The position numbers were made by a program, and so were the translations under genes. 64,000 bases of DNA, taken from positions 248,001 through 312,000 of the forward strand of contig NZ_BLXX01000004.1 of the NCBI RefSeq assembly GCF_014193515.1, in the 5' to 3' direction. Positions within the stretch are counted from its first letter, which is position 1. Every line of letters begins with the position of its first letter. Positions 1-64,000 of this stretch are shown in pieces. The notes under the pieces were generated by a model. The model worked only from the letters and a program-made list of their open reading frames with translations, was not told where the DNA came from and did not search any database. The stretch is from Geomonas silvestris. GTDB taxonomy: Bacteria; Desulfobacterota; Desulfuromonadia; Geobacterales; Geobacteraceae.

Positions 1-182
1 GCAGGGATCTTCAGCAAATCGGTGAGTTCCATCCCCTCTTCGGGAGTCTCGGGATGCAGCGGGAAGACGTACCAGCGAAACTCCACGGGGAATTCCCGGG
101 CAAGGCGGTCGGTACGCACGGTACCGAGATAGCACCAGGGTCAAACGTAATCGTAAAAAACCTCCACTACCGTCTTTCTCAT
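1..182 (-). CDS. DsbA/FrnE-family thiol oxidoreductase, probable selenoprotein (partial, cut by window edge)
   Basis: The minus-strand ATG at 182 has a strong AAGGAGGTGA ribosome binding site. The reading frame gives MRKTVVEVFYDYV, then TGA at 143-141, then PWCYLGTVRTDRL and on to the window edge with no other stop, including the family signature FPLHPETPEEG. DsbA/FrnE proteins have a CPWC active site in exactly this place (strand, YDY-[hydrophobic], CPWC, then helix). The TGA replaces the first catalytic Cys, the usual place for selenocysteine (UPWC). A hairpin of bacterial SECIS type follows the TGA. Role by family: thiol/disulfide redox chemistry, probably cytoplasmic since no signal peptide is seen. 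An ORF caller treating TGA as stop would miss the gene. The alternative is a nonsense mutation in a pseudogene. The intact frame, strong RBS and correctly placed hairpin argue against that. Confidence 0.8.
109..127 (-). promoter_or_regulatory. bSECIS-like hairpin directing selenocysteine insertion
   Basis: On the minus strand, immediately inside the DsbA-like gene, TCGGTAC (127-121) pairs perfectly with GTACCGA (115-109) around a five-base loop CGUGC. The apical loop begins 20 nt after the UGA codon and has a G as its second base. Known bacterial SECIS elements have a short apical loop with a conserved G among its first two bases, about 16-37 nt downstream of UGA, and are read by SelB. All these features match. 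The hairpin lies in coding sequence, as is normal for bacteria. Confidence 0.75.
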
Positions 183-211
183 GAGTCACCTCCTTGAACA
201 GCTATCGTCTG

Positions 212-239
212 AGTGTAGCCTGCTCCTGTTTGCCGGCAA
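212..239 (-). promoter_or_regulatory. Possible sigma-70 promoter for the DsbA-like gene
   Basis: On the minus strand TTGCCG (239-234) and TACACT (217-212) are separated by 16 bases. Each matches the sigma-70 hexamers at four of six positions, and the pair lies about 30 bases upstream of the start codon. It is a weak match and a prediction only. Confidence 0.3.
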
Positions 240-807
240 GGGGACCGCCGAAATTTAGTACACGGCCTGGCTAGGACGGTTTGCCAAGTGGCTCCCAAGC
301 GTAACACTGCTTCCTGGCGCCGGCGACTTCCCGTTCGGCTCCGTAACCGGAGGGAGCCGCCAACCCGCGAAAACCGGCCGAGTCGGCGGCGACGCTGATC
401 CCGCTACAAGAGAATTCCACTCACCTGAAGCCGGCGTCCAGGTCCCCTTTGGCGAGCGCGAGCCCAGGCCGCGGGATCCGCCGGAAACGGCGACAAGTTT
501 CCTGGCGCATCTCATTTGATTTACTCAATCAGCAAACCTTTAGAGCACAGTTGTGGAAGGCATGACTTTCAGCACGCCCGGTTCTGCAACACAGAGCCAT
601 GGATCCGCGCCCTGCAACTGTTTGAACCATGCTTTGACACTGTTAGTGCAGCTCCAACGACTCAACAAAACCCTCAAAAGACCGTTTTTGTCCTACGTTT
701 TCCATCGACAGCACCTACTACCCGGTCCGGCCCGCCTTCTACTCTATGACTTATGAAATATCGGAAATATTCTTAATAGCTGATAAACATACTTTTATGT
801 ATTCGTG
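240..807. other. Spacer without a convincing gene
   Basis: This stretch holds short open frames only, with no ribosome binding sites or recognisable proteins. Positions 340-490 are GC-rich with nested inverted repeats: GGCTCC/GGAGCC around 337-358, and GCCGCC/GGCGGC enclosing the following 35 bases. A structured RNA or the remnant of an old mobile element is possible, but I cannot match it to a known family. From about 750 on the sequence becomes AT-rich, with a direct repeat GAAATAT-CG-GAAATAT leading into the promoter of the next gene. Confidence 0.4.
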
Positions 808-836
808 TTGACTTTTGTCTCTCAAAAGCTTATAGC
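808..836 (+). promoter_or_regulatory. Sigma-70-type promoter upstream of the first hybrid kinase
   Basis: TTGACT (808-813) is followed after 17 bases by TATAGC (831-836), in a locally AT-rich stretch directly upstream of the kinase gene. The implied transcript start is near 843, leaving a very short leader before the TTG codon at 869. Confidence 0.55.
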
Positions 837-868
837 TAACAAAAACTGACTGCCAATTTTGTGCAAGA

Positions 869-3800
869 TTGTCCTTCAGCTCCCGGCCCCTTATTCGGAC
901 ATGCTTTATGGCCTCGGACGGTTCCGATCACGGCAGATACCCCATCGTTCACCTGCTGGCACTTTCCCTGGCAGGCCTGGCCGGTAATTACTTCAACATC
1001 CCCCTTTTCCCCAACCTCGAAGTCCTCTTCGGCAGCACCTTCTCGATGCTGGCACTGCAGCTTCTCGGCCTTTGGAGCGGCGTGGCCGTTGCACTGACAG
1101 CCGGCAGCTACACCCTTTTGCTCTGGCAGCACCCCTACGCTCTTTTGATCCTGGTGCTCGAGACCCTCGTGGTCGGGTGGCTCGTCCTGCGCCGCCAGAT
1201 GGGGATGCTCTTGGCCGACACGGTCTTCTGGCTCACCCTCGGGATGCCGCTGGCCTACCTCTGCTACCACCACGGCATGCATTTCCCCTCCCCGGAGGCG
1301 ACCCTGGTCTTCATGAAATTGGCGCTCAACGGCCTGGCCAACGTCCTTTTGGCCCGCCTGTTGTTCACCGCCTATGCAATCGGCACCCGCCGGATCTCGG
1401 TCTCCTTCCGCGACATCATCTACGAACTTCTGGCAAGCTTCGTCCTGTTCCCCTCGCTCATCGTGCTGGTATTGAGCGGCCGCGCCGACTTCAGGGCAAG
1501 CGCCGCAACCATCCAGGAGACCCTCAGGCGCGACGCCCACCGCGTCTCGCTGAACCTTGATCACTGGCTGAAGGTCCGCAAGGAAACCTTGAGCCACCTG
1601 GCGCGGCTAGCCGCCACCCTCCCCCCCGAAGAGATGCAGGCCCGGCTCGACCAGGCAAGGCTCTCGGACTACTCCTTCCAACGCATCGGGCTTTTGAACC
1701 GGGAGGCGGTTACCACCGCCTACTCGCCGGTCAGCGACCCCTTCGGGCAGAGCAACCTGGGCAAGAGCTTCGCCGACCGCCCCTTCCTGCCCCAGTTGCG
1801 GCAGCGCAAAGAGCCGATGCTCTCGGAGCTGGTGCGGGGGACCATCGACAGCAGCACCCCGCGGGTCCTCATCCTGGCCCCGGTGCTGGTCCAGGGGGAG
1901 TACGCCGGGCACCTGGCAGGTGTCCTCAACCTGGATCGGGCCCACCAGATCCTGGACCAGGCGCTCGACAGCCCGCAGATCCGCTACACCCTCTTGGACC
2001 GGCACGGCATGGTCATCGTCTCCAACCGCGGCGATCAGGAGGTGATGTCCCGGTTCGAGCGCGGCCCCGGGAACCTGACCCCGCTCGGCAACCAGCTCGC
2101 CTGGTGGGTCCCCAAGGTGCCGGGGACGGTACCGGCCTGGCAGCGCTGGAAGCGCTCGGCCTACACCGTCGAGATCCCGGTGGGGAGCTTCTCGGAGTGG
2201 CGCCTGATCCTCGAACAGCCGCTGCTCCCCAGCCTCTCCGAGCTCCTGGCGCGCTACGCGGGGAAATTCGCCCTGATCCTGGCGATCTTCCTGGCCGCCC
2301 TGGTGCTCGCCGAGCTGTTGAGCCGGCTGTTCCACTCCCGGTTCCTGGAGCTGACCCGGCTCACCGCCGACCTGCCGGCGCGCCTGGCCGAGGGGCAGCA
2401 GATCAGCTGGCCGGACCGCCCGGTGCTGGAGGTGCGCCAGCTGATGGGAAACTTCCAGCAGGTCACCGCCTCGCTCACCGCCCAGATCCAGCAGACCCGC
2501 GCCCTGAACGAGACGCTGGAGCAGCGGGTCTCCGAGCGGACCGCCGAACTGAGCGAGCTGAACCGGGACTTCGTGAATTTTCTGGAAAACACCTCCGACT
2601 TCGTCTATTACAAGGATCGTGACTCGCGCTACCGCTTCTGCAGCCAGGCGGTAGCCGTCAGCACCGGGCACGCCCGATGGCGCGACCTGGTCGGCAAGCA
2701 CGACAGCGAACTCTTCCCGGCGGAGCTCGCCCGGATCTACCTCGACGAGGAGGCCCAGATCTTCCGGGACGGCGTCTCGCTGTTCAACAAGATCAACCCG
2801 ACCTGCGACCCGCAGGGGAAGCGCCGCTGGATCAGCACCAACAAGTGGCCCGTCTTCGATGCGGCGGGACAGATCGTCGGGATCTTCGGCATCAGCCGGG
2901 ACATCACCGAGCGGATCGAGATCGAGGAGTCCCTGCGCCTGGCCCAGCAGTCCCTGAACCAGGTGCCGGACCCGATCATGTGGGCCGACCCCTGCGGGCG
3001 GATCGTCGACTGCAACGCGGGCGCCTGCCAGATGCTGGGCTACGACCAGTACGAGCTGCTGGACAGCACCATCTTCGAGATCGACCAGTCCACCACGCGG
3101 GAGAACTGGCCGCTGCTCTTCTCCGAACTGCGCACCCTGCGCAACCGGCACTACGAATCGAGCTACTGCACCCGGGACGGCCGCAGCATCCCGGTCGACG
3201 TGCAGCTCGCCTACATCTCCTTTGGCGACAAGGAGTTCCTGTGCGGGGTGGCCCGGGACCTCTCCGATCGCAAGGCGATGGAGGAAGAGCGGCTGCGCCT
3301 GGAGCGCCAGGCCCTGCACGTCCAGAAACTGGAGAGCCTGGGGGTCCTCTCCGGCGGGATCGCGCACGATTTCAACAACCTTTTGCAGGTGGTCCTGGGC
3401 AACCTCGACCTGGGGCTCATGGCGCTTCCCGAGGACGCGCGGGTCCGGCGCAACCTCGAGCAGGCGGTGATCGCCACGGTGCGCGCCTCCGAGTTGAGCG
3501 GCATGATGCTCGCCTACTCCGGCAAGGGGGTCTTGAGCGTGAAACGGCTCGACTTAAGCGAGCTGATCCGGGAAAACGGCCCGATGCTGACCGCCGTGGT
3601 CTCCCGCGGAATCACCTTCACCTCGGCCCTGGCTCCCGACCTCCCACCGGTGCAGGCGGACGCCACCCAGGTCCTGCAGGTGGTACTGAACCTGGTGCGT
3701 AACGCGAGCGAGGCGATCGGCAGCGGAGGCGGCACCATCACCCTGGGGACCGGGTCCCAGGAGTTCGACCGGGAAAGCCTTGCCGCCAGCCGGATCGAGG

Positions 3801-4480
3801 AGAAGCTCCCGGCCGGGCCCTACGTCTGGATCGAGGTGCGCGACAACGGCTGCGGCATGGACGAGGCCACCCAGTACCGCAGCTTCGACCCCTTCTTCAC
3901 CACCAAGTTCACCGGTCGCGGCCTGGGGATGTCGGCCGCCCTCGGCATCATGCGCGCCCACAAGGGGGCGATCATGCTGGAGAGCACCCCCGGGGTCGGC
4001 ACGGCGATGCGCCTGCTCTTCCCGATCGCCCCGCAGCCCTACCCCGTGCGCCGAGAGAGTACCGGGAACAAGGACCCTCTCACGGAGTCGGCCGACCGGC
4101 GCCCCCTGACGGCCCTGGTGGTGGACGACGAGGAGATGGTGCGCACCCTCTCGGAATCGATGCTGCAGGCCTTCGGCTTCCTGACGCTTTCCGCGAGCGA
4201 CGGCGAGGCGGCCCTGGAGATCTTCCGCAGGGAGCGCCAGCGCATCGACCTCGTGCTGCTGGACCAGAACATGCCGACCATGGACGGCCTGAGCGTCTTC
4301 AAAGAGCTGCGCCAGCTGAGCCCCGAGGTGAAGGTGCTCCTGGCGAGCGGCTACAGCCAGAAAGAGGTGGCGGCCCGTTTCCAGGGGCTCGACCTGAACG
4401 GGTTCATCCAGAAACCGTTCAACGTGCGCCACTTACGGGACGAGATCCAGCGGGTGCTGTGGCGGGAGGTGACCGGCTAG
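869..4480 (+). CDS. Membrane hybrid histidine kinase: N-terminal TM array, Cache-like sensor, two PAS, HisKA/HATPase, REC
   Basis: This is a 1203-residue sensor kinase. Residues about 25-195 form around six hydrophobic segments. They are followed by a periplasmic dCache-like region (about 215-455) with a further TM near 465-490, a HAMP-like linker, and two PAS domains (about 565-690 and 695-810). The HisKA motif SGGIAHDFNN has phospho-acceptor His near residue 833. The HATPase has DNGCGMD and a GRGLGM box. The C-terminal receiver has VVDDEE and LLDQNMPTMDG (Asp near 1132). It should autophosphorylate and pass phosphate to its own receiver, and no DNA-binding output is present. The start is uncertain: TTG at 869 or ATG at 908, neither with a clear Shine-Dalgarno. 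A glycosyltransferase gene follows directly, but no functional link is obvious. Confidence 0.85.
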   Translation: MSFSSRPLIRTCFMASDGSDHGRYPIVHLLALSLAGLAGNYFNIPLFPNLEVLFGSTFSMLALQLLGLWSGVAVALTAGSYTLLLWQHPYALLILVLETLVVGWLVLRRQMGMLLADTVFWLTLGMPLAYLCYHHGMHFPSPEATLVFMKLALNGLANVLLARLLFTAYAIGTRRISVSFRDIIYELLASFVLFPSLIVLVLSGRADFRASAATIQETLRRDAHRVSLNLDHWLKVRKETLSHLARLAATLPPEEMQARLDQARLSDYSFQRIGLLNREAVTTAYSPVSDPFGQSNLGKSFADRPFLPQLRQRKEPMLSELVRGTIDSSTPRVLILAPVLVQGEYAGHLAGVLNLDRAHQILDQALDSPQIRYTLLDRHGMVIVSNRGDQEVMSRFERGPGNLTPLGNQLAWWVPKVPGTVPAWQRWKRSAYTVEIPVGSFSEWRLILEQPLLPSLSELLARYAGKFALILAIFLAALVLAELLSRLFHSRFLELTRLTADLPARLAEGQQISWPDRPVLEVRQLMGNFQQVTASLTAQIQQTRALNETLEQRVSERTAELSELNRDFVNFLENTSDFVYYKDRDSRYRFCSQAVAVSTGHARWRDLVGKHDSELFPAELARIYLDEEAQIFRDGVSLFNKINPTCDPQGKRRWISTNKWPVFDAAGQIVGIFGISRDITERIEIEESLRLAQQSLNQVPDPIMWADPCGRIVDCNAGACQMLGYDQYELLDSTIFEIDQSTTRENWPLLFSELRTLRNRHYESSYCTRDGRSIPVDVQLAYISFGDKEFLCGVARDLSDRKAMEEERLRLERQALHVQKLESLGVLSGGIAHDFNNLLQVVLGNLDLGLMALPEDARVRRNLEQAVIATVRASELSGMMLAYSGKGVLSVKRLDLSELIRENGPMLTAVVSRGITFTSALAPDLPPVQADATQVLQVVLNLVRNASEAIGSGGGTITLGTGSQEFDRESLAASRIEEKLPAGPYVWIEVRDNGCGMDEATQYRSFDPFFTTKFTGRGLGMSAALGIMRAHKGAIMLESTPGVGTAMRLLFPIAPQPYPVRRESTGNKDPLTESADRRPLTALVVDDEEMVRTLSESMLQAFGFLTLSASDGEAALEIFRRERQRIDLVLLDQNMPTMDGLSVFKELRQLSPEVKVLLASGYSQKEVAARFQGLDLNGFIQKPFNVRHLRDEIQRVLWREVTG

Positions 4481-4536
4481 CGGCACTGCCCGCGGCGGCG
4501 CCGCCGCACAACCAGGTACCACAGAGAAAGAGGACC

Positions 4537-5547
4537 ATGCCCAAGCTCCCCCACGTCTCCCTCCTGATGCCGGTGCGCGACGAAGCGCGCTACCTGCCGG
4601 CCGCCCTCACCTCACTTTTCCGCCAGAGTTTCACGCAGTGGGAGCTCGTCGCCGTGGACGACGGCTCCCGCGATGAGACCCCCGAGATCCTCGAGGCGGC
4701 CGCGCGCGCCGACGCCCGGGTCCGGGTGCTCAGGCTCCCGGGATCCGGCCTGGTGCCGGCCCTGAACGCCGGGCTCGCCCTCTGCCGGGCGCCGCTTCTG
4801 GCCCGCATGGACGGCGACGACATCTGCCACCCCCGGCGCCTGGAGCGCCAGGTGGCCTACCTCGCCGAGCACCCGGAAACCGGGCTGGTCGCCTGCGGGT
4901 TCCGCCATTTCCCGCGCGGCGGGCTCAAGCGCGGCATGCTCGACTACGAGAGCTGGCAAAACGCCCTCGAAGACCACGACCAGATCCTGCGGGACCTCTT
5001 CGTGGAGTCCCCCTTCGTGCACCCCTCGGTGCTGGCCCGCACGGACCAGGTCCGGGCTCTTTCCGGCTACCGCGACCTGGGGTGGCCCGAGGACTACGAC
5101 CTGTGGCTGCGCCTGGCGGCTGCGGGGGTCCGCTTCGCGCGCCTTAAGGAGCCGCTTTTTTTCTGGCGCGACCACCCCGAGCGAGCCACGCGCACCATGC
5201 AGGAGTACACGGCCCAGGCGCTTAGGCGCTGCAAGCTGCACCACCTGCGCCTTGGTTTCCTCGCGGGGGTGGAGGAGGTGGTGCTGGCCGGTGCCGGGAG
5301 CGAGGCGCGCGCCTGGCAGCGGCTCCTGTTGGCCGAGGGGATCCGGGTGGGGCACTGGCTGGACATCGACCCGCGCAAGCTGGGGCGCCTTTTGCACGGT
5401 GCGCCGGTCTTGCGCCCCGAGGAACTCGACCTTAATGGGAGAAAGATGCTCACCGCCATCGGCCTGCGCGGCGCCCGCCAGGAATTCCGCAAAACAGCAC
5501 AGGGCTTGGGCTGGCGGGAGGGGGTCGATTTCGTCAGCGTCGCCTGA
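4537..5547 (+). CDS. Family 2 glycosyltransferase with C-terminal extension
   Basis: 336 residues. The N-terminal two thirds are a GT-A fold of family 2: VSLLMPVRDEARYLPAAL, then VAVDDGSRDET (nucleotide-sugar binding Asp pair), the metal-binding RMDGDDICHPRRLE (DxD-type), and the acceptor-site GWPEDYDLWLR. After about residue 245 comes a separate segment beginning VVLAGAGSEARAW and containing HWLDIDPRK, which resembles a small Rossmann-like nucleotide-binding module. No TM segment is present. The ATG at 4537 follows an AGAGAAAGAGG ribosome binding site. Longer in-frame extension to 4459 would overlap the kinase gene and lacks an RBS. The acceptor and sugar are unknown, and no other polysaccharide genes lie nearby. 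Confidence 0.85.
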   Translation: MPKLPHVSLLMPVRDEARYLPAALTSLFRQSFTQWELVAVDDGSRDETPEILEAAARADARVRVLRLPGSGLVPALNAGLALCRAPLLARMDGDDICHPRRLERQVAYLAEHPETGLVACGFRHFPRGGLKRGMLDYESWQNALEDHDQILRDLFVESPFVHPSVLARTDQVRALSGYRDLGWPEDYDLWLRLAAAGVRFARLKEPLFFWRDHPERATRTMQEYTAQALRRCKLHHLRLGFLAGVEEVVLAGAGSEARAWQRLLLAEGIRVGHWLDIDPRKLGRLLHGAPVLRPEELDLNGRKMLTAIGLRGARQEFRKTAQGLGWREGVDFVSVA

Positions 5548-5604
5548 GGGCGATTTTGCACATGAGAAAATTTGAGCGCCCCCTGCAGCCGGTAACGGGC
5601 GCGG

Positions 5605-5610
5605 TATACT
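5605..5610 (+). promoter_or_regulatory. Possible -10 box (TATACT) before the outer membrane barrel gene
   Basis: TATACT lies 70 bases upstream of the ATG at 5680. No good -35 is present at proper spacing (TTGAGC at 5572 is 27 bases away), so this is only a weak promoter suggestion. Confidence 0.25.
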
Positions 5611-5679
5611 TAGCTACGATTGCGGCCGGCTCCGCTCGCGGACAGCCGGCGGCAGAACTCTGACAAAGGAGAATTCGCC

Positions 5680-6369
5680 ATGAACAGGAGCATGTGCGCC
5701 GTCATCACCCTGATCGCCCTCGCCGCCCCCACCGTCTGCCTGGCGACCCCGCCCCGTCCCGGTCCCTACATCTCCGGCTTTGCCGGCGTCGCCATCCCCA
5801 ACAACACCGACGCCTCCTCGAACACCCCGCTGCGAACCCCGGCCCTGGACGACCGGATCCAGTTCGATCCCAGCGTCGACGTCGGCGCCACCGCCGGCTA
5901 TGACTTCGGGATCATGCGCATGGAGGCCGAAGTCTCCTACAAAAACGCCGAGATCAAGTCGCTGGTGGACCGCGTCGACGGGTCCTTCTACGGAGACATC
6001 GACGGCAGGGTCGGGGCCCTGGCGCTGATGGGTAACCTCTTCGTCGACCTGCGCAACCCGGGGCCGATCACCCCGTACTTCGGCGGGGGGATCGGTTTTG
6101 CCTCCCTGAACCTCAGTGACACCACCGGCACCAACTTCACCAGCGGAGCCCGCGGGGTCCACCTCTACAGCTCCGACAGCGACGCGGTGTTCGCCTACCA
6201 GGTGGGGGGCGGTGTCGAGGTCGCCATGAACCGGGTGCTCTCGCTCGACCTGGGGTACCGCTACTTCCACACCTCGACGGCGACCTTCAACGCGGACACC
6301 CCGGAAGAGACCAGGCTCAACTTCGAGAGCCACAACGTAACAGTGGGGCTCAGGGTCAAGTTCCGCTAA
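5680..6369 (+). CDS. Outer membrane beta-barrel protein (OmpW/OmpA-barrel-like)
   Basis: 229 residues with a signal peptide (MNRSMCAVITLIALAAPTVC, cleavage around LA-TPP). The rest alternates hydrophobic and polar residues as in an eight-stranded barrel: YISGFAGVAIPNN, VGATAGYDFGIMRMEAEVSY, LMGNLFVDLRN, ITPYFGGGIGFASL, FAYQVGGGVEVAMN, and the last strand NVTVGLRVKFR ending in an aromatic-containing OM signature. The family is that of opacity/porin-like surface proteins. AAAGGAG (5665-5671) sets the ATG at 5680. Function is structural or unknown. The next gene follows 33 bases later and is probably co-transcribed. Confidence 0.8.
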   Translation: MNRSMCAVITLIALAAPTVCLATPPRPGPYISGFAGVAIPNNTDASSNTPLRTPALDDRIQFDPSVDVGATAGYDFGIMRMEAEVSYKNAEIKSLVDRVDGSFYGDIDGRVGALALMGNLFVDLRNPGPITPYFGGGIGFASLNLSDTTGTNFTSGARGVHLYSSDSDAVFAYQVGGGVEVAMNRVLSLDLGYRYFHTSTATFNADTPEETRLNFESHNVTVGLRVKFR

Positions 6370-6402
6370 CCGTCGGCCAGGATCCGGCCAAGGAGGTGCG
6401 CG

Positions 6403-6669
6403 ATGTTCAGAATCGTCGTGGCCCTGCTGCTGGGCCAGTTGCTCGCCTGGGGGACGGCCTTTGCCGAGGACTTCGGCGAATGCCGGACGCGCTGTGAAAC
6501 CGAGAACACCGACTGCGTGAACCGGCCGCCGGCTCAGGACCCGGACCTGCAGGCGGCTCAGCTCGAGCAGTGCGAGCGCTACCTGAGGATCTGCTACGCC
6601 GAATGCGAAAACCCGAAACCGACGGAACCACCCACCCTGGAGAACAACCCCAATGTGATCGTCAGGTAA
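6403..6669 (+). CDS. Small exported cysteine-rich protein
   Basis: 88 residues: a signal peptide (MFRIVVALLLGQLLAWGTAFA) then a mature part of about 67 residues with six Cys arranged as two C-x3-C pairs and two single Cys (CRTRC, TDCVN, EQCERYL, ICYAEC). This is the kind of spacing seen in helical-hairpin twin Cx3C proteins with internal disulfides. A good AAGGAGG ribosome binding site precedes the ATG. It follows the barrel gene and ends before a terminator, so the pair probably forms an operon. I do not recognise a named family. Confidence 0.75.
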   Translation: MFRIVVALLLGQLLAWGTAFAEDFGECRTRCETENTDCVNRPPAQDPDLQAAQLEQCERYLRICYAECENPKPTEPPTLENNPNVIVR

Positions 6670-6687
6670 CCGCTCCGGGCACCCCGC

Positions 6688-6729
6688 AAAAAAGGCGCTC
6701 CCCTCACCGGTTGAGGGGGGCGCCTTTTT
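6688..6729. terminator. Bidirectional intrinsic terminator
   Basis: A hairpin with GGCGC-TCCCCTCA pairing to TTGAGGGG-GCGCC across a short CCGG loop is preceded by an A run and followed by TTTTT. It sits between the convergent Cys-rich protein gene and the pirin gene and can serve both. Confidence 0.85.
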
Positions 6730-6753
6730 GTTCCCGCCGCAGGTTCAAGCCGC

Positions 6754-7677
6754 CTAGATGAGCTCCACCGTCCCGACTTCTTTCACGAAGGTCCCCTTGG
6801 CGTACTCGTCGAAGGCGACCCGCAGTTCGTCCTGGGTGTTCATCACGATCGGCCCGTACCAGGCAACCGGCTCCTTCAAGGGCTTTCCCGAGATGAACAA
6901 AAAGCGCACCGGGCGGTCTGCCGCGGTCACCTTTATCTCGTTTCCCTCAGGCTCGTAGAGTACCACGGTCTCGGACCCCAGGCAGCAGCGCCGGGAGAGG
7001 TCCATCCAACCGGCGCCGGCCATTTCGACGTCGAAGGGGTCGCGCCGCTCGTCGAAGAACCCTTCGCCGTCCAAAAGATAGGCGATCGCGGTATAACCGT
7101 CGGCGAGGGTATGGCGGAAGACGCCCCCCGCCGGGACCGAGACGTCGAAGAGCTCCGGATCGATCACCACGTCGCGCACCGGGCCGCGCACCCCCGCCAC
7201 CTCTCCGGCCACCACCCGGATCTGCACCCCATCCACCGTGGTGACCGGGATCTCGGCCGCCTTCACCTCCTGGTAGCGCGGGGCCATCATCTTGCACTCG
7301 GCCGGGAGGTTCGCCCAGAACTGGAAGCCCCACATGACGCCCGAGGGGCTCTCCTTGGGCATCTCCTGGTGGATGATGCCGCTTCCCGCCGTCATCCACT
7401 GCACGTCGCCCGCCCCGATCACCCCCCGGTTCCCCATGCTGTCGCCGTGCTCCACCACCCCCTCGAGGACGTAGGTGATGGTCTCGATGCCGCGGTGCGG
7501 GTGCCAGGGAAAGCCGGCGAGGTACTCGGCGGGGTTCGCGCTGTGGAAGTCGTCCAGCATGAGGAAGGGGTCGAAAAGGGGCACCTGCGAATAGCCGAAG
7601 GCGCGCTTGAGATGTACCCCGGCCCCCTCGACGGTGGGGCGGCTCTTGAAGATCTTGGCAATGCGACGCACGGTCAT
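6754..7677 (-). CDS. Pirin family protein
   Basis: 307 residues with the bicupin layout of pirins. The N-terminal cupin carries the iron ligands in HPHRGIETITYVLEG (two His) and SGIIHQEMP (His, Glu). The C-terminal cupin (about 160-290) includes VPAGGVFRHTLADGYTAIAYLLDGEG. Pirins are cupin-fold proteins, some acting as quercetinases or redox-sensing cofactors; the substrate here cannot be told. Start ATG at 7677 follows an AAAGGAGTATTTCC ribosome binding site. It lies only 12 bases downstream of the alpha/beta hydrolase gene on the same strand, so the two are almost certainly one transcript, perhaps for an oxidative-stress or electrophile response. Confidence 0.9.
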   Translation of the reverse strand: MTVRRIAKIFKSRPTVEGAGVHLKRAFGYSQVPLFDPFLMLDDFHSANPAEYLAGFPWHPHRGIETITYVLEGVVEHGDSMGNRGVIGAGDVQWMTAGSGIIHQEMPKESPSGVMWGFQFWANLPAECKMMAPRYQEVKAAEIPVTTVDGVQIRVVAGEVAGVRGPVRDVVIDPELFDVSVPAGGVFRHTLADGYTAIAYLLDGEGFFDERRDPFDVEMAGAGWMDLSRRCCLGSETVVLYEPEGNEIKVTAADRPVRFLFISGKPLKEPVAWYGPIVMNTQDELRVAFDEYAKGTFVKEVGTVELI

Positions 7678-7689
7678 GGAAATACTCCT

Positions 7690-8535
7690 TTAGTGATGTT
7701 GATCGGCCCCCAGAAACTGCAGCAGCTCGTGGTTCACGTTCTCGGCGTGGGTCCAGATGAGGCCGTGCGGCCCTCCCCCCACCACGACCAGGTGCGATCC
7801 CCGGATCAGCTGGTGGCTGCGCACGCCGGTTGCGCCGATCGGGAGGATCCGGTCGGCGTCGCCGTGGATCACCAGGGTCGGGATCTCGATTCTGGAGAGG
7901 TCCTTACGGAAATCGGTCCCCCAGGCGGCCACACAGTCGTAGGTGCCGCGCGGCGAGGCGCCGACGGCGACGTTCCAGCAGAACTGGATCGCCTGACTGC
8001 TCACCCTTTTCCCGCCCAGCTGGTCGACGTTGAAGAAGTCGGCCAGGAAGCCGGAGAGAAAGGCGGGGCGGTCGGTGGCGAGCGCCTTGCGGATGCCGTC
8101 GAAGACGTTCAACTCCACCCCCTCGGGGTTGTCGTCCCCCTTGAGCAGACAGGGGGTGACCGCCGAGATGAGTACCGCCTTCCTGACGCGCTCCGAGCCG
8201 TAGCGCCCGAGGTAGCGCACCACCTCCCCGCCCCCCATCGAGAAGCCGACCAGCGCCACCTGGCGCAGGTCCAGCTTGGCCAGGAGGTGGTGCAGGTCGA
8301 GCGCGAGGCTGTCGTAGTCGTACCCGACGGTGGGGCGGGAGGAGTGCCCAAAGCCGCGCCGGTCGTAGCTGATCACCCGGTACCCGGCGTTTAAAAGCGG
8401 CTGCAGCTGGCGCTCCCAGGAGGCTCCGCTCAAGGGCCAGCCGTGGATCAGGACCACCGGGGTGCCGGTGCCGTGATCTTCGTAGTAAAGCTCGATACTG
8501 CCGGAATTCTCCTCACCCACGTGGATATATGGCAT
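7690..8535 (-). CDS. Alpha/beta hydrolase, non-heme chloroperoxidase/arylesterase type
   Basis: 281 residues. Motifs in order: VVLIHGWPLSGASWE (oxyanion-hole HGWP), VISYDRRGFGHSSRP, the nucleophile elbow VGFSMGGGEV (Ser), the acid in VIHGDADRILP (Asp), and the catalytic His in GGGPHGLIWTH. This set and the length match the cofactor-free haloperoxidase/perhydrolase group within the alpha/beta hydrolases. Start chosen at ATG 8535, preceded by AAAAGGAGCAGCCT; longer upstream frame lacks support. First gene of a two-gene unit with pirin. No signal peptide, so cytoplasmic. Confidence 0.88.
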   Translation of the reverse strand: MPYIHVGEENSGSIELYYEDHGTGTPVVLIHGWPLSGASWERQLQPLLNAGYRVISYDRRGFGHSSRPTVGYDYDSLALDLHHLLAKLDLRQVALVGFSMGGGEVVRYLGRYGSERVRKAVLISAVTPCLLKGDDNPEGVELNVFDGIRKALATDRPAFLSGFLADFFNVDQLGGKRVSSQAIQFCWNVAVGASPRGTYDCVAAWGTDFRKDLSRIEIPTLVIHGDADRILPIGATGVRSHQLIRGSHLVVVGGGPHGLIWTHAENVNHELLQFLGADQHH

Positions 8536-8849
8536 AGGCTGCTCCTTTTCTGATCGAGATCTGTAGAGGAAGGAAGTGGCCGGGCCCGAGGCTCTCTGGA
8601 AGGTCAAACCTATCCATACTAGCAGAACCCAGCCGCCCTTCAATCGATGTTACCCTCTGGATGTCCTTTTCCTAAGGGGGGTCTTCTGACAGAGCCTTCC
8701 GACCCTTTGGATCCTGCTGCCGGCCGAGCTTGAGAAGGCCGATCTTTTTTTGGCTACCCGACTGTCTCAAGGGCGGAGCTGTGATAGCATTATTAACTGT
8801 TTCACATCTAACCTGTCAGAGCACCGGCGCGACAGCCAAGGAGCGGACC
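8536..8849. other. Divergent spacer, no gene seen
   Basis: The spacer separates the divergently transcribed hydrolase (minus) and unassigned gene (plus). It holds an AT-rich patch around 8780-8815 (GTGATAGCATTATTAACTG) that could carry a promoter, but I find no hexamer pair at proper spacing on either strand. Confidence 0.4.
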
Positions 8850-9749
8850 ATGACCTGGGAAGTGATGACACAGGACGAATTGGCCGGATATCAAAAGGAG
8901 TGCGGTGTCAAGGTGGTCAAGGTCAATGGGGTCTGGTGGATCGAGCCCCGCCCCTACTTTTTCCGGACGCTCTACCCGCTCCAGGAATTAGCCCCGCACC
9001 AGGCGAGCTACCCGTTGCCGCACCTGATCGGCGGCGTCTTGCACCTGGTACCGGATCGGGTAAGCGCCAACACCAGCATGAAGCTCTTTCTCTATGACGA
9101 CCTGAAAGGCTACGCGGCCGAGAAACTGCCGACCAAACAGAAATGGGTGATCAAGAAGAGCACCGAGAACTTCAGCGCCCGGCGCATCCGCGACCTGGAG
9201 GAGTTCGTGGAAACCGCCTACCCCATCTACTCCTCGTTTTACGACCGGACCCGCTACACCTACAAAAAGGAGCGCACCCGGCGGGAGATCTTCGCCTCCT
9301 GGGGGAAGGCGCTCTTCAACTACCCGAAGATCATGGTCCTCGGCGCCTACCACCAGGGAAGTCTCGCGGCCGTCGACATCTCCTACCAGGTCAAGGAGCT
9401 CGTCATCGACGACGTCTTCTTCGCCAGCACCGAGAGCCAGGGGCTCAGGGTCACCGACTTCATGGTGCATACCCTGCGCGAGATGGCCGCGGCCTCCAGC
9501 GCCCGCTACCTGTTCCGCGGGTTCCCCTGCGGCAAAAAGAGCCTGGACGAATCGAAGATCAACCGGGGGTGCAAGATCTTCCGGATCCCGGCGCACCAGA
9601 AGATCAACCCGCTGGCGCTCCACTTGGGAAGGCTCTTCATGAACGAGAGCTACCGCAAGCTGATCACCATCACGGCATGTTCCTACCTGGACGGTCATCC
9701 CACCTGGGAGTGGCGCGGGGAAGGCGAAGCTTCGGGGAAAGGAGGGTGA
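8850..9749 (+). CDS. Conserved protein of unknown function, possibly acyltransferase-like
   Basis: 299 residues without signal peptide or TM. An N-terminal part begins MTWEVMTQDELAGYQKECGV, and a middle part is rich in aromatic and basic residues (YPIYSSFYDRTRYTYKKERTR). A segment around 160-230 (KIMVLGAYHQGSLAAVDISY, then IDDVFFASTES) has the strand-turn-strand pattern of GNAT or FemAB-type acyltransferases. I cannot point to an acetyl-CoA loop, so the assignment stays open. The ATG at 8850 follows AAGGAGCGGACC. The gene is single and convergent with the end of the long pentose phosphate block. Confidence 0.7.
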   Translation: MTWEVMTQDELAGYQKECGVKVVKVNGVWWIEPRPYFFRTLYPLQELAPHQASYPLPHLIGGVLHLVPDRVSANTSMKLFLYDDLKGYAAEKLPTKQKWVIKKSTENFSARRIRDLEEFVETAYPIYSSFYDRTRYTYKKERTRREIFASWGKALFNYPKIMVLGAYHQGSLAAVDISYQVKELVIDDVFFASTESQGLRVTDFMVHTLREMAAASSARYLFRGFPCGKKSLDESKINRGCKIFRIPAHQKINPLALHLGRLFMNESYRKLITITACSYLDGHPTWEWRGEGEASGKGG

Positions 9750-9789
9750 TCGGGCGCAGCAGCGCCGAAAACTGCCGCGTCCCTTTGGG

Positions 9790-10683
9790 TTACAGGGCCC
9801 GGGCGATGCGGGCCAGCTTCATTTGCCGGGTGCCGAAGATCTCCAGCGCGTCCGAGCGTAGAAGTTTGAGCGGGTTATAGACCAGGTCGCGCACCAGGTA
9901 CACCGAGAGGGTCTCGCCGTACGGGACGTAGAAGCCGACCGGCACCCCCAGGTCCTTGCCGAGTGCCAGCATGGCGGTGGAGGGGCGCCCGAAGAAAAGC
10001 TCCAGCGAGACCTTGGTCCCGCTCTTTCTGCAGTGCATCACGGTGTCCAGGGCGAGCGCGCAGTCGTGGCTCGCCAGGGCGAGCTCCGGCACCTGGCCGG
10101 CCACCTGGTCCACCAGTTCCAAGCACCCCTCCATGGGGTCCAGCTCCTCACCGGCGGGCGCCGGAAAATCCCCCTTCACAAGCCTCACCCGCACCCCGCG
10201 CCGCGCGGCCCAACGGGCATCCTCGCGACTGCGTTTCCAGCGGGTCGGCAGCGACAGGCTGAAGCTCCAGGGGCGCTTCCCCCCGGCTGCGGAGAGCTGC
10301 ATGCCGATAAGCTCGTCGAGAAGCGTCAAGGTGGCGTCGGTCTCCTCGAACTTGTGGGAATCGAAGTGGACGCCATGGCCGTTTTTGAACGCGGTTGCGG
10401 CGATGGCGGCGGCGTGGTCGCGCTTAAAGCGCAGCGCCGGCGGCTTTAAGGAAAGGTAGAAGCGCTCGCCGGCGGAGTCCCCCTTGAGCACCCCGCTGGC
10501 CGCCTGGTACTCCCGCACGATCTGCTCCGGGTCGTCGCCCGCCTTGCTGAGGCGCCCCAGGGTGGTGTAGAGCTCGTGCCCCTGGAGGATGCGGCAGAGC
10601 CTGGTCCCCTCGGCCACGTCGTGCGGCTCGATCGGGACCAGGCGCCCCAGGGCGTAGGCGAGCTTCTTGGCCGCGGTTAGCAC
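9790..10683 (-). CDS. Proline-dehydrogenase-like (PRODH fold) flavoprotein, divergent
   Basis: 297 residues. The C-terminal 200 match the PRODH TIM barrel in order: HGVHFDSHKFEETDATL, WSFSLSLPTRWKRS, VRVRLVKGDFPAP (PutA has RLVKGAYW), LALASHDCALA (PutA ATHN strand), SLELFFGRP, VGFYVPYGE (PutA YxPxG), and YLVRDLVYNPLKLL. Proline dehydrogenases use FAD to oxidise proline to pyrroline carboxylate. Here the conserved RRxxEN helix reads RDLVYN, so one of the two carboxylate-binding arginines is missing and the substrate may differ. GTG start at 10683 overlaps the previous gene's stop (GTGCTAA), showing translational coupling. Last gene of the long minus-strand block; no P5C dehydrogenase lies nearby. 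Confidence 0.75.
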   Translation of the reverse strand: MLTAAKKLAYALGRLVPIEPHDVAEGTRLCRILQGHELYTTLGRLSKAGDDPEQIVREYQAASGVLKGDSAGERFYLSLKPPALRFKRDHAAAIAATAFKNGHGVHFDSHKFEETDATLTLLDELIGMQLSAAGGKRPWSFSLSLPTRWKRSREDARWAARRGVRVRLVKGDFPAPAGEELDPMEGCLELVDQVAGQVPELALASHDCALALDTVMHCRKSGTKVSLELFFGRPSTAMLALGKDLGVPVGFYVPYGETLSVYLVRDLVYNPLKLLRSDALEIFGTRQMKLARIARAL

Positions 10684-10988
10684 GGCTTCGCCTTTTCGAA
10701 CCTGGCCAGCAGGTCTTCCAGGATCTTTTCCCCTGCCTCGGCGGAGCGCTGCACCAGCTCGTGGCGCACGTACTCCAGCGCCTCGGTGCAGCGCCCTTCG
10801 TCCCAACCGTCCCTGATCACCCGGATGTTCCCCGCACCCCAGGCGATGTGGGGGCGGTTCACCTCCCGTATTCCCACCCTGAGCAGCTCGATGCACTGCT
10901 TCATATGGGCTTCGGTCGGTTGGGTCCCTTTGAGCACCTGCTCGACCAGTGTTTCCGCGGCCTTCATCGCTATCTCGCAGTTGAGCAT
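10677..10988 (-). CDS. Hypothetical protein, 103 aa
   Basis: A soluble, mostly helical protein (MLNCEIAMKAAETLVEQVLK...) with a central segment VNRPHIAWGAGNIRVIRDGW and three Cys (residues 4, about 33, and the last residue). No motif that I recognise. It is translationally coupled to the proline-dehydrogenase-like gene by an overlap of seven bases and has a GGAGGAAAG-type ribosome binding site upstream of its ATG at 10988, so the two products are probably partners. It lies 80 bases downstream of the J-domain gene. Confidence 0.7.
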   Translation of the reverse strand: MLNCEIAMKAAETLVEQVLKGTQPTEAHMKQCIELLRVGIREVNRPHIAWGAGNIRVIRDGWDEGRCTEALEYVRHELVQRSAEAGEKILEDLLARFEKAKPC

Positions 10989-11068
10989 TGTCTTTCCTCC
11001 CGGCAGACACAGAATGAGAAAAGATTAGCACACTCTAACCGCTTCACAATCGGCCGCCAGAAAGAAAG

Positions 11069-11356
11069 CTAGCGCCCGCCCCAAAGCGACTCGTCCATGA
11101 ACTGGCGGCGCAGACGCTCTTCGGGATTCTGCTCATAGAATTCTGCTTCGCTGAATGAGAAGCTGTACTGGGTGAGGTAGTCGGTAAGTACTTGGTAGGC
11201 GGTATTTATCCTGCGGATCTGGGCGGGGTCGCCGCCGCCGGCATCGGGATGGTGCAGTTTTACCAGTTCGCGGTGGCGGGTCTTTACTTCCTTAAGCGTG
11301 GCGCGTTCGCTAAGCCCGAACACCTCGCGGGCCAGACAGAGTTCCTTGAAGGTCAT
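11069..11356 (-). CDS. Small J-domain (DnaJ-like) protein
   Basis: 95 residues. Residues about 8-62 form a J domain: AREVFGLSERATLKEVKTRHRELVKLHHPDAGGGDPAQIRRINTAYQVL, with the HPD tripeptide that stimulates Hsp70 ATPase. No Gly/Phe or zinc-finger region follows, only a 30-residue tail rich in Phe and Glu. It is therefore a type III-like J protein that would recruit DnaK to a specific client. Its ATG overlaps the stop of pgl by four bases (ATGA), so it is made with the pentose phosphate enzymes, and its client may be one of them (inference). Confidence 0.85.
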   Translation of the reverse strand: MTFKELCLAREVFGLSERATLKEVKTRHRELVKLHHPDAGGGDPAQIRRINTAYQVLTDYLTQYSFSFSEAEFYEQNPEERLRRQFMDESLWGGR

Positions 11357-12117
11357 GGGATCACCTTTTCCGGGGCCGATCTGTCCAAAACCGGATGCCG
11401 GCTCAAAAGGCGGGCGGCCTCCCGGTCCACCAGCCAGAGCAGCTTCCCCTGGACCGGGCGGACCAGTTGGGCGGGGAGCTCGTCGAGCTCGCGCTCCCCT
11501 TCCAGCACCCGGGCCAGGATCTCGGCCTTCTCCCGGCCGGCGACCAGAAAGGCGACCAGCGCCGCCTGGTTGATGAGCTCCGCGGTCACGGTCACCCGGT
11601 AGAGTTCGCGCTCGGAGCGGTAAACCTCGCAGGCCCAGCGGTTTCGTTCGTTGAGCGCGGCGTTGCCGGGGAAGAGCGAGGCGGTGTGGCCGTCGGGCCC
11701 GAGCCCCAAAAAGACCAGGTCGAAGCGGGGCGCCTCGCCGTCGAAGAAGCCGCGCAGCTCCCGGTCGTAGCGTGCCGCCGACTCCCGCGGCGAGTCCGCG
11801 AAGGGGATGCCGTGCACCTGCTCCTCGCTTAAGGGGACCTGGTCGATGAAGGCGCGCCGCGCCATCCCCTGGTTGCTGCGCGGGTCGCTAACCGGCACCC
11901 AGCGCTCGTCCCCCCAGAAAAGGTGCACCGCGTCCCAGGGGACGCTGCTGCGCAGAGGCTCCCTCCCGAGCAGCTCGAAGCACTCCTGTGGGGTCTCCCC
12001 GCCGGAGAGGAGCGCGGCGAAGCGGCCGCGCTCGCCGGCCCGCTGCAGCGCCTGGTCGGCGAAGAGCCGGGCGGCGGCGTGGCTTAGGGCTTCCCTCTCC
12101 TCGTAGACGATGACCAT
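11353..12117 (-). CDS. pgl: 6-phosphogluconolactonase
   Basis: 254 residues of the NagB/RpiA/SugarP isomerase fold, DevB-type lactonase. Signature segments are ALLSGGETPQECFELL, HLFWGDERWVP (active-site GDER), the conserved SNQGMAR, and GLGPDGHTASLFPG (catalytic His/Asp loop). It hydrolyses 6-phosphogluconolactone between the steps of zwf and gnd. Start ATG 12117 lies 15 bases after zwf, with GGAAGGGGGGAGCC as ribosome binding site. The longer open frame extending to 12948 runs antisense-free through zwf in another frame and is an artefact. Stop overlaps the J-domain gene start. Confidence 0.93.
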   Translation of the reverse strand: MVIVYEEREALSHAAARLFADQALQRAGERGRFAALLSGGETPQECFELLGREPLRSSVPWDAVHLFWGDERWVPVSDPRSNQGMARRAFIDQVPLSEEQVHGIPFADSPRESAARYDRELRGFFDGEAPRFDLVFLGLGPDGHTASLFPGNAALNERNRWACEVYRSERELYRVTVTAELINQAALVAFLVAGREKAEILARVLEGERELDELPAQLVRPVQGKLLWLVDREAARLLSRHPVLDRSAPEKVIP

Positions 12118-12131
12118 GGCTCCCCCCTTCC

Positions 12132-13520
12132 CTAGCGCCGGGGCTCGACGGACTTCGGGTTGTACCAGGAGCCGTCCCGGGCGATGACCTGGTCTGCCTC
12201 GGCCGGCCCCCAGCTCCCCTGGTCGTAGAAGTAAAGCGGCGTGGTGTCGTTCAGGATCGGGTCCACGATGCGCCACTGGGCCTCGATGGTCCCTTGGGCG
12301 GCGAAAAGCGAGGTGTCGCCGTTTAGCGCATCGCCCAAGAGCCGCTCGTAGGGCTGCATCCCCTCCCCTTCCTCCTGCAGGGCGACCAGCTCGACGTCCT
12401 CGCCGCCGCGCCGCTCGCCGGGTACCTTGATCCGCATCCCGAGGCCGATCATCATGTCCGGGCTCAGGCGGAAGCGCAGGTGGTTCGAGAAGGCCGGGAC
12501 GATCTCGCCGAAGGTCTCGCGCGGCGGGCGCTTGAAGGCGACGGTGACCGTGGTCGAGGTGACCTCGAGGCACTTGCCGGTGCGGATGTAGAACGGGACG
12601 CCGGCCCAGCGCCAGGTGTCGATGAAGAGCCGCACCGCCACGAAGGTCTCCACCCGGGAGTCCGGCGCCACCCCCGGCTCGTCGCGGTAGCCGCGGAACT
12701 GCCCGCGCACCACGTGGGCCGGGTCGAGCGGCTTTATCGCGCGCAGGAGCCTGGTGCACTCCTCGCGGATCCCCTCCGGGTCGTCCCCGGTTGAGGGGTC
12801 CATGCAGAGGTAGGCGACGATCTCCAAGAGGTGGTTCTGCAAAACGTCCCTGATCGCGCCGGTCTCCTCGTAGAACCTGGCCCGCCCCGCCATCCCGAAG
12901 GATTCCGCCATGGTGATCTGCACGCTCGCAATGTAGTTCCGGTTCCAAAGCGGCTCGAGGATCGAGTTCGCGAATCGGGTGTAGTAGATGTTCTGCACCG
13001 GCTCCTTCCCCAGGAAGTGATCGATCCGGAAGATGTCGTCCTCGGGAAAATGTGCGGTGAGCACCCGGTTCAACTCCTGCGCCGAGGCGAGGTCGCGGCC
13101 GAAGGGCTTTTCGACCACCACGCGCGGCTCGCGCAGGCAGCCGGTGCTGGAGAGCCCCTGCACCACGGTCTCGAACATGCTTGGGGGGATCGCCAGGTAG
13201 TACAGCGGCCGGGCGGCATCCTTAAGGACGCTGCAGAGCCTGTCGTAGGTCGCCGGGTCCTGGTAGTCGCCGTCGACGTAGATGAGCCTTTCGCTCAGCC
13301 TGCGGAAGGCCTCCTCGTTGAAGCCGCCGTGATGCTCGAGGCTCTCCCTGAGCCGCTCCTTGATGCGCTCCAGGTTCCATCCCGAGCGGGCGATGCAGAT
13401 GAAGGGGACGTTGAAGTGGTCCCGGGCGGCGAGGCCGGCGAGCGCGGGGTAGATCTGCTTGTAGGCGAGGTCGCCGGTGGCGCCGAAGAAGACGAAGGCG
13501 TCGGAGGGGGTACGGCTCAT
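12132..13520 (-). CDS. zwf: Glucose-6-phosphate 1-dehydrogenase
   Basis: 462 residues. The N-terminal Rossmann motif [17 protein letters not shown] (residues about 11-27) binds [14 protein letters not shown] and the active-site [14 protein letters not shown] (about 165-178, with catalytic His-Asp and substrate Lys) identify the enzyme. The later RTGKCL segment belongs to the substrate site. It oxidises glucose 6-phosphate to the lactone as the first oxidative step of the pentose phosphate pathway. Its ATG overlaps the gnd stop by four bases (ATGA), so both are made from one message. Length is slightly under the typical 480-490. Confidence 0.95.
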
Positions 13521-14548
13521 GAATCACCTCCTGCGGGCGCCGGTTTTTCCTGGTGCCCGCCGAACTGCTGGCGCAGGGCCGACAAGAGCCGGTCCCCGAA
13601 ATCGGCGCTGCCGCGCGAGGCGAAGCGCCCGAAGAGCGCCGCCGAAAGCTGGTAGGCGGGAACCCCCTCGTCGATGGCGGCCTGAAGGGTCCAGCGCCCT
13701 TCCCCCGAATCGGAGACCCGTCCTTGGAACTCGGCGAGCTCCGGGCTCTGCACCAGGGCGGCGGCTGCGAGGTCCACGAGCCAGGACGAGAGCACCGAGC
13801 CGCGGCGCCAGAGCTCGGCGATCTCGTCGAGCCTGAAGTCGTAGCGGTACAGGTGGGGGTCCTTAAGGGGAGCGGTCTCCGCGTCGGTGCTGCGCTGTTC
13901 CCCGCCGACGCCGGCGTGGCGCAGGACGTTGAACCCTTCGGCGAGCGCCGCCATAACGCCGTACTCGATGCCGTTGTGGACCATCTTCACGAAGTGGCCG
14001 GCGCCACTTGGGCCGCAGTGCAAAAAGCCCTGCTCGGCGTCCCCGGGCTCCCCCTGCCGTTCAGCAAGGCGCGGGGCGGCGCCGGCTCCGGGCGCCAGGG
14101 CGGCGAAGACCGGTTTCAGCCGCTCGAAGGCGCGCTCCGGGCCGCCCACCATGAGGCAGTAGCCGCGCTCGCGCCCCCAGACCCCGCCGCTGGTCCCCAC
14201 GTCGAGGTAGTCGATCCCGCGCCCGGCAAGCTCGGCGCTGCGCCTGAGGTCGTCGGCGTAGTGCGAGTTCCCCCCGTCGACCACCAGGTCTCCCGCGCTC
14301 AGAAGCGGCACGAGCGCCGCCAGCATCTCGTCCACAACCGCCGCAGGAAGCATGAGCCAGAGGGCACGCGGCGCCTCGAGGCGTGCGACGAGCTCTCTCA
14401 GGGTCGCGGCCCCGGCGGCCCCGGCCTGGACCAGCGCCGCAACGGCGTCCTGGTTCAGGTCGTACACCAGGCAGCGCTCCCCAGCAGCCAAAAGCCGCCG
14501 CACCATGTCGCCACCCATGCGTCCCAGTCCGATCATCCCGATCTGCAT
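13517..14548 (-). CDS. gnd: 6-phosphogluconate dehydrogenase, decarboxylating, short (GntZ/YqeC) type
   Basis: 343 residues. An N-terminal [19 protein letters not shown] carries the GxGxxG dinucleotide site. [15 protein letters not shown] and the active-site [19 protein letters not shown] (Lys and Asn) identify 6-phosphogluconate dehydrogenase; the following EGFNVL is typical. It is shorter than the 470-residue E. coli type and belongs to the short form that often prefers NAD. It gives ribulose 5-phosphate. Start at 14548 rather than 14572, with GAGGTG spaced correctly. The residues around 170-190 ([19 protein letters not shown]) form an insertion relative to what I remember of relatives. Confidence 0.92.
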
Positions 14549-14670
14549 CGCACACCTCGCTCGCCTTGACAAATCGCCCCGGCTGCGTTCCCCGGAGTGA
14601 GGTAAAGAAGCCGTCTAAAGCGCCCCCCGCACCGGTTTCCCCGCAGCCGCCGCCCACCTTCTACCTTCTG

Positions 14671-15804
14671 CTACCGCGCCAGCGCCGCCTGCCGCTTACG
14701 CTCCAGGGCCTGCATCAGGTTGTCGAAGGGACGGATGAACTTCTGCACCCCTTCGTCCTCGAGCTGCTGGCTCACCACGGCAAGATCGATCCCGAGCTCC
14801 GCCAGACGCTGCAGCACCTGGCGCGCCTCCTGCTCCCCCTGGTCCAGGGTGGGCGCGGGGCGGCCGTGGTCGCGATAGGCCGAAAGCGTCTCGAGCGGCG
14901 CCGTGTTCACGGTGTCCGGCCCGATCAAGGCCTCCAGGTACTTCACGTCGCTGAAGGAGGGGTTCTTGGTGCCGGTGCTGGCCCATAAAAGGCGCTGGGG
15001 CTTCCCTCCCTGGGCGGAAAGGGCCGCGAACCGGTCGCTTACGAGCATCTCCCGGTACTGGGCGCGGGCCAGCTTCGCGCAGGCGATGGCGGTCTCGCCG
15101 ATCAGCTGCCCGACCTGCTGGGCACGCATCCCCCCCTGCTGGGCGATCTCCTCGAGCAGCGGGTCGACGATGACGTCGATGCGGCTCAAGAAGAAGCTCG
15201 CCACCGACGCCACCCCGGCAAGCGGCAGCCCGCGGGCCGAGCGCTCGGCGAGACCGTCCAGGTACGCCTCGACGACCGCCCGGTAGCGCGGCAGGGAGAA
15301 GAGCAGGGTCACGTTCACGTTGATCCCCTCCAGCGCCAGTTGCCGGATGGCCGGGAGCCCCTCCCAGGTGCCGGGGACCTTGATGAACAGGTTGGGGCGA
15401 TCGACCCGTTCCCAAAGCCGCCGCGCCTCGAGGATGGTGCCGGCGCTGTCGTGGGCCAGGTGCGGAGAGACCTCGAGGCTCACGAAACCGTCGGCGCCAC
15501 CGGTGCGCTCGTAGATCGGGCGCAAGAGGTCGGCGGTCATCCGGATGTCGTCCACCACCAGCGCCTCGTAGATCTCCCCGGTCTTGAGCCCCTCTCCGGC
15601 GAGCTCGGCGATCGCCCCGTCGTACTCGTCCCCCTCCGAGAAGGCCTTCTCGAAGATGGCGGGGTTGGAGGTGACACCACTCACCCCGTCCTGCTGGATC
15701 AGGGAGACCAGTTCGCCGGAGATCAGCATGCGCCGGCTCAGAAAGTCGAGCCAGATGCTCTGCCCCAGGGCTTCCAGCCGCAACAGCGGATTATCTCTCA
15801 TCAT
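14671..15804 (-). CDS. tal: Transaldolase
   Basis: 377 residues. Opening segment LEALGQSIWLDFLSRRML and GVTSNPAIFEKAF are the family N-terminus (SNP motif). VSPHLAHD, NLFIKVPGTWEGL (Schiff-base Lys in IKVP) and NVTLLFSLPRY are the active-site strands. RLLWASTGTKNP closes the barrel. This is the longer transaldolase subfamily (about 370 residues) seen in actinobacteria, cyanobacteria and Geobacter, and also as the N-terminal half of Tal-Pgi fusions. It exchanges dihydroxyacetone units between sugar phosphates. Its start overlaps the 3' end of rpiB by 14 bases. Confidence 0.93.
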   Translation of the reverse strand: MMRDNPLLRLEALGQSIWLDFLSRRMLISGELVSLIQQDGVSGVTSNPAIFEKAFSEGDEYDGAIAELAGEGLKTGEIYEALVVDDIRMTADLLRPIYERTGGADGFVSLEVSPHLAHDSAGTILEARRLWERVDRPNLFIKVPGTWEGLPAIRQLALEGINVNVTLLFSLPRYRAVVEAYLDGLAERSARGLPLAGVASVASFFLSRIDVIVDPLLEEIAQQGGMRAQQVGQLIGETAIACAKLARAQYREMLVSDRFAALSAQGGKPQRLLWASTGTKNPSFSDVKYLEALIGPDTVNTAPLETLSAYRDHGRPAPTLDQGEQEARQVLQRLAELGIDLAVVSQQLEDEGVQKFIRPFDNLMQALERKRQAALAR

Positions 15805-16267
15805 GGGTTTCCTCCTGCCGGATACAGTTCTCCAGCTGACTCACCTTGGCGAGCCGGCGCCGGTGGCGCTCCGCCGCGCTGAAGCGCGCGGTGAGAAAAA
15901 GCCCCACCAGTCGGCTGGCCTGGGCGTGATCGACCACGCGGCTTCCCAGGCAGATCACGTTCAGGTCGTCGTCCTCGACCCCCTGGCTCGCCGAGAACTC
16001 GTCGTGGATCAGCGCGGCACGGACTCCCGCCACCTTGTTGGCGGCGATGGAGGCGCCGACCCCGCTGGTGCACAGGGCGATCCCCCGGTCCACGTCCCCT
16101 TGGGCGACCGCCTTGGCCAGCGGGATCACGAAGTCCGGATAGTCGTCCCCCTCGTCGAGCGCGAAGGCACCGAAGTCGACCACCTGGTACCCCTCCTCGC
16201 CGAGCGACTCGCGCAGCTGCTCTTTGAGGGCAAAACCGCCGTGATCCGCCGCCATACCGACCCGCAT
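15791..16267 (-). CDS. rpiB: Ribose-5-phosphate isomerase B
   Basis: 158 residues. [18 protein letters not shown] (phosphate-binding His-Gly-Gly), YPDFVIPLAKAV, the active-site Cys and anion hole in ALCTSGVGASIAANKVAGVR, and DDDLNVICLGSRV are the RpiB/LacAB signature in order. It interconverts ribulose and ribose 5-phosphate. Its ATG overlaps the tkt stop by one base (TGATG), and its 3' end overlaps tal. The loop preceding DLNV reads SQGVEDDD where many relatives have ARRHNDAN, a moderate divergence near the active site. Confidence 0.93.
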   Translation of the reverse strand: MRVGMAADHGGFALKEQLRESLGEEGYQVVDFGAFALDEGDDYPDFVIPLAKAVAQGDVDRGIALCTSGVGASIAANKVAGVRAALIHDEFSASQGVEDDDLNVICLGSRVVDHAQASRLVGLFLTARFSAAERHRRRLAKVSQLENCIRQEETHDER

Positions 16268-18357
16268 CACCCCTCCCCTCCGGCGCGCCGCAACAGGGCG
16301 AGCGCCGCCTCGCGTACCCGCTCGGCCGTAAAGCCGTACTCCTTCAAGACCACCTCGCCCGGCGCCGAGGCCCCGAAACCAGTGACCCCGAGTATCACGC
16401 CGGCGGGACCGACGTAGCGCTCCCAGCCAAAGGGGGAGCCCGCCTCGACGGCCAGCCGCAGCGGCACCCGGGGCGGGAGCACGGCGTCGCGGTACTCCTT
16501 TGCCTGCTCTTCGAAGAGCTCCCAGCTGGGGAGCGAGACCACCCGGGCGCGCACCCCGTCGCGGGTCAAGGTCTGCCAGGCCTCGAGGGCCAGGTGGAGC
16601 TCCGAGCCGGTAGCGATGAGGATGAGCTCCGGCTCCCCCCCCGCCGCCTCGGCGAGGACGTAGCCGCCGCGCGCGGTCCCCTCGGCCGGCGCCAGGGTGC
16701 TGCGCTCCAGGGTCGGGACCGACTGGCGCGACAGCACGAGCGCTACCGGGCGCTCCCTCATGGTGAGCGCCACCTTCAGGGCGACCACCGCCTCGTTGGC
16801 GTCGCCGGGGCGCAGCACCACGAGCCCCGGGATGGCGCGCAGGCTCGCCAGCTGTTCCACCGGCTGGTGGGTCGGCCCGTCCTCGCCAAGCCCTATCGAG
16901 TCGTGGGTGAAGACCTGGATCACCTTGAGCCTGGAGAGTGCTGCCAGGCGCAGGGTGGGACGCAGGTAGTCCGAGAAGGTGAGGAAGGTGGCGCCGAAGG
17001 GGATCACCCCGCCGTGCGCCGCCATGCCGTTCAGCGCGGCCCCCATGGCGTGTTCGCGCACCCCGAAGTGCAGGTTGGCGCCGGCGGGTCCCCACCCCCC
17101 ACCCAGGCTCCCCTGCTGGTCGGCGGGGACGAAGTCGCCGCACTGGAAATCGCCGAGCCCCTTGAGACCGGTGTAGGTGGAGGGATCCAGGTCCGCGGAG
17201 CCCCCCATCAGCTGGGGGATCCTGCCTGCCGCCAGGTTCAGGGCGCGGCCGTTGGCGATCCGGGTGGCCATCCCCTTGGCATCGGGGTCGAACTGCGGGA
17301 GGGCCTCCTCCCAGCCGGGTTCGAACTCCCCGGCCAGCACCCTGGAGAACTCCCGCGCCGTCTCGGGGTGCGCTTCCCCGTAGGAGGCGAGGAGCCTGTC
17401 CCAGCCGGCAGCGGCAGCAGCACCGCGCTTAAGGGTTTCCCGGAAAAAGGCGAGCGCCCGCTCAGGGATCAGGAAGGACGGCTCGACCGGCCACCCCAGG
17501 CGCTCCTTGGTGCGGCGCACCTCGTCCTCGCCAAGCGGTGAGCCGTGGGCCTCGAAGCTGTCCTGCTTCCCCGGCGAGCCGAAGCCCAGGTGGGTGCGCA
17601 CCAGGACGAGCGAGGGGCGCACGAGCTCCTCGCGCGCCTTGATGAGCGCCGCAGCTATCGCGTCCAGGTCGTTGCCGTCCTCGACGCTCAGCACCTGCCA
17701 GCCGTAGGCGGCGAAGCGGGCGGCCGTGTCCTCGGTGCAGCAGACCCCGGTCGAGGCGGAAAGGGTGACCCGGTTGTCATCGTAGAGGCAGACCAGTTTT
17801 CCGAGCCTTAGGTGCCCGGCGAGGGAGGCTGCCTCGGAGGCGACCCCTTCCATGAGGTCCCCGTCGGAGGCGAGCACGTAGGTGTGGTGATCGATGACCG
17901 GAAATCCGGGGCGGTTGTAGCGGGCGGCGAGGTGCGCCTCCGCAATGGCCATGCCGACCGCGTTGCCGAACCCCTGTCCGAGCGGCCCGGTACTCACCTC
18001 GACACCGGGGGTGACGCCGCGCTCCGGATGCCCCGGGGTGCGGCTCCCCCACTGGCGGAAGCGCTGGAGCTCCTCGAGGGGGAGGTCATAGCCGGTGAGG
18101 TGCAAAAGGGCGTAGAGGAGCATCGAGCCGTGGCCGGCGGAGAGGACGAAGCGGTCCCGGTCGAACCAGTCCGGGCGGGCCGGGTCGTGCTTTAAAAACC
18201 GGGTCCAGAGCAGGTAGGCGAGCGGCGCCGCCCCCATGGGCATGCCGGGGTGTCCGCTGTTCGCCTTTTGCACCGCGTCGACGGCCAGGAAGCGGATAGT
18301 GTTGATGCAGAGGTAGTCGAGGTCCCCCTCGCTGCGGGTGGTTCTGGTGGTTTCCAT
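16267..18357 (-). CDS. tkt: Transketolase
   Basis: 696 residues, full length. Thiamine diphosphate and substrate motifs appear in order: [19 protein letters not shown] (catalytic His), [35 protein letters not shown], the GDG-type [38 protein letters not shown], then the pyrimidine domain [16 protein letters not shown] and [19 protein letters not shown]. It moves two-carbon units in the non-oxidative branch. The ATG follows AAGGAGCAGCACC. First pathway gene of the block after the aldo/keto reductase, 46 bases away. Confidence 0.96.
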
Positions 18358-18403
18358 GGTGCTGCTCCTTGCTGCTCGGGCGTCTCCGGAATGGTTTCCG
18401 GCA

Positions 18404-19399
18404 TTACTCTGAGCTGTCGATGTACTGCAGCGCTTCCTTGGGATAGCGCTCCCCCGCCACCTGGAACGTGGCGAGCGCCGCGTCGAGGGCGGCCCAGACC
18501 GGTTCGGAGAGCCGCAAAAGCGCCGCCTGGGCGTTCTCCTCCAGGTGGCGCAGGTGCCGGGTTCCCGGGATGGGAACGACGTCGCTCCCCTGGCGCAGCA
18601 CCCAGGCCAGGGCCAGCTGGCCGGGGGTCACGTCGTGGGCCGCGGCAAGCTCGCTCACCGTCTCCACGAAGGAGAGGTTGTGGCTCAGGTTTTCCGGCTG
18701 GAAGCGCGGGTTGCGGCGGCGCCAGTCGGTATCGTCCAGGTCGTCCGCGCTCCTGATCTTGCCGGAGAGTACCCCGCGCCCCATGGGGCTGTAGGCCACG
18801 AAGCCGATCCCCAGTTCGCGCAGGGTGGGAAAGAGCTTGCGCTTCACCTCGCGCTCCCAGAGCGAGTACTCCGACTGCACCGCGGTTAAAGGGTGCACCG
18901 CGTGGGCCCGGCGCACCGTCCCCGGCCCCACCTCGCACAGCCCGATGTAGCGGATCTTCCCCTGGGCCACCAGCTCGGAGAGCGCCCCCACCGTCTCCTC
19001 GATCGGGGTGGCGGGGTCGAGGCGGTGCTGGTAGTAAAGGTCGATGTAGTCGGTCCCCAAGCGCTTCAGGGACCCCTCGAGGGCCCGGCGCACCTGGGCC
19101 GGGCTGCTGTCCAGGACGAGCTGTTCGCCGCGGGGGCCGAAGCGCCAGGCGAACTTGCTGGCGATGGTCACCCTGCCGCGCGGCACCTCCTTCAAAAGCC
19201 GCCCCAGGAGCTCCTCGTTGGCGAAGGGACCGTAGAGCTCCGCCGAGTCCCAGAAGTTGATCCCCAGCTCGAGGGCTCGACGCAGCACCCGCACCGAGCA
19301 CTCGTCGTCGGATCGACCGTAGGCGAAGGACATCCCCATGCACCCAAGGCCAAGCGCTGACACCTCCAACCCCTGGCGGCCGAGTTTTCGTTTGTACAT
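18404..19399 (-). CDS. Aldo/keto reductase
   Basis: 331 residues, a TIM-barrel NAD(P)H oxidoreductase. The catalytic tetrad is visible: Asp and Tyr in [19 protein letters not shown], Lys in VTIASKFAW, and His in LYYQHRLDP. Cofactor-binding segments are [11 protein letters not shown] and the late [15 protein letters not shown]. It is of the YhdN/IolS-like group with broad aldehyde specificity. Start ATG 19399 is preceded by GGAAGGAGGCACGCG. Its position just upstream of tkt suggests a role in sugar or aldehyde reduction using NADPH from the same operon (inference). Confidence 0.9.
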
Positions 19400-19475
19400 C
19401 GCGTGCCTCCTTCCGCTCAGCGGCTGCCTGCCGGGCAGGCACCGCCGTCGGGCGTTTGCGGGACCAAGCGCCGGG

Positions 19476-19706
19476 CTAAGAGCCCAGCTCGCTGTCGGCC
19501 CCGGCGCGGGGCTCACGTTTGTCCAGCACCAGCCGCATGAGCGGCACGGTGGTGGCCACCCCGACCAGAAACAGGGCCCAGCCGGCCGCCCGGCGCTGTT
19601 TCTCGCTCAACCGGTCGGCAAAAAGCAGTGCAACGCCGCCCCCCAAGATCGCACGGGTTCCGGCGATGAGTGACAGCTCCGGCAGGGTGAGTCTGGACTC
19701 TTTCAT
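19476..19706 (-). CDS. Small two-TM membrane protein
   Basis: 76 residues. Two hydrophobic helices (about 12-31 with GTRAILGGGVALLF, and 42-60 with GWALFLVGVATTVPL) flank a charged turn ADRLSEKQRR, typical of small inner-membrane proteins with a cytoplasmic loop. AGAAGGAGGCATTT precedes the ATG. No named family recognised. It is the probable first gene of the long minus-strand block ending with the proline-dehydrogenase-like gene. Confidence 0.7.
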   Translation of the reverse strand: MKESRLTLPELSLIAGTRAILGGGVALLFADRLSEKQRRAAGWALFLVGVATTVPLMRLVLDKREPRAGADSELGS

Positions 19707-19904
19707 AAATGCCTCCTTCTCTGGCCACGATGGGCTTTAGTGAAGCAACCCTCTATCTGACTCTTTGCGGCGCCCTCGGATAAAGCCATCTGATTCCTAA
19801 AGCAGTTCCAGTGACTTCTGGCTGAGAACCAGATCAAAGTATAGCAAGATCTCTTCGATCCGACAGGGGTTGCCAGCTTTGAGTATCCCCTTTCGCTTCA
19901 GACT

Positions 19905-19935
19905 AAAAAAAATAGCCCATAAATCTCTATGGGCT
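19905..19935 (-). terminator. Intrinsic terminator of the OmpA-like gene
   Basis: On the minus strand AGCCCATA (19935-19928) pairs perfectly with TATGGGCT (19921-19914) around a six-base loop and is followed by eight T residues. It lies about 80 bases beyond the stop codon of the OmpA-like gene. Confidence 0.85.
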
Positions 19936-19975
19936 CGTGTGCTTCTCTTGGAGGGGACCTGAAAGAGTGAGGTGC

Positions 19976-20005
19976 GGGGCCCGGGGCGCGCAGCCCCGGG
20001 CCCCT
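19976..20005. terminator. Very GC-rich hairpin just after the OmpA-like gene
   Basis: GGGGCCCGGGGC pairs with GCCCCGGGCCCC over a five-base loop, ten bases past the stop codon. It has no U tract on the minus strand, so it may protect the mRNA 3' end or assist the true terminator downstream. Confidence 0.6.
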
Positions 20006-20014
20006 TTCCTGGCG

Positions 20015-21442
20015 CTAGCGGACCACGCAGTCGATCACCGCATTGATCCTGCGGTTTTGCGCGCGCCCTTCCGGCGTGTTGTTGTAGCTGATCCGGCGGG
20101 TGGCACCGTACCCCTTGGCGGAGAGCCGGGAACGGTCGATCCCGAAGTTCTCCACCAGGTAGCGCACCACGTTCTCGGCGCGCTGCTGGGAGAGCCGCAT
20201 GTTGTTTTCCGGGCTCCCGACGTTGTCGGTGTGCCCTTCGATGACGGCGGTGGTGGTCGGGTACTGCTTCATGTAGTCGGCGACCTTGGCGATCTCGTCG
20301 CGGTACTGCGGCTTCACCTCGGACTTGCCGGAATCGAAGTCGATGACCAGCGACATGCAGAGCCTCTCGGCGGGCTGGATCTGCTGGACGTCGAAGGCGC
20401 AGTCGATGATCGCCTCGATGCGGCGGTTTTTCTGCTTGCCCGCCTCGGTGCTGTTGTCGGCCACCGGGCGGGTGAAGCCGTACCCCTTGGCGGTGAGCCG
20501 CGAGCGATCGATGCCGAAGTTGTCCACCAGGTAGCTCACCACGTTCTCGGCGCGCTGCTGGGAGAGTTCCATGTTGTGGTTGTAGGTGCCGACGTTGTCG
20601 GTATGCCCCTCGATGACCGCGGTGGTGGTCGGGTACTTCTTCATGAAGTTCCCCACCTTGGCCACCTGCTCGCGGTACTCGGGACGGACGTTGGCGCGGT
20701 CGATGTCGAACTCGATGTTCATGGTGACGCAGTACTTGTAGTGGCCCGGGGTCGGTTCCGCGGCGGGAACCGGGCCAAGCGGCGCCTCGCCGGCGGGGGC
20801 ACCGGTCGCCGGCTGCTCGGCCGCAGGCTGCGCCGGAGCGCGTTCGGCGGGAGCCGGGGTGGTCTCGGCAGCGGACGCCGCGGCGGGACGCGCCCCGCCG
20901 AACAGGAAGGTGAACCCGAGCGAGTACTCGATGTTGTTGAAGGCCTCATGGCGCCAGTTCTCGTTGCTGAAGTCCCACAGGTAGCGCGCGTCGGCGCGCA
21001 GCGCGATGGAGTCGGTCATGAAGAACTTGACGCCGCCACCTACGTTGGCGGTAACTTCCGAGAGGTCCCCGGTCTGGTTCTTCGGGTACTCGAAGTGGAT
21101 CCCGCCCGCACCGGCGGCGATATAGGGAACCATGGCCGCCTGTGGCATGAAGTTGTAGAGGAAGTCGAGCCGGTAGGACCAAGTCGAGCGGTCGTGGCCG
21201 CCGGGGAACTCTTCGGCGTTGATGTAGTTGCCGACCAGTTCGGTCGCGAAGCTGTCGGTCCAGTCGTACCCCAGGCGCAGGCCGTACACCATCCGGTTCC
21301 GGCGCAGGGCCTGCTCCTCGTCAAAGCTGTAACCGCCGACATAGGGGGAGAAGGAAAAGGCCCCCGCCCGCTCTCCGGCGTGTGCCAGGCCCGAGAGCGC
21401 CAGCATGGCCAGAAACATCGTGCACGTGATGATCTTCTTCAT
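20015..21442 (-). CDS. OmpA-type outer membrane protein with two tandem OmpA domains
   Basis: 475 residues. A signal peptide (MKKIITCTMFLAMLALSGL, cleavage after AHA) is followed by an eight-stranded barrel (about 25-185: YVGGYSFDEEQ, YGLRLGYDWTD, PYIAAGAGGIHFEY, ALRADARYLWDF). An Ala/Pro-rich linker (about 188-240) comes next. Then there are two full OmpA peptidoglycan-binding domains, each with the TAVIEGHTDNVG signature and the LSQQRAENVV / LVxNFGIDRSRLxAKGYG segments (about 245-350 and 365-475). OmpA domains hold diaminopimelate via the conserved Asp and Arg (NRRI). The two copies are close to each other, a recent internal duplication. A consensus promoter lies about 260 bases upstream, giving a long leader. 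Confidence 0.92.
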   Translation of the reverse strand: MKKIITCTMFLAMLALSGLAHAGERAGAFSFSPYVGGYSFDEEQALRRNRMVYGLRLGYDWTDSFATELVGNYINAEEFPGGHDRSTWSYRLDFLYNFMPQAAMVPYIAAGAGGIHFEYPKNQTGDLSEVTANVGGGVKFFMTDSIALRADARYLWDFSNENWRHEAFNNIEYSLGFTFLFGGARPAAASAAETTPAPAERAPAQPAAEQPATGAPAGEAPLGPVPAAEPTPGHYKYCVTMNIEFDIDRANVRPEYREQVAKVGNFMKKYPTTTAVIEGHTDNVGTYNHNMELSQQRAENVVSYLVDNFGIDRSRLTAKGYGFTRPVADNSTEAGKQKNRRIEAIIDCAFDVQQIQPAERLCMSLVIDFDSGKSEVKPQYRDEIAKVADYMKQYPTTTAVIEGHTDNVGSPENNMRLSQQRAENVVRYLVENFGIDRSRLSAKGYGATRRISYNNTPEGRAQNRRINAVIDCVVR

Positions 21443-21764
21443 GTGTGTGTCCTCCTTGGGTGGAAAGGCTTTCCCATGAGCGCTTTCCGGTTTGGATTAT
21501 AGTGAAGCTGAATTTGGATCCTGCCTTGGGGCAGTCCACCCGCCGCGGAGTGGGCGGGGTGTGATCGAGGTTGGGTAACTGCCGGTTCGAACGGTGGATT
21601 GTCGGGGGATCCGGGCCGCTGCGGCATCTGGTCTTCAAGGGTCTGGTCCTCCCGGTGTGCAGCCGGAGTTTCACATTAACTGTAAAAAATTAATGATTAA
21701 CAATATAGCTGCTCCCAAACGCATGTCAACCGCTCATTATGAACGGTAGTCCGACAGGTTTCGG
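21443..21764. other. Long leader of the OmpA-like mRNA
   Basis: This stretch carries the OmpA-like promoter (21702-21729) and about 250 bases of transcribed leader with a GC-rich body and an AAGGAGGACAC ribosome binding site. No gene seen. The rhodanese-like gene ends at 21765 on the same strand, so its transcript must terminate or read through here, and I see no terminator. Confidence 0.5.
21702..21729 (-). promoter_or_regulatory. Strong sigma-70 promoter for the OmpA-like gene
   Basis: On the minus strand a perfect TTGACA (21729-21724) and TATATT (21707-21702) are 16 bases apart, followed by an AT-rich initial region. This is the best consensus promoter in the window, as expected for an abundant outer membrane protein. 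Confidence 0.8.
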
Positions 21765-22133
21765 TCACAGACCTCTCAGCCGCGCCATGCTCTTCCCCTC
21801 GTTGGTTTCCACCACCTGGATGCCGGCTATGCGGCAGGCGTTGAAGCCGCCGGTCACCACCTGCACGTCTGCGAAGCCGCGCTCGCGCAGCATGCGTGCG
21901 GCCGCGAGTGCCGGAGCGTCTTCCGGTGCCGTCGAGTAGAGCACCACCTTGCGCTCCTGGGGGATCTCGTCGAGGTGGTTTTGCACGTCGTCGTCCGCCA
22001 GGCGGAGCGCCCCGCGTACTTTCATCACGGCCAGGTCCTTATCCGCCCCCCGGCGCACCTCCAGGAAGAAGATCGCCTCCCCCCGTTTCAAAAGCTCACG
22101 CACCGACTCGGCCGATACTTCCAAATCACTCAT
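21765..22133 (-). CDS. Rhodanese-like domain protein lacking the catalytic cysteine
   Basis: 122 residues, a single rhodanese fold: AESVRELLKRGEAIFFLEVRRG, VRGALRLADDDVQNHL, then KVVLYSTAPEDAPALAAARML and RGFADVQVVTGGFNA. In active rhodaneses the strand KVVLYC is followed by a Cys-led loop that carries the persulfide. Here Ser occupies the Cys position (LYSTAPEDA), so sulfur transfer is unlikely, and a binding or regulatory role is more plausible. The ATG at 22133 follows AAGGAGAACGAG. Stands alone. Confidence 0.85.
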   Translation of the reverse strand: MSDLEVSAESVRELLKRGEAIFFLEVRRGADKDLAVMKVRGALRLADDDVQNHLDEIPQERKVVLYSTAPEDAPALAAARMLRERGFADVQVVTGGFNACRIAGIQVVETNEGKSMARLRGL

Positions 22134-22405
22134 CTCGTTCTCCTTTGACGCTATCTCCGCGTCGGACAGCAGGCAGTTTGCCAGGCGTCATGCCTTGAGC
22201 CGGGTTGGCAAACGTTCATAAATTACCTTAGCATTTATTAATGTCAAGCCGGAAACAGCGACAAAGACAACTGCTGTGATCCAGTAGGAGCAGGACCCCC
22301 TTCTGGTGCATGACAGAAAAAGAACTAGTGTCGACGTTTGAGAATGGCTATAATTCAGATGCTTCGACAGCCATCCCTGCTCAGCTACCCCAAAGAGAGA
22401 AGACC

Positions 22406-22687
22406 ATGAAGATAGTACCGGCACAGCAGCACCCCACCCTGCTCGCAGAAACCCCAGCCAGCACCCAAAAGTCTGCCGACACCCCGCCGCAAAAGGCGGC
22501 CTCCCCGGGAACCCCGACGGCAGACCGGGTTCAGCTTTCCGACGCCGCACAGTGGCGCCTCAAGGTACAGCCGGCGGACCAGGCGCAGCGCCTGGCTCAC
22601 CTGAAGGCGAGCATCGCGGCAGGAACCTACCAGGTGAGTTCCCGCCTGGTCGCCGAAAAGATGCTCGCCGACGGGGCCGATCTCTAG
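22406..22687 (+). CDS. FlgM-like anti-sigma-28 factor (orphan)
   Basis: 93 residues. The N-terminal half is low-complexity and probably disordered (Ala/Pro/Thr-rich). The C-terminal part DRVQLSDAAQWRLK...RLAHLKASIAAGTYQVSSRLVAEKML matches the FlgM core: VxLSD followed by R-x-x-x-LKxxIxxGxYxVxxxxVAexll. FlgM binds and inhibits the flagellar sigma factor FliA. No flagellar gene lies in the window. Start chosen at ATG 22406 with AGAGAGAAGACC upstream; a TATAAT box is present at 22349-22354 without a good -35. The family call is fairly sure, the biological target is not. Confidence 0.75.
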   Translation: MKIVPAQQHPTLLAETPASTQKSADTPPQKAASPGTPTADRVQLSDAAQWRLKVQPADQAQRLAHLKASIAAGTYQVSSRLVAEKMLADGADL

Positions 22688-22744
22688 AAGCCCCTGCCGC
22701 TTCAGGGCACCCGGGGAACCGGACTCCCCCGGGTAAGCTGCTCG

Positions 22745-22775
22745 AAAAAAAAGGGGCGCGCCGCCCGGCCGCCCC
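22745..22775 (-). terminator. Intrinsic terminator of the giant delta-60 protein gene
   Basis: On the minus strand GGGGCG (22775-22770) pairs with CGCCCC (22758-22753), followed by eight T residues (22752-22745). A second strong hairpin, ACCCGGGG/CCCCGGGT, lies at 22708-22735 and may end flgM transcription from the other side. Confidence 0.8.
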
Positions 22776-22814
22776 GATGCTCCACCCTATGAACCGCACC
22801 CCTTCTGCCCCTCT

Positions 22815-25800
22815 CTAGAAATCCGCCAGCCCCACGACCTTACGCAGGATCACCAGCACGTCGCCGGCATCGATACGCCCGTCGGGGTGCGGCGCGCCGG
22901 CGATGAGCGGCGCGACGTCGCCGTGTTCCAGGAACTCCGCGGTCACCGTCTCGAGCCCCAGGGAGGCGCGCAGCGCCAGCTGCGCATCGGCGAGGTCCAC
23001 CCGGCCGTCCCCGTTCAGGTCGCCCCGGATCAGCGCCAGCTTCACGATGTTGCGCCGGGTCACGCTGACCCCGGCCAGCGGATCCAGGGCGCGCACCACC
23101 ACCGGCACGACCCCGGTCGCCGGCAGCGAGATGCGCTGTTCGAACCTGCCACCCGTCAGAACCGGGGTGTAACTCTTCCCGTCCGCCTCCAGGACCAGCG
23201 CGGTCGTCCCGGGTCCGGTCGTCCCCCGTACCACGAGGCTTGCGAGCTCCGTCCTGAGATCCTGCCCGGGTTCCTCGACGGCAAGCGCGGGGAGACCGGG
23301 GCGCAGCTCGAGGCTCCTTTTAAGCCGTGCGCTGCGGCCGGCACGCCGCGCCGTGAGTTCCAGCGTGTTGGTTCCCGGGGTAAGCGTCCCTAAGAGGCTG
23401 AAAGCCCCGGTCTGAGGCTGGACCGCGACCTGCTGAGCAGGTCCCCCGTTGAGCATCGCGGAAAGCTCGCTTCCCGGGGTGACGCTTCCGGTCAGGGTGA
23501 GCTGCTCCCCCCCGGTGATGCTGTTGTCCGCGGGGGTCGCCACCTGGATCTCCGGGGCGGCCGCATCGAGGGTGACCGTCACGCTGCGGCCCGTCGTGTT
23601 GCCGGAGAGGTCCCGCACCAGCACCTCGACCAGGTTACTCCCCGGTGCAAGCGGCACCGCCCAGCTGAAGGGTGCCTGCGGGTCGGCGAGGGGGACGCCG
23701 TTCACCGTGAGGCTCGCCACGCCGCCGCTGTCCCGGGCCTGGCCGCACAGGTTGAGCACCGGGTTCGCGGTCACCGATCCGCTGGAAAGGGTGGAGAGTT
23801 CAAGCTGGGGGGGCTCGGATTCCGGGGCGACCAGAAGCGGCTGGTGAACCGGCAGTGCCGGGTTGTAGTTGGCGTCCCCTTCCTGCCGGGCGCTTAAGAC
23901 CGCGGTGCCGGCACCTTTCAGGGTGACGAGGTTCCCCACCACCTCGGCCACGGCGGGGTCCGAGCTCTGGAAGCCGACCGGCAGGCCGCTCGAAGCCGTC
24001 GCGCTCAGGGCGAAGGGTGGATCGCCCACCCGGTGTGCAGCCAGGGGGGAGAACTCGAGCGTCTGCCCCGCCCGGTGCACCACCAGGGTCCGGGAGACCT
24101 GGGGGGCCGGTTCCAGGTTCCCCGAGCCGGGCTGGGCGGCGCTGACCTGTGCGCTCCCGGCGCCGGTGATGCGCAGCACCCTGCCGCTTACCTGTGCCAC
24201 CTGCGGGTTGGAACTGGTGAAGGTGAGGGTGAGTCCGCTGCAGGCGCTGGCGTTGAGCTCGAAGGGGGGATCGCCGTAGGTCCGCTCGGGAAGCTCGGGA
24301 AAGACGATCTCCTGGCAGGACCTGATCACGTTGAGGAGCCCGTTTTGGAAGGAGAACTGGTAGTTGGCGGCAGCGAGGCTGCCGGTTCCAACGCTGATCG
24401 GGTAACTCCCCACCGCGCTGTCCGGCCCGGCAGTGGTGGCAAGCAGGGGTTCCCCGGCGAGAGCCGACCGGGTCTCACCCCTGACGAACCCCTGGTAGCT
24501 CACGGTCAAGGGGGGGTTGGGAGTCCGGTAGGCGCGGGTCTGGTCGTCGGCGCGCACCAGGAGCGCCGCCGGGGTGATGCTGAAGCTCCCGGGGAGGTAG
24601 CTCAACAGGTAGTTGCCCAAAAGCCCGCTCCCGCCGTCCTCCGCACGCGGGGTGACCTGGTAGCTCCCCACCGTTTCCCCCGGGGCGCGGCTCGCGCCGA
24701 GCTGGATCCTCCCGGGTCCCAGGTCCGCCGGCAAAAGGCCGCTCTGGGTCGCCCCCAGGACCGGTTCGGCCCCTCCGTAGCTTTTCGAGCCGTCGCTGCC
24801 CCGAAGCGTCGCGCTTTTCGGCGCGATGCCGAGGGATCCCGGCTGGAAGCTCACCGCGTAGTTCGACCCGGGGGTGAGGGTCCCCTGCCCGATCGGGTAA
24901 GGGCCAGCCGCGACGCTCTCCCCGGGGGTGCGCTCGAGGGTACCGGAAAAGCCGTCCGACCCGATAAGCGCCGGGGTGCAGCTGTAGGTAAGCGGCGGGT
25001 CCGGGGCGCCGTACTCCTTACTCTGGTTGAGCACCCTCACCGTGACCGGTCGGGGATCGATGCTCAAGGTGGCGGCCTGGAAACTCAGGGAGTAGTTGCC
25101 GTTGAGGGTCAGGGTCCCCAGGCCGATCGGGTAGCTCCCCGCCGCCTCGCCTGGGGCGCGGGAGAGCGCCCCGGAGAAGCTGTCGCCCCCGACCAGCGCC
25201 GGGGTGTGGCTGTACCCCAGGGGGGGCTCGGGGTCGCCGTAGAGCTTGCTCCTTCCCTGTGCGGTGACGGTGATCTCCCTGGGGGTGATCGACAAGGTGG
25301 CGCCGCTGAAGTTGAGGGTGTAGCCCGCCCCGGCGCTCAGGCTCCCCTGCCCTATCGCGTAGAGCCCGACGCTCTCCCCCGGTGCCCGGGAAAGGGCGCC
25401 CGTGAAGCTGTCGCCCGGGGCGAGCGGCGGGGAAAAGCTGTAGGTCAGCGGCGGGTCGGCGCTCCCGTACCCCTTGGTCTTGGCATCGGCAGTCACGGTG
25501 ACCGTCGTCTGCAGCGCGGGATCGAGGTAGTAGCCGAGCAGGCTCTCCACCAGGGAGCCGGCGCTCCCCTTGTCGGCGGCGACGCGCCCCTGGGCCATCA
25601 GGTAGCGGTTGGCGCGCACCCCGTACTGGGCGAGGTTCAGGTTGCCGAGCTGCCAGCCGCCGGGGACCCGCGCGCCGTACCCGAGAAAGGTCCAGCTGGC
25701 CCCGGGGGCGTCCGGGTCCTCGCAGTACTCGAACCAGACCTCGCGCAGTTCGGGTGAGGCGCCGCTACGCCGCCAGCTGACGCTGTTGCCGTCCGCGGCG

Positions 25801-28154
25801 ACCGCAAGGGACTCGGCCGCAAAGCCGTAGGAATAACGTGCCAGGCGCTTGACGCCGTTGCCGTTCACCGAGTCGAAGTCCCCTCCCACGAGCAGCTTTC
25901 CGTCGGGCTGCAGGTTCACCGTGTTCACCTGCCCCACGATGGTCCCGCCGTGGTAGGCGAGCGGACCCAGGTCGAAGTCGGGGTCGACGGTGCCGTCCGC
26001 GCGGATGCGGGCCACGCAGTCCCGGTAGTAGCTGGTACCGGTGGCGTCGCGCACGTGGTCGAACACCCCGTAGATCAGCATCCCGCCGTCGGACTGCAGC
26101 GCGGTGCGAAAGATGGTGCTGGAAATGGTGTAGCCGTCCAGGAGGGTCATGGTCTCCACCCGGAAGCCCGGATCGACGCTGAGGTCCGGGTTCAGACGGA
26201 CCAGGGTGGGTTCCCAATCCGGAACGCTCGGCGGCGCCGGCCCCGCACCGCTCACCAGAAGCTTGCCGTCGGGCTGAAAGACCACCGCCAGGATCGCACC
26301 CAGCACGCCGGTCACGCTGGCGTCCAGCTGGCCGTCGCTTTTAAGCCGCAGCAGCTTGCCGTTGGCGGTTCCCAGCACGAGCTTCTGGTCCGGCTGCAGG
26401 GCCGCGGAGTATACGACGTTGTCCAACTCCGGGGGGTCGCTGAAGCTCGGATCCCGGTTCCCGTCGCTTTTAAAGCGCGCCAGGTAGCGGTAGGGTGAGG
26501 CCGCCGCCGTCATGCGGCCACCGATGTAGTAACTCCCCTCCTGGATCGCGCTCCCGTCGGGGAGGGTACTCCCCTTGGGGAGCGGCAGGATGACGGCGAC
26601 CTGGTCGCCTGTCATGAGCGCCTTCATGTTGGCGTTGAAGGTCGCCACCTGCGGGTCGGCATTGACGCTCCCCCGGGGGTCGAAGCGGGCGACCGAGCGC
26701 TGGGGCGAGCCGTTTACCTGCAGAAAGCGCCCTCCCACCAGGTAGCTGCGGTCGGGAAGCTGCGTCATCGCGTTGATCGCCCCGTTCACCCTGAGCAGAG
26801 GGTCGAAATTGGCCCCGTCCATCAGGTTCAGGTCCTCCTTGAGGCGGGCGATATAGTTGCGGGTCTGCCCCTGGACCGTGGTGAAAACACCCGCGAAGGT
26901 GGTGCTGCCGTCGGGCGAGGGGGAGATCGCGCTCACCGCCCAGTCGAGCGCCAGGCTGGCGCCGGCCAGGTCGTCGTCGAGCGCGCCGCCGGGGTAGAAG
27001 CGCGCCAGCCGGGTACGGGTCCGTACCCCGGCCAGGGAGAAGTCGCCCCCTGCCATCAGCTTGCCGTCGGGTTGCAGGGCGAGCGCCCGGACCGCCCCGT
27101 CCAGCACGGGAAAGAGGGTGGTTTCCACCAGCCCGGAGCGGCTCAGCCGGGCCAGGTGGCCGGCTGGGGTGCCGGAACTGGCGCTGAAGTCCCCCCCGAT
27201 GAGCAGTTTTCCGTCCGGCCGGACCGCGATGGCGCGGACCGCGGCGTTGGGGGCCGCGGTGAACCCCGCGTCCAGGGCGCCGTCGCCGCCAAGCCGCGCC
27301 AGGTAATTCGCCCCCAGCGCGCCGGCCGCGAAGTTTCCCCCGACCAGGATCTTGCCGTCGACCTGCAGGGCGAGGGCAAAGACGCTCCCCCCCGGGTCCG
27401 CCGCCGCAAAACCCGGGTCCAGGCTCCCGGTCCCCTGGAGCCGGGCCAGCCGCGCCCGGGGGAGCGTGAAGGCCCCCCCGAGGTAGATCTTGCCGCCGGA
27501 AAGCACGATGGCGTGCACCGCGGCGTCGGGAGCGGTGCCGAGGCTGAAGCCGGCGGCGCCGGGATCGAACGCCGCCACCGAGACCCGGGCCAGGTTGGGG
27601 CTCGGGGTGCCGAGGACCAGTTCGGAGAAGGCCCCGCCGACCAAGAGCCCGCGCCCGTCGGCTAAGAGCGCGAGCGCGTGCACCTGTACCGGGGAGGCGG
27701 TGCTGACCGGGTCGAAGGGGTCCAGGGCGCCGTCGGGGCTCCCCAGCCGGGCCAGGCCGCGCCGCGGGGTGGCGCCCACCTGGGTGAAGTCCCCCCCCAC
27801 CAGAAGGTAGGGCGCGGCAGAGGGGAGATCCGGGTCGGGCTGCAGGGCGAGTGCCCGCACCGGTCCGTTTAAGGGGGGAGGCGCGAAGCTGGTATCGAGG
27901 GTGCCGTCGGGGTTGAGGCGGGCCAGGTAGTTCAGGGTCACGGCGGGCGCGCCGCCGGTGATGCTGAAATCGCCACCGATGACGATCTTGGCGTCCCAGG
28001 GCTGCACCAGCACGGCGTGGACCCCGGAGCCGCTCAGGGAGACCGGGCCGGTACCGCCGGTAACGAAGCCGTCCAGCCCGGTGTACCCCTTAAGCGGCGC
28101 GGGAATGAGGGTCACCAGCACGAGCAACACCAGCCCAACGATACGCGCGTTCAT
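22815..28154 (-). CDS. Giant exported protein: delta-60 repeat propeller, MBG domains, Ig-like domains, dockerin-like C-terminus
   Basis: 1779 residues. A signal peptide (MNARIVGLVLLVLVTLIP) precedes a long array of delta-60 repeats (to about residue 770) with the phrase LQPDGKLLVGGDF in many variants, predicted to fold as beta-propellers. Then come five MBG-type repeats (about 880-1270; each has YG-x2-PPLTYS, LSRAPGES, GSYPIG, LSI). They are followed by two Ig-like segments with YGDPPFEL / VGDPPFAL and invasin-like domains (VEVLVRDLSGNTTG). The C-terminal GDLNGDGRVDLADAQLAL and HPDGRIDAGDVLVILR pair has two calcium-loop repeats as in dockerins. No enzyme motif seen, so a surface structural or adhesion protein is likely. 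Start chosen at 28154 with GGTGGGAGGCAGGC. It sits 48 bases after the PilY1-like gene and is probably co-expressed. Confidence 0.85.
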   Translation of the reverse strand: MNARIVGLVLLVLVTLIPAPLKGYTGLDGFVTGGTGPVSLSGSGVHAVLVQPWDAKIVIGGDFSITGGAPAVTLNYLARLNPDGTLDTSFAPPPLNGPVRALALQPDPDLPSAAPYLLVGGDFTQVGATPRRGLARLGSPDGALDPFDPVSTASPVQVHALALLADGRGLLVGGAFSELVLGTPSPNLARVSVAAFDPGAAGFSLGTAPDAAVHAIVLSGGKIYLGGAFTLPRARLARLQGTGSLDPGFAAADPGGSVFALALQVDGKILVGGNFAAGALGANYLARLGGDGALDAGFTAAPNAAVRAIAVRPDGKLLIGGDFSASSGTPAGHLARLSRSGLVETTLFPVLDGAVRALALQPDGKLMAGGDFSLAGVRTRTRLARFYPGGALDDDLAGASLALDWAVSAISPSPDGSTTFAGVFTTVQGQTRNYIARLKEDLNLMDGANFDPLLRVNGAINAMTQLPDRSYLVGGRFLQVNGSPQRSVARFDPRGSVNADPQVATFNANMKALMTGDQVAVILPLPKGSTLPDGSAIQEGSYYIGGRMTAAASPYRYLARFKSDGNRDPSFSDPPELDNVVYSAALQPDQKLVLGTANGKLLRLKSDGQLDASVTGVLGAILAVVFQPDGKLLVSGAGPAPPSVPDWEPTLVRLNPDLSVDPGFRVETMTLLDGYTISSTIFRTALQSDGGMLIYGVFDHVRDATGTSYYRDCVARIRADGTVDPDFDLGPLAYHGGTIVGQVNTVNLQPDGKLLVGGDFDSVNGNGVKRLARYSYGFAAESLAVAADGNSVSWRRSGASPELREVWFEYCEDPDAPGASWTFLGYGARVPGGWQLGNLNLAQYGVRANRYLMAQGRVAADKGSAGSLVESLLGYYLDPALQTTVTVTADAKTKGYGSADPPLTYSFSPPLAPGDSFTGALSRAPGESVGLYAIGQGSLSAGAGYTLNFSGATLSITPREITVTAQGRSKLYGDPEPPLGYSHTPALVGGDSFSGALSRAPGEAAGSYPIGLGTLTLNGNYSLSFQAATLSIDPRPVTVRVLNQSKEYGAPDPPLTYSCTPALIGSDGFSGTLERTPGESVAAGPYPIGQGTLTPGSNYAVSFQPGSLGIAPKSATLRGSDGSKSYGGAEPVLGATQSGLLPADLGPGRIQLGASRAPGETVGSYQVTPRAEDGGSGLLGNYLLSYLPGSFSITPAALLVRADDQTRAYRTPNPPLTVSYQGFVRGETRSALAGEPLLATTAGPDSAVGSYPISVGTGSLAAANYQFSFQNGLLNVIRSCQEIVFPELPERTYGDPPFELNASACSGLTLTFTSSNPQVAQVSGRVLRITGAGSAQVSAAQPGSGNLEPAPQVSRTLVVHRAGQTLEFSPLAAHRVGDPPFALSATASSGLPVGFQSSDPAVAEVVGNLVTLKGAGTAVLSARQEGDANYNPALPVHQPLLVAPESEPPQLELSTLSSGSVTANPVLNLCGQARDSGGVASLTVNGVPLADPQAPFSWAVPLAPGSNLVEVLVRDLSGNTTGRSVTVTLDAAAPEIQVATPADNSITGGEQLTLTGSVTPGSELSAMLNGGPAQQVAVQPQTGAFSLLGTLTPGTNTLELTARRAGRSARLKRSLELRPGLPALAVEEPGQDLRTELASLVVRGTTGPGTTALVLEADGKSYTPVLTGGRFEQRISLPATGVVPVVVRALDPLAGVSVTRRNIVKLALIRGDLNGDGRVDLADAQLALRASLGLETVTAEFLEHGDVAPLIAGAPHPDGRIDAGDVLVILRKVVGLADF

Positions 28155-28202
28155 GCCTGCCTCCCACCTGCTGGGGCCCGGCGCCACCCTGCTGCCGGTC
28201 CG

Positions 28203-31200
28203 TCAGCGTTCCTGGATGTGGATGATCTTTTTGAGGGGTTTGAGGCCCGAGTTGCTGATCAGCTTGGCGTTCCCCGTCTTGCCCGAGAGCGCCTCGCTGC
28301 GCCGCCCGCCTCTATCGCTCCACCCGGAGAGCGGAAGCTCCGCGGTGCTCGCGTCGGAGAGGGGCAGCACCGCCTTGCCGCTGCGCGGTGCGCCCCCGGC
28401 GTTGTCGTAGCGCACCCCCCAGAGGTAGGAGGTGCCTTGCCGGCAGGGGTCGCTGGCGGGCTTGAAGCTGGGGAAGTAGACGACCCCTGCGGTGAGCGCG
28501 CTGGGGTTGGCGGTGCAGCGCTCGCTGCCGTAGCCGTTGTTCGCGGGGTCGAGCCCGATCCACCACCCCTTGGTGTCCGAGCCGGCGGGGACCGGGTCGC
28601 TCGTTGCGTCGTACAGGTCGGCAAGCTTGAGCGGCGTCGCGCTGCACAGGGTGCCGTCTTTGGGGGTAAGGGTGTTGTCGGGGCGGTAGCAGGGCTCCTG
28701 CACCCCGAAGAGGGCGCGCCCCGCGGTTAAGTCGTCGCGGTTGTAGAAGTAGCGGCCGGTACCGAAGTAGAGCCAGAGTTTGTTGTTCTTGCGGTCCTGC
28801 AGCTTCGCGATGCTCCCGGTAACCGGGCCGATGCCGTCGATTACCCGGCTCACCACCCACTTGGCGGGGTCCAGCTGCTCGCGGGTCAAAAGGCGCAGCA
28901 CCCCCCCGGTCCAGCTGCCATCGCCGGCCTTGCGGGTGTACCCCAGGTAGAGGGCATCGTCCTGGTAAAAGCCCCGGGAGTTCGGGTCCCAGCGGTCGGC
29001 GTCGATCCCCCCCCCGGAGAGGCTCCCGCCGAAGGCGTTGGCGATGCCGGTGTCGATCACCCAGTAGTTCACCCCCTCGACGAGGCGGCCGACAGGGTTC
29101 AGGTCGACCACGAAAAGCTTCAGGTTCTGGTCCGAGGTCCCCTGGAGCTGACAGAGATCCCGGTCGATGGAGCCGGTGGGCCCCGAGGCGAAGACGGCGA
29201 ACCAGCGGCCGTTTCGGGCCGGATCCGGCAGTCCCGAGCTCCCCTCCTCGAGGGCGTTGACCTTCAGGATGGCGGGGCCGGAGGTGGCAAACCCGAGCCC
29301 CGGCGGCGAGAACTCCCAGATGAGGCGCGGCGGGGTCCCGCTGCCGTCGGCGCGCTGGCCGGTGACGTCGAGGGCGAAGTAGGCCGAGAAGCCGCCATCG
29401 GCGCGGGGGGACTTGACACAGGTTCCCCCTCCCCCCTCGCTGCAGCTCTCGGAGGGCCCCCGGGTCGCCCCCCCCTGCCCCATCCCGCCGATCAGCACGG
29501 TGCGCCAGTTACTCCCGGTCTCGGTCTCCTTGGGACAGTTCCAGTAGCCGGCCCGGCTGCAGCGCGCCGGGTCCCCGAGGCTCGCGTCGACCAAGGTGGG
29601 ACTGCCGTCCACGAAGTAAAGGTGCGGGTAGTCGGGCTCTTTCAGGTAGCGCAGATAGGGGAGCGCGTTTTTCGGGACGAAGGCCCACTCCTCCTCCCCG
29701 AGGTCGGCCCCCGCGAGGGTCGCCTTCTGCCCGGCTGGCCAGCCGGGCTGCGAGGTGAGCTTCAGGGTCCCCAGCCGGAAGGCGTGCAGCATCCCGTCGT
29801 TGGCGCCCAGGTAGACGGTGCCGCGGTTTGCGTAGTCCACCCCCTTCAAAAAGGCGCGGTAGGAGCGGTCCGCGTAGCCGCGCGGCGGGGTGAGGCCGTA
29901 GCTGGCGAGCCCGTTTGCGGTCTGAAGCGCCGGCGTCGAGGCGATGATGTCGCCAAGCTTCCAGACCCGGCGCTCGCCCCCCGCGCTGCGGGCCACGCTG
30001 CGGCTGCGGCTGCCGTCGGCGTCGCTCCCCCGGACGAAGGAGACGATGGCGGCCGCCTCGCCGGGGGTTTGGGCCTGCAAGAGCGCGCGCTGGTCCGGGC
30101 TGTCGGGGTCCAGGAGGGTGAGCGTGCTCCCGTCGGTCTGGGTGTAGATGGTCCGGCCGGCGGGGTCCCGGCTCCAGAGCTTCAGCCCGGCGCGCCAGAG
30201 GCTCTCCAGCGTCTCGACCCGCACCGCGCGCGGGTACCCGGCGGGCTGCACGGCATCGGCGCTGCCGTCGCCGTCGGCGTCCAGGGAGAGGGTCGCCCGG
30301 GTCTCCTTCGCGGCGGGGTCGAAGCTGAAGCGGACCACCCGGTCCCGCTTCAGGTCCAGGCTCAAAAGCCCCCCGGTGTCCTCCCTGATGGTGCTCGCGC
30401 CGCCACTGCTCCCTAACAGCGGGTCGAGGTAGTACCAAAGCGCCTGCAGCTCGCCGAGCCAGCTCGCGGAACTCGCCCCGCCGTCGAAGCTCTTCACCGG
30501 ATAGAACTGTTCCTGCAGGTAGAGCGCGCCGTTCGCGTCGCCGCTCGAGACGATCGAGGCGTCGGTCCCCGAGTTGGATCCGGTGCCAATGAGCTGGAAC
30601 ACGCTGGCCAGGGCACTCTCCAGGTCGGCGGGGCGCTGGACGCTCAAAAAGCGCCCCCCTCCCTTGGCCGCCACCAGTTGCATCATCTTCTCGGGGACCC
30701 CTTCGTCGCTGGTGCTGCAGCTGCCGTCCTCGAGGTACGCGCTGCTCGATGCTGCGCCGCAGGGAAGCCCGGTGTAGACCACGTAACTGGTGATGAAGTC
30801 CCGGTTGTTCTGGATCGGCCGGGAGGGATCGTTGATGTTCGTGTGGTTGGCGATCCAGGCGAGGTCGTCCAGGTTGTAGCTCCCCTGGAACGGGAGCCCG
30901 GAGTCCGGCTGGTCGGAGTTCTGCGTGGTCTGGCTGACCGGCAGCCCGCCCGCCCCCCCGAAGCTGCGCTGCGCATCGGCAAGGTAGCTGTTCACCGCCC
31001 GGGCGCGGTCCGCGCTGGACATGCCGTCGGTCACCATGAGGATGTTGTTCTTCTGGCAGCTGTACTGCGAAGGCGGCCAGCTCTCGTCGAAGTCAGCCCC
31101 CTGGAGCCTCAGCTCGGTCCGGTTGGCGAAGTAGCCGATCGCCTCGTAAAAGGTCTCGGCCCACGGGGTCCAGGAGTTCGCGTTCACCGCGTCGATGGCC

Positions 31201-32804
31201 GCTACCAGCCCGGAGCCGGGGCTGTGGTCACCCAGCGGGGAGTGGTTCAGGTAGGAGATCACCCGCCCCCCGTCCAGGTGGGGGTCCTCCCGGCAGGCAT
31301 CCCGCCCGCCGACCAGGCAGTCGGAGGCCTGGGCGCACTCGCGCCGGGGCGCGGGGTCGTACTGGCAGTGCTTGACGCAGGGGATCGGGCTCGATTCGTC
31401 CCCGCACTCCGACCCGGAGCCGTTGTCGTTGAACACCATGGCCCCGAAGTTGATCTGGCCGCCGTACTTCTGCACCAGACCGCTGGGGGGGGCGGCCGCG
31501 GGAATCCGGGCGACCAGCGTCGCCGAGACCTCCCCCAGATTGCTGATCCCGGCATCGAGGATGAAGCCGGGGACGTTCAAGGTGGTGCCGGTCATGTTTG
31601 CCGTGACCGAGGGATCGGTGAGCCAGGGATGCGCCAGGTCCTTGCAGTAGTCGAGTGTCTGTCGGTAAAGGCAGCTCGCCGAGGCCGTGAAGCCTCTCAT
31701 CATGTCGTAGCAGGACCCCAGGTAGCCGAAGGTGTAATCGATACCCTGGTAGCTGGTCAGGTGGTGGAAGACCCCCCTGCCGCAGACGTCATCGCCGGTA
31801 TTCCTGACGATGTCGAAGGGGTTGCCGCCGTAGATCCATTCGATGCGGGCCTGGCAGTCCGTCGTGAGGTTCGTGTCTGGGGCGAGCGAGCCGGTGGCTA
31901 AGTAGGAGTAGCAGTCGGTCATGATCTCGGTGTAGACCTTTCCTTTGGTCGGTATCTCGTCCGCGTCGAACTGGTCCCCCAGACAGCCGAGCGCGGCCTG
32001 GCGCAGCGCGTTCACCCCGGCGGCGTCGCGCCAGGCGGTGATGGCGGAAAGGCAGGCATCCCGGTTGTAGGCGTTGGCGTAGACCTCGATCCGGGAGAGC
32101 CCCCCCCTCCCCGACTGGTAGGAGTACTCCGCCTCCGAGGGGATCGGGCCGCGCACCGCGAAGGTGACCGGGAGGTTGTCGACCATCTTGACGAAGCGCT
32201 TCCCCTGGCAGCCGCGCGTCTCGGCCGACAAAAGCCCGGTTGCCGGGTCGTACTTCCCGCCGGTGAGGGCGCGTTTCTCCAGGTCGAGCTTGCTCATCAC
32301 GAGCCAGTTGAGGAAATTCCCGCGGGCCAGGAAGTTGTCGACCCGCTGGTAGGAGATCCCCAGTGCCGACTCGTCGGGGACGCTGTTCACGCAGAGATAA
32401 CCGTTGCGGGCAGTGCCGCAGCGCTCGGAGCCGGGGATGCCGGCCGGCTCGGAGGCTACCTGGAACCGGGCGCCGGCGAAGTCGTAGCGGTAGAAGAGGT
32501 CCGCGTCGAAATAGCCGAGATAGCTCGCGGTGTCGCGGTAGGTGTCGTCCAGGCAGTAGGTGGGGGTCTCGGTCGAGGTGTTGGTGTAGGCCGGGTCGTA
32601 CATGCTGGCCGAGTTGTCGATCATGAGCAGCAGGTTGGGCTTGATGCCGGAGCCGGCCAGGGGGGGCAGACTGCAGTAGTTGCGCGCGCTGGGGATGCCG
32701 GGGACTTCGGCCCGGGCCGGGAGGCCCAACCCGGCCAGCGCTAGAAAGAGAAGCAGCACGATCAGGCAGCGCCCCGCAGCGCCGCCTGGATACCTGTTTT
32801 CCAT
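28203..32804 (-). CDS. PilY1-like type IV pilus tip adhesin
   Basis: 1533 residues. Signal peptide to about residue 32 (LPARA). A von Willebrand A-type region opens with KPNLLLMIDNSASM, the MIDAS DxSxS motif with Asp near 63, and includes the late VWA strands NILMVTDGMSSADRARAV. Many Cys pairs lie in the inserted loops (CVKHCQYDPAPRRECAQ). The C-terminal part from about 900 has the PilY1 propeller: TVYLGANDGMLHAFRLG, WAFVPKNALPYLRYL, and the final TSYLWGVRYDNAGG. PilY1 proteins are secreted, calcium-dependent tip factors that prime type IV pili and bind surfaces. Start chosen at 32804 with GAGGAAGGG. Minor pilins normally adjacent to pilY1 are missing here. Confidence 0.9.
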   Translation of the reverse strand: MENRYPGGAAGRCLIVLLLFLALAGLGLPARAEVPGIPSARNYCSLPPLAGSGIKPNLLLMIDNSASMYDPAYTNTSTETPTYCLDDTYRDTASYLGYFDADLFYRYDFAGARFQVASEPAGIPGSERCGTARNGYLCVNSVPDESALGISYQRVDNFLARGNFLNWLVMSKLDLEKRALTGGKYDPATGLLSAETRGCQGKRFVKMVDNLPVTFAVRGPIPSEAEYSYQSGRGGLSRIEVYANAYNRDACLSAITAWRDAAGVNALRQAALGCLGDQFDADEIPTKGKVYTEIMTDCYSYLATGSLAPDTNLTTDCQARIEWIYGGNPFDIVRNTGDDVCGRGVFHHLTSYQGIDYTFGYLGSCYDMMRGFTASASCLYRQTLDYCKDLAHPWLTDPSVTANMTGTTLNVPGFILDAGISNLGEVSATLVARIPAAAPPSGLVQKYGGQINFGAMVFNDNGSGSECGDESSPIPCVKHCQYDPAPRRECAQASDCLVGGRDACREDPHLDGGRVISYLNHSPLGDHSPGSGLVAAIDAVNANSWTPWAETFYEAIGYFANRTELRLQGADFDESWPPSQYSCQKNNILMVTDGMSSADRARAVNSYLADAQRSFGGAGGLPVSQTTQNSDQPDSGLPFQGSYNLDDLAWIANHTNINDPSRPIQNNRDFITSYVVYTGLPCGAASSSAYLEDGSCSTSDEGVPEKMMQLVAAKGGGRFLSVQRPADLESALASVFQLIGTGSNSGTDASIVSSGDANGALYLQEQFYPVKSFDGGASSASWLGELQALWYYLDPLLGSSGGASTIREDTGGLLSLDLKRDRVVRFSFDPAAKETRATLSLDADGDGSADAVQPAGYPRAVRVETLESLWRAGLKLWSRDPAGRTIYTQTDGSTLTLLDPDSPDQRALLQAQTPGEAAAIVSFVRGSDADGSRSRSVARSAGGERRVWKLGDIIASTPALQTANGLASYGLTPPRGYADRSYRAFLKGVDYANRGTVYLGANDGMLHAFRLGTLKLTSQPGWPAGQKATLAGADLGEEEWAFVPKNALPYLRYLKEPDYPHLYFVDGSPTLVDASLGDPARCSRAGYWNCPKETETGSNWRTVLIGGMGQGGATRGPSESCSEGGGGTCVKSPRADGGFSAYFALDVTGQRADGSGTPPRLIWEFSPPGLGFATSGPAILKVNALEEGSSGLPDPARNGRWFAVFASGPTGSIDRDLCQLQGTSDQNLKLFVVDLNPVGRLVEGVNYWVIDTGIANAFGGSLSGGGIDADRWDPNSRGFYQDDALYLGYTRKAGDGSWTGGVLRLLTREQLDPAKWVVSRVIDGIGPVTGSIAKLQDRKNNKLWLYFGTGRYFYNRDDLTAGRALFGVQEPCYRPDNTLTPKDGTLCSATPLKLADLYDATSDPVPAGSDTKGWWIGLDPANNGYGSERCTANPSALTAGVVYFPSFKPASDPCRQGTSYLWGVRYDNAGGAPRSGKAVLPLSDASTAELPLSGWSDRGGRRSEALSGKTGNAKLISNSGLKPLKKIIHIQER

Positions 32805-32951
32805 GGCACCCTTCCTCGTCTTGGGGCGGCAGCCACACCGCCATGAGCGTTTTCTAACCTGCACTAGTATAGCCGCAGGTCCGCCAAAAAAAAGCAGGCC
32901 AGGGCTAGAAGTGGAGGAAAGTGCTCCCAAGCGGCGTTTAGCTGGGACGGG

Positions 32952-34574
32952 TCAGGGAGGGGAAGGGTGTGGGTGGGGAGCGGAAAGCCCCAGCGACCTC
33001 AGGGGGAAGTCGAGGTGCTGGTAGTCGGGAAAGCGCCAGTCTCCGCCCCAGAGAAAGCCGCGCTGCAGCCAGGCGGCGAGCGGCGCCCCCCCTTCAAGGA
33101 GCATCCCCGGGCGGGGTCGGTCCCGCTCCAGGAAACCGGCGGCGCCGGGCGGAGCGACCTGGCAGGCGTCAGGGTAGCGGGGGCACAGGCAAGAAGAAGC
33201 GTTTTCCCGGCAGCCGGAACGCTCCAGCACCTGGGCCTCGGGCGCCGCCCGGTCCAGCCCCAGAAGAGGGAGCGCCTCGCGGTTCAGGCTCAGGAAGGGG
33301 TTTTGCAGCGGGTTCAGGTCGATTGCGGTGCCGTAGCTGTGGCGCGATAAGGTACCCGGCTTCCCCGGGACCGAGCGGCAGTTGAAGCCGGAGCTGTTGT
33401 TGGCGGCCATGGAGCGCGCGTCGTCACCGGCGAACTCCTCGATGAGCCGCAGGGACGCGATCGGGAACCCGGAGCGATAGGCCCCCTCCAGCGCGTCCAG
33501 CGCCAGGGGAGCCAGGGCGGCGTGGAGCACCAGTTCGCCGTAGTGGCTCAGGCCGTCCAAGCCCCGGTAGCGCACCACCAGGTAAGCCAGGTCGGCGGGC
33601 GCTACCGGGCACCCCGGCCGCCAGGAACCGGTCTCCGCCATCCGGCGTGCCAGCTCGGCCGGCAGGGTTACCGCGCCCCCCAGGTACTCCCCTTGCCGGG
33701 CGAGGGCCAGGGGGCGTCCCCCCGCCAGGCGATCCCTGAGGGTGTGCGGCAGGTCGGCGGAAAAGGCCGAGGGGATCCCCCGGGCAAGAGCCGCGAGGTC
33801 GGCCGGCGAGCCGAGCGCCAGGTGGGGGTGGCGCTTAGGATCGAGCCACCCCAAAAGCCTGAGCAGGGGAGCTTCGGCAAGGGAGATGCAGCCGGCGCTG
33901 GGCGCCCCGGGGGCGCGTTCCAGGTGGAAAAAGATGGCGCTTCCCATGCCGCGCAGCACAGGATCGTCGTTGTAGTCGACAACCAGCACCCACCGGTAGA
34001 GCTGGTCGGCGCGCAGGAGGTTCTCGAAGGAGCGTGGGGCAACGGCCCCCCGCAGCACCCGGCGGTTGTAATCCGCAGAGAGCGGGTCGTCGACCCAGAT
34101 GTCGTCAGGCCCCACCTGCCGGTAGGGGAGCGCTCCCGGTGCGCCGGCGCCCGCCCCGAAGCTGCGGGTCAGGGGAAAGAGCCCCGCGGGGGTGCGGCCG
34201 TCCCCCTCCCGCTTCTCCCAGGGAGGGGCCACGCCGTTGCGCCCGAGGTTCACCGCGACGGGGCCTAAGACCGTCTCCCAGCCGCCGCTGTCGCGGGTCA
34301 GGAGGTAGAGCGTCCCCCTCGTGGGAGCCGACGCCGAGGGGTCCACGTAGACCACCTGGTCCCCCGGGAGAGCGCCCGGCAGGAGCCGGTCCAAAAGCCG
34401 CCTGTTGGCCGCGGGCAACCCCGTTTCGGCTCCGCCCCCCGCGGGGGACAGGTTAAGGGGAGCACAGCCGGTGAGGGCGAGCAGCAGGGCGCAGAGCACG
34501 GCGCCCAACACCCGGCAGGGGAACGTGGGGCGATCGGCAGCTAGGGAGATTGTTAAGCTGGTGATGGTAGCCAT
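32952..34574 (-). CDS. Lipoprotein fusion: L,D-transpeptidase (YkuD-type) plus M15 D,D-carboxypeptidase/endopeptidase
   Basis: 540 residues. The hydrophobic stretch LGAVLCALLLALTGCAP ends in the lipobox LTGC (Cys near 37), so the protein is membrane-anchored facing the periplasm. Residues about 70-260 are YkuD-like: TPAGLFPLTRSFG, YNRRVLRG, and the active site FFHLERAPGAPSAGCISL with Cys nucleophile (SAGC in place of the more usual SHGC). Residues about 380-525 are an M15C peptidase: SSGFNCR, SRHSYGTAIDLNPLQNP (zinc His and Asp) and DYQHLDF (catalytic His). Such a pairing would cut D-Ala or crosslinks and form L,D-crosslinks in one protein. The start at 34574 has no clear ribosome binding site, so another start slightly downstream is possible. 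Confidence 0.82.
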   Translation of the reverse strand: MATITSLTISLAADRPTFPCRVLGAVLCALLLALTGCAPLNLSPAGGGAETGLPAANRRLLDRLLPGALPGDQVVYVDPSASAPTRGTLYLLTRDSGGWETVLGPVAVNLGRNGVAPPWEKREGDGRTPAGLFPLTRSFGAGAGAPGALPYRQVGPDDIWVDDPLSADYNRRVLRGAVAPRSFENLLRADQLYRWVLVVDYNDDPVLRGMGSAIFFHLERAPGAPSAGCISLAEAPLLRLLGWLDPKRHPHLALGSPADLAALARGIPSAFSADLPHTLRDRLAGGRPLALARQGEYLGGAVTLPAELARRMAETGSWRPGCPVAPADLAYLVVRYRGLDGLSHYGELVLHAALAPLALDALEGAYRSGFPIASLRLIEEFAGDDARSMAANNSSGFNCRSVPGKPGTLSRHSYGTAIDLNPLQNPFLSLNREALPLLGLDRAAPEAQVLERSGCRENASSCLCPRYPDACQVAPPGAAGFLERDRPRPGMLLEGGAPLAAWLQRGFLWGGDWRFPDYQHLDFPLRSLGLSAPHPHPSPP

Positions 34575-34641
34575 GAGGGAAGGATCTATACGAGGAGCCC
34601 GACAAAAGCAAGGGAATCCTGCCGCGGTGTGGCGCGCGCGG

Positions 34642-35106
34642 TCAACGCAGGCGGTCCAGCGCCAACCGAATCCGCTCGGCGACCTCGGCCATCTCGGCCT
34701 CGTCGCGGTACCCCACCCGGGGCCAGAAGAAGCCTTTCAGGCCGTCACCCGTCCGGCGCGGCACGACGTGGACATGCAGGTGGGGGACGCTCTGGCTCAC
34801 CCGGTTGTTGAGGGCCACGAAGCTCCCCTGGGCCTCCAGGGCAAGCTCGACCGCGCGGGCCAACAGCCGGGCGGCGAGAAAAAGCGGCGCGACCAGATGG
34901 CGCGGGAGCTCCGGCAGGGTGGCGTAGTGCGCGCGGGGAACCACCAGGAGGTGCCCGGGAAAAAGCGGCCGGCGGTCCAGAAAGGCGAGCACCCGGTCGT
35001 CCTCGAAGACCGTCCGGGCCGGCAGCTCGCCGCGCACGATGGCGCAGAACCGGCATCCCGAGACCGTTTTGCTGCCGCTGTCAGTGGTACCGCGTCCCAG
35101 GTCCAT
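34642..35106 (-). CDS. HIT family nucleotide hydrolase/transferase
   Basis: 154 residues. CRFCAIVRGELPARTVFEDDRVLAFLD is the HIT N-terminal strand with a CxxC that may bind zinc; GHLLVVPRAHY and the histidine triad SVPHLHVHVVPRR give the catalytic site. HIT proteins hydrolyse nucleoside phosphoramidates or diadenosine polyphosphates. An additional segment GDGLKGFFWPRVGYRDEAEMAEVAERI follows, common in the Geobacter-like HIT group. Start chosen at ATG 35106 with AGGAGGAAGGTG; longer start at 35184 lacks an RBS. It is transcribed toward the fusion lipoprotein gene 67 bases away. Confidence 0.9.
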   Translation of the reverse strand: MDLGRGTTDSGSKTVSGCRFCAIVRGELPARTVFEDDRVLAFLDRRPLFPGHLLVVPRAHYATLPELPRHLVAPLFLAARLLARAVELALEAQGSFVALNNRVSQSVPHLHVHVVPRRTGDGLKGFFWPRVGYRDEAEMAEVAERIRLALDRLR

Positions 35107-35205
35107 CACCTTCCTCCTGTTTCCCTTCAAGCCGGCAGCTTCGCACACTGGCAACGATTCTACTCTTCCGTTTAGCCCTGGCAAGCGAGTTTGCCGGGGA
35201 AGAGG

Positions 35206-35250
35206 TGAAGAAATGGTCGCCCCCGCTACTTGAAGAAACGGCCGCCCCCC
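35206..35250 (+). repeat. Two-copy 25-bp tandem repeat overlapping a promoter
   Basis: TGAAGAAATGGTCGCCCC at 35206 and TGAAGAAACGGCCGCCCC at 35231 differ at two of 18 positions and are offset by 25 bases. The second copy contains the -35 hexamer of the L,D-transpeptidase promoter. It could be a pair of regulator sites or simple slippage. Confidence 0.5.
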
Positions 35251-35259
35251 CGTTATATT
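35230..35259 (+). promoter_or_regulatory. Sigma-70-type promoter of the L,D-transpeptidase gene
   Basis: TTGAAG (35230-35235) and TATATT (35254-35259) are 18 bases apart, in an AT-rich pocket 85 bases before the ATG. Confidence 0.55.
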
Positions 35260-35344
35260 AATTAGCTGTAATCATCCCGCGACCCGGAAGGCCCCATTCC
35301 CACTGGGGCGCTGCCGCGATCGAGAACGCTACACGAGGGACCCC

Positions 35345-36178
35345 ATGAGCGCCTTTCGCTTAATTCTCATCGCAATCTGCGCCTTTCTTGCCTGGGCGCC
35401 TCCCGCCGGCGCCACCCTGAAACTTAAGTCCCTGTGCGAGATCCACTACCCAAGCGACGACCGGACCGAGTGGACCTGCGAAAAGCTCAACTGGCAGGAC
35501 ACGCCGAACTCGCGGTTCGGATCCTACTGGCAGGACGTGCTCCGCTTCAACCGGCTGGACCGGCGCCATTTCCTGGGGGGGCGCTCCATCAAGTTACCCA
35601 AGGACTTAACCCGCATCTACCACTACAGCCCGCTCCCCTTAAGCTACCCCGAGGCGGCGCGGGAGCCCAAGTTCATCCTCATCGACCAGGCTGAGATGTT
35701 CCTGGGTGCCTACGAGTACGGCCGGCTGGTGCTCTCCTTCCCCGCCGCCATCGGCATCGAGAACCATCGGGTCCCCACCGGCGACTACCAGGTGGACGCC
35801 GCCGACCGCAGCCACCAGTCCAACCTCTACCAGGTCGAGGAGATCGACCGCCCCTACCCGATGCACTACGGGCTGCGCTTCTTCGTGGACAAGACTAAGG
35901 ATGGGTGGCCCTCCTACTGGATCCACGGCCGGGACCTCCCGGGCTACCCCGCCTCGCACGGCTGCGTCGGGCTCTACGACGAGGAGATGCAGGTCGAGTA
36001 CTACAGCGCCCACGACCAGAAGGTGAACAAGAAGTACTACCACCCGATCACCCCACCCTACCTGGAGGGAGCCCAAAAGCTCTACCAGTGGGTGGTCGAC
36101 CCGCGCAGCGACCCCGGGACCTTTCACCTCATCGGCAACGGAGCGAAGGTGAAGGTCATCGGTGAACCGCCCATCTAG
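35345..36178 (+). CDS. L,D-transpeptidase (YkuD family), exported
   Basis: 277 residues. A signal peptide (MSAFRLILIAICAFLAWAPP, cleavage near AGA) is followed by a region with LysM-like position but no clear repeat. The catalytic YkuD domain (about 105-275) comes next: PKFILIDQAEMFLGAYEYGRLVLSFP, then HRVPTGDYQV, and the active-site YWIHGRDLPGYPASHGCVGLYDEE (His, Ser-His-Gly-Cys with Cys nucleophile). It would form 3-3 crosslinks in peptidoglycan or attach proteins to it. It sits between two cell-wall or envelope genes. ATG 35345 is preceded by ACGAGGGACCCC. The downstream hybrid kinase starts 26 bases after its stop and may be in the same transcript. Confidence 0.9.
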   Translation: MSAFRLILIAICAFLAWAPPAGATLKLKSLCEIHYPSDDRTEWTCEKLNWQDTPNSRFGSYWQDVLRFNRLDRRHFLGGRSIKLPKDLTRIYHYSPLPLSYPEAAREPKFILIDQAEMFLGAYEYGRLVLSFPAAIGIENHRVPTGDYQVDAADRSHQSNLYQVEEIDRPYPMHYGLRFFVDKTKDGWPSYWIHGRDLPGYPASHGCVGLYDEEMQVEYYSAHDQKVNKKYYHPITPPYLEGAQKLYQWVVDPRSDPGTFHLIGNGAKVKVIGEPPI

Positions 36179-36204
36179 CGGTAACGAGATCCCCCGGCGG
36201 AGTC

Positions 36205-38553
36205 ATGCGAGACGGGAAACCCATGTCGATGAAGAGGAGATGCCAACAGCTGCTGGATGCCCTGGCCAAGCTCTGGCGCGCAGAGCCCGTCTTCGGCATC
36301 TTCCAGCGCGCCGACCTCGCCAAGGGGCGCCTGGTCCTGCTGGCCAGCTTTGCCATCACCCTGGCCATCTCGGTCAGCATGGGGATTTTCTCCTACCAGA
36401 ACCTGAGGGCCACCCGCGACGCCAACCGGTGGGAGAAGCACACCTACCTGGTCATCATGGAGCTGGACAACCTGCTGAGCGCCGCGAAGGACGCCGAATC
36501 AGGGCAGCGCGGCTTCCTAATAACCGGAAACCTCAAGTACCTCGCCCCCTACCACCAAGCCATCGGCAATGTCAACATCCACCTGGACGCCTTGCACCGG
36601 CTGACCCGGGACAACCCGGACCAGCAGCAGCGCCTGGGCCGAATCGAGCCGGTGTTGCGCAGCAAACTGGCCCTTCTCGATGAAAACATCCGGCTCCGCT
36701 CCACACGCGGGTTCGAGGCGGCCCGCGAGCACACCATGCGCGACCTGGGGCGCCAGACCATGGACGAGTTGCACGGCCAGGTGGGTCAGGCGGTACACCA
36801 GGAGAAACGCCTGCTCAGAGAGCGCGCGCTCCTGGAGCGCACCTACTCAGCCCGCAACTTCTCCTACCTTTTGGGCGCCAACGTGGTCGGCGTACTGCTT
36901 TTGTGCATCCTGTACCTGTTCCTGTGGCGCGAGTTCAGCCGCCGCATCCACAACGAGCGCGACCTGATCGCCAACCGGGACCTTCTGGAGCTGCAAAACC
37001 ACGAGCTGCGCATGGCCGGCGAGGAGCGCCAGGAGATGGAGGCACTCATCGGCAAGTTCAGCGATCTCTACGATTTCGCCCCAGTGGGGTACTTCAACCT
37101 GGACCGCTGCGGGGTGATCCGGGCCGTCAACCTCACCGGGGCCAGCTTCCTGGGGGTCGGGCGTTCCCAACTGCTGGGACGGCCGCTGGACGTCTTCCTC
37201 ACCGCGCAAAGCCGCCCCGCCTTCCTGGAGTTCCTGGAGCGGGTCTTTGAAAACCAGGGAGAAAAGGTAAGCGGTGAGGTAGTTTTCCTGCAGGAGGTCT
37301 TCGCCCAGGTCGAAGGGGTAGCCTCGGTAGCGCGGGACGACTGCCGGGTGGCCATCTTCGATATCTCCGACCTGAAGCGCTCCGAGCAGGAGCGCAGCCG
37401 GCTCGAGGACCAGCTGCACCAGTCCCAGAAGATGGAGTCGGTGGGGAGGCTGGCCGGAGGGGTGGCCCACGACTTCAACAACATGCTGAGCGTGATCCTG
37501 GGGCAGGCCAACCTCGCACTCATGGACCTTCCCCCGGGCGCCCCACTCTACACGGCGCTCGACGAGATCCGCAAGGCGGCCGAACGCTCGGCCGACCTGA
37601 CCCGGCAGCTGCTCGCCTTCGCCCGGCGCCAGCCGGTAGCACCCAAGGTGCTGGACCTGAACCGGACCATCGAGGGGATGCTCACCATGCTGAAGAGGAT
37701 CCTGGGGGAGAACCTGCAGCTCAACTGGCAACCCGGGGACGGGGTGTGGCCGGTGCGGATCGATCCGAGCCAGGTGGACCAGATCCTCGCCAACCTCTGT
37801 TCCAATGCCCGCGACGCCCTGGGCGAGACCGGCACCATCTGCATCGCGACCCAGAACCGGGAGATCGATGCGGCCTACTCCGCCCACAGCGCGGAGCTGG
37901 TGCCGGGCGACTACGTGCGGCTTAGCGTGAGCGACAACGGGTCCGGCATGGACCGCGAGCTGCTCGCGCACATCTTCGAGCCGTTTTTCACCACCAAGGG
38001 GGCCGGCAAGGGGACCGGCCTGGGACTTGCCACGGTTTTCGGGGCCGTGAAGCAGAACAACGGGTCCATCAACGTCTACAGCGAACCGGGGGTGGGGACG
38101 ACCTTCAGTATCTACCTGCCGCGGCACCGGGAGGGGCAACAGGCGCCACCCCAGGGACCGGGAGAGCCCCCCGCCGAAAAGGGGCAGGAAACGGTCCTCG
38201 TGGTGGAAGACGAGAAGGCGGTGCTCAGCATGGCGCAGCAGATCCTGAGCCGGCAGGGGTACACCGTGCTGGCGGCGAATTCCCCCGGTGAAGCGCTGCG
38301 GCTGGCCCGGGAACACCCCAAGGAGATTGCGTTGTTGGTCACGGACGTGGTGATGCCGGAGATGAGCGGGAGGGATCTGGCGGCCCAGCTGGTGCGGGAC
38401 AACCCGAAGCTGAAACTGCTTTTCATGTCGGGGTACACCTCGGACATCATCACGCACCACGGCGTGCTCGACGAGGGGACCCATTTCCTGCAGAAACCGT
38501 TCAGCAGGGGGGAGCTGGCAGCCAAGGTGCGCGAGGTGCTGGACCGCAGGTGA
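36205..38553 (+). CDS. CHASE3-PAS hybrid histidine kinase with REC domain
   Basis: 782 residues. TM1 (about 45-65) and TM2 (about 225-243) enclose a periplasmic CHASE3 helical sensor with DAESGQRGFLITGNLKYLAPY, the signature of that domain. A PAS domain (about 290-400) has LYDFAPVGYFNLDRCGVIRAVN. The kinase core has GRLAGGVAHDFNNMLSVILG (His near 422), N-box ILANLCSNARDALGE, DNGSGM, and GTGLGLATV. The receiver has LVVEDEKAVLSMA and LLVTDVVMPEMSG (Asp near 714). The ATG is preceded by GGCGGAG. The PAS-kinase plus receiver layout suggests phosphorelay with an unlinked partner. Confidence 0.92.
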   Translation: MRDGKPMSMKRRCQQLLDALAKLWRAEPVFGIFQRADLAKGRLVLLASFAITLAISVSMGIFSYQNLRATRDANRWEKHTYLVIMELDNLLSAAKDAESGQRGFLITGNLKYLAPYHQAIGNVNIHLDALHRLTRDNPDQQQRLGRIEPVLRSKLALLDENIRLRSTRGFEAAREHTMRDLGRQTMDELHGQVGQAVHQEKRLLRERALLERTYSARNFSYLLGANVVGVLLLCILYLFLWREFSRRIHNERDLIANRDLLELQNHELRMAGEERQEMEALIGKFSDLYDFAPVGYFNLDRCGVIRAVNLTGASFLGVGRSQLLGRPLDVFLTAQSRPAFLEFLERVFENQGEKVSGEVVFLQEVFAQVEGVASVARDDCRVAIFDISDLKRSEQERSRLEDQLHQSQKMESVGRLAGGVAHDFNNMLSVILGQANLALMDLPPGAPLYTALDEIRKAAERSADLTRQLLAFARRQPVAPKVLDLNRTIEGMLTMLKRILGENLQLNWQPGDGVWPVRIDPSQVDQILANLCSNARDALGETGTICIATQNREIDAAYSAHSAELVPGDYVRLSVSDNGSGMDRELLAHIFEPFFTTKGAGKGTGLGLATVFGAVKQNNGSINVYSEPGVGTTFSIYLPRHREGQQAPPQGPGEPPAEKGQETVLVVEDEKAVLSMAQQILSRQGYTVLAANSPGEALRLAREHPKEIALLVTDVVMPEMSGRDLAAQLVRDNPKLKLLFMSGYTSDIITHHGVLDEGTHFLQKPFSRGELAAKVREVLDRR

Positions 38554-38621
38554 CCCGACGAGGGGGAGCGACACTCCCTGGCCGGGCGGGAGCCCCGCAC
38601 CGGCGAGCTGCCGGAAGGGGC

Positions 38622-38915
38622 CTAGGAGGCGTAGCGGAGGGTCTGATCCTTGATCTGGTGGATGTGTCCCTTGATCTGCTCAATCTCGGACTTGATCTTG
38701 CCGGAGTTGCAGGCGCTGCGGATCTGCTCGTAGAGCGAATTGAACTCGCGCTCGCTGCTGGCGACCCCCGCCACCCGGTACTCGACTTTCTGGTCCAGCA
38801 GGATGCGCTTGGTCTGGATCAGCTGCACCTCGAGCTTGAGCTTCTCGATGATCGGCAGATCGCTATTTTTCAGCTCAGCCAGGCACTTGGTGAGCACGCT
38901 GTATTGCTTCAACAT
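38622..38915 (-). CDS. Small coiled-coil protein
   Basis: 97 residues, highly charged and predicted helical throughout: MLKQYSVLTKCLAELKNSDLP, KLKLEVQLIQTKRILLDQK, and the C-terminal EIEQIKGHIHQIKDQ heptads. It has two Cys (11 and about 68). Start ATG 38915 with AAGGGAGGGGAAC. No family recognised. It is convergent with the CHASE3 kinase gene. Confidence 0.75.
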   Translation of the reverse strand: MLKQYSVLTKCLAELKNSDLPIIEKLKLEVQLIQTKRILLDQKVEYRVAGVASSEREFNSLYEQIRSACNSGKIKSEIEQIKGHIHQIKDQTLRYAS

Positions 38916-39009
38916 GAAGTTCCCCTCCCTTTTCCGTAAACTACCCCAGCAGTAAACCAAGAAGCGTACCAACGGGAGAAGCGGAAGCAACCACTAATCT
39001 TTCGAGTAC

Positions 39010-39123
39010 TTACAGGGAAGAGGCTGTCCAGGCTGGGGCCGGGCGGCTGTTCTTTTTCTTACACCCTCCGCCGAACCGCCACATAAACCCGCGCAATGCC
39101 AAGTACTTAGCACTTCCCTGTAA
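39010..39123. repeat. 11-bp inverted repeat enclosing about 92 bases
   Basis: TTACAGGGAAG at 39010-39020 and its exact reverse complement at 39113-39123 flank a C/G-rich 92-base insert; AGTACTT precedes the left arm and occurs again just inside the right arm. No target-site duplication identified. Confidence 0.6.
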
Positions 39124-39148
39124 AAAAAAGAACACTGTGAATATTTTT

Positions 39149-39184
39149 ACGACTGAATCTGGTTTCAGATTATCACTCAGTCGT
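39149..39184. repeat. Two-step hairpin, possible RNA element or operator
   Basis: ACGACTGA pairs with TCAGTCGT (8 bp) and ATCTG with CAGAT (5 bp) around a GTTT loop, with an asymmetric bulge of six bases. The + strand has TTT after the stem, but no gene ends upstream on that strand. Confidence 0.5.
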
Positions 39185-39283
39185 TTTAAATTATTATTAA
39201 TTCACCGTTCAGTAAAAAAGATGCACCTGCAACGATGAAATCAACCAGCTGCGAGATAGAGAAGAAGGCCGCTTCAATGAGTG

Positions 39284-39553
39284 TCAGGCAAGATCTTCCT
39301 TCTCAAAGCCCTGCAGAGCCACTGCAGTAGTTACACCGGCATTGACTGCGGCCGCGATGTCCACCGCCTGCAGCAGGGCCTCCTGGGGAATCCCCGTTTC
39401 CAGCGCCTTGCGCATCCTCTTGCCGGTGCAGTGCACGCAGCCGCGGGTCAGCGCGACGGCGAGCCCGATGAGCTGCTTCTCGCGGTCCGTGAGGTGTTCT
39501 GCGGCGTGCGAGTGTTCCAGCAGCGCCGTTGCTGCGAAATCTTCCAGTTTCAT
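39284..39553 (-). CDS. AhpD-like carboxymuconolactone decarboxylase family protein
   Basis: 89 residues, the short AhpD/CMD type: LTDREKQLIGLAVALTRGCVHCTGKRMRKALETGIPQEAL with the CxxC pair and downstream helical His-free segment AVDIAAAVNAGVTTAVAL. AhpD-like proteins act as thiol peroxidase partners using the CxxC. Here the spacing GCVHCTGKRM is intact, so redox activity is plausible. Start at ATG 39553 with AGGGGGAA, rather than TTG two codons earlier. An extended -10 promoter lies upstream. It is divergent from the bacteriohemerythrin gene and may share its regulation. Confidence 0.85.
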   Translation of the reverse strand: MKLEDFAATALLEHSHAAEHLTDREKQLIGLAVALTRGCVHCTGKRMRKALETGIPQEALLQAVDIAAAVNAGVTTAVALQGFEKEDLA

Positions 39554-39587
39554 GGGCAATTCCCCCTCGCGACATGATATGGCACTT

Positions 39588-39596
39588 ATTATAGCA
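39588..39596 (-). promoter_or_regulatory. Extended -10 promoter for the AhpD-like gene
   Basis: On the minus strand TGC-TATAAT (39596-39588) is a perfect extended -10 element, 35 bases upstream of the ATG. The -35 region is poor, as is common with extended -10 promoters. Confidence 0.55.
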
Positions 39597-39606
39597 GTTC
39601 AAAAAA

Positions 39607-39655
39607 CTGGACATTGAGGGCGGCTGCAGTTAAAGTGCAGTCACCGTCCAGTCAG
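39607..39655. repeat. Long hairpin between AhpD-like and hemerythrin genes
   Basis: CTGGAC near 39607 pairs with GTCCAG near 39650, and GGCTGCA with TGCAGTC inside it. It lies 25 bases upstream of the hemerythrin start and may control translation or act as an operator. Confidence 0.4.
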
Positions 39656-39680
39656 GATGGTAGCTCGTTTATAGGAGGAT

Positions 39681-40091
39681 ATGCTGGTGATCGAGTGGCA
39701 AGACTGTCTGTCGGTCGGCGTGCTGGAAATAGACATCCAGCACAAACTGCTTTTCGAGCGTTTTAACAGTTTCCTGCAAGCATGCGAATCGGAGGCCGAC
39801 CAGGACAAGGTGCACCGTCTGTTCTGGTTTCTGGAGGCCTACGCGGTAACCCACTTCACCGAGGAGGAGAAGCTCATGCAGGCCTCGGGGTTCCCAGATC
39901 TCCCGATGCACCGCAAACAGCACGCGGAGTTCGCTGCCGAGATCGCCAGGATCAAGGAGCGGCTGCGCTGCGAGGGGCCCTCCCCCACCCTGGTGAGCAG
40001 CCTCACCACCTTCATCAGCGACTGGCTCACCAGGCACATCTCCCAGATGGACCGGGCCATCGGCAACCACCTGCAGCGCAGCGCCCCCTAG
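39681..40091 (+). CDS. Bacteriohemerythrin
   Basis: 136 residues of the four-helix hemerythrin fold. All diiron ligands are present: His in GVLEIDIQHKLLFE, His and Glu in THFTEEEKLM, two His in HRKQHAEF, and His and Asp in RHISQMDRA. These proteins bind O2 reversibly for delivery, sensing or scavenging in anaerobes and microaerobes. The ribosome binding site AGGAGG (39673-39678) is only two bases from ATG 39681 and eight from GTG 39687. Relatives have two residues between the initiator and IxW, which favours the ATG. Divergent from the AhpD-like gene, suggesting an oxygen or oxidant response. Confidence 0.93.
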   Translation: MLVIEWQDCLSVGVLEIDIQHKLLFERFNSFLQACESEADQDKVHRLFWFLEAYAVTHFTEEEKLMQASGFPDLPMHRKQHAEFAAEIARIKERLRCEGPSPTLVSSLTTFISDWLTRHISQMDRAIGNHLQRSAP

Positions 40092-40137
40092 GCTACCGTC
40101 ACCGTGCGCCGCGCGGGCCTAGGCTGCTGCGGCAACG

Positions 40138-40179
40138 AAAAAAAAGGGACCGACCACTTAGCTGGTCAGGTCCCTTTTT
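40138..40179. terminator. Bidirectional intrinsic terminator
   Basis: AAAAAAGGGACC-GACCA...TGGTC-GGTCCCTTTTT between the convergent hemerythrin and DUF2141 genes; perfect GGGACC/GGTCCC stem plus inner GACCA/TGGTC. Confidence 0.88.
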
Positions 40180-40184
40180 CGCGT

Positions 40185-40613
40185 CTACTTGAAGATGAGC
40201 TGGATGGTCTGCACCGCCTGCTTCAGGTCGAAGGCGGCGTCCGAGAAACTCGGCGGGCCGACCAGGCCGCGGGCCCCGTTGGAGGCCGCGGTCGGCTCCA
40301 CCGGCCACCCGAGCAGGCTGCGGTCCAGGGAGCCGTTGTTGTTCTGGTCGTGGTAGGCAGCCGCGGCGTAGTTCCCGCGTGAAAGGCCGGTAAAGCTCAG
40401 TTCCACTTCGGGTCCGCTGACCGGCGCGGACTTCTGGGCCACAGCCTTATCGGGCTGGGTGGGAAAACCGGCCGCCTCCTTCCAGAGCATGATCCGGACC
40501 GTGCCGAAAGGCTTGTGCAGACCGGAGATTTTGACGATGAGGGTTTCGGCTGCGGCGGTGTGTTGCCAGCCGAAGATAACCGCGAGGACCAGCCAGGAGA
40601 CGGATCGCTTCAT
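40185..40613 (-). CDS. Exported DUF2141 family protein
   Basis: 142 residues with a signal peptide (MKRSVSWLVLAVIFGWQHTA, cleavage at AAA). The mature part matches DUF2141: LIVKISGLHKPFGTVRIMLW, ELSFTGLSRGNYAAAAYHDQNNNGSLDRSLLGWPVEP (the HDxNxNGxLD calcium-like loop), and ASNGARGLVGPPSFSDAAFDL. It is a periplasmic or outer-membrane-associated beta-sandwich of unknown function. Start ATG 40613 with GGAAGGGGATAC; longer frame lacks a signal. Stands alone after the class A PBP gene on the same strand, separated by 144 bases. Confidence 0.9.
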   Translation of the reverse strand: MKRSVSWLVLAVIFGWQHTAAAETLIVKISGLHKPFGTVRIMLWKEAAGFPTQPDKAVAQKSAPVSGPEVELSFTGLSRGNYAAAAYHDQNNNGSLDRSLLGWPVEPTAASNGARGLVGPPSFSDAAFDLKQAVQTIQLIFK

Positions 40614-40757
40614 GTATCCCCTTCCGGAAGATGGAGTGGCTGCCGGCCCCGGTCGGGAGCGGAAGCCCGATTCTTGTAGCACAACTTCCCCCGCGGCGCG
40701 ACCATTTTTCGGCTGCCGCGGCGCAGGTCATAGGTAGTGCGGCGCCGCGGCCGTTTC

Positions 40758-42785
40758 TTAGCGCAGCTGCGGCGCTCCGGCATCAGGCGGCGTGGCGGGT
40801 TCCTGCGTCTGCAGCTCCTGTTCCGGCGCAAGCTCCTGACCGGCAGGGGGTGCCGGGGCGCTGCCGTGTTTCGGGCAGTACTCGGTCGGCTCGGTCCCCG
40901 GGAGGAAGAACTCCTCGCGCGGGTGCGGGCACTCCGGCGTGGCGAGCTTCCCGGTCGACGGGTCGATGGTCGCCGTGACGACCGTCTCCGGTTTGGCGAA
41001 GTCGGGCGCGGGCTTGCCGGCCAGTGCCCCCTTCATGAAGCGTCCCCAAATCGGTGCGGCGACGGCGCCGCCGGTGAAGCCGCGCCCGCCGGGCTTCGGC
41101 TTGTCCTGGCCGACCCAGACCCCGGTGACGAGCTGCGGGGTGTACCCCACGAACCAGGCGTCGCGGTAGTCGTCGGTGGTGCCGGTCTTGCCGGCGGCAG
41201 GGCGCTCCTGGCTGAACTTCTTGAGCCCCTTGGCGGTCCCGTAGGTAAGGACGTCCTTCAGCATCTGGGTGGTCACGTAGGCGGTGGCCGGGGCCAGCAC
41301 CGGGGTGACCGCGGGGGGGATCTCGGTCCAGGTGCGGCGCCTCTGGTCGTAGATCCGGATGATGGTGCGCGGCTCGGAGCGCAGCCCACCGCTGGCGAGC
41401 GGCGAGTAGGCCGAGACCAGCTGGCTCAAGGTCACCTCGTCGGTACCCAGGGCAAGCGAGAGCCCGTTTTGGGGGTGCAAGGAGAGCCCGAGGGTGCCGG
41501 CGAATCCCGAGAAATAGGGGACCCCGATGGCGTCCAGAAGCTTCACGGCGATCACGTTGTTCGAGTGCGCCAGCGCCTCGCGCAGCGGGAGCTCCCCGAA
41601 CCCCTTGCGCTCGTAGTTCACCGGCGTCCAGCTCTGGCCGTTGCCCCGGTCGTAGGCGACGGGCGTGTCGTTCATGAGGGTAGCGGCGGTGAAGCCTTTC
41701 TCGAGCGCCGCGGCGTAGATGAGCGGCTTCACCGAGGAGCCGGGCTGGCGCTTGGCCAGGAAGGCGCGGTCGTAGGGGCTGGCGGCGAAGTCGACCCCGC
41801 CCGCGGCGGCAAGGACGTCGCCGGTGGCCGGATCCTGGCAGAGGAGCGCCCCCTGCAACTTGGGCGAGAGTTTTCTCACCCCGTCGCGCAGGGTATCCTC
41901 GGCCAGCTTCTGCAGGTTGAGGTCCATGGCGGCGATGACGTCGAGTCCCCCCTGTTCGAGGACTCCGGCGCCGAAGCGCTCGATGAGCTTCGCCTTGACG
42001 TGCGCCAGGTAGTAGGAGGCTTTGCCCGGCTTGATCACGGTCGCCGGGTGGGCCATCAGGTTCTGGCGCTCCCGCTCGCTGATCATCTTCATGTCGACCA
42101 TGCGCTTGAGCACCACCGAGCGGCGCAGTGCCACCTTCTGGGGATCCCCCAGCGGGTTGTAGCGTCCCGGCGCCTTCGGGATGCCGGCCAAAAGCGAGCA
42201 CTCCGCGTCGGTGAGTTCCTGGGGCTGCTTGTCGAAGTACAGGCGCGCCGCCTGAGCGATCCCCCAGGCGCCGTTACCGAAGTTGATCTCGTTGAAGTAC
42301 ATCTCGAGGATCTGTGCCTTCGAGTACTTCTTCTCGAAGTCCATGGCGAGCTGGGCTTCCTTCACCTTGCGGTCCAGGGTCTTCTCGCCGGTTAAGAACT
42401 TGTTCTTGATGAGCTGCTGGGTGATGGTCGAGCCCCCCTCGGCCATGCGCCCCTTGGCGACGTCCTTCACGAGGGCGCGCGCGATCCCCTTGAAGTCGAT
42501 GCCGTTGTGCTCGTAGAAGCGGGAATCCTCCACGGCCACGAGGGCATCCTGCAGGAATTTGGGGATCTGGTTGATGGGGGTCCAGTAGCGGCCGGTGGGG
42601 AGGATGCGCCCGGCGAAGCGGCCGTCCCGGTCGAAGACCCGGATCGATCCGGTGCCGGCAGGGAGCAGGGGGAAGTTGGCGATCTTTTCCGCAAACGCGG
42701 AGGAAAGCGGAAGCACGATGAGAAAGGCCGCCAGGGCAAGACCCTTGAGCAGCCTCGAGGACAGCGGGGTAACGGGAGACGACAA
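40758..42785 (-). CDS. Class A penicillin-binding protein (PBP1-type, glycosyltransferase/transpeptidase)
   Basis: 675 residues. N-terminal TM (about 12-32), GT51 glycosyltransferase (about 65-240) with VEDSRFYEHNGIDFKGIARA, EGGSTITQQLIKN, KVKEAQLAMDFEKKYSKAQILEMYFNEI and CSLLAGIPKAPGRYNP. The transpeptidase (about 320-590) has the active-site SSVKP (SxxK), SNN, and KTGTTDDYRDAWFVGYTP (KTG). A C-terminal tail is rich in Glu/Pro/Gln with two Cys (TPECPHPREEFF, TEYCPKHG). It polymerises and crosslinks peptidoglycan at the inner membrane. Start ATG 42785 follows AAAAGGAGAACATCTCTT. Monocistronic. Confidence 0.94.
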   Translation of the reverse strand: MSSPVTPLSSRLLKGLALAAFLIVLPLSSAFAEKIANFPLLPAGTGSIRVFDRDGRFAGRILPTGRYWTPINQIPKFLQDALVAVEDSRFYEHNGIDFKGIARALVKDVAKGRMAEGGSTITQQLIKNKFLTGEKTLDRKVKEAQLAMDFEKKYSKAQILEMYFNEINFGNGAWGIAQAARLYFDKQPQELTDAECSLLAGIPKAPGRYNPLGDPQKVALRRSVVLKRMVDMKMISERERQNLMAHPATVIKPGKASYYLAHVKAKLIERFGAGVLEQGGLDVIAAMDLNLQKLAEDTLRDGVRKLSPKLQGALLCQDPATGDVLAAAGGVDFAASPYDRAFLAKRQPGSSVKPLIYAAALEKGFTAATLMNDTPVAYDRGNGQSWTPVNYERKGFGELPLREALAHSNNVIAVKLLDAIGVPYFSGFAGTLGLSLHPQNGLSLALGTDEVTLSQLVSAYSPLASGGLRSEPRTIIRIYDQRRRTWTEIPPAVTPVLAPATAYVTTQMLKDVLTYGTAKGLKKFSQERPAAGKTGTTDDYRDAWFVGYTPQLVTGVWVGQDKPKPGGRGFTGGAVAAPIWGRFMKGALAGKPAPDFAKPETVVTATIDPSTGKLATPECPHPREEFFLPGTEPTEYCPKHGSAPAPPAGQELAPEQELQTQEPATPPDAGAPQLR

Positions 42786-43202
42786 GAGATGTTCTCCTTT
42801 TTAAGCGGGATGCGCTCGGTAATTTTTACTCCTTCCGGACAAGCCGCGTCAAGCTGCAAATCTCCCCGAAGCTCGCAGCCCCCCTCCCCCTTGACCCGGG
42901 AGTGCACCTGCACCGGATGCCGGGTGGTCCGATCCATCCCGCCTCCCCACTGCTCGCTCCCCGGTCCGGAAGCGAAGCTCGCTCCACATCCATCCCATCC
43001 CTGGGTAAAAGCCACAAGACGATCCAAAAGATGGCTTTGTAAAAGCAGCCAGTTAAGAGGAACCTTCAACAAGCTTTTTAGCCCCTAGAGGAGTCAAAAA
43101 TCTTTGAACGTGGCATAAGAGGACACGATTTTTTTGGATGTAAGTCACCACATGGCCGATAAGAGCATTAAAGACGATACTCAACATCCATGAGGAGGCA
43201 TC
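42786..43202. other. Spacer with PBP promoter; no gene seen
   Basis: The PBP promoter is at 42823-42852. The rest, to about 43050, contains GC-rich sequence with only incidental frames. The last 150 bases, before the AT-rich orphan gene, become AT-rich with long T runs (GATTTTTTTGGATG) and carry that gene's GAGGAGG ribosome binding site. Confidence 0.5.
42823..42852 (-). promoter_or_regulatory. Possible sigma-70 promoter for the class A PBP gene
   Basis: TTGACG (42852-42847) and TAAAAA (42828-42823) on the minus strand are 18 bases apart and lie about 40 bases before the PBP start. Moderate match. Confidence 0.4.
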
Positions 43203-43694
43203 ATGTCCGAACCAGTAACTGAAGAATCCCTTCGTGCGCGGGCTATAAAGATTTGTAACGATTTCATGGTCGACAAATATGTAGAAAGCGTAAAAGCATC
43301 AAAATGCCCTTGTCTGGATGAACCTGGCTATTTGATCTTTTCTCCGAATGATAATAACCAGATGGTATATATCTCCAGTGACACGATTTTTAGGGGTATG
43401 CTTGAGAGTCCCGAGAGCAAATTGCAGGCAGTTCCATTTTCAAACAGGGACGACATTGTTGAATTTATTAGATGGTTCTATGTAGCCAGAAAAAACAGTG
43501 GCATCATGGAAAGCCTCAAAGAAAATTGCTCTTTTGACGATTCTTGTATTGAGGATCTGTCCGATGAGGATATTGATGAATTTCTTTTCAATACATTTAT
43601 CGGACCATCCAGCATGAACGGTTTATATTGTCAAAAGCAAGGGCTTACGGGCTGTTGTTTTTATACTACAGGGTGTGATGTACAAGGCGTTTGA
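43203..43694 (+). CDS. AT-rich orphan protein with Cys-rich C-terminus
   Basis: 163 residues, with composition and codon use clearly AT-richer than every neighbour (many ATA, AAA, TTT). It begins MSEPVTEESLRARAIKICND. The body is acidic with no TM. The C-terminal 60 residues hold eight Cys: CSFDDSCIEDL, then YCQKQGLTGCCFYTTGCDVQ. The start has a strong GAGGAGG ribosome binding site. I do not recognise a family. The layout (soluble acidic body followed by a Cys/Thr/Gly tail) recalls nitrile-hydratase-leader or lanthipeptide-type precursors, but no modifying enzyme is nearby. Likely acquired by transfer. Spacing to the copper operon is 238 bases. Confidence 0.7.
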   Translation: MSEPVTEESLRARAIKICNDFMVDKYVESVKASKCPCLDEPGYLIFSPNDNNQMVYISSDTIFRGMLESPESKLQAVPFSNRDDIVEFIRWFYVARKNSGIMESLKENCSFDDSCIEDLSDEDIDEFLFNTFIGPSSMNGLYCQKQGLTGCCFYTTGCDVQGV

Positions 43695-43861
43695 TCGCCT
43701 GTACCTTAATGGGGTAGCGTTGTCTCACCTTGGCATGCTGCCCCAGTTCTCGACCCCACCAGTTTGGCCGCTTAATTCTCCCTCATTTTGATCCTCTTGT
43801 ATCCTCTGGGATTCACTTATACCTTTTACCCATCCCCCAGGTTGCGTCTCTCCAATTCCCC

Positions 43862-43890
43862 TTGACTCAAATACCCGCCAGGGGTATGTT
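43862..43890 (+). promoter_or_regulatory. Promoter of the csoR-copA operon
   Basis: TTGACT (43862-43867), 17-base spacer, TATGTT (43885-43890). A CsoR-type palindrome fills the spacer and overlaps the -10, so a bound repressor would block RNA polymerase. Start expected near 43897, 36 bases before the csoR ATG. Confidence 0.75.
43871..43887. promoter_or_regulatory. CsoR-type operator 1
   Basis: ATACCC-GCCAG-GGGTAT, a perfect 6-5-6 palindrome. CsoR operators are typically GC-tract pseudo-palindromes of the form TACCC(N)GGGTA, so this is a good candidate copper-responsive site. Confidence 0.75.
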
Positions 43891-43902
43891 TGATCTTACT
43901 GC

Positions 43903-43919
43903 ATACCCCTACCGGGTAT
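43903..43919. promoter_or_regulatory. CsoR-type operator 2
   Basis: ATACCC-CTACC-GGGTAT, a second perfect 6-5-6 palindrome. Its centre is 32 bases (three helical turns) from that of operator 1, so the two could be bound side by side on one face of the DNA; it covers the expected transcript start. Confidence 0.75.
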
Positions 43920-43932
43920 CCAAGGAGTCGTT

Positions 43933-44217
43933 ATGGAAGAGAGTCAGAAAAAACTGCTGGCCCGGGTCAAGCGCATCGGCGGCCAGGTGGCGGGCGTCGA
44001 GCGGATGTTGAACGAGAAGCGCTACTGCGTCGATATCCTGAACCAGATCGCGGCGGTACGCTCGGCACTGGACGCGCTCGGGGTGGAGCTCTTGACGCGG
44101 CACCTGGAGAGCTGCGTCCTTGGTCACGGCAGCGACAACGAGCACCCGGAAGCTAAGGCCATGTCGCAGCAGGAGCTTCTGGCCGAGGTAAAGACCGCCC
44201 TGTCGCGGTTTCTCTAG
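43933..44217 (+). CDS. csoR: Copper-sensing repressor CsoR
   Basis: 94 residues, all-helical CsoR/RcnR family. Metal ligands fit the CsoR x-C-H-C fingerprint: Cys32 in KRYCVDIL, His57 and Cys61 in TRHLESCVL. There is no N-terminal His as in RcnR, so Cu(I) rather than Ni/Co is expected. RVKRIGGQVAGVERML is the DNA-binding face. AAGGAG (43922-43927) sets the ATG at 43933. It heads the copper operon 12 bases before copA and should repress its own promoter until Cu(I) binds. Confidence 0.92.
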   Translation: MEESQKKLLARVKRIGGQVAGVERMLNEKRYCVDILNQIAAVRSALDALGVELLTRHLESCVLGHGSDNEHPEAKAMSQQELLAEVKTALSRFL

Positions 44218-44229
44218 AGGAGAAGGACC

Positions 44230-46521
44230 ATGACTACAGCTAAGACTGCACGCTGCGAACTGCCGCTGGTGGGGATGCACTGCGCCGGATGCGCCGGACG
44301 CATCGAGAAAGCCCTGGCCCAGGCAGACGGCGTCGAAACGGCCAGCGTCAACTTCGCCACCAGCCGCGCCACGGTCAGCTACGACCCGCAGGCGACCGGG
44401 GTCGAGGCATTGAGCCAACTGGTGCGCGATATGGGCTACCAGGTGATCGATTCCCCGGCGGGTGCCGAGGGGGCCGACAGCGACGAGGTCCGGGCGGCCG
44501 AGAGCGAGGTGCGCGCGGCCGAGTACCGCGAGCAGAAGATCCGCTTCCAGCTCGCCCTGGCGCTCTCCCTGCCGGTGCTCATCCTCGCCATGGCGGGGCA
44601 CCTGGTGCCGGCCTGGGAGGAGTTCTTCGATTTTCCTGGGCGCAACTGGATAGAACTCGCCCTGACCACGCCGGTCCTCTTCTGGGCCGGGCGCGGCTTT
44701 TACACCGGAGCCTGGGCGGCAGCAAAGCACCGGGTGGCCGACATGAACACCCTGGTTGCCCTGGGGACCCTCTCCGCCTACCTCTACAGCCTGGCAGCCA
44801 CCCTCTTCCCTGCCTGGTTCGCCCAGGCCGGCGGCGCACACGCGGCCCACACTGGCGCCCCGGTCTATTACGAGGCGGCGGCTGCCATCGTGACCCTCAT
44901 CCTCATGGGGCGACTTCTGGAGGCCCGCGCCCGCGCCAAGACCGGCGGCGCCATCCGGGCGCTCATGGGGCTGCAGCCCAAGCTTGCCCGCGTGGAGCGC
45001 GACGGGGTGGAACAGGACCTCCCGGTGGCGGAGCTTCGGGTGGGTGACCTCGTCCTGGTGCGCCCCGGCGAGAAGGTGCCGGTAGACGGCGAACTCGTCG
45101 AGGGGGGCTCCAGCGTGGACGAGAGCATGCTGACCGGCGAACCGCTCCCGGTGCAGAAAAAACCCGGCGACACGGTGATCGGCGCGACCCTCAACAAGAC
45201 CGGCGCCTTCAAGATGCGGGCGACCCGGATCGGGCGCGACACGGTGCTGCAGCAGATCGTGCGCCTGGTGCAGGAGGCCCAGGGTTCCAAGGCCCCGATC
45301 CAGCGCCTGGCCGACCTGATCGCCTCCTACTTCGTTCCGGTGGTGCTCTGCCTCGCCATTGCCACCTTCGTCGTCTGGTTCGACCTGGCGCCGCCGGAGT
45401 CGCGCCTCACCATGGCGCTGGTCACCATGGTCTCGGTGCTCATCATCGCCTGCCCCTGCGCCTTGGGGCTCGCCACCCCCACCGCCATCATGGTGGGGAC
45501 CGGTCGCGGCGCGCAGAGCGGCATCCTGATCAAGGGGGGCGAGGCGCTCGAGAAGGCACACCGGCTCACGACCGTCGTCCTGGACAAAACCGGCACCATC
45601 ACCCGCGGCGTGCCGGCGGTGACCGACCTCCTGGCAGTGAACCTCGAGGAGAGCGCGCTCCTCACCCTGGCAGCCTCCGCCGAGGCCGGGAGCGAGCACC
45701 CGCTGGGCGAGGCGATCGTCCGTTCCGCCAAGGAGCGCGACCTTCCCCGCTACCCGGCCAGCGCGTTCCAGGCACTCCCCGGACAGGGGATCGAGGCCAC
45801 GGTCGAGGGGCACCGGGTCCTGGTCGGGACGGCGGCGCTCCTGGCCGAGCGCGGCCTCAGCGTCAATGAAGGCGAAGCGCACCGACTCGCCGACCAGGGG
45901 AAGACGCCGGTCTACGTGGCTCTCGACGGCAATTTTGCCGGCATCATCGCGGTCGCCGACCCGGTGAAGGAAGGGTCGCGCGCGGCGATCCAGCGCCTGC
46001 ACGAGCTGGGACTCGAGGTGATCATGCTGACCGGCGACCAGCGGCGCACCGCCGAGGCGATCGCCCGCGAGGTCGGCGTGGACCGGGTACTGGCCGAGGT
46101 GCTCCCCGAGGCCAAGAACCAGGAGATCAAAAGGCTGCAGGGGACCGGCAAGCTGGTCGCCATGGTGGGCGACGGCATCAACGACGCCCCGGCGCTCGCC
46201 CAGGCGGACGTGGGGATCGCCATGGGAACCGGCACCGACGTTGCCATGGAGGCGGCCGACATCACCCTGGTGCGCGGCGATCTAAACGGCGTGGTGGCGT
46301 CAATCGCGCTCTCCCGCGCCACCATCGCGAACATCAAGCAGAACCTGTTCTTCGCCTTCATCTACAACATCCTGGGGATCCCGATCGCCGCCGGCGCGCT
46401 CTACCCCTTTACCGGCTGGCTCTTGAGCCCGATCATCGCATCGCTCGCCATGGCGCTTTCCTCCGTGAGCGTGGTGAGTAACGCCCTGAGGCTGCGCGGC
46501 TTCAGCGTACAGAGGAGCTAA
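44230..46521 (+). CDS. copA: Cu(I)-exporting P1B-type ATPase CopA
   Basis: 763 residues. One N-terminal HMA domain with CAGC ([14 protein letters not shown]) is followed by eight TM segments. The P1B metal-site motif is [10 protein letters not shown] (CPC near 408-410). The actuator motif [15 protein letters not shown] and the phosphorylation loop DKTGTITRG (Asp near 452) are present. So are the nucleotide-domain EHPLGEAI (HP motif), the hinge [20 protein letters not shown], and the last TM YNxxxx...MxxSS type Cu motifs ([29 protein letters not shown]). It exports Cu(I) from cytoplasm. RBS AGAGGAGAAGGACC. Co-transcribed with csoR and the metal-binding protein. Confidence 0.95.
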
Positions 46522-46524
46522 ACC

Positions 46525-46734
46525 ATGGACGGCATCCAGATCCTGGTAACCTTGGGCGGCATCGCCCTCATCGCGGCAACGCTCTGGTTCTTCTTCGGCA
46601 AGAGCGCCGGTCCCGGCACGGGGAAAAAGAAGTACTCCTGCCCCATGCACCCCTGGATCACCAGCGACGATCCGGCAACCCCCTGTTCCCTGTGCGGGAT
46701 GCCGCTGGTGCAAAGCGACGGGCCGAAGCAGTAA
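46525..46734 (+). CDS. Small membrane-anchored heavy-metal-binding protein
   Basis: 69 residues. One TM helix (GIQILVTLGGIALIAATLWFF) is followed by a metal-binding domain with KYSCPMHPWITS and PCSLCGMPLV, the Cys/His/Met pattern of the heavy-metal-binding domain (PF19335) that often lies at the N-terminus of Cu ATPases or as a separate protein next to them. Starts three bases after copA, so translationally linked. Likely to hand Cu(I) to, or receive it from, CopA. Confidence 0.88.
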   Translation: MDGIQILVTLGGIALIAATLWFFFGKSAGPGTGKKKYSCPMHPWITSDDPATPCSLCGMPLVQSDGPKQ

Positions 46735-46824
46735 CCCGTCACCAGCGAGCCCGGAAGAAGGTTCCTCGGACCGTTCGGGATGCTGGGCGTAGTGCAACCG
46801 CATGCAGCTCTCCGCCAAGTCGGA

Positions 46825-46840
46825 GCGAATGATGATTCGC
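46825..46840. repeat. Short perfect palindrome, possible REP-like element
   Basis: GCGAAT-GATG-ATTCGC followed by CCCCTACC. Sequences of this form occur as dispersed palindromic repeats in some genomes (recollection only); only one copy is in this window. Confidence 0.25.
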
Positions 46841-46880
46841 CCCTACCGGGCCCTTCTCCCTGAACTTCCCTAGGCACCCA

Positions 46881-46914
46881 AAAAAGGGGCCAGTCTCTAC
46901 AGGCTGGCCCCTTT
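46881..46914. terminator. Bidirectional intrinsic terminator
   Basis: GGGGCCAG (46886-46893) pairs with CTGGCCCC (46904-46911), preceded by AAAAA and followed by TTTT. It lies between the copper operon (plus) and the MFS gene (minus). Confidence 0.88.
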
Positions 46915-46942
46915 TCACGAGGCAGGTGCGTCTATCAGGTCC

Positions 46943-48142
46943 CTAGGGCTCCTTCGTGGGGGCAGGCTGCGCCTGCAGGCGGCGCCCCATGATGAGCGCA
47001 CCGGAAACGACGGCCAGTCCCGCCAGCACCAGGTTCGAGATGAGGAAGGCGTGGCCGCTTCCCCGGTGCTCGAGCGAACCCCAGAGCACCCCGGCCATGA
47101 GGCTTCCCAGCGCCTGCCCCACCACCCGCGCAATGGAGAGGAGCCCGGAGGCGACCGAATCGGTCTCCTCGGGAGCCAGCGATAGGACGGCGGCGTTGTT
47201 CGCCGCCTGGAACAGCGCGCGCCCCAGCCCTATCCCGCCCAGCCCCAGCGCCACACTTCCGGTGATCCCCTGCAGGCAGGAAGCGAGCGCCATCACCGCG
47301 CTCCCCGCCCAACTCACCAAGGTGAACCCCTTGCGGTCCGAGAGCTTTCCGGCCCAAGGCCCCAGGAAGAGCAGCATGAGCGGCGGCACCAAAAGCACCA
47401 GGCCGACCCGCCCCGGGGTCATCCCCCCCGCCTCCAGATAAAAGGGCCACAGGACGTTGGTCCCGAAAGACTGGGCGAAGAAGAGGACCGTTGCCAACAG
47501 CGCCAGGAGAAAGCGCGGCGCCCGCGCCGCACGGCGCAGCCCCTCTTTAAGCCCCACGCCGCGCAGTTCGCCCAAACGCCCCGAGAGCGCCAAGGCCACC
47601 ATCCCCAGCGGCAGGTTCAGGTAGAAGATGCTGCGCCACCCCAGGAGGTCGACCAGGAAGCCCCCCACCGGCGGCCCGGTCAGGGTCCCGGCCGCCACCG
47701 AGCCGGCCACCATCCCAAGCGCCCACCCCTTGCGTTCCGGAAAGGTCGCCGCGGCAAGCCCCGGCACCAGCCCGATCACCCCCGCCCCGGCGATCCCCTG
47801 CAGGAAGCGGAGCGTGAAGAGCCACCCAAGGTTGGGGGAGAGCCCCAACAACAGCGAGATGGCACTGAACGTCAGCAGCGAGACCCGGTAGACCCGCACC
47901 GTCCCGAAGCGCCCGGCCAGCCCCGACAGGGGGAGAAAGGCGAGCGCCGAGCCGATCAGGTAGAGCGATGCCGCCCACTGCACCCCGGCGGCGTCGCTGT
48001 GGAAATGGGCCGCCAGCGAAGGGAGCGCCAGGTTCAGCGCACTGGCATCGAGGGTGGAAAGGGTGACGCCGATAAGCAGCGCAGCCAGGCGCAGGTCGGC
48101 GCGAAAAATGGTGAACCGTCGAAACATCTCAAACATCCTCAT
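46943..48142 (-). CDS. MFS transporter, DHA2 (EmrB/QacA)-type drug efflux
   Basis: About 399 residues with 12 hydrophobic segments. Motif A-like GRFGTVRVYRVSLLTFSAISLL follows TM2. TM1 contains TLSTLDASALNLALPSLA (the DHA2 motif D1 with Asp). Antiporter motif C appears in TM5 as AGSVAAGTLTGPPVGGFL. These features define a proton-driven multidrug exporter. Start ambiguous: ATG 48142, 48136 or 48127 all plausible. A hairpin with a U tract lies in the leader at 48256-48296. Confidence 0.88.
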   Translation of the reverse strand: MRMFEMFRRFTIFRADLRLAALLIGVTLSTLDASALNLALPSLAAHFHSDAAGVQWAASLYLIGSALAFLPLSGLAGRFGTVRVYRVSLLTFSAISLLLGLSPNLGWLFTLRFLQGIAGAGVIGLVPGLAAATFPERKGWALGMVAGSVAAGTLTGPPVGGFLVDLLGWRSIFYLNLPLGMVALALSGRLGELRGVGLKEGLRRAARAPRFLLALLATVLFFAQSFGTNVLWPFYLEAGGMTPGRVGLVLLVPPLMLLFLGPWAGKLSDRKGFTLVSWAGSAVMALASCLQGITGSVALGLGGIGLGRALFQAANNAAVLSLAPEETDSVASGLLSIARVVGQALGSLMAGVLWGSLEHRGSGHAFLISNLVLAGLAVVSGALIMGRRLQAQPAPTKEP

Positions 48143-48255
48143 TCCCAGCCGGGCACGGCGCCTGGGCGGCACCGCACCGATCGGGCTCTTCTGTTGGGGC
48201 AGCAACCAGCCGGGCACGCCTGCCCCGGGCCGCGGCTTTTTCGGCTCCTCGCGGG

Positions 48256-48296
48256 AAAACGGAAGGGTGCCCGATTAAAACAGCCCTCCGTTTTTT
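48256..48296. terminator. Attenuator-like hairpin in the MFS leader
   Basis: AAAACGGA(A)GGG pairs with CCCTCCGTTTT with a single bulged A. On the minus strand the stem is followed by TTTT, about 115 bases upstream of the MFS start; on the plus strand it is followed by a run of T. Confidence 0.5.
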
Positions 48297-48462
48297 ATCA
48301 GGGCTCCATTCACCCATATTCTAATGAGTTACCTGCCGCACCGGTCGAACAGGTGCAATCAGGGACATCCTTCCCCCGCGGCCGCCTCCCCATTCTACCC
48401 TTATCTTTCGACTAGTTACAAATTTTAACATTATGGCACCATTCCTGAAGTATCTCATGAAA

Positions 48463-48506
48463 GGATCCGGCAGACACCGGTAAGCCGGCAGACCGGCACC
48501 GGATCC
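48463..48506 (+). promoter_or_regulatory. Hairpin in the leader of the multicopper oxidase mRNA
   Basis: GGATCCGG (48463-48470) is exactly complementary to CCGGATCC (48499-48506); the loop contains a further CCGG/CCGG pairing. The structure ends 31 bases before the ATG at 48538. Confidence 0.45.
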
Positions 48507-48537
48507 CATGCTATGTCATTTAGAATGGGGAGGAAGT

Positions 48538-50505
48538 ATGAAAAGGAGATCCGTCTTTCTGTTTTTGTGCCTTTGGGCGCTGCTGGTTGCCGGCTGCGGC
48601 AAGAGTTCCCCGGGAACCGTGGTCCAGGCGAGTTCCGGCAAGGATCTTTTGGATCCTCTGGCCCTGCAGCAGTTCGCCAACGACCTGCCGCTCATCCCGA
48701 TCGCGGTGCCGGATACCACGACCGTGCCGGGGGCCGAGTCCTACACCGTGGTGGCCGAGCAGAGCGCCGGCTACGATTTCGGGCTGCGCAAGAAGGACGG
48801 CAGCGAGTTCGTCAACCCGGCCACCGGCGCCCCGATCCGCACCACGGTCTGGGGCTATACCACCAACGGGATCAAGGCGGGCTACCTGGGTGCCACCATC
48901 GAGGCGCGCTCCACCCTCCCCGGAGAGACCGGCAAACCGGTGCAGGTTAAGTACCTCAACAACCTGCGCAGCCCAAGCGGGCAGTTGCTCGTGAAGCACC
49001 TGCTCACCGTGGACCCGACCCTCGGGGGGGCGAACATGGGGGACCCCGAGATCCGCATCGTGACGCACCTGCACGGCGGCCACGTGGCACCCGAGTTCGA
49101 CGGCCACCCCGAGGCCTGGATCACCAACAACCCGGCCGCAAGCGGGCTCCCCGCCGATCCCGTCAGCGGCCGTCCCGAGCGCCCCGCCAGCAACACGGTC
49201 AGCTACCGCTACACCAACGACCAACCCGCCAACCAGCTCTGGTACCACGACCACGCCATGGGGATCACCCGGCTCAACGTCTACGCCGGCCTCGCCGCCA
49301 ACTACCTGTTGCGCGACAGCAGCGAAGATGCCCTGAACCTGCCGCGCGGCGCCTACGAGATCCCGCTGGTGATCCAGGACAAGTCCTTCAACGAGGACGG
49401 GTCGCTGCACTGCGACTCCAACGCCCTTTTGAACCCGGACGGCAACCAGGTCACCCTGGACGGCAAGCCGGTGTTCAGCTCCAACCCCGAGTTCTTCGGC
49501 AACGTGATCACCGTGAACGGCAAGGCCTGGCCCAAGCTCGAGGTGGAGCCGCGCAAGTACCGATTCCGCATGCTGAACGGTTCCGATTCCCGCTTCTACC
49601 ACATCTGGCTCGAGCGCAGCGACGGGCTCCCGATCCCGGCTGGCGCCATCACCCAGATCGGCAACGACGGCGGGCTCCTTCCGGCTGCGGTCTCCGGCAT
49701 CGGCAGCCAAGAGGAACACGGCTTGCTGCTCGCCCTGGCCGAGCGCGCCGACCTGATCGTCGACTTCTCGAAGTTCCCGGCCGGCACGAAGATCACCGTC
49801 CGTAACGACGCCGCCACCCCCTACCCGAGCGGCTCGGAGGTGAACCCGGCCACCACGGGGCGGATCATGCAGTTCAGGGTCACGAAGCCGCTCGCGCAGG
49901 CCGATACGAGCCAGCTCCCGGCCAACCCGCGCGCGCTCTCCGCACTGGCGGCACCTGACAACGTGCGTCTGGTCGACCTGCAGGAGACCGAGGAGAACGG
50001 TGCCTACCTGTACGACCCGATGACCGGCTCCATCTCGAAGCGGCTCAAGATCCTTTTGAACGGGCTCCCCTTCGACGCGCCGGTCACCGAGAACATCCGG
50101 CTCAACGACGTGGAGGACTGGATCATCATCAACAACACCGTGGACATGCACCCGATGCACCTGCACCTGGTGCACTTCGAGGTGATCGAGAAAGGGAGCA
50201 TCACCCCGGGGGCCTACACCCCGGCCGACGGTGCAGGCGGGATGCCGCAGGTGGCGCCCGGCGGGCTGCGCCCCTCCACCAACCCCGACGGGACTGCCGC
50301 GGACGCCGATTCGCCCTACACCGTGCAGCCACAGGAGGGGGGCCTCAAGGACACCGTTCGGGTCCCCCCAGCCGACGACCTGCTGGGGAGCCAGGGGTAC
50401 GTGCGGGTCCGGGCGAAGTTCGACCTGATCGGGACCTACATGTGGCACTGCCACATCCTGGCCCACGAGGACCACGAGATGATGCGCCCGTTCCGGGTGC
50501 AGTAG
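48538..50505 (+). CDS. Multicopper oxidase lipoprotein (OmpB/CotA-like)
   Basis: 655 residues. A lipoprotein signal (LCLWALLVAGCGKSSPG, lipobox VAGC, Cys near 19) anchors it. The four copper-binding segments are all present: HLHGGHVAPEFDGHP, WYHDHAMGITRLNVYAG, HPMHLHLVHFEV, and WHCHILAHEDHEMM (type 1 site with Cys, His and Met). This is the spore-coat CotA/bilirubin oxidase branch; in Geobacter sulfurreducens relatives (OmpB, OmpC) are needed for Fe(III)/Mn oxide reduction. Start 48538 is set by GGGGAGGAAGT. Being near csoR-copA it may also oxidise Cu(I) in the periplasm (inference). Confidence 0.93.
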   Translation: MKRRSVFLFLCLWALLVAGCGKSSPGTVVQASSGKDLLDPLALQQFANDLPLIPIAVPDTTTVPGAESYTVVAEQSAGYDFGLRKKDGSEFVNPATGAPIRTTVWGYTTNGIKAGYLGATIEARSTLPGETGKPVQVKYLNNLRSPSGQLLVKHLLTVDPTLGGANMGDPEIRIVTHLHGGHVAPEFDGHPEAWITNNPAASGLPADPVSGRPERPASNTVSYRYTNDQPANQLWYHDHAMGITRLNVYAGLAANYLLRDSSEDALNLPRGAYEIPLVIQDKSFNEDGSLHCDSNALLNPDGNQVTLDGKPVFSSNPEFFGNVITVNGKAWPKLEVEPRKYRFRMLNGSDSRFYHIWLERSDGLPIPAGAITQIGNDGGLLPAAVSGIGSQEEHGLLLALAERADLIVDFSKFPAGTKITVRNDAATPYPSGSEVNPATTGRIMQFRVTKPLAQADTSQLPANPRALSALAAPDNVRLVDLQETEENGAYLYDPMTGSISKRLKILLNGLPFDAPVTENIRLNDVEDWIIINNTVDMHPMHLHLVHFEVIEKGSITPGAYTPADGAGGMPQVAPGGLRPSTNPDGTAADADSPYTVQPQEGGLKDTVRVPPADDLLGSQGYVRVRAKFDLIGTYMWHCHILAHEDHEMMRPFRVQ

Positions 50506-50530
50506 CCACGGTCACTCGACCAGCACAGCA

Positions 50531-50570
50531 AAAAAAGAAGCGGCGTTCCCTGAAGGAGCGCCGCTTCTTG
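50531..50570. terminator. Intrinsic terminator between convergent genes
   Basis: AAGAAGCGGCGTTCC pairs with GGAGCGCCGCTTCTT. On the minus strand it is followed by TTTTTTT, serving the SRPBCC gene best; on the plus strand the tail is only GTTTGG. Confidence 0.8.
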
Positions 50571-50622
50571 TTTGGCAGGACAAGCGAGGTTCCATGCAAG
50601 GTCCCTATCCCTATCCCAGCCC

Positions 50623-51096
50623 CTAGTCCCTAGCCCCTGGTTCCAGCCCAAAGAGCCGCTCGACCACCTCGCGCCGGTAGTCGAAGATGGCGCCGATTTT
50701 CCTGCGCACCATCCCGGATGCCAGGCTTCCCAACGGTCCCAGCGGCAGGGCGAAGTGCACGATGTCGCGCATCTCCACCCCCTGGGGGACCTCCCGGAAC
50801 AGGTGCTGGTGGTGCCAGAGCCGGTAGGGCCCCAGGCGCTGCTCGTCCACGAAGTAGTGCGGTGCCTCGCAGTGGGTGATCTCGGTCACCCAGGAAAGCG
50901 GCAGCCCCAAAAGCGGGGTCACCGTGTAGGTTATGATCATGCCTGCGTACATCTCGCTCTGGGGTGGGGAGGTCACCTTGAAACCGAGCCAGGGCGGCGT
51001 GATGGTGGCCAGGTTCTCGGGGCAGCCAAAGAAATCCCAGGCCTTGTCGAGGGTGATGGGGAGCAGGTGCACCTGTTCGAAACGTTCCACTGACAT
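50623..51096 (-). CDS. SRPBCC (START-like) domain protein
   Basis: 157 residues, polyketide cyclase/START-like fold: RFEQVHLLPITLDKAWDFFGCPENLATITPPWLGFKV at the start, then TYTVTPLLGLPLSWVTEITHCEAPHYFVDEQRLGPYRLWHHQHLF, RDIVHFALPLGPLGSLA. The family binds hydrophobic ligands or acts as a cell-division-inhibitor-like protein; no catalytic residue can be assigned. Start at ATG 51096 (MSVERF) with GAGGAAGGTATCG, instead of 51189. Single gene. Confidence 0.85.
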   Translation of the reverse strand: MSVERFEQVHLLPITLDKAWDFFGCPENLATITPPWLGFKVTSPPQSEMYAGMIITYTVTPLLGLPLSWVTEITHCEAPHYFVDEQRLGPYRLWHHQHLFREVPQGVEMRDIVHFALPLGPLGSLASGMVRRKIGAIFDYRREVVERLFGLEPGARD

Positions 51097-51418
51097 CGAT
51101 ACCTTCCTCTGCAGCACCAGGGCCTGAATCTTCCGGATACCATGACGATTGCCGATTCTTTCCAGGACCGGCGTCACTGTCTCAACCACCCGAAGGTGAT
51201 GGCTTAAAAGCTACCAGAGTTCGCTTCCGACTCAACCGGCACGGCCGCCTTCTCTTCAGGAAAATCGCTAGCTGGTCGCGGTTTGTTTAACATTGACATC
51301 GCAAAGAGCTTGTCCTACCTTACCTGCGCGAGGTTCCTTCGGCGATCGGCGGTACTGGCCACAGATCCAGTCTGCCGGCACGCGAAGCTCCGCCATCCCA
51401 CACAAACCAGGAGGTAGT
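51097..51418. other. Spacer before the rubredoxin-domain gene
   Basis: No gene seen. The plus-strand promoter at 51293-51321 belongs to the rubredoxin gene; the minus half carries the SRPBCC 5' region. Confidence 0.5.
51293..51321 (+). promoter_or_regulatory. Possible sigma-70 promoter for the rubredoxin-domain gene
   Basis: A perfect TTGACA (51293-51298), 17 bases, then TACCTT (51316-51321), about 100 bases before the start codon. The -10 is weak. Confidence 0.45.
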
Positions 51419-51529
51419 ATGAAGAAGTGGCGCTGCATCATCTGCGATTATGTCCACGAGGGCGACGATCCGCCGGCAACGTGCCCGGTGTGTGGGGTGG
51501 ACTCCAGCAATTTTGAAGAGGTAGCTTAG
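51419..51529 (+). CDS. Stand-alone rubredoxin/rubrerythrin-type domain, 36 aa
   Basis: 36 residues: MKKWRCIICDYVHEGDDPPATCPVCGVDS and a short tail. Two CxxC pairs (CIIC and CPVC) and the GDDPPATCPVCG stretch match the desulforedoxin-like domain found at the C-terminus of rubrerythrins and binding one Fe(Cys)4. A separate protein of this size would be a small electron carrier, or a partner for hcp or peroxide reductases. The ATG at 51419 follows an AGGAGG ribosome binding site. A canonical terminator follows, so it is monocistronic. Confidence 0.9.
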   Translation: MKKWRCIICDYVHEGDDPPATCPVCGVDSSNFEEVA

Positions 51530-51580
51530 CGGCAGGGCCAGCCCCTAATCGGGCGACCGGCTGGGCTGGAAGATGCGAAA

Positions 51581-51607
51581 GGCGCACCGGGTGGTGCGCC
51601 TTTTTTT
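51581..51607 (+). terminator. Intrinsic terminator of the rubredoxin-domain gene
   Basis: GGCGCACC (51581-51588) pairs with GGTGCGCC (51593-51600) with loop GGGT, followed by seven T (51601-51607). Confidence 0.9.
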
Positions 51608-51729
51608 GTTTTTGCTTCAGGGTCTCTCTGGCGCCGAGCCGCGCCACGGTACTCAGGTTGGACGGCACCCGCCGGTGCGGGATGGAAGGCTTTCGTGTCC
51701 GGGAACAGCTGGGGGGTGCCGGCCGGGGA

Positions 51730-52773
51730 TCAATTCGTGGCAGTATCGTCGAGGACGCTTACGTTTTTGCCGCTGCGCTTGGCGCGGTACAGCGCCTGGT
51801 CGGCCCGGGCCAGCAACTCCTTCAACGAGCACTCACGCTTGGTGCTCCGGCTCGCCACGCCGAGACTGGCGCTGACCTGCACCTTGATGGGGCCAATCGT
51901 CAGCCCCAGCCCCGCGATCCGGCTGCGTATCCGCTCCGCCACCCGCAGTGCATCCTTGGCGCGGGTCCCCGGCAGGAGCACGGCGAACTCCTCGCCCCCG
52001 TAACGGGTGGCAAGGTCCGCGCCGCGCAGGGCGTCCCTTATTACTCCTGCGACCCCGGCGATGACCTGGTCCCCGGCGGGGTGGCCGAAGGTGTCGTTGA
52101 GCGCCTTGAAGTCGTCGATGTCGATCATGATGAGTGCCTGGGGGTGCTCCTCGCGGCGCCCCTCCTCGATTTCCAGGAGTTCCTCGAAGGCGCGCCTGTT
52201 CAAAAGCCCGGTGAGCGCGTCGCGCAGCGAGAGTTCCTGGAGTTCCCGGTACTCGTGGGCTTTCTCCAGGGCGGCAGCCAGGCACTCGCCGATGCTGGAG
52301 AGGAAATCGGTGGAGACCGCCGGACCGCCGGCCTCGCTCATCCTGAGGTTCCCCAGACCGACGGGGAACTGTACGGTGATGTCGTAACCCTGGTCGCCGC
52401 GCCCGGCCGGAACGCTGAAGCGCCGCTGCCGGGCGGGACCGGTTGCCGGCTCGGGGACCAGGCAGGCCCCTAAGGGACCCGGTTGGCCGAGGAAGCTCAA
52501 GCTCTCCATGCTGCCGCCGGGAAAGGCGAACTGGGCTCTGCTGAACCCGAAGTAGCGGTAGAGCCACTGCGCCGCGGTCGAGCAGACCTTTTTGGGGTCT
52601 CGTTCGCCGAAGATGGCGCAGCAAAAGGCTGCCAGGAAGCGGGCCTCGTTGAGCTGCTGCAGATCGCCCCGGCTCGGCTCCATCCCTTCCACGAAGTTCC
52701 AGGCAGGTGCAGACTCTTCGAAATCGTCGTATACCTGGTACGCCATTTCTGAACCACACGTTCTCGGACTCAC
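51730..52773 (-). CDS. Diguanylate cyclase (GGDEF domain) with N-terminal sensor region
   Basis: 347 residues. The N-terminal 180 have no TM and look GAF-like (LNEARFLAAFCCAIF...FFSRAQF-type segments). The C-terminal GGDEF domain has DALTGLLNRRAFEELLE, IMIDIDDFKALNDTFGHPAGDQVI, and the active site RYGGEEFAVLL. An RGAD motif five residues before GGEEF is the product-inhibition I-site. It should make cyclic di-GMP. Start at GTG 52773, with AAAGGA six bases upstream; ATG 52746 is the alternative and has no good RBS. Confidence 0.9.
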   Translation of the reverse strand: MSPRTCGSEMAYQVYDDFEESAPAWNFVEGMEPSRGDLQQLNEARFLAAFCCAIFGERDPKKVCSTAAQWLYRYFGFSRAQFAFPGGSMESLSFLGQPGPLGACLVPEPATGPARQRRFSVPAGRGDQGYDITVQFPVGLGNLRMSEAGGPAVSTDFLSSIGECLAAALEKAHEYRELQELSLRDALTGLLNRRAFEELLEIEEGRREEHPQALIMIDIDDFKALNDTFGHPAGDQVIAGVAGVIRDALRGADLATRYGGEEFAVLLPGTRAKDALRVAERIRSRIAGLGLTIGPIKVQVSASLGVASRSTKRECSLKELLARADQALYRAKRSGKNVSVLDDTATN

Positions 52774-53208
52774 TCTCGGTCCTTTCGTTGGGGCTGGCAC
52801 CCTCTGGAAAATCAGCTACGGTCCCCGTAATGAGCAACCACCGTGCCAATGTAGCCGTAGATCTTACAGGGAGAGCTACGGAGGATGGAGGGTTCCCGGC
52901 GCAGCGGACCACCTGGTGCCCCAAGGCGCCGCCAGGAGCTGGGGGCGCGGCGCTGTCCGGAAAGCTCCTGTCCCGCCATGTGGCCGCAGATCCCCGAAAA
53001 AACCTAAGCACCCGGCGCGGGCGGCTCGCCCCCTCCGGCAGGACAGATCTTAGATCCGTCTTACCAAACGCTCCGGGCTTTCGTTGCCCTGCTGCTTCGC
53101 GAAGCCGCAAAAAAAAGGCGCCGTCGTCACGGCCTTTGTCAAAAAACCGTCACACGTCGCCTTTTTTGTGTCAGAAAGTGCGCCAAACCGGGCCGCAGCA
53201 GGGTGCGA
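52774..53208. other. Spacer between the cyclase and DUF3108 genes
   Basis: GC-rich with several incidental frames, none with an RBS or similarity I recognise. The last 100 bases contain the terminator of the DUF3108 gene (53111-53167). No promoter for the cyclase gene found with confidence. Confidence 0.5.
53111..53167 (-). terminator. Intrinsic terminator of the DUF3108 gene
   Basis: AAAAAAGGCG (53111-53120) and CGCCTTTTTT (53158-53167) pair over ten bases with an inner ACGG/CCGT stem; on the minus strand the stem ends in a run of T. It lies about 40 bases past the DUF3108 stop. Confidence 0.75.
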
Positions 53209-54474
53209 TCACCTGGCCTGTTGCGGGACCGGGAGGCTCGAGGAGAGCGAGGGCGCCTGTTTCTCCTGGTGCGATTGCGACTCCGCGGAGATGAGCTCCG
53301 CGGTGACCTTGCCCAGGGCGATGGTGGTCTCCATCTTCACCGGAACCTTGCGGGCATCGTCGGTCATCCAGATCAGGAGGTCGCCGGTGCGCCGGAAGAT
53401 GCCGGCGGTTTTCTGCAACGGTTTCACCACCAGGGTCGCCACCTTGTTGAAATTGGCGAGCCGGATCTCCTCTTTGCGCAGGATCTCCACCGGTACCTCG
53501 GCGTAAACCTCGGAATCGTAGATGTGCAGGTACTCGGTCCTCCCGACCTCCAACTGCCGGTTGCGCAGGTAGTAGATACCGGAGAGCGAGTCGAGCACGT
53601 CGTCGTCCGGGACCGCGGTGCGCAGTGCGCGGCGCTGCAGGAAATCCACCCAATCGACCTGCTTTTTCCCGGGGTTGATCGTGATGAGCTCGTCGCTTTG
53701 GAAGTTCCCCTCGGTCTGGCGGATCTTGGTCATGATGTACTGCCCGTCCACGTGGCGGGTCTCGATCAGGTCGTCGACCGGGTAGAAGCTGGAGATGGCG
53801 GCGTTGGATCGGACCCTCAGGACGATGCTGGTGATCCCCTTTTCCTGCTTGGCCTCGAGCTCCGCGCTGCCGATGGGGACCCCGTGCATGGTCAGGACAT
53901 AGCTCAGCTTTTCCTGCTGGGAGGAGAGGAAGTCGCTCCCCTTCAGGCGCGGTGCCGGAGTCGGCCAGGCGGCCTGGCGCACCGTAGAGACCGCCGGCAG
54001 GGCGGGGAGCGGCGGAACCGGACGTGCGACCCGGGTCCCGGCGTGGCGCACCCTCGGCTTGCGGATCCGGGTCTGTTCCTCTTCCGGATCGGCGGCCGGC
54101 TCCGGGGGCGCGTCCTGGGCAACTGCCGGCGGCTCGGGAGCTTTCGGCGCTTCCTGCTTTGCCTGCGGTTCAGGCTCCGGTGCGGGCTTGGATTCAGGCT
54201 TTGGCTCAGGATGAGTTGCGGGGAGCTGCGCCGGCCCTGCAGCACGCGGCCTAGCCTCCGCTGCCGGCTCGGGGGCGGGTTCCGGTTCCTGGCGCGGAGC
54301 GGCCACGGCTTTCGCCTCGGCGAGGTCGACCATGACAACCGGAGGCTGCTGGACCGGCGCCCCGAAGTTGTAGCTGGCGAACATGCCGAGGAGCAGCCCG
54401 GGGAGGAAATGGAGCAGGAGCGAACAGGCGAGGCAGAGCGCGAAGGTGCGTATCTTGTGCAGGCGGAGTGTCAT
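53209..54474 (-). CDS. Envelope protein with TonB-like N-terminus and DUF3108 domain
   Basis: 421 residues. A single N-terminal TM (FALCLACSLLLHFLPGLLLGMF) is followed by a Pro/Glu/Lys/Ala-rich stretch (about 50-150, PEPKPESKPAPEPEPQAKQ) like the periplasm-spanning linker of TonB. The C-terminal 240 residues are a DUF3108 domain (LSYVLTMHGVPIGSAELEAKQ, RTEYLHIYDSEVYAEV, LIWMTDDARKVPVKMETTIALGKVTAEL), a periplasmic beta-rich fold of unknown function. Start ATG 54474 with GAGG. It lies in the same orientation as, and 150 bases from, the GSU3473-like gene. Confidence 0.85.
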   Translation of the reverse strand: MTLRLHKIRTFALCLACSLLLHFLPGLLLGMFASYNFGAPVQQPPVVMVDLAEAKAVAAPRQEPEPAPEPAAEARPRAAGPAQLPATHPEPKPESKPAPEPEPQAKQEAPKAPEPPAVAQDAPPEPAADPEEEQTRIRKPRVRHAGTRVARPVPPLPALPAVSTVRQAAWPTPAPRLKGSDFLSSQQEKLSYVLTMHGVPIGSAELEAKQEKGITSIVLRVRSNAAISSFYPVDDLIETRHVDGQYIMTKIRQTEGNFQSDELITINPGKKQVDWVDFLQRRALRTAVPDDDVLDSLSGIYYLRNRQLEVGRTEYLHIYDSEVYAEVPVEILRKEEIRLANFNKVATLVVKPLQKTAGIFRRTGDLLIWMTDDARKVPVKMETTIALGKVTAELISAESQSHQEKQAPSLSSSLPVPQQAR

Positions 54475-54624
54475 AACCTCATTATTGCAAGTTCTGCACC
54501 GTCCAAGGGACATGCGGCACTGCGCGTGGGCGCCTGAAAAAGCGTGGCACCGGACGCAGCACTCCCCGGCTCCGGCCCCTGCTGATCCGGCACAAGAATC
54601 GGGCGATCAGGGCGCAAGCGCAGA

Positions 54625-54825
54625 CTAAAGGCAGCTCAGCTGGCGCGTGCAGCAGCGGGTACGGGGCGTGACGGGGAATTTCGGACAGGGCTTCAGTGAG
54701 GAGACGGCGATCCACCCCGTGGCACCCAGGAACTCGCTGATCAACCCGTTGTCGATCAGCTCTTCCAGCTTGGACGCCAAAGCAACGGTTACACTCTGAT
54801 CGGGGCAGCGCACGAGGATTACCAT
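54625..54825 (-). CDS. GSU3473-family small protein
   Basis: 66 residues: MVILVRCPDQSVTVALASKLEELIDNGLISEF, then ATGWIAVSS and a Cys-rich tail (KPCPKF, RCCTRQLSC). The core fits a small Geobacter family (GSU3473 type) in which M-V/L-I-x-V-x-Y...L-x-x-L-I...I-x-x-F...GW is conserved; function unknown. A strong CAGGAGACTTGTC ribosome binding site precedes the ATG. The extended Cys tail (four Cys in 17 residues) is unusual for the family as I remember it. Confidence 0.7.
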   Translation of the reverse strand: MVILVRCPDQSVTVALASKLEELIDNGLISEFLGATGWIAVSSLKPCPKFPVTPRTRCCTRQLSCL

Positions 54826-55279
54826 GACAAGTCTCCTGGGCCGTCAAAAAACGGCGCTAGATGCAGCTGTTACGGGGTAGTGGCTTCAGTGGGGAACAAC
54901 TCAGTTTTATACACAACCTGCGATCAATAGTAAAGTTTAAAATACACTAACCATATCCGATACCCTGGCCTCACCAGGATCCTCACCCAGCGCGCCCCTT
55001 CAGCGGGGTCATCGAGGCCTGCCAACCTGCGGCCTGCGCAAAGAGGGGTGGCTCAAGGTCCGGCTCACTTTCGGTTGAGCCACTCCCCAAGGCAAAAAAT
55101 GAGGGGCGCCCTTTAAAGCACCCCTCCCTTTCCAGCTTCGCTCCATCTTGTCCCGATCCTGCGAAAGTCCTCCCAGCCGCTGAGAAGCCTCTCGTTTCAG
55201 GCCCCGCATTCCGGGCGATCAATCCACACACCCTTCAGAGCCTTATCTGCTACTTCCTCAACCTCAACCTTAACCTGTT
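54826..55279. other. Spacer with two tandem hairpins 3' of hcp
   Basis: The region holds the hcp terminator and an additional strong hairpin (GGGG-TGGCTCAA / TTGAGCCA-C-TCCCC, about 55044-55088). An AT-rich patch at 54900-54960 may be the promoter of the GSU3473-like gene. No gene seen. Confidence 0.5.
55094..55127 (-). terminator. Intrinsic terminator of hcp
   Basis: On the minus strand GAGGGG pairs with CCCCTC across a stem carrying TGCTTTAAAGGGCG, followed by ATTTTTTG. It lies about 150 bases past the hcp stop codon. Confidence 0.75.
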
Positions 55280-56935
55280 TCAAGCCCCCAGCGCGTGCTG
55301 CAGGTCCTGGTCCGCGGTGGTGATCGGGCCCAGGTCGTAGTTCTTCACCAGGACGTCCAGAACGTCGGGCGAGACGTAGGCCGGCAGGGACGGACCCAGC
55401 CGGATCCCCTTCACATCCAGGTAGAGCAGGCTCAAAAGGATGACGTGGGCCTTCTGCTCGTACCAGGAGAGGATCATGGAGAGCGGCAGGTCGTTCACCC
55501 CGCAGTGGAAGGCCTCGGCGAGCCCGGTGGCGATGCGGATCGCGGAGTAGGCGTCGTTGCACTGCCCCACGTCCAGAAGGCGCGGGATCCCGCCGATGTC
55601 GCCGAACTCCAGCCGGTTGAAGCGGTTCTTGCCGCAAGCCAGGGTCAGGATCACGCAGTCCTTGGGAACCTTCTCGGCAAGCTCGGTGAAGTAGTTGCGC
55701 CCGAACTTGGCGCCGTCGCAGCCGCCGATCAGGAAGAAGCGCCGGATGGCGCCGTTTTTCACCGCATCGATGACCCGGTCGGCCACCTTGAAGACCGCCT
55801 CGTGCCCGAAGCCGACCAGGATCTGCTGCCCCGGCATCTCGGGGAGGTCGGGAAGCGCGAGCGCCTTGTCGATCACCGGGGTGAAGTCGTACCCTTCCAG
55901 ATGCGGGATCCCCGGCCAGGCCACCTCGCCCCAGGTGAAGAGCCGGTCGGTGTACTCGCCGGCGGGCTTTTGGATGCAGTTGGTGTTGAAGACGATGGCC
56001 CCCCTGAAGTCGGGGAGTTCCTTCACCTGGTTCTGCCAGGCGGTGCCGAAGTGCCCGGCGAAGTGGGGGTACTTCCTGAGGCCCGGGTAGCCGTTGGCCG
56101 GGAGCATCTCGCCGTGGGTGTAGACGTTGATCCCCTTCCCGTCGGTCTGCTTCAGGATTTCCTCCAGCATCGGGAGGTCGTGCCCGGAGACCACGATCCC
56201 CTTGCCGCGCCGGGTTCCCAGGTTCACCAGCATCGGCTCGGGAGCCTGGAAGCGCTGCTCGTGTCCCTGGTAGAGGAGCTCCATGGTGCGCAGGTTCCAC
56301 TTGCCGCATTCAAGCGAGAGGTTCACGAAGTCGTCCAGGGTGGCCTGCGGGTTCTCGGTCATGGCCATCGAGCGGTGGATGAAGGCGTAGATCTCGTCGT
56401 CCTCCTGACCAAGCTCCGTGGCGTGCCAGGCAAAGGCCGCCATCCCCATCAGCCCGGAGATCAGGATCTCGATCCCGGAGAGGATGTTGGGATCCTGGTG
56501 CCAGGTTAAGACGCCGTGCTGGCGCCCCTGTTCGACGAGCCCCTGGGTGTCGCCCGCCGGGGTCCACTGGGCCGGCCCCTCGGTCAGTTCCGGTGCGGCG
56601 CTCCCGTTCTTTGCCTGGAAGGCGTCCTGGTAGAGGACTTTGGCCCGCTCCTTCATCAGGTGGCACTTCCTGAGCCGGCGCGCGATGTCCTCCGGGTCGA
56701 AGTTCACGTTGGTCACCCGGGTGAAGAAGCCGTCCAGCATGAAGCGGTCCACCTCTTGGTCCTTCTGCCCCAGCCGGCGCGCCTGGTCCGCGTAGAGCGC
56801 GACCCCCTTCATGCCGTGGATCATCAGGTCGAGCAGCGCGGAGACCTGCGGGTCCTTGCCGCAGTTCCCGATCACGTCGCACCCCACCCCACGCGCCGCC
56901 TGTTCGCACTGCCGGCAGAACATTTCCTTTTCCAT
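55280..56935 (-). CDS. hcp: Hydroxylamine reductase (hybrid cluster protein, class I)
   Basis: 551 residues. The N-terminal motif FCRQCEQAARGVGCDVIGNCGK has Cys spaced C-x2-C-x8-C-x5-C, that of the class I [4Fe-4S] type. Downstream ligands of the hybrid Fe-S-O cluster are recognisable: the His/Glu in ECGKWNLRTMELL, Cys in NTNCIQ, IGGCDGAKFGRNYF, and ACGKNRFN, with GDIGGIPRLLDVGQCNDAYSA. It reduces hydroxylamine and, physiologically, nitric oxide and acts as a protein S-nitrosylase in some bacteria. Start at ATG 56935 with AGAGAGGACGAAC; a longer upstream frame runs through an unrelated repeat-like region. No adjacent hcr. Confidence 0.95.
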   Translation of the reverse strand: MEKEMFCRQCEQAARGVGCDVIGNCGKDPQVSALLDLMIHGMKGVALYADQARRLGQKDQEVDRFMLDGFFTRVTNVNFDPEDIARRLRKCHLMKERAKVLYQDAFQAKNGSAAPELTEGPAQWTPAGDTQGLVEQGRQHGVLTWHQDPNILSGIEILISGLMGMAAFAWHATELGQEDDEIYAFIHRSMAMTENPQATLDDFVNLSLECGKWNLRTMELLYQGHEQRFQAPEPMLVNLGTRRGKGIVVSGHDLPMLEEILKQTDGKGINVYTHGEMLPANGYPGLRKYPHFAGHFGTAWQNQVKELPDFRGAIVFNTNCIQKPAGEYTDRLFTWGEVAWPGIPHLEGYDFTPVIDKALALPDLPEMPGQQILVGFGHEAVFKVADRVIDAVKNGAIRRFFLIGGCDGAKFGRNYFTELAEKVPKDCVILTLACGKNRFNRLEFGDIGGIPRLLDVGQCNDAYSAIRIATGLAEAFHCGVNDLPLSMILSWYEQKAHVILLSLLYLDVKGIRLGPSLPAYVSPDVLDVLVKNYDLGPITTADQDLQHALGA

Positions 56936-57240
56936 AGTTCGTCCTCTCTTAAGATTAGAGTTTGCCAACCGGAAGAGTGTTGCAGATGCGGCGAGATTTT
57001 CAAGGATGCGGGGCAGAAAGGGGCAGATAAGAGGGGAAGGAGAGCGGCGGGTTACCAGGGGGATCTGTCGAGGGAACGAGCAAAGTTCTTGTCCACGCAG
57101 TTTTGTGGCCGAATTCTCGTCCCCCCCTTTGTGAAGGGGAGGACGTGACGCCAGCTGGATGGCCTGCATTTGGGAAAGTACCTTAGTTTGGGGAATGGCC
57201 CGGCGAGCCGGTTGGCGCGCAACATGCGCCATCCGGTGCA
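56936..57240. other. Spacer 5' of hcp and 3' of the HD-GYP gene
   Basis: No gene. An inverted repeat CGTCC-CCCC-CTT / AAG-GGGA-GGACG lies at 57118-57145. I find no certain promoter for hcp nor an FNR or NsrR site that I could defend. Confidence 0.5.
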
Positions 57241-58185
57241 TCAGAGGTCGATGAGCTCGAAGAGGAGTTCCACCAGTTCGGGGTCCAGGTTCTTCCCCTT
57301 CATGCTGGTCAAAAGGGCGCGCAGCTCGGCGCCGCAGAGCCCCTTGCGGTAGGGGCGGTCCATGGTGAGAGCGTCGCAGATGTCGGCGGCCGCCACGATC
57401 TGGGCCGGCAGGGGGATCAGGTGCGCCTTGAGGCCGAAAGGGTAGCCGGTGCCGTCGAAGCGCTCGTGGTGGTAGAGCACGATGTCCTGCACGGTCTTCG
57501 AGAGGTTCGCCTTGCGCACCACCTCGGCCCCCCATTCGGGGTGCTTCATGACCACCTTGAACTCGTCCTCGCTGAGCGCCCGCTCCGCGTTCAGGATCGC
57601 CTCGGGAACCCCGATCTTGCCGCAGTCGTGCAGCCAGCTGCCGTAGCGGATCTCCTTGCGGGTGCGCTCGGGGATGTTGCGCGCCTCGGCGAGCCTCAAG
57701 GCGAGCGTGGCCACCCGGTCGCAGTGCCCCTTGGTGGAGGCGTCCTTAAGTTCGATGGTCTGGGCCAGGGAGTGCAGGATGAACTCGTCCTCGCGCTGCA
57801 GGGACTGCAGCACCCGGTAGCGGCGGATGCCGTCCTTCACGGCGAGGAGCATCTCCGATTTCTTCCACGGTTTCAGGACGAAGCGGAACACCTCGCCCGA
57901 GTTGATGGCCGCGAGTGCGGTAGCGAGGTCGGCGCTGCCGGTCATCATGATCTTCACCGTGTGCGGCGAAATCTCCTTGATGTGGCTGAGCAGCTCCACC
58001 CCGCGCATCCCCGGCATCTCGTTGTCGGAGACCACCACCGCAACCGCCTGTTCCTCCACGATCTGGAGCGCCTCGAGCGGCGAATTGGCCGTCAGCACGT
58101 TCAGGCCGCGGTTGCGGAACATGGCGCTGGTATAGGTCAGCACGCTTTTTTCGTCGTCGACAAAGAGCACGGTTTCCTGACTCAT
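57241..58185 (-). CDS. Response regulator with HD-GYP phosphodiesterase domain
   Basis: 314 residues. Receiver (1-120): TVLFVDDEKSVL and VVVSDNEMPGMRG (phosphoacceptor Asp near 54), with VKIMMTGSA and the Lys in FVLKPWKK. HD-GYP (about 140-310): KDASTKGHCDRVATLALRLAEA, WLHDCGKIGVPEAILN (HD pair), MKHPEWGAEVV, YHHERFDGTGYPFGLK (HHExxDGxGYP) and AAADICDALTMDRPYRKGL. All metal-binding positions are kept, so it probably hydrolyses cyclic di-GMP. Start has GGAGGGGAGCGC. It follows the receptor/kinase operon but across a 300-base gap; the hybrid kinase could phosphorylate it. Confidence 0.93.
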   Translation of the reverse strand: MSQETVLFVDDEKSVLTYTSAMFRNRGLNVLTANSPLEALQIVEEQAVAVVVSDNEMPGMRGVELLSHIKEISPHTVKIMMTGSADLATALAAINSGEVFRFVLKPWKKSEMLLAVKDGIRRYRVLQSLQREDEFILHSLAQTIELKDASTKGHCDRVATLALRLAEARNIPERTRKEIRYGSWLHDCGKIGVPEAILNAERALSEDEFKVVMKHPEWGAEVVRKANLSKTVQDIVLYHHERFDGTGYPFGLKAHLIPLPAQIVAAADICDALTMDRPYRKGLCGAELRALLTSMKGKNLDPELVELLFELIDL

Positions 58186-58485
58186 GCGCTCCCCTCCCCT
58201 GTCGACGTTACAACTCCCTTACTCATTGCGAGCTCCGATTCACAACCTGCGTTTGCCGGCACTGGATGAGACGGCCAGAGCCGGCTTGTAGACTCATCGG
58301 CAGGGTGCCACAAAACTGAAACGAAATCGGGGAATATCAGAAAATCTAAGCTATGCATGACGCAGCTGTGTCTAAACGGCCACTCATATGACGAGCGTTG
58401 CCCCGTTCAGCCCGGCAGGACTGCAAGAGGTTGCTGGGTGAGAGGTGGAAAAGGGGAGTTTCGGAAGCGGGTGCAGCAGGGCGCC
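58186..58485. other. Spacer between the kinase operon and the HD-GYP gene
   Basis: Both flanking genes are on the minus strand. The sequence is mixed, AT-rich near 58310-58380. No terminator for the kinase operon or clear promoter for the HD-GYP gene was found. Confidence 0.45.
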
Positions 58486-60828
58486 TCAGCCGTGCAGCAG
58501 GCGCAGCTCGTAGCTGAGCTCCTCGGCCTTGTACGGTTTGGCGACGGCGGCACAGAAGCCGTACTCCTTGTGCCGCGCCATCACCGGATCGTAGGAGTAG
58601 CCGCTCGAGACGATGAGTTTCGCCGCGGGGTCGATGGCGAGGATCTGCTGGGCGACCTCCACCCCTCCCATCCCGCCGGGGATGGTGAGATCGAGGATCC
58701 CGGCCAGGAACGGCTCCCCCGCCTGGAAGCGCTCGCGGTACAGCTCGACCGCCTCGGCCCCCTCCGCGCAGACCACCGTCTGGTACCCCAGGAAAGCCAG
58801 GGTCTTTCTGGAGAACTCGCGGATCATCTCCTCGTCGTCCAGGATCAGCACGGTCCCGCCCGGTCCGGCGGCAAGCGGCCGCACGGGGAGCGCCTCCTCC
58901 GCCGGCTCGCCCGCACCCGCGGTCACCGGGAGGCAGATGGTGAAGGTGCTGCCCAAGCCCGGGGTCGACTCGACGGTCACGTGCCCGCCGTGCTTGTAGA
59001 TGATCGAGTGCACCGAGGCGAGCCCCAGCCCCGTGTTGGTCTGCTTGGTGCTGAAGTACGGGTCGAAGATCCGGGCGAGGTCGGCCTCGGCGATGCCGTG
59101 CCCCTGGTCGGCAAAGGAGATGCTCAGGTAGGTTGCCAGCTTGCCGTGGTTGGCATCCTGGCAGCAGCGCGACCCGGCCTCCGCGCTGACGGCGATGGTC
59201 CCCCCCTCGGGCATCGCCTGCATGGCGTTCAGGACGATGTTGCTGAAGGCCTGGATCAGCTGCCCCTCGTCGCCCCGGATCTGGGGGAGCCCAGTGGGGA
59301 GCTTCAGCTCGCAGCGCACGTTGGAACCGTTCAGGGTGAGCGAGACCGCCTCCTCGATCAGCCTGCCGAGCGCCACCGGCTTTTTCACCGGGGCTCCGCC
59401 GGTGGCGAAGGTGAGCAGCTGCTTGGCCATCCCGGCGGCGCGCTGCGACGCCTTGGTGGCGAACTGCAGGTACTCCTGGGCGCGGTGCCCGGAGTCCACC
59501 AGGTTGGCGGCCAGCGAGATGAAGCCGAGCACCCCGGTGAGCGCGTTGTTGAAGTTGTGCGCGATCCCCCCCGCCAAGACCCCCAGCGACTCGAGCTTCT
59601 GTACCTTGATCGACTGCTCCTTGATCAGTTCGCGGTCGGTGAGGTCGATGACGATGAAGATGGTCTCTTCGCCGTGGCGCTGGTTGGACAGGATGACCCG
59701 GCGCACCCGGCCGTTCCTGCAGGTGACCCGCGCCTCGAGCGGCTCGCTCTGCTCTCGCGCGAGCGCCTCGGCCTGGGCGCGCGACATGGCGAGGTGGTAC
59801 TCGGGATCCGGGAAGACCCGGGCGAACCAGTCGTCGATGCTCCCGATCTCGTCGATCCCGTACCCGAAGCATTCGGCGAAGAAGCCGTTTAAGTACTGCA
59901 CCCGCCCGTGAAGGTCGGCGGTCAGCACCCCCACCGGCATGACGTCCATGAGCGCCTTCAGGGTCTGTTCGGAATTGCGGGCGGTCTGCTCGGCGTGGAT
60001 GCGCTCGGTGATCTCCTGTTCCAAAAGCGCGTTGGTCTGGGAGAGTTCCTCCTTGGCCTGCACCTCCATCTCGATGGAGGCGACCAGCTGCCGGTGCAGG
60101 CGCTGGTTCTCGGCCTGGCGCTGCTCGAGGGTCTGGGCGAGCCCGTTGAAGGCCTGCGCCACCCGCCCCGACTCGTCGCTGGAGACCACCTCGATGCGCG
60201 AGGAGTAGTCACCTTCCTTGATGGACTGGACACCCTTGACGAGGGCGTTATAGGAGCGCGTCACCCGCCGCAGGACCGGCAGGCTCAACCCGGAAACCGC
60301 CAGCCAGAAGCAGAGGGTAAGCAGGCCGGAGAGCACCACGTCGTGGTAGAGGGCGAGCTTCAGATCGTCGGTCTGCCGCACGACCTGCACCGTACCGATG
60401 AGCGCACCGCTCCCCGGGACCGGGAGCCCGTTCTCCAGGGAGGGCTCGGAGGCGAGGCTCAAGACGTCCTGGGTCTCGGAGATCACCCTGCCGGCAAGGG
60501 GGACATCGACGGCGGGAAAGCGGGCCAGCACCCGGCCGTCCACGGTGCGGATCACCACCTTGGCGATGCCGGGGACCTGCCCCGCCTTTTCGGCAACCGA
60601 GAGGAGCGCGTCCACGTTTTCGGCGAAAAGCGGCAGGCGCACCGCGTCGGCCAACTGCCGGGCCAGGAGGTGCACCTCTTTTTTGGCGTGTCGGCGCAGG
60701 GTACTCGCCTTGTCGAAGCTGTGCAGGGTGATGAAGAGGCAGGAGATCAGGAAGGTCACCACCGTAAAGATGGTAAAGAGCGTGGTCTGCAAACTTCCGG
60801 TGCGGTTCGAACCTGGTTGAGTTTGCAC
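58486..60828 (-). CDS. Hybrid histidine kinase with periplasmic sensor, HAMP, PAS and REC
   Basis: 780 residues. TM1 (about 15-38), periplasmic domain (about 40-165), TM2 (about 165-188), HAMP (about 190-245, TRSYNALVKGVQSIKEGDYSS), coiled coil, PAS (about 295-395: MPVGVLTADLHGRVQYLNGFFAECFG). HisKA LGVLAGGIAHNFNNALTGVLG, N-box AFSNIVLNAMQAMPEG, DQGHGIAEAD, GLGLASVHSI. The receiver is VLILDDEEMIREFS and GILDLTIPGGMGG. It probably reads the state of the preceding binding protein. Last gene in the operon with the receptor and binding protein. Confidence 0.92.
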   Translation of the reverse strand: MQTQPGSNRTGSLQTTLFTIFTVVTFLISCLFITLHSFDKASTLRRHAKKEVHLLARQLADAVRLPLFAENVDALLSVAEKAGQVPGIAKVVIRTVDGRVLARFPAVDVPLAGRVISETQDVLSLASEPSLENGLPVPGSGALIGTVQVVRQTDDLKLALYHDVVLSGLLTLCFWLAVSGLSLPVLRRVTRSYNALVKGVQSIKEGDYSSRIEVVSSDESGRVAQAFNGLAQTLEQRQAENQRLHRQLVASIEMEVQAKEELSQTNALLEQEITERIHAEQTARNSEQTLKALMDVMPVGVLTADLHGRVQYLNGFFAECFGYGIDEIGSIDDWFARVFPDPEYHLAMSRAQAEALAREQSEPLEARVTCRNGRVRRVILSNQRHGEETIFIVIDLTDRELIKEQSIKVQKLESLGVLAGGIAHNFNNALTGVLGFISLAANLVDSGHRAQEYLQFATKASQRAAGMAKQLLTFATGGAPVKKPVALGRLIEEAVSLTLNGSNVRCELKLPTGLPQIRGDEGQLIQAFSNIVLNAMQAMPEGGTIAVSAEAGSRCCQDANHGKLATYLSISFADQGHGIAEADLARIFDPYFSTKQTNTGLGLASVHSIIYKHGGHVTVESTPGLGSTFTICLPVTAGAGEPAEEALPVRPLAAGPGGTVLILDDEEMIREFSRKTLAFLGYQTVVCAEGAEAVELYRERFQAGEPFLAGILDLTIPGGMGGVEVAQQILAIDPAAKLIVSSGYSYDPVMARHKEYGFCAAVAKPYKAEELSYELRLLHG

Positions 60829-60846
60829 AGCTATCCTCCGGCGGCG

Positions 60847-61710
60847 CTACTTCCTGATGAGAGATTGGATCAGTTCTAGCGGGTAGTTGAGGCGTTTGGC
60901 GACCGCCTCGTTGGCCTTGAGCGTCACCCGGCGCGGCGCGGCGAAGGCGGGATCGGGCACCTCGCCCTGGACCAGCTGTTGCGCCATCTCGCCGGTCTGG
61001 CGGCCCAGGTCGAAGCGGTCCACCTCGAGAGCCACCAGGGCCCCCAGTTTCAGGTGCGCCGCGGAGAAGGAGAGCACCGGCACCGCCTGGGACTGCGAGA
61101 ACAGGAAGTAGGCCTCCAGCGTCTCGCTGGTCACCGCGGTCGGATCGGGCAGGAGCCAGAGCGCATCCACCTTCCCTTTCAGGCTCTCCAGCTGGGCGAT
61201 GGTCTGGCGTGGGTCGTGGACCTCGCGGGTCACCAGTTCCATCCCGTGCTGGCGTGCCGCCTGGCGGGCGAGTTTCAGGTACCACTCGCTGCGCGCCGGA
61301 TTGTAGACGATGCCGATCCGGTGCGCCCGGAGCCTCTTGGCTACCAGGAGGTACTGCTCGGGCTTCACGGCGAGCCCGACGCCGGCCACCGGTCCGTTGT
61401 GGTTCCCAAGCCCCAGCGCCATGAGCGAGATGACCGGGGTGCCGCGCACCTTGCGCAGGGCGGAGAGTGCCGTGTCGCCGACGGCGACGATGAGGCGCGG
61501 GCGTTCCTCGCGGACCACACGCGGCAGGTCCGGGTCGGCGTAGTCGGAGAGCACCAGGGTGCGCGAGCGGGCGGGGAAGCTCTCCCTAAGACCGCGCAGC
61601 GCCTCGTCGTAGAGCGGCGAGCGCAGGCTCTGCACCACGAGGATGTCGCTGGCGAAGGCGCCTGACGCGGTGACCAGGAGGGTCAGTATGAGAAGGAGGA
61701 GCGCTCTCAA
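60847..61710 (-). CDS. Periplasmic ABC-type substrate-binding protein (PF04392-like)
   Basis: 287 residues. Signal peptide (MRALLLLILTLLVTASGAFA). Two Rossmann-like lobes: ILVVQSLRSPLYDEALRGL and LIVAVGDTALSALRKV, then RIGIVYNPARSEWYLKLARQAA and DALWLLPDPTAVTSET (last segments typical of the ABC_sub_bind family). No permease or ATPase gene adjoins, so it likely acts as a sensor subunit for the following kinase, as in other binding-protein/kinase pairs. Starts at TTG 61710, overlapping the receptor stop by four bases (TTGA), with a GCGAGG RBS. Confidence 0.88.
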   Translation of the reverse strand: MRALLLLILTLLVTASGAFASDILVVQSLRSPLYDEALRGLRESFPARSRTLVLSDYADPDLPRVVREERPRLIVAVGDTALSALRKVRGTPVISLMALGLGNHNGPVAGVGLAVKPEQYLLVAKRLRAHRIGIVYNPARSEWYLKLARQAARQHGMELVTREVHDPRQTIAQLESLKGKVDALWLLPDPTAVTSETLEAYFLFSQSQAVPVLSFSAAHLKLGALVALEVDRFDLGRQTGEMAQQLVQGEVPDPAFAAPRRVTLKANEAVAKRLNYPLELIQSLIRK

Positions 61711-63596
61711 AACTTGAACCTCGCTCCGCCTTCCAGCCAGCGTCCGGCATTGGTGTACAGGGTGGTGTTGGTGGTCTGCACACCGCCAAAAAGGTTGTGC
61801 CCAGAAAAGAACAGTTCCGGCGAAACGGGGTTGTTCGGGAAAAGCGTCCAGGTCAGGTGGAGGTCCCAGATCATGCCGGCAGATTTCGCCGCATACCCCG
61901 GGGCCTCGTTCCAGATGACGTAGTTGGAGGTCAGAGCTCCCCTAAGCCCCAACCGGTTCTCGTCATAGTTCAGCCCGAGCTTGATTATGTGGGGAGGAAC
62001 GGTCTGCTGGCTGTCCGTTTCCAGCCGTTTGCCGGTGCTGACGTCCTTGGCAAAAAGGTAGGTATAGCCGCTGGACAGGGAGAGTCCGTAGACCGGGACC
62101 GTTTTCGCTTCCAGCTCAAACCCCTGGCGGTTCTGGTCCGATACCGTGGCGCTACCCAACGACTCGTTATTCCTCAGGGCGTTGAAGAAGTAGGTCCCCT
62201 TAAGCCAGAGGTAGGGGACGAGACCGGTCTCGATGCCACCCTGAACGGTCTTCACCTTTTGGACCCCGGTGTCCGCAGCCAGCATGGGGAGCGAGAAGCC
62301 GCGTGCGCCGTAGGCGCGCACGGTTGTCTTTTCACCCAACTGATAGGTAAGCCCAAGGCTGTAGCTCAGGTGTTCCCCGGAGATCCCGGTGATGTCGTAG
62401 CGCACACCGGGCAGCACAGAGAAATCGCCAAAGGTGAAGGAAGCGTTCCCGTACCAGGCGTACTGGTCCCAGGTGCGCACGTAGTAGGGGGGATCGGAGC
62501 TCAGTTCGTCCCGGGAACTCGCATGCACGTGGGCGTATTCGAACCCCGAAACGAGGTTGGTTTCCCGGTCGCCCAAGGTGACATTAGCATTGAGGCCGCG
62601 ACTGTTTTCCCGCACCGCGACATCGTTGCTGAAGGAAAGGACGCCGTTTCCGTCGAAGCCGCCGTATTTGGTGTGATCGGCACGCCCGGTCAGGTACCCC
62701 AAAACCTCGAGATTGACCCGGTTTGCCACGGGCTGTTGAAGTTTAAGGAAACCGTAGGTGCGACGGTTAAAGTTGTCGTCATGCACAACGCCCCAGGGCG
62801 GCAGGTCGCCTTCATCGAGCCCGGGAGCGGCGGTGAGGTGCGAAACGCCGGCGGTGAGCAGCCCGTTACCGGGAAGATTCAAGGAGAACTTGCCGTAGAG
62901 GTTGTCCACCCGGGTCCCGGTATTGGGGGTAAGACCGTCGGAGCGCAGGTGCCCGGCATTGAGATAGTAGCCGAAACGCTCCTTGGTACCGCTTACTTCC
63001 CCTGTGGTATCTGCCGTGAATCGGGAACCGATCGAGGCGGAAACTTGACCGGAAACCTCACGCTCCGGATTGGGGCTCTTGGTCACGATGTTGATGACCC
63101 CGCCAAGCGCCGAGCCCCAGGAACCCGAGGCGGCACCTTTCACGATCTCGATCCGCTCGATCTGCTGCACCGGGATAAGTCCGGGAGAAACGAAGTTCTG
63201 GTTGAAGTCGTTTTGGCGGATCCCGTCGATCAGCACCAAAACCGTGGAGTTCAACGCTCCTTGAATGCTGAAGAAGCTGAAGCTGCTGGGGGTGCGCAGG
63301 TTGAAGTCAAGCTGGATACCGGGGACCGTCTGCAGAACCTCGGCGAGTGTGTGTGCGTTGAGCCGGGCGATATCCTCAGCCGTGATGACTGTGACATTTT
63401 CGGCGATTTTGGAAATGGGACGGGGGATGGGTGAGGTAGTGACAACATTCTCTTCGTCGTCAAACAGTTGAAGTATCCTGCCATCATCTGTCTCCTGGCC
63501 GTAAACGGCCCTCACAGTCGTAGTCGATACGACAATGAGTAAGAAACAAATCTGAAGGAATCGGCAGTACCTCAAAAAGGACCTCAAGAAAAACAA
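61707..63596 (-). CDS. TonB-dependent outer membrane receptor
   Basis: About 622-629 residues. N-terminal signal (RFLQICFLLIVVSTTTVRA, cleavage near YGQ). The plug domain (about 50-165) has PISKIAENVTVITAEDIARL, VLQTVPGIQLDF, FFSIQGALNSTVLVLIDGIRQND, IERIEIVKGAASGSWGSALGGVINIVTK. A 22-strand barrel follows, ending GARFKF with the terminal Phe. It takes up a siderophore, cobalamin or other chelate; a TonB box is not evident. Start uncertain: TTG 63596, or TTG 63575 with GAGG seven bases upstream. First gene of the operon, divergent from the 32-residue peptide gene. Confidence 0.9.
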   Translation of the reverse strand: MFFLRSFLRYCRFLQICFLLIVVSTTTVRAVYGQETDDGRILQLFDDEENVVTTSPIPRPISKIAENVTVITAEDIARLNAHTLAEVLQTVPGIQLDFNLRTPSSFSFFSIQGALNSTVLVLIDGIRQNDFNQNFVSPGLIPVQQIERIEIVKGAASGSWGSALGGVINIVTKSPNPEREVSGQVSASIGSRFTADTTGEVSGTKERFGYYLNAGHLRSDGLTPNTGTRVDNLYGKFSLNLPGNGLLTAGVSHLTAAPGLDEGDLPPWGVVHDDNFNRRTYGFLKLQQPVANRVNLEVLGYLTGRADHTKYGGFDGNGVLSFSNDVAVRENSRGLNANVTLGDRETNLVSGFEYAHVHASSRDELSSDPPYYVRTWDQYAWYGNASFTFGDFSVLPGVRYDITGISGEHLSYSLGLTYQLGEKTTVRAYGARGFSLPMLAADTGVQKVKTVQGGIETGLVPYLWLKGTYFFNALRNNESLGSATVSDQNRQGFELEAKTVPVYGLSLSSGYTYLFAKDVSTGKRLETDSQQTVPPHIIKLGLNYDENRLGLRGALTSNYVIWNEAPGYAAKSAGMIWDLHLTWTLFPNNPVSPELFFSGHNLFGGVQTTNTTLYTNAGRWLEGGARFKF

Positions 63597-63643
63597 GAAA
63601 GTGACGATAGCAGCAAACTACTTACTGATTGTTAGTATTTCAA

Positions 63644-63657
63644 CATCCTTCGGGATG
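63644..63657 (+). promoter_or_regulatory. UUCG-tetraloop hairpin in the leader of the peptide gene
   Basis: CATCC-TTCG-GGATG, a very stable small hairpin 12 bases before the AAAGGAG ribosome binding site of the peptide gene. Confidence 0.5.
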
Positions 63658-63682
63658 ACCAATAAAACAAAGGAGAAACTAA

Positions 63683-63781
63683 ATGGAAAACAACGACCAA
63701 GAATTCGTAATCATCGAAGAAGGCAGTGAGCACTCCGAAGATCTCTTCGCGTGCTGCACTTCCGGTAGCGCACGGCTGTAA
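63683..63781 (+). CDS. 32-residue acidic peptide with Cys-Cys tail (candidate RiPP precursor)
   Basis: ATG 63683 follows AAAGGAG (63669-63675) with ideal spacing; stop TAA at 63779-63781. The first 20 residues are very acidic and leader-like (MENNDQEFVIIEEG, then SEHSED), with hydrophobic VII as in leader recognition motifs. The last 12 are LFACCTSGSARL, with adjacent Cys and Ser/Thr suitable for modification. A hairpin follows and a UUCG hairpin precedes. It is too short for length-based ORF callers. It lies divergent from a TonB receptor/binding protein/kinase operon 86 bases away. No maturase is visible within the remaining 200 bases. Function is inferred only. Confidence 0.65.
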   Translation: MENNDQEFVIIEEGSEHSEDLFACCTSGSARL

Positions 63782-63794
63782 GCATTCAGGTAGT

Positions 63795-63817
63795 GGAAGG
63801 GAGGCTATCTCCCTTCC
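63795..63817 (+). terminator. Perfect hairpin after the peptide gene
   Basis: GGAAGGGAG (63795-63803) pairs with CTCCCTTCC (63809-63817) over nine bases with a five-base loop, 14 bases past the stop. The tail is pyrimidine-rich but not a pure U tract, so termination may be partial. Confidence 0.6.
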
Positions 63818-64000
63818 CTTCCCCTCAACCGACGCGCCCATGGCTTCCGTCACTCCCTCATTGAAAGGGTCCTAACAGCGGAAGCACGATCATAAAATTA
63901 AAATCTTGAGAGGGGCATGGCGACGACACCCGTTTGAGCGTCGCGGATGGCTCGCTAATGAAGGCAGAACCTACCACACCGGCCAGCCCCATGTAAACAC
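63818..64000. other. Right-edge spacer, no gene assigned
   Basis: Only short frames occur, including minus-strand MGLAGVVGSAFIS of 44 codons without an RBS. A maturase or further peptide gene could begin just beyond the window. Confidence 0.3.

Follow-up and report, generated by a model that had tools for sequence, protein, structure and literature searches.

A predicted selenocysteine codon in the active site of a FrnE/DsbA-like oxidoreductase gene of Geomonas silvestris

DsbA-like selenoproteins carrying a UxxC motif have been published since 2005-2006, so that the suggestion made in the preliminary description of this DNA, namely that such a class may already be known, turned out to be right. 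A survey of the Sargasso Sea in 2005 gives 9 DsbA-like UxxC sequences under COG2761 (PMC1088965), and a DsbA-like selenoprotein was described in 2006 in Anaeromyxobacter dehalogenans, Desulfovibrio desulfuricans and Desulfotomaculum reducens, while the table of that same paper, in the part consulted, does not list the family for three Geobacter species and Desulfuromonas acetoxidans (PMC1794560). Dde_1263 was reported again in 2007 (PMC1914089), DsbA 1, 2 and 3 were reported in 2008 (PMC2398784) and DsbA-like UxxC selenoproteins in 2022 (PMC9312934). A 2016 table holds the figures 41 and 45 for the DsbA-like family, which we take as organisms and genes (PMC5029168), and a 2026 review has PF01323 as 'DsbA-like protein form 1' (PMC13188914). 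The consulted passages of the deep-Sep paper make no mention of DsbA (PMC12013277), and among the literature matches listed no title dealt with this gene in Geomonas. Finally, a Sec-containing oxidoreductase named FrnE is reported in green algae (Mamiellophyceae and M. viride; PMC6627142).

The gene that we describe is very probably a further case of this kind of DsbA-like selenoprotein and, as such, is unsurprising to the specialist. It has the Pfam domain, the UxxC motif and the existence of Cys homologues in common with the published family, to which it is likened by description and not by sequence. The likeness to the green-algal protein is also one of description, by the name of Sec-containing FrnE only, and that protein is eukaryotic whereas the present gene is bacterial. 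The position of the SECIS element and the decoding factors of these eukaryotes differ from the bacterial ones. The closest characterized structure is FrnE of Deinococcus radiodurans (5cnw, 5co3, 5cp1, 5coh, 5xwh), which is the best match both by sequence and by fold at 30-31% identity, and which shares the xPWC active site. It has a Cys where our protein has a TGA and predicted Sec, and its chain of 260 residues runs past the aligned part (chain residues 11-203), whereas ours stops at residue 199. A further difference concerns the conserved Pro174, where the loop is VPSH in our protein and VPFF in the D. radiodurans one.

The window, by which we mean the whole stretch of 64,000 nucleotides that was analysed (G000:C4:248001-312000), contains on its minus strand the 5' part of this gene (1..182, codons 1-60), which starts with the ATG at 182-180. 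The remainder of the gene was taken from the same contig outside the window. A ribosome binding site, AAGGAGGTGA, can be read directly upstream (186..195, minus strand, read as 195-186), with its 3' end 3 nt and its GGAGG core 6 nt from the ATG. Codon 14 is an in-frame TGA (141..143, minus strand), followed by CCC TGG TGC, so that reading it as selenocysteine gives the motif UPWC. The preliminary description had reported this ribosome binding site and a minus-strand frame from the ATG at 182 that is open save for a TGA replacing the first Cys of CPWC, and the codons, read directly, bear it out on both points. The frame does not decay outside the window: it continues for 139 further codons to a TGA stop at G000:C4:247585-247583, giving a product of 199 aa that aligns with FrnE/DsbA homologues and in which the TGA at codon 14 is the sole internal stop. 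Scans for promoters and terminators found none (0 each, against 0.1 and 1.5 in shuffled sequences, respectively).

The product matches the Pfam domain DSBA (PF01323) over residues 5-194 with 111 bits, for a cut-off of 25.6, and the same domain is matched at E 0.001 by all 41 members of the protein alignment A1, which covers 41 of the 55 distinct related loci considered below. This DSBA domain across the whole length, together with UPWC, is what characterizes a DsbA-like UxxC selenoprotein. The closest solved relative by sequence is D. radiodurans FrnE (E 4.2e-23, residues 3-185), followed by SCO1869 of Streptomyces (E 3.7e-16). An AlphaFold model built from the 41 aligned relatives has a mean pLDDT of 95.9 and a FrnE-type fold, its top match in the PDB being FrnE 5cnw with a TM score of 0.89. 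The xPWC motif opens with residue 14, and D11, residue 14, P15, W16, C17 and Y18 do not vary among the 41 proteins of the alignment, in which Sec is written as C. The product does not have the C-terminal extension that follows the DSBA domain in the D. radiodurans protein, since it is only 199 aa long. Nor does it seem to have the N-terminal signal peptide of a periplasmic DsbA: with a first strand that starts at residue 4 and an active site as early as residue 14, there is no space in which a signal peptide could fit, so that the protein is probably cytoplasmic. Among the NCBIfam models, none attains its cut-off on this protein, and the sole match is NF041057 with 29.7 bits for a cut-off of 190. 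By E-values only, 31 of the 41 aligned members match NF041057 (best E 6.8e-11) and 5 match TIGR00411 (best E 7.5e-07).

If the TGA is a selenocysteine codon, homologues are expected to carry either this codon or a Cys codon at the same column, and this is what the alignment with FrnE/DsbA homologues gives. We entered 73 loci (L020-L092) in the active-site count, with only the best match of each; L074, which is without the active site, was dropped, and 17 of the other 72 proved to be duplicates, their gene having already been retrieved by a different route, so that 55 distinct loci remained. The active-site codon is TGA in 49 of them, TGC in 4 and TGT in 2. As these loci were collected by likeness to the window protein, the ratio of 49 to 6 holds for near relatives and not for the DSBA family at large; in addition, one of the six peptide patterns used in the search has Cys at the site, which favoured Cys copies. 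In a second collection of 26 named loci, the nearest one belongs to Geomonas limicola (85% identity) and has the TGA too. An identical copy of the G. limicola gene occurs in G008, a genome from the genus of the window organism.

These counts bear directly on a rival reading, in which the gene would be a pseudogene, or a sequencing error would have turned a TGC into TGA, with a product made from the portion behind the TGA alone or no product at all. A plain list of open reading frames speaks for it in yielding a 178-aa frame from a GTG after the TGA, which is also what a gene caller stopping at TGA would annotate. This shorter product, however, would be devoid of the active site, as it lacks the first strand and the entire UPWC motif of the modelled fold. 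A TGA kept at 49 of 55 distinct loci strongly disfavours an error. Selection points the same way: against the orthologue of G008, dN/dS is 0.14 downstream of the TGA and 0.12 before it, the latter from only 7.7 synonymous sites, and the downstream value reaches 0.16, 0.19 and 0.35 when the gene is compared with three loci that are more distant. Judged from these ratios, the part of the gene after the TGA is under purifying selection. It was on the strength of the 49 TGA loci that we rejected a pseudogene or a sequencing error, and we give this reading hardly any probability.

A hairpin just downstream of the TGA is a requirement of SelB-dependent decoding. Such a bSECIS-type hairpin is found at 109..127 on the minus strand, with a 7-bp stem (TCGGTAC/GTACCGA, at 127-121 and 115-109) and a 5-nt loop CGTGC (120-116), whose second base is a G, near the start of the apical loop. 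The preliminary description had placed a seven-bp hairpin with a G in its loop 20 nt after the TGA; the stem and the G stand, whereas the 20 nt is the distance from the TGA to the loop, that from the TGA to the stem being 13 nt. We judged the hairpin by our own pair counts over the aligned loci. At a constant distance from the TGA, at least 6 pairs can form in 49 of 49 TGA loci and all 7 in 44 of 49, and these loci show six types of loop, every one of which has G as its second base.

The control consisted of 2000 permutations in which codons were exchanged within columns among sequences sharing the amino acid, thus keeping both the protein and the codons. Observed paired cells amounted to 338 of 343 over the 49 loci, against a mean of 324.7 and a maximum of 330 in the permutations, and complete stems to 44 of 49, against a mean of 33.4 and a maximum of 39, so that neither value was reached (0/2000 each). 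The 10 extra pair types of the hairpin were matched by 1 of 2000 permutations, and the presence of 6 or more pairs in every one of the 49 loci by 19 of 2000. Repeating the procedure with the 41 segments that differ in sequence gave similar results (0, 0, 1 and 12 of 2000 for the four measures). Alignment A2, made of 18 of the 49 TGA loci hand-picked for diversity, has 97.6% of its 126 cells paired and two-sided changes in 5 of the 7 pairs; its covariation amounts to 0.297, compared with 0.162 for shuffled versions (0/500 reach it), its number of pair types is matched by 66 of 500 shuffles, and the best slid version of the stem pairs in 44.4% of cells. All of these permutation and shuffle statistics ignore kinship among loci. 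Taken by its energy of folding only, the single hairpin is unremarkable and not significant, with z -1.34 over 42 nt (23/200 shuffles at least as stable) and z -2.31 over 22 nt (7/200). Thus, on the loci compared, the feature of the hairpin that goes beyond chance is its conservation across relatives, and not its folding energy.

Of the 7 stem pairs, all remain in L090 and 6 in L041, whereas the other four of the six Cys homologues have 2, 4, 4 and 5, as if the hairpin decayed following the loss of Sec. L041 and L090 are Cys-coding and yet retain the SECIS-type stem, resembling relics of a Sec-to-Cys change.

The preliminary description had made its reading depend on a selenocysteine machinery, and each component sought in the genome is present over its cut-off: selB (382.7 bits), selA (603.6), selD (366.1) and a tRNA-Sec (78 bits), which ARAGORN also calls as tRNA-SeC with anticodon tca. 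The selD match (L094, G000:C11:84133-85047) itself carries one in-frame TGA, from which SelD is probably a selenoprotein as well. In the relatives, selB passes its cut-off in 39 of the 41 genomes bearing the gene (counted by eye), one of which, G135, shows only a Cys copy; as selB passes in 127 of 147 genomes overall, its presence in relatives does not discriminate and is weak evidence. The two exceptions are G138, which is 52% complete and has a selB match of 180 bits only, and G086. The latter is 96% complete and contains the TGA gene with its hairpin (L042, G086:C34), but selA gives no match there, selB and selD match only below the cut-off, and no tRNA-Sec lies above the gathering score. 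A TGA form in a genome where no Sec gene exceeds its cut-off speaks for the pseudogene or error reading; this discrepancy could also come from an incomplete or mixed assembly, a misplaced contig, a gap or a recent loss. The remaining alternative, in which read-through would insert some other amino acid at the TGA (for instance Trp or Cys, by near-cognate suppression) and involve no selenium, is highly improbable in view of the complete Sec machinery of the genome, the Cys codon found in 6 of the 6 loci where the codon is not TGA, and the covarying hairpin just 3' of it.

The TGA at codon 14 thus very probably specifies selenocysteine at the active site of this small bacterial redox enzyme, and we are nearly certain that the product is a predicted selenocysteine-containing FrnE/DsbA-like thiol-disulfide oxidoreductase, probably of the cytoplasm. 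SelB, on the hairpin, would deliver Sec-tRNA at the UGA, and the protein would then bear a UPWC redox center. The selenol would attack, Cys17 would resolve the selenenyl-sulfide, and the protein would act as a disulfide exchange enzyme. The finding is useful for annotation and opens no new mechanism.

At E 1e-20, the gene is found in 41 of the 147 genomes around the window organism and in 4 of the 19 genomes of its genus, its own being included in both counts. A survey of 395 genomes of the phylum gave 78 with a match at the same threshold; among the 79 matches that it listed, a single in-frame TGA is present in 64, counted by eye and whatever its position, and 15 have none. In a plasmid collection, 803 records match, all below 60% identity; the best among the 20 matches listed reaches 34.3%, and these 20 are DsbA family oxidoreductases or have no listed gene. 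The neighborhood was clustered from ORFs of at least 90 codons in the 26 named loci and the window locus, with flanks of 3 kb (less at contig ends). Setting aside the gene itself and ORFs in overlapping frames, only two neighbor families recur in at least 3 loci. Each is present in 4 of 27, and for one family 3 loci also show a shadow ORF on the opposite strand. The patchy distribution and the lack of a conserved neighbor fit a self-contained accessory redox enzyme, often lost or transferred.

On an unrooted tree of 54 proteins, from which the partial L092 was excluded, the Cys copies do not form a single group. The Cys label requires 5 changes, for a mean of 5.8 with shuffled labels (74/500 as low). 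L041 is nested among TGA loci, in a group that has support, and L090 and L091 join the TGA locus L086 with support 96/77; on this tree without a root, such placements would suggest a change from Sec to Cys. Two further TGA copies of the window's own genus, L082 and L083, lie in another clade, which suggests transfer or an old duplication. A wider reading, which we propose tentatively and regard as rather doubtful, would be that of a Sec-dominant FrnE subfamily, largely missed by annotation, solitary and mobile, present across the order of the window organism, other parts of the phylum and beyond. Its Cys versions would have arisen several times, some of them (L041, L090) with a relic SECIS hairpin, and in G086 the TGA form may have outlasted the decoding machinery. 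If true, this subfamily would offer a natural series for watching selenocysteine loss.

Elsewhere in the window, two large ORFs adjoin each other on the minus strand. The one at 28203-32930 encodes 1575 aa and has no Pfam match at E 1e-10, and the one at 22815-28187 encodes 1790 aa in which MBG domains and beta-propeller DUF5122 domains recur, so that its product may be a large protein of the cell surface or a secreted one.
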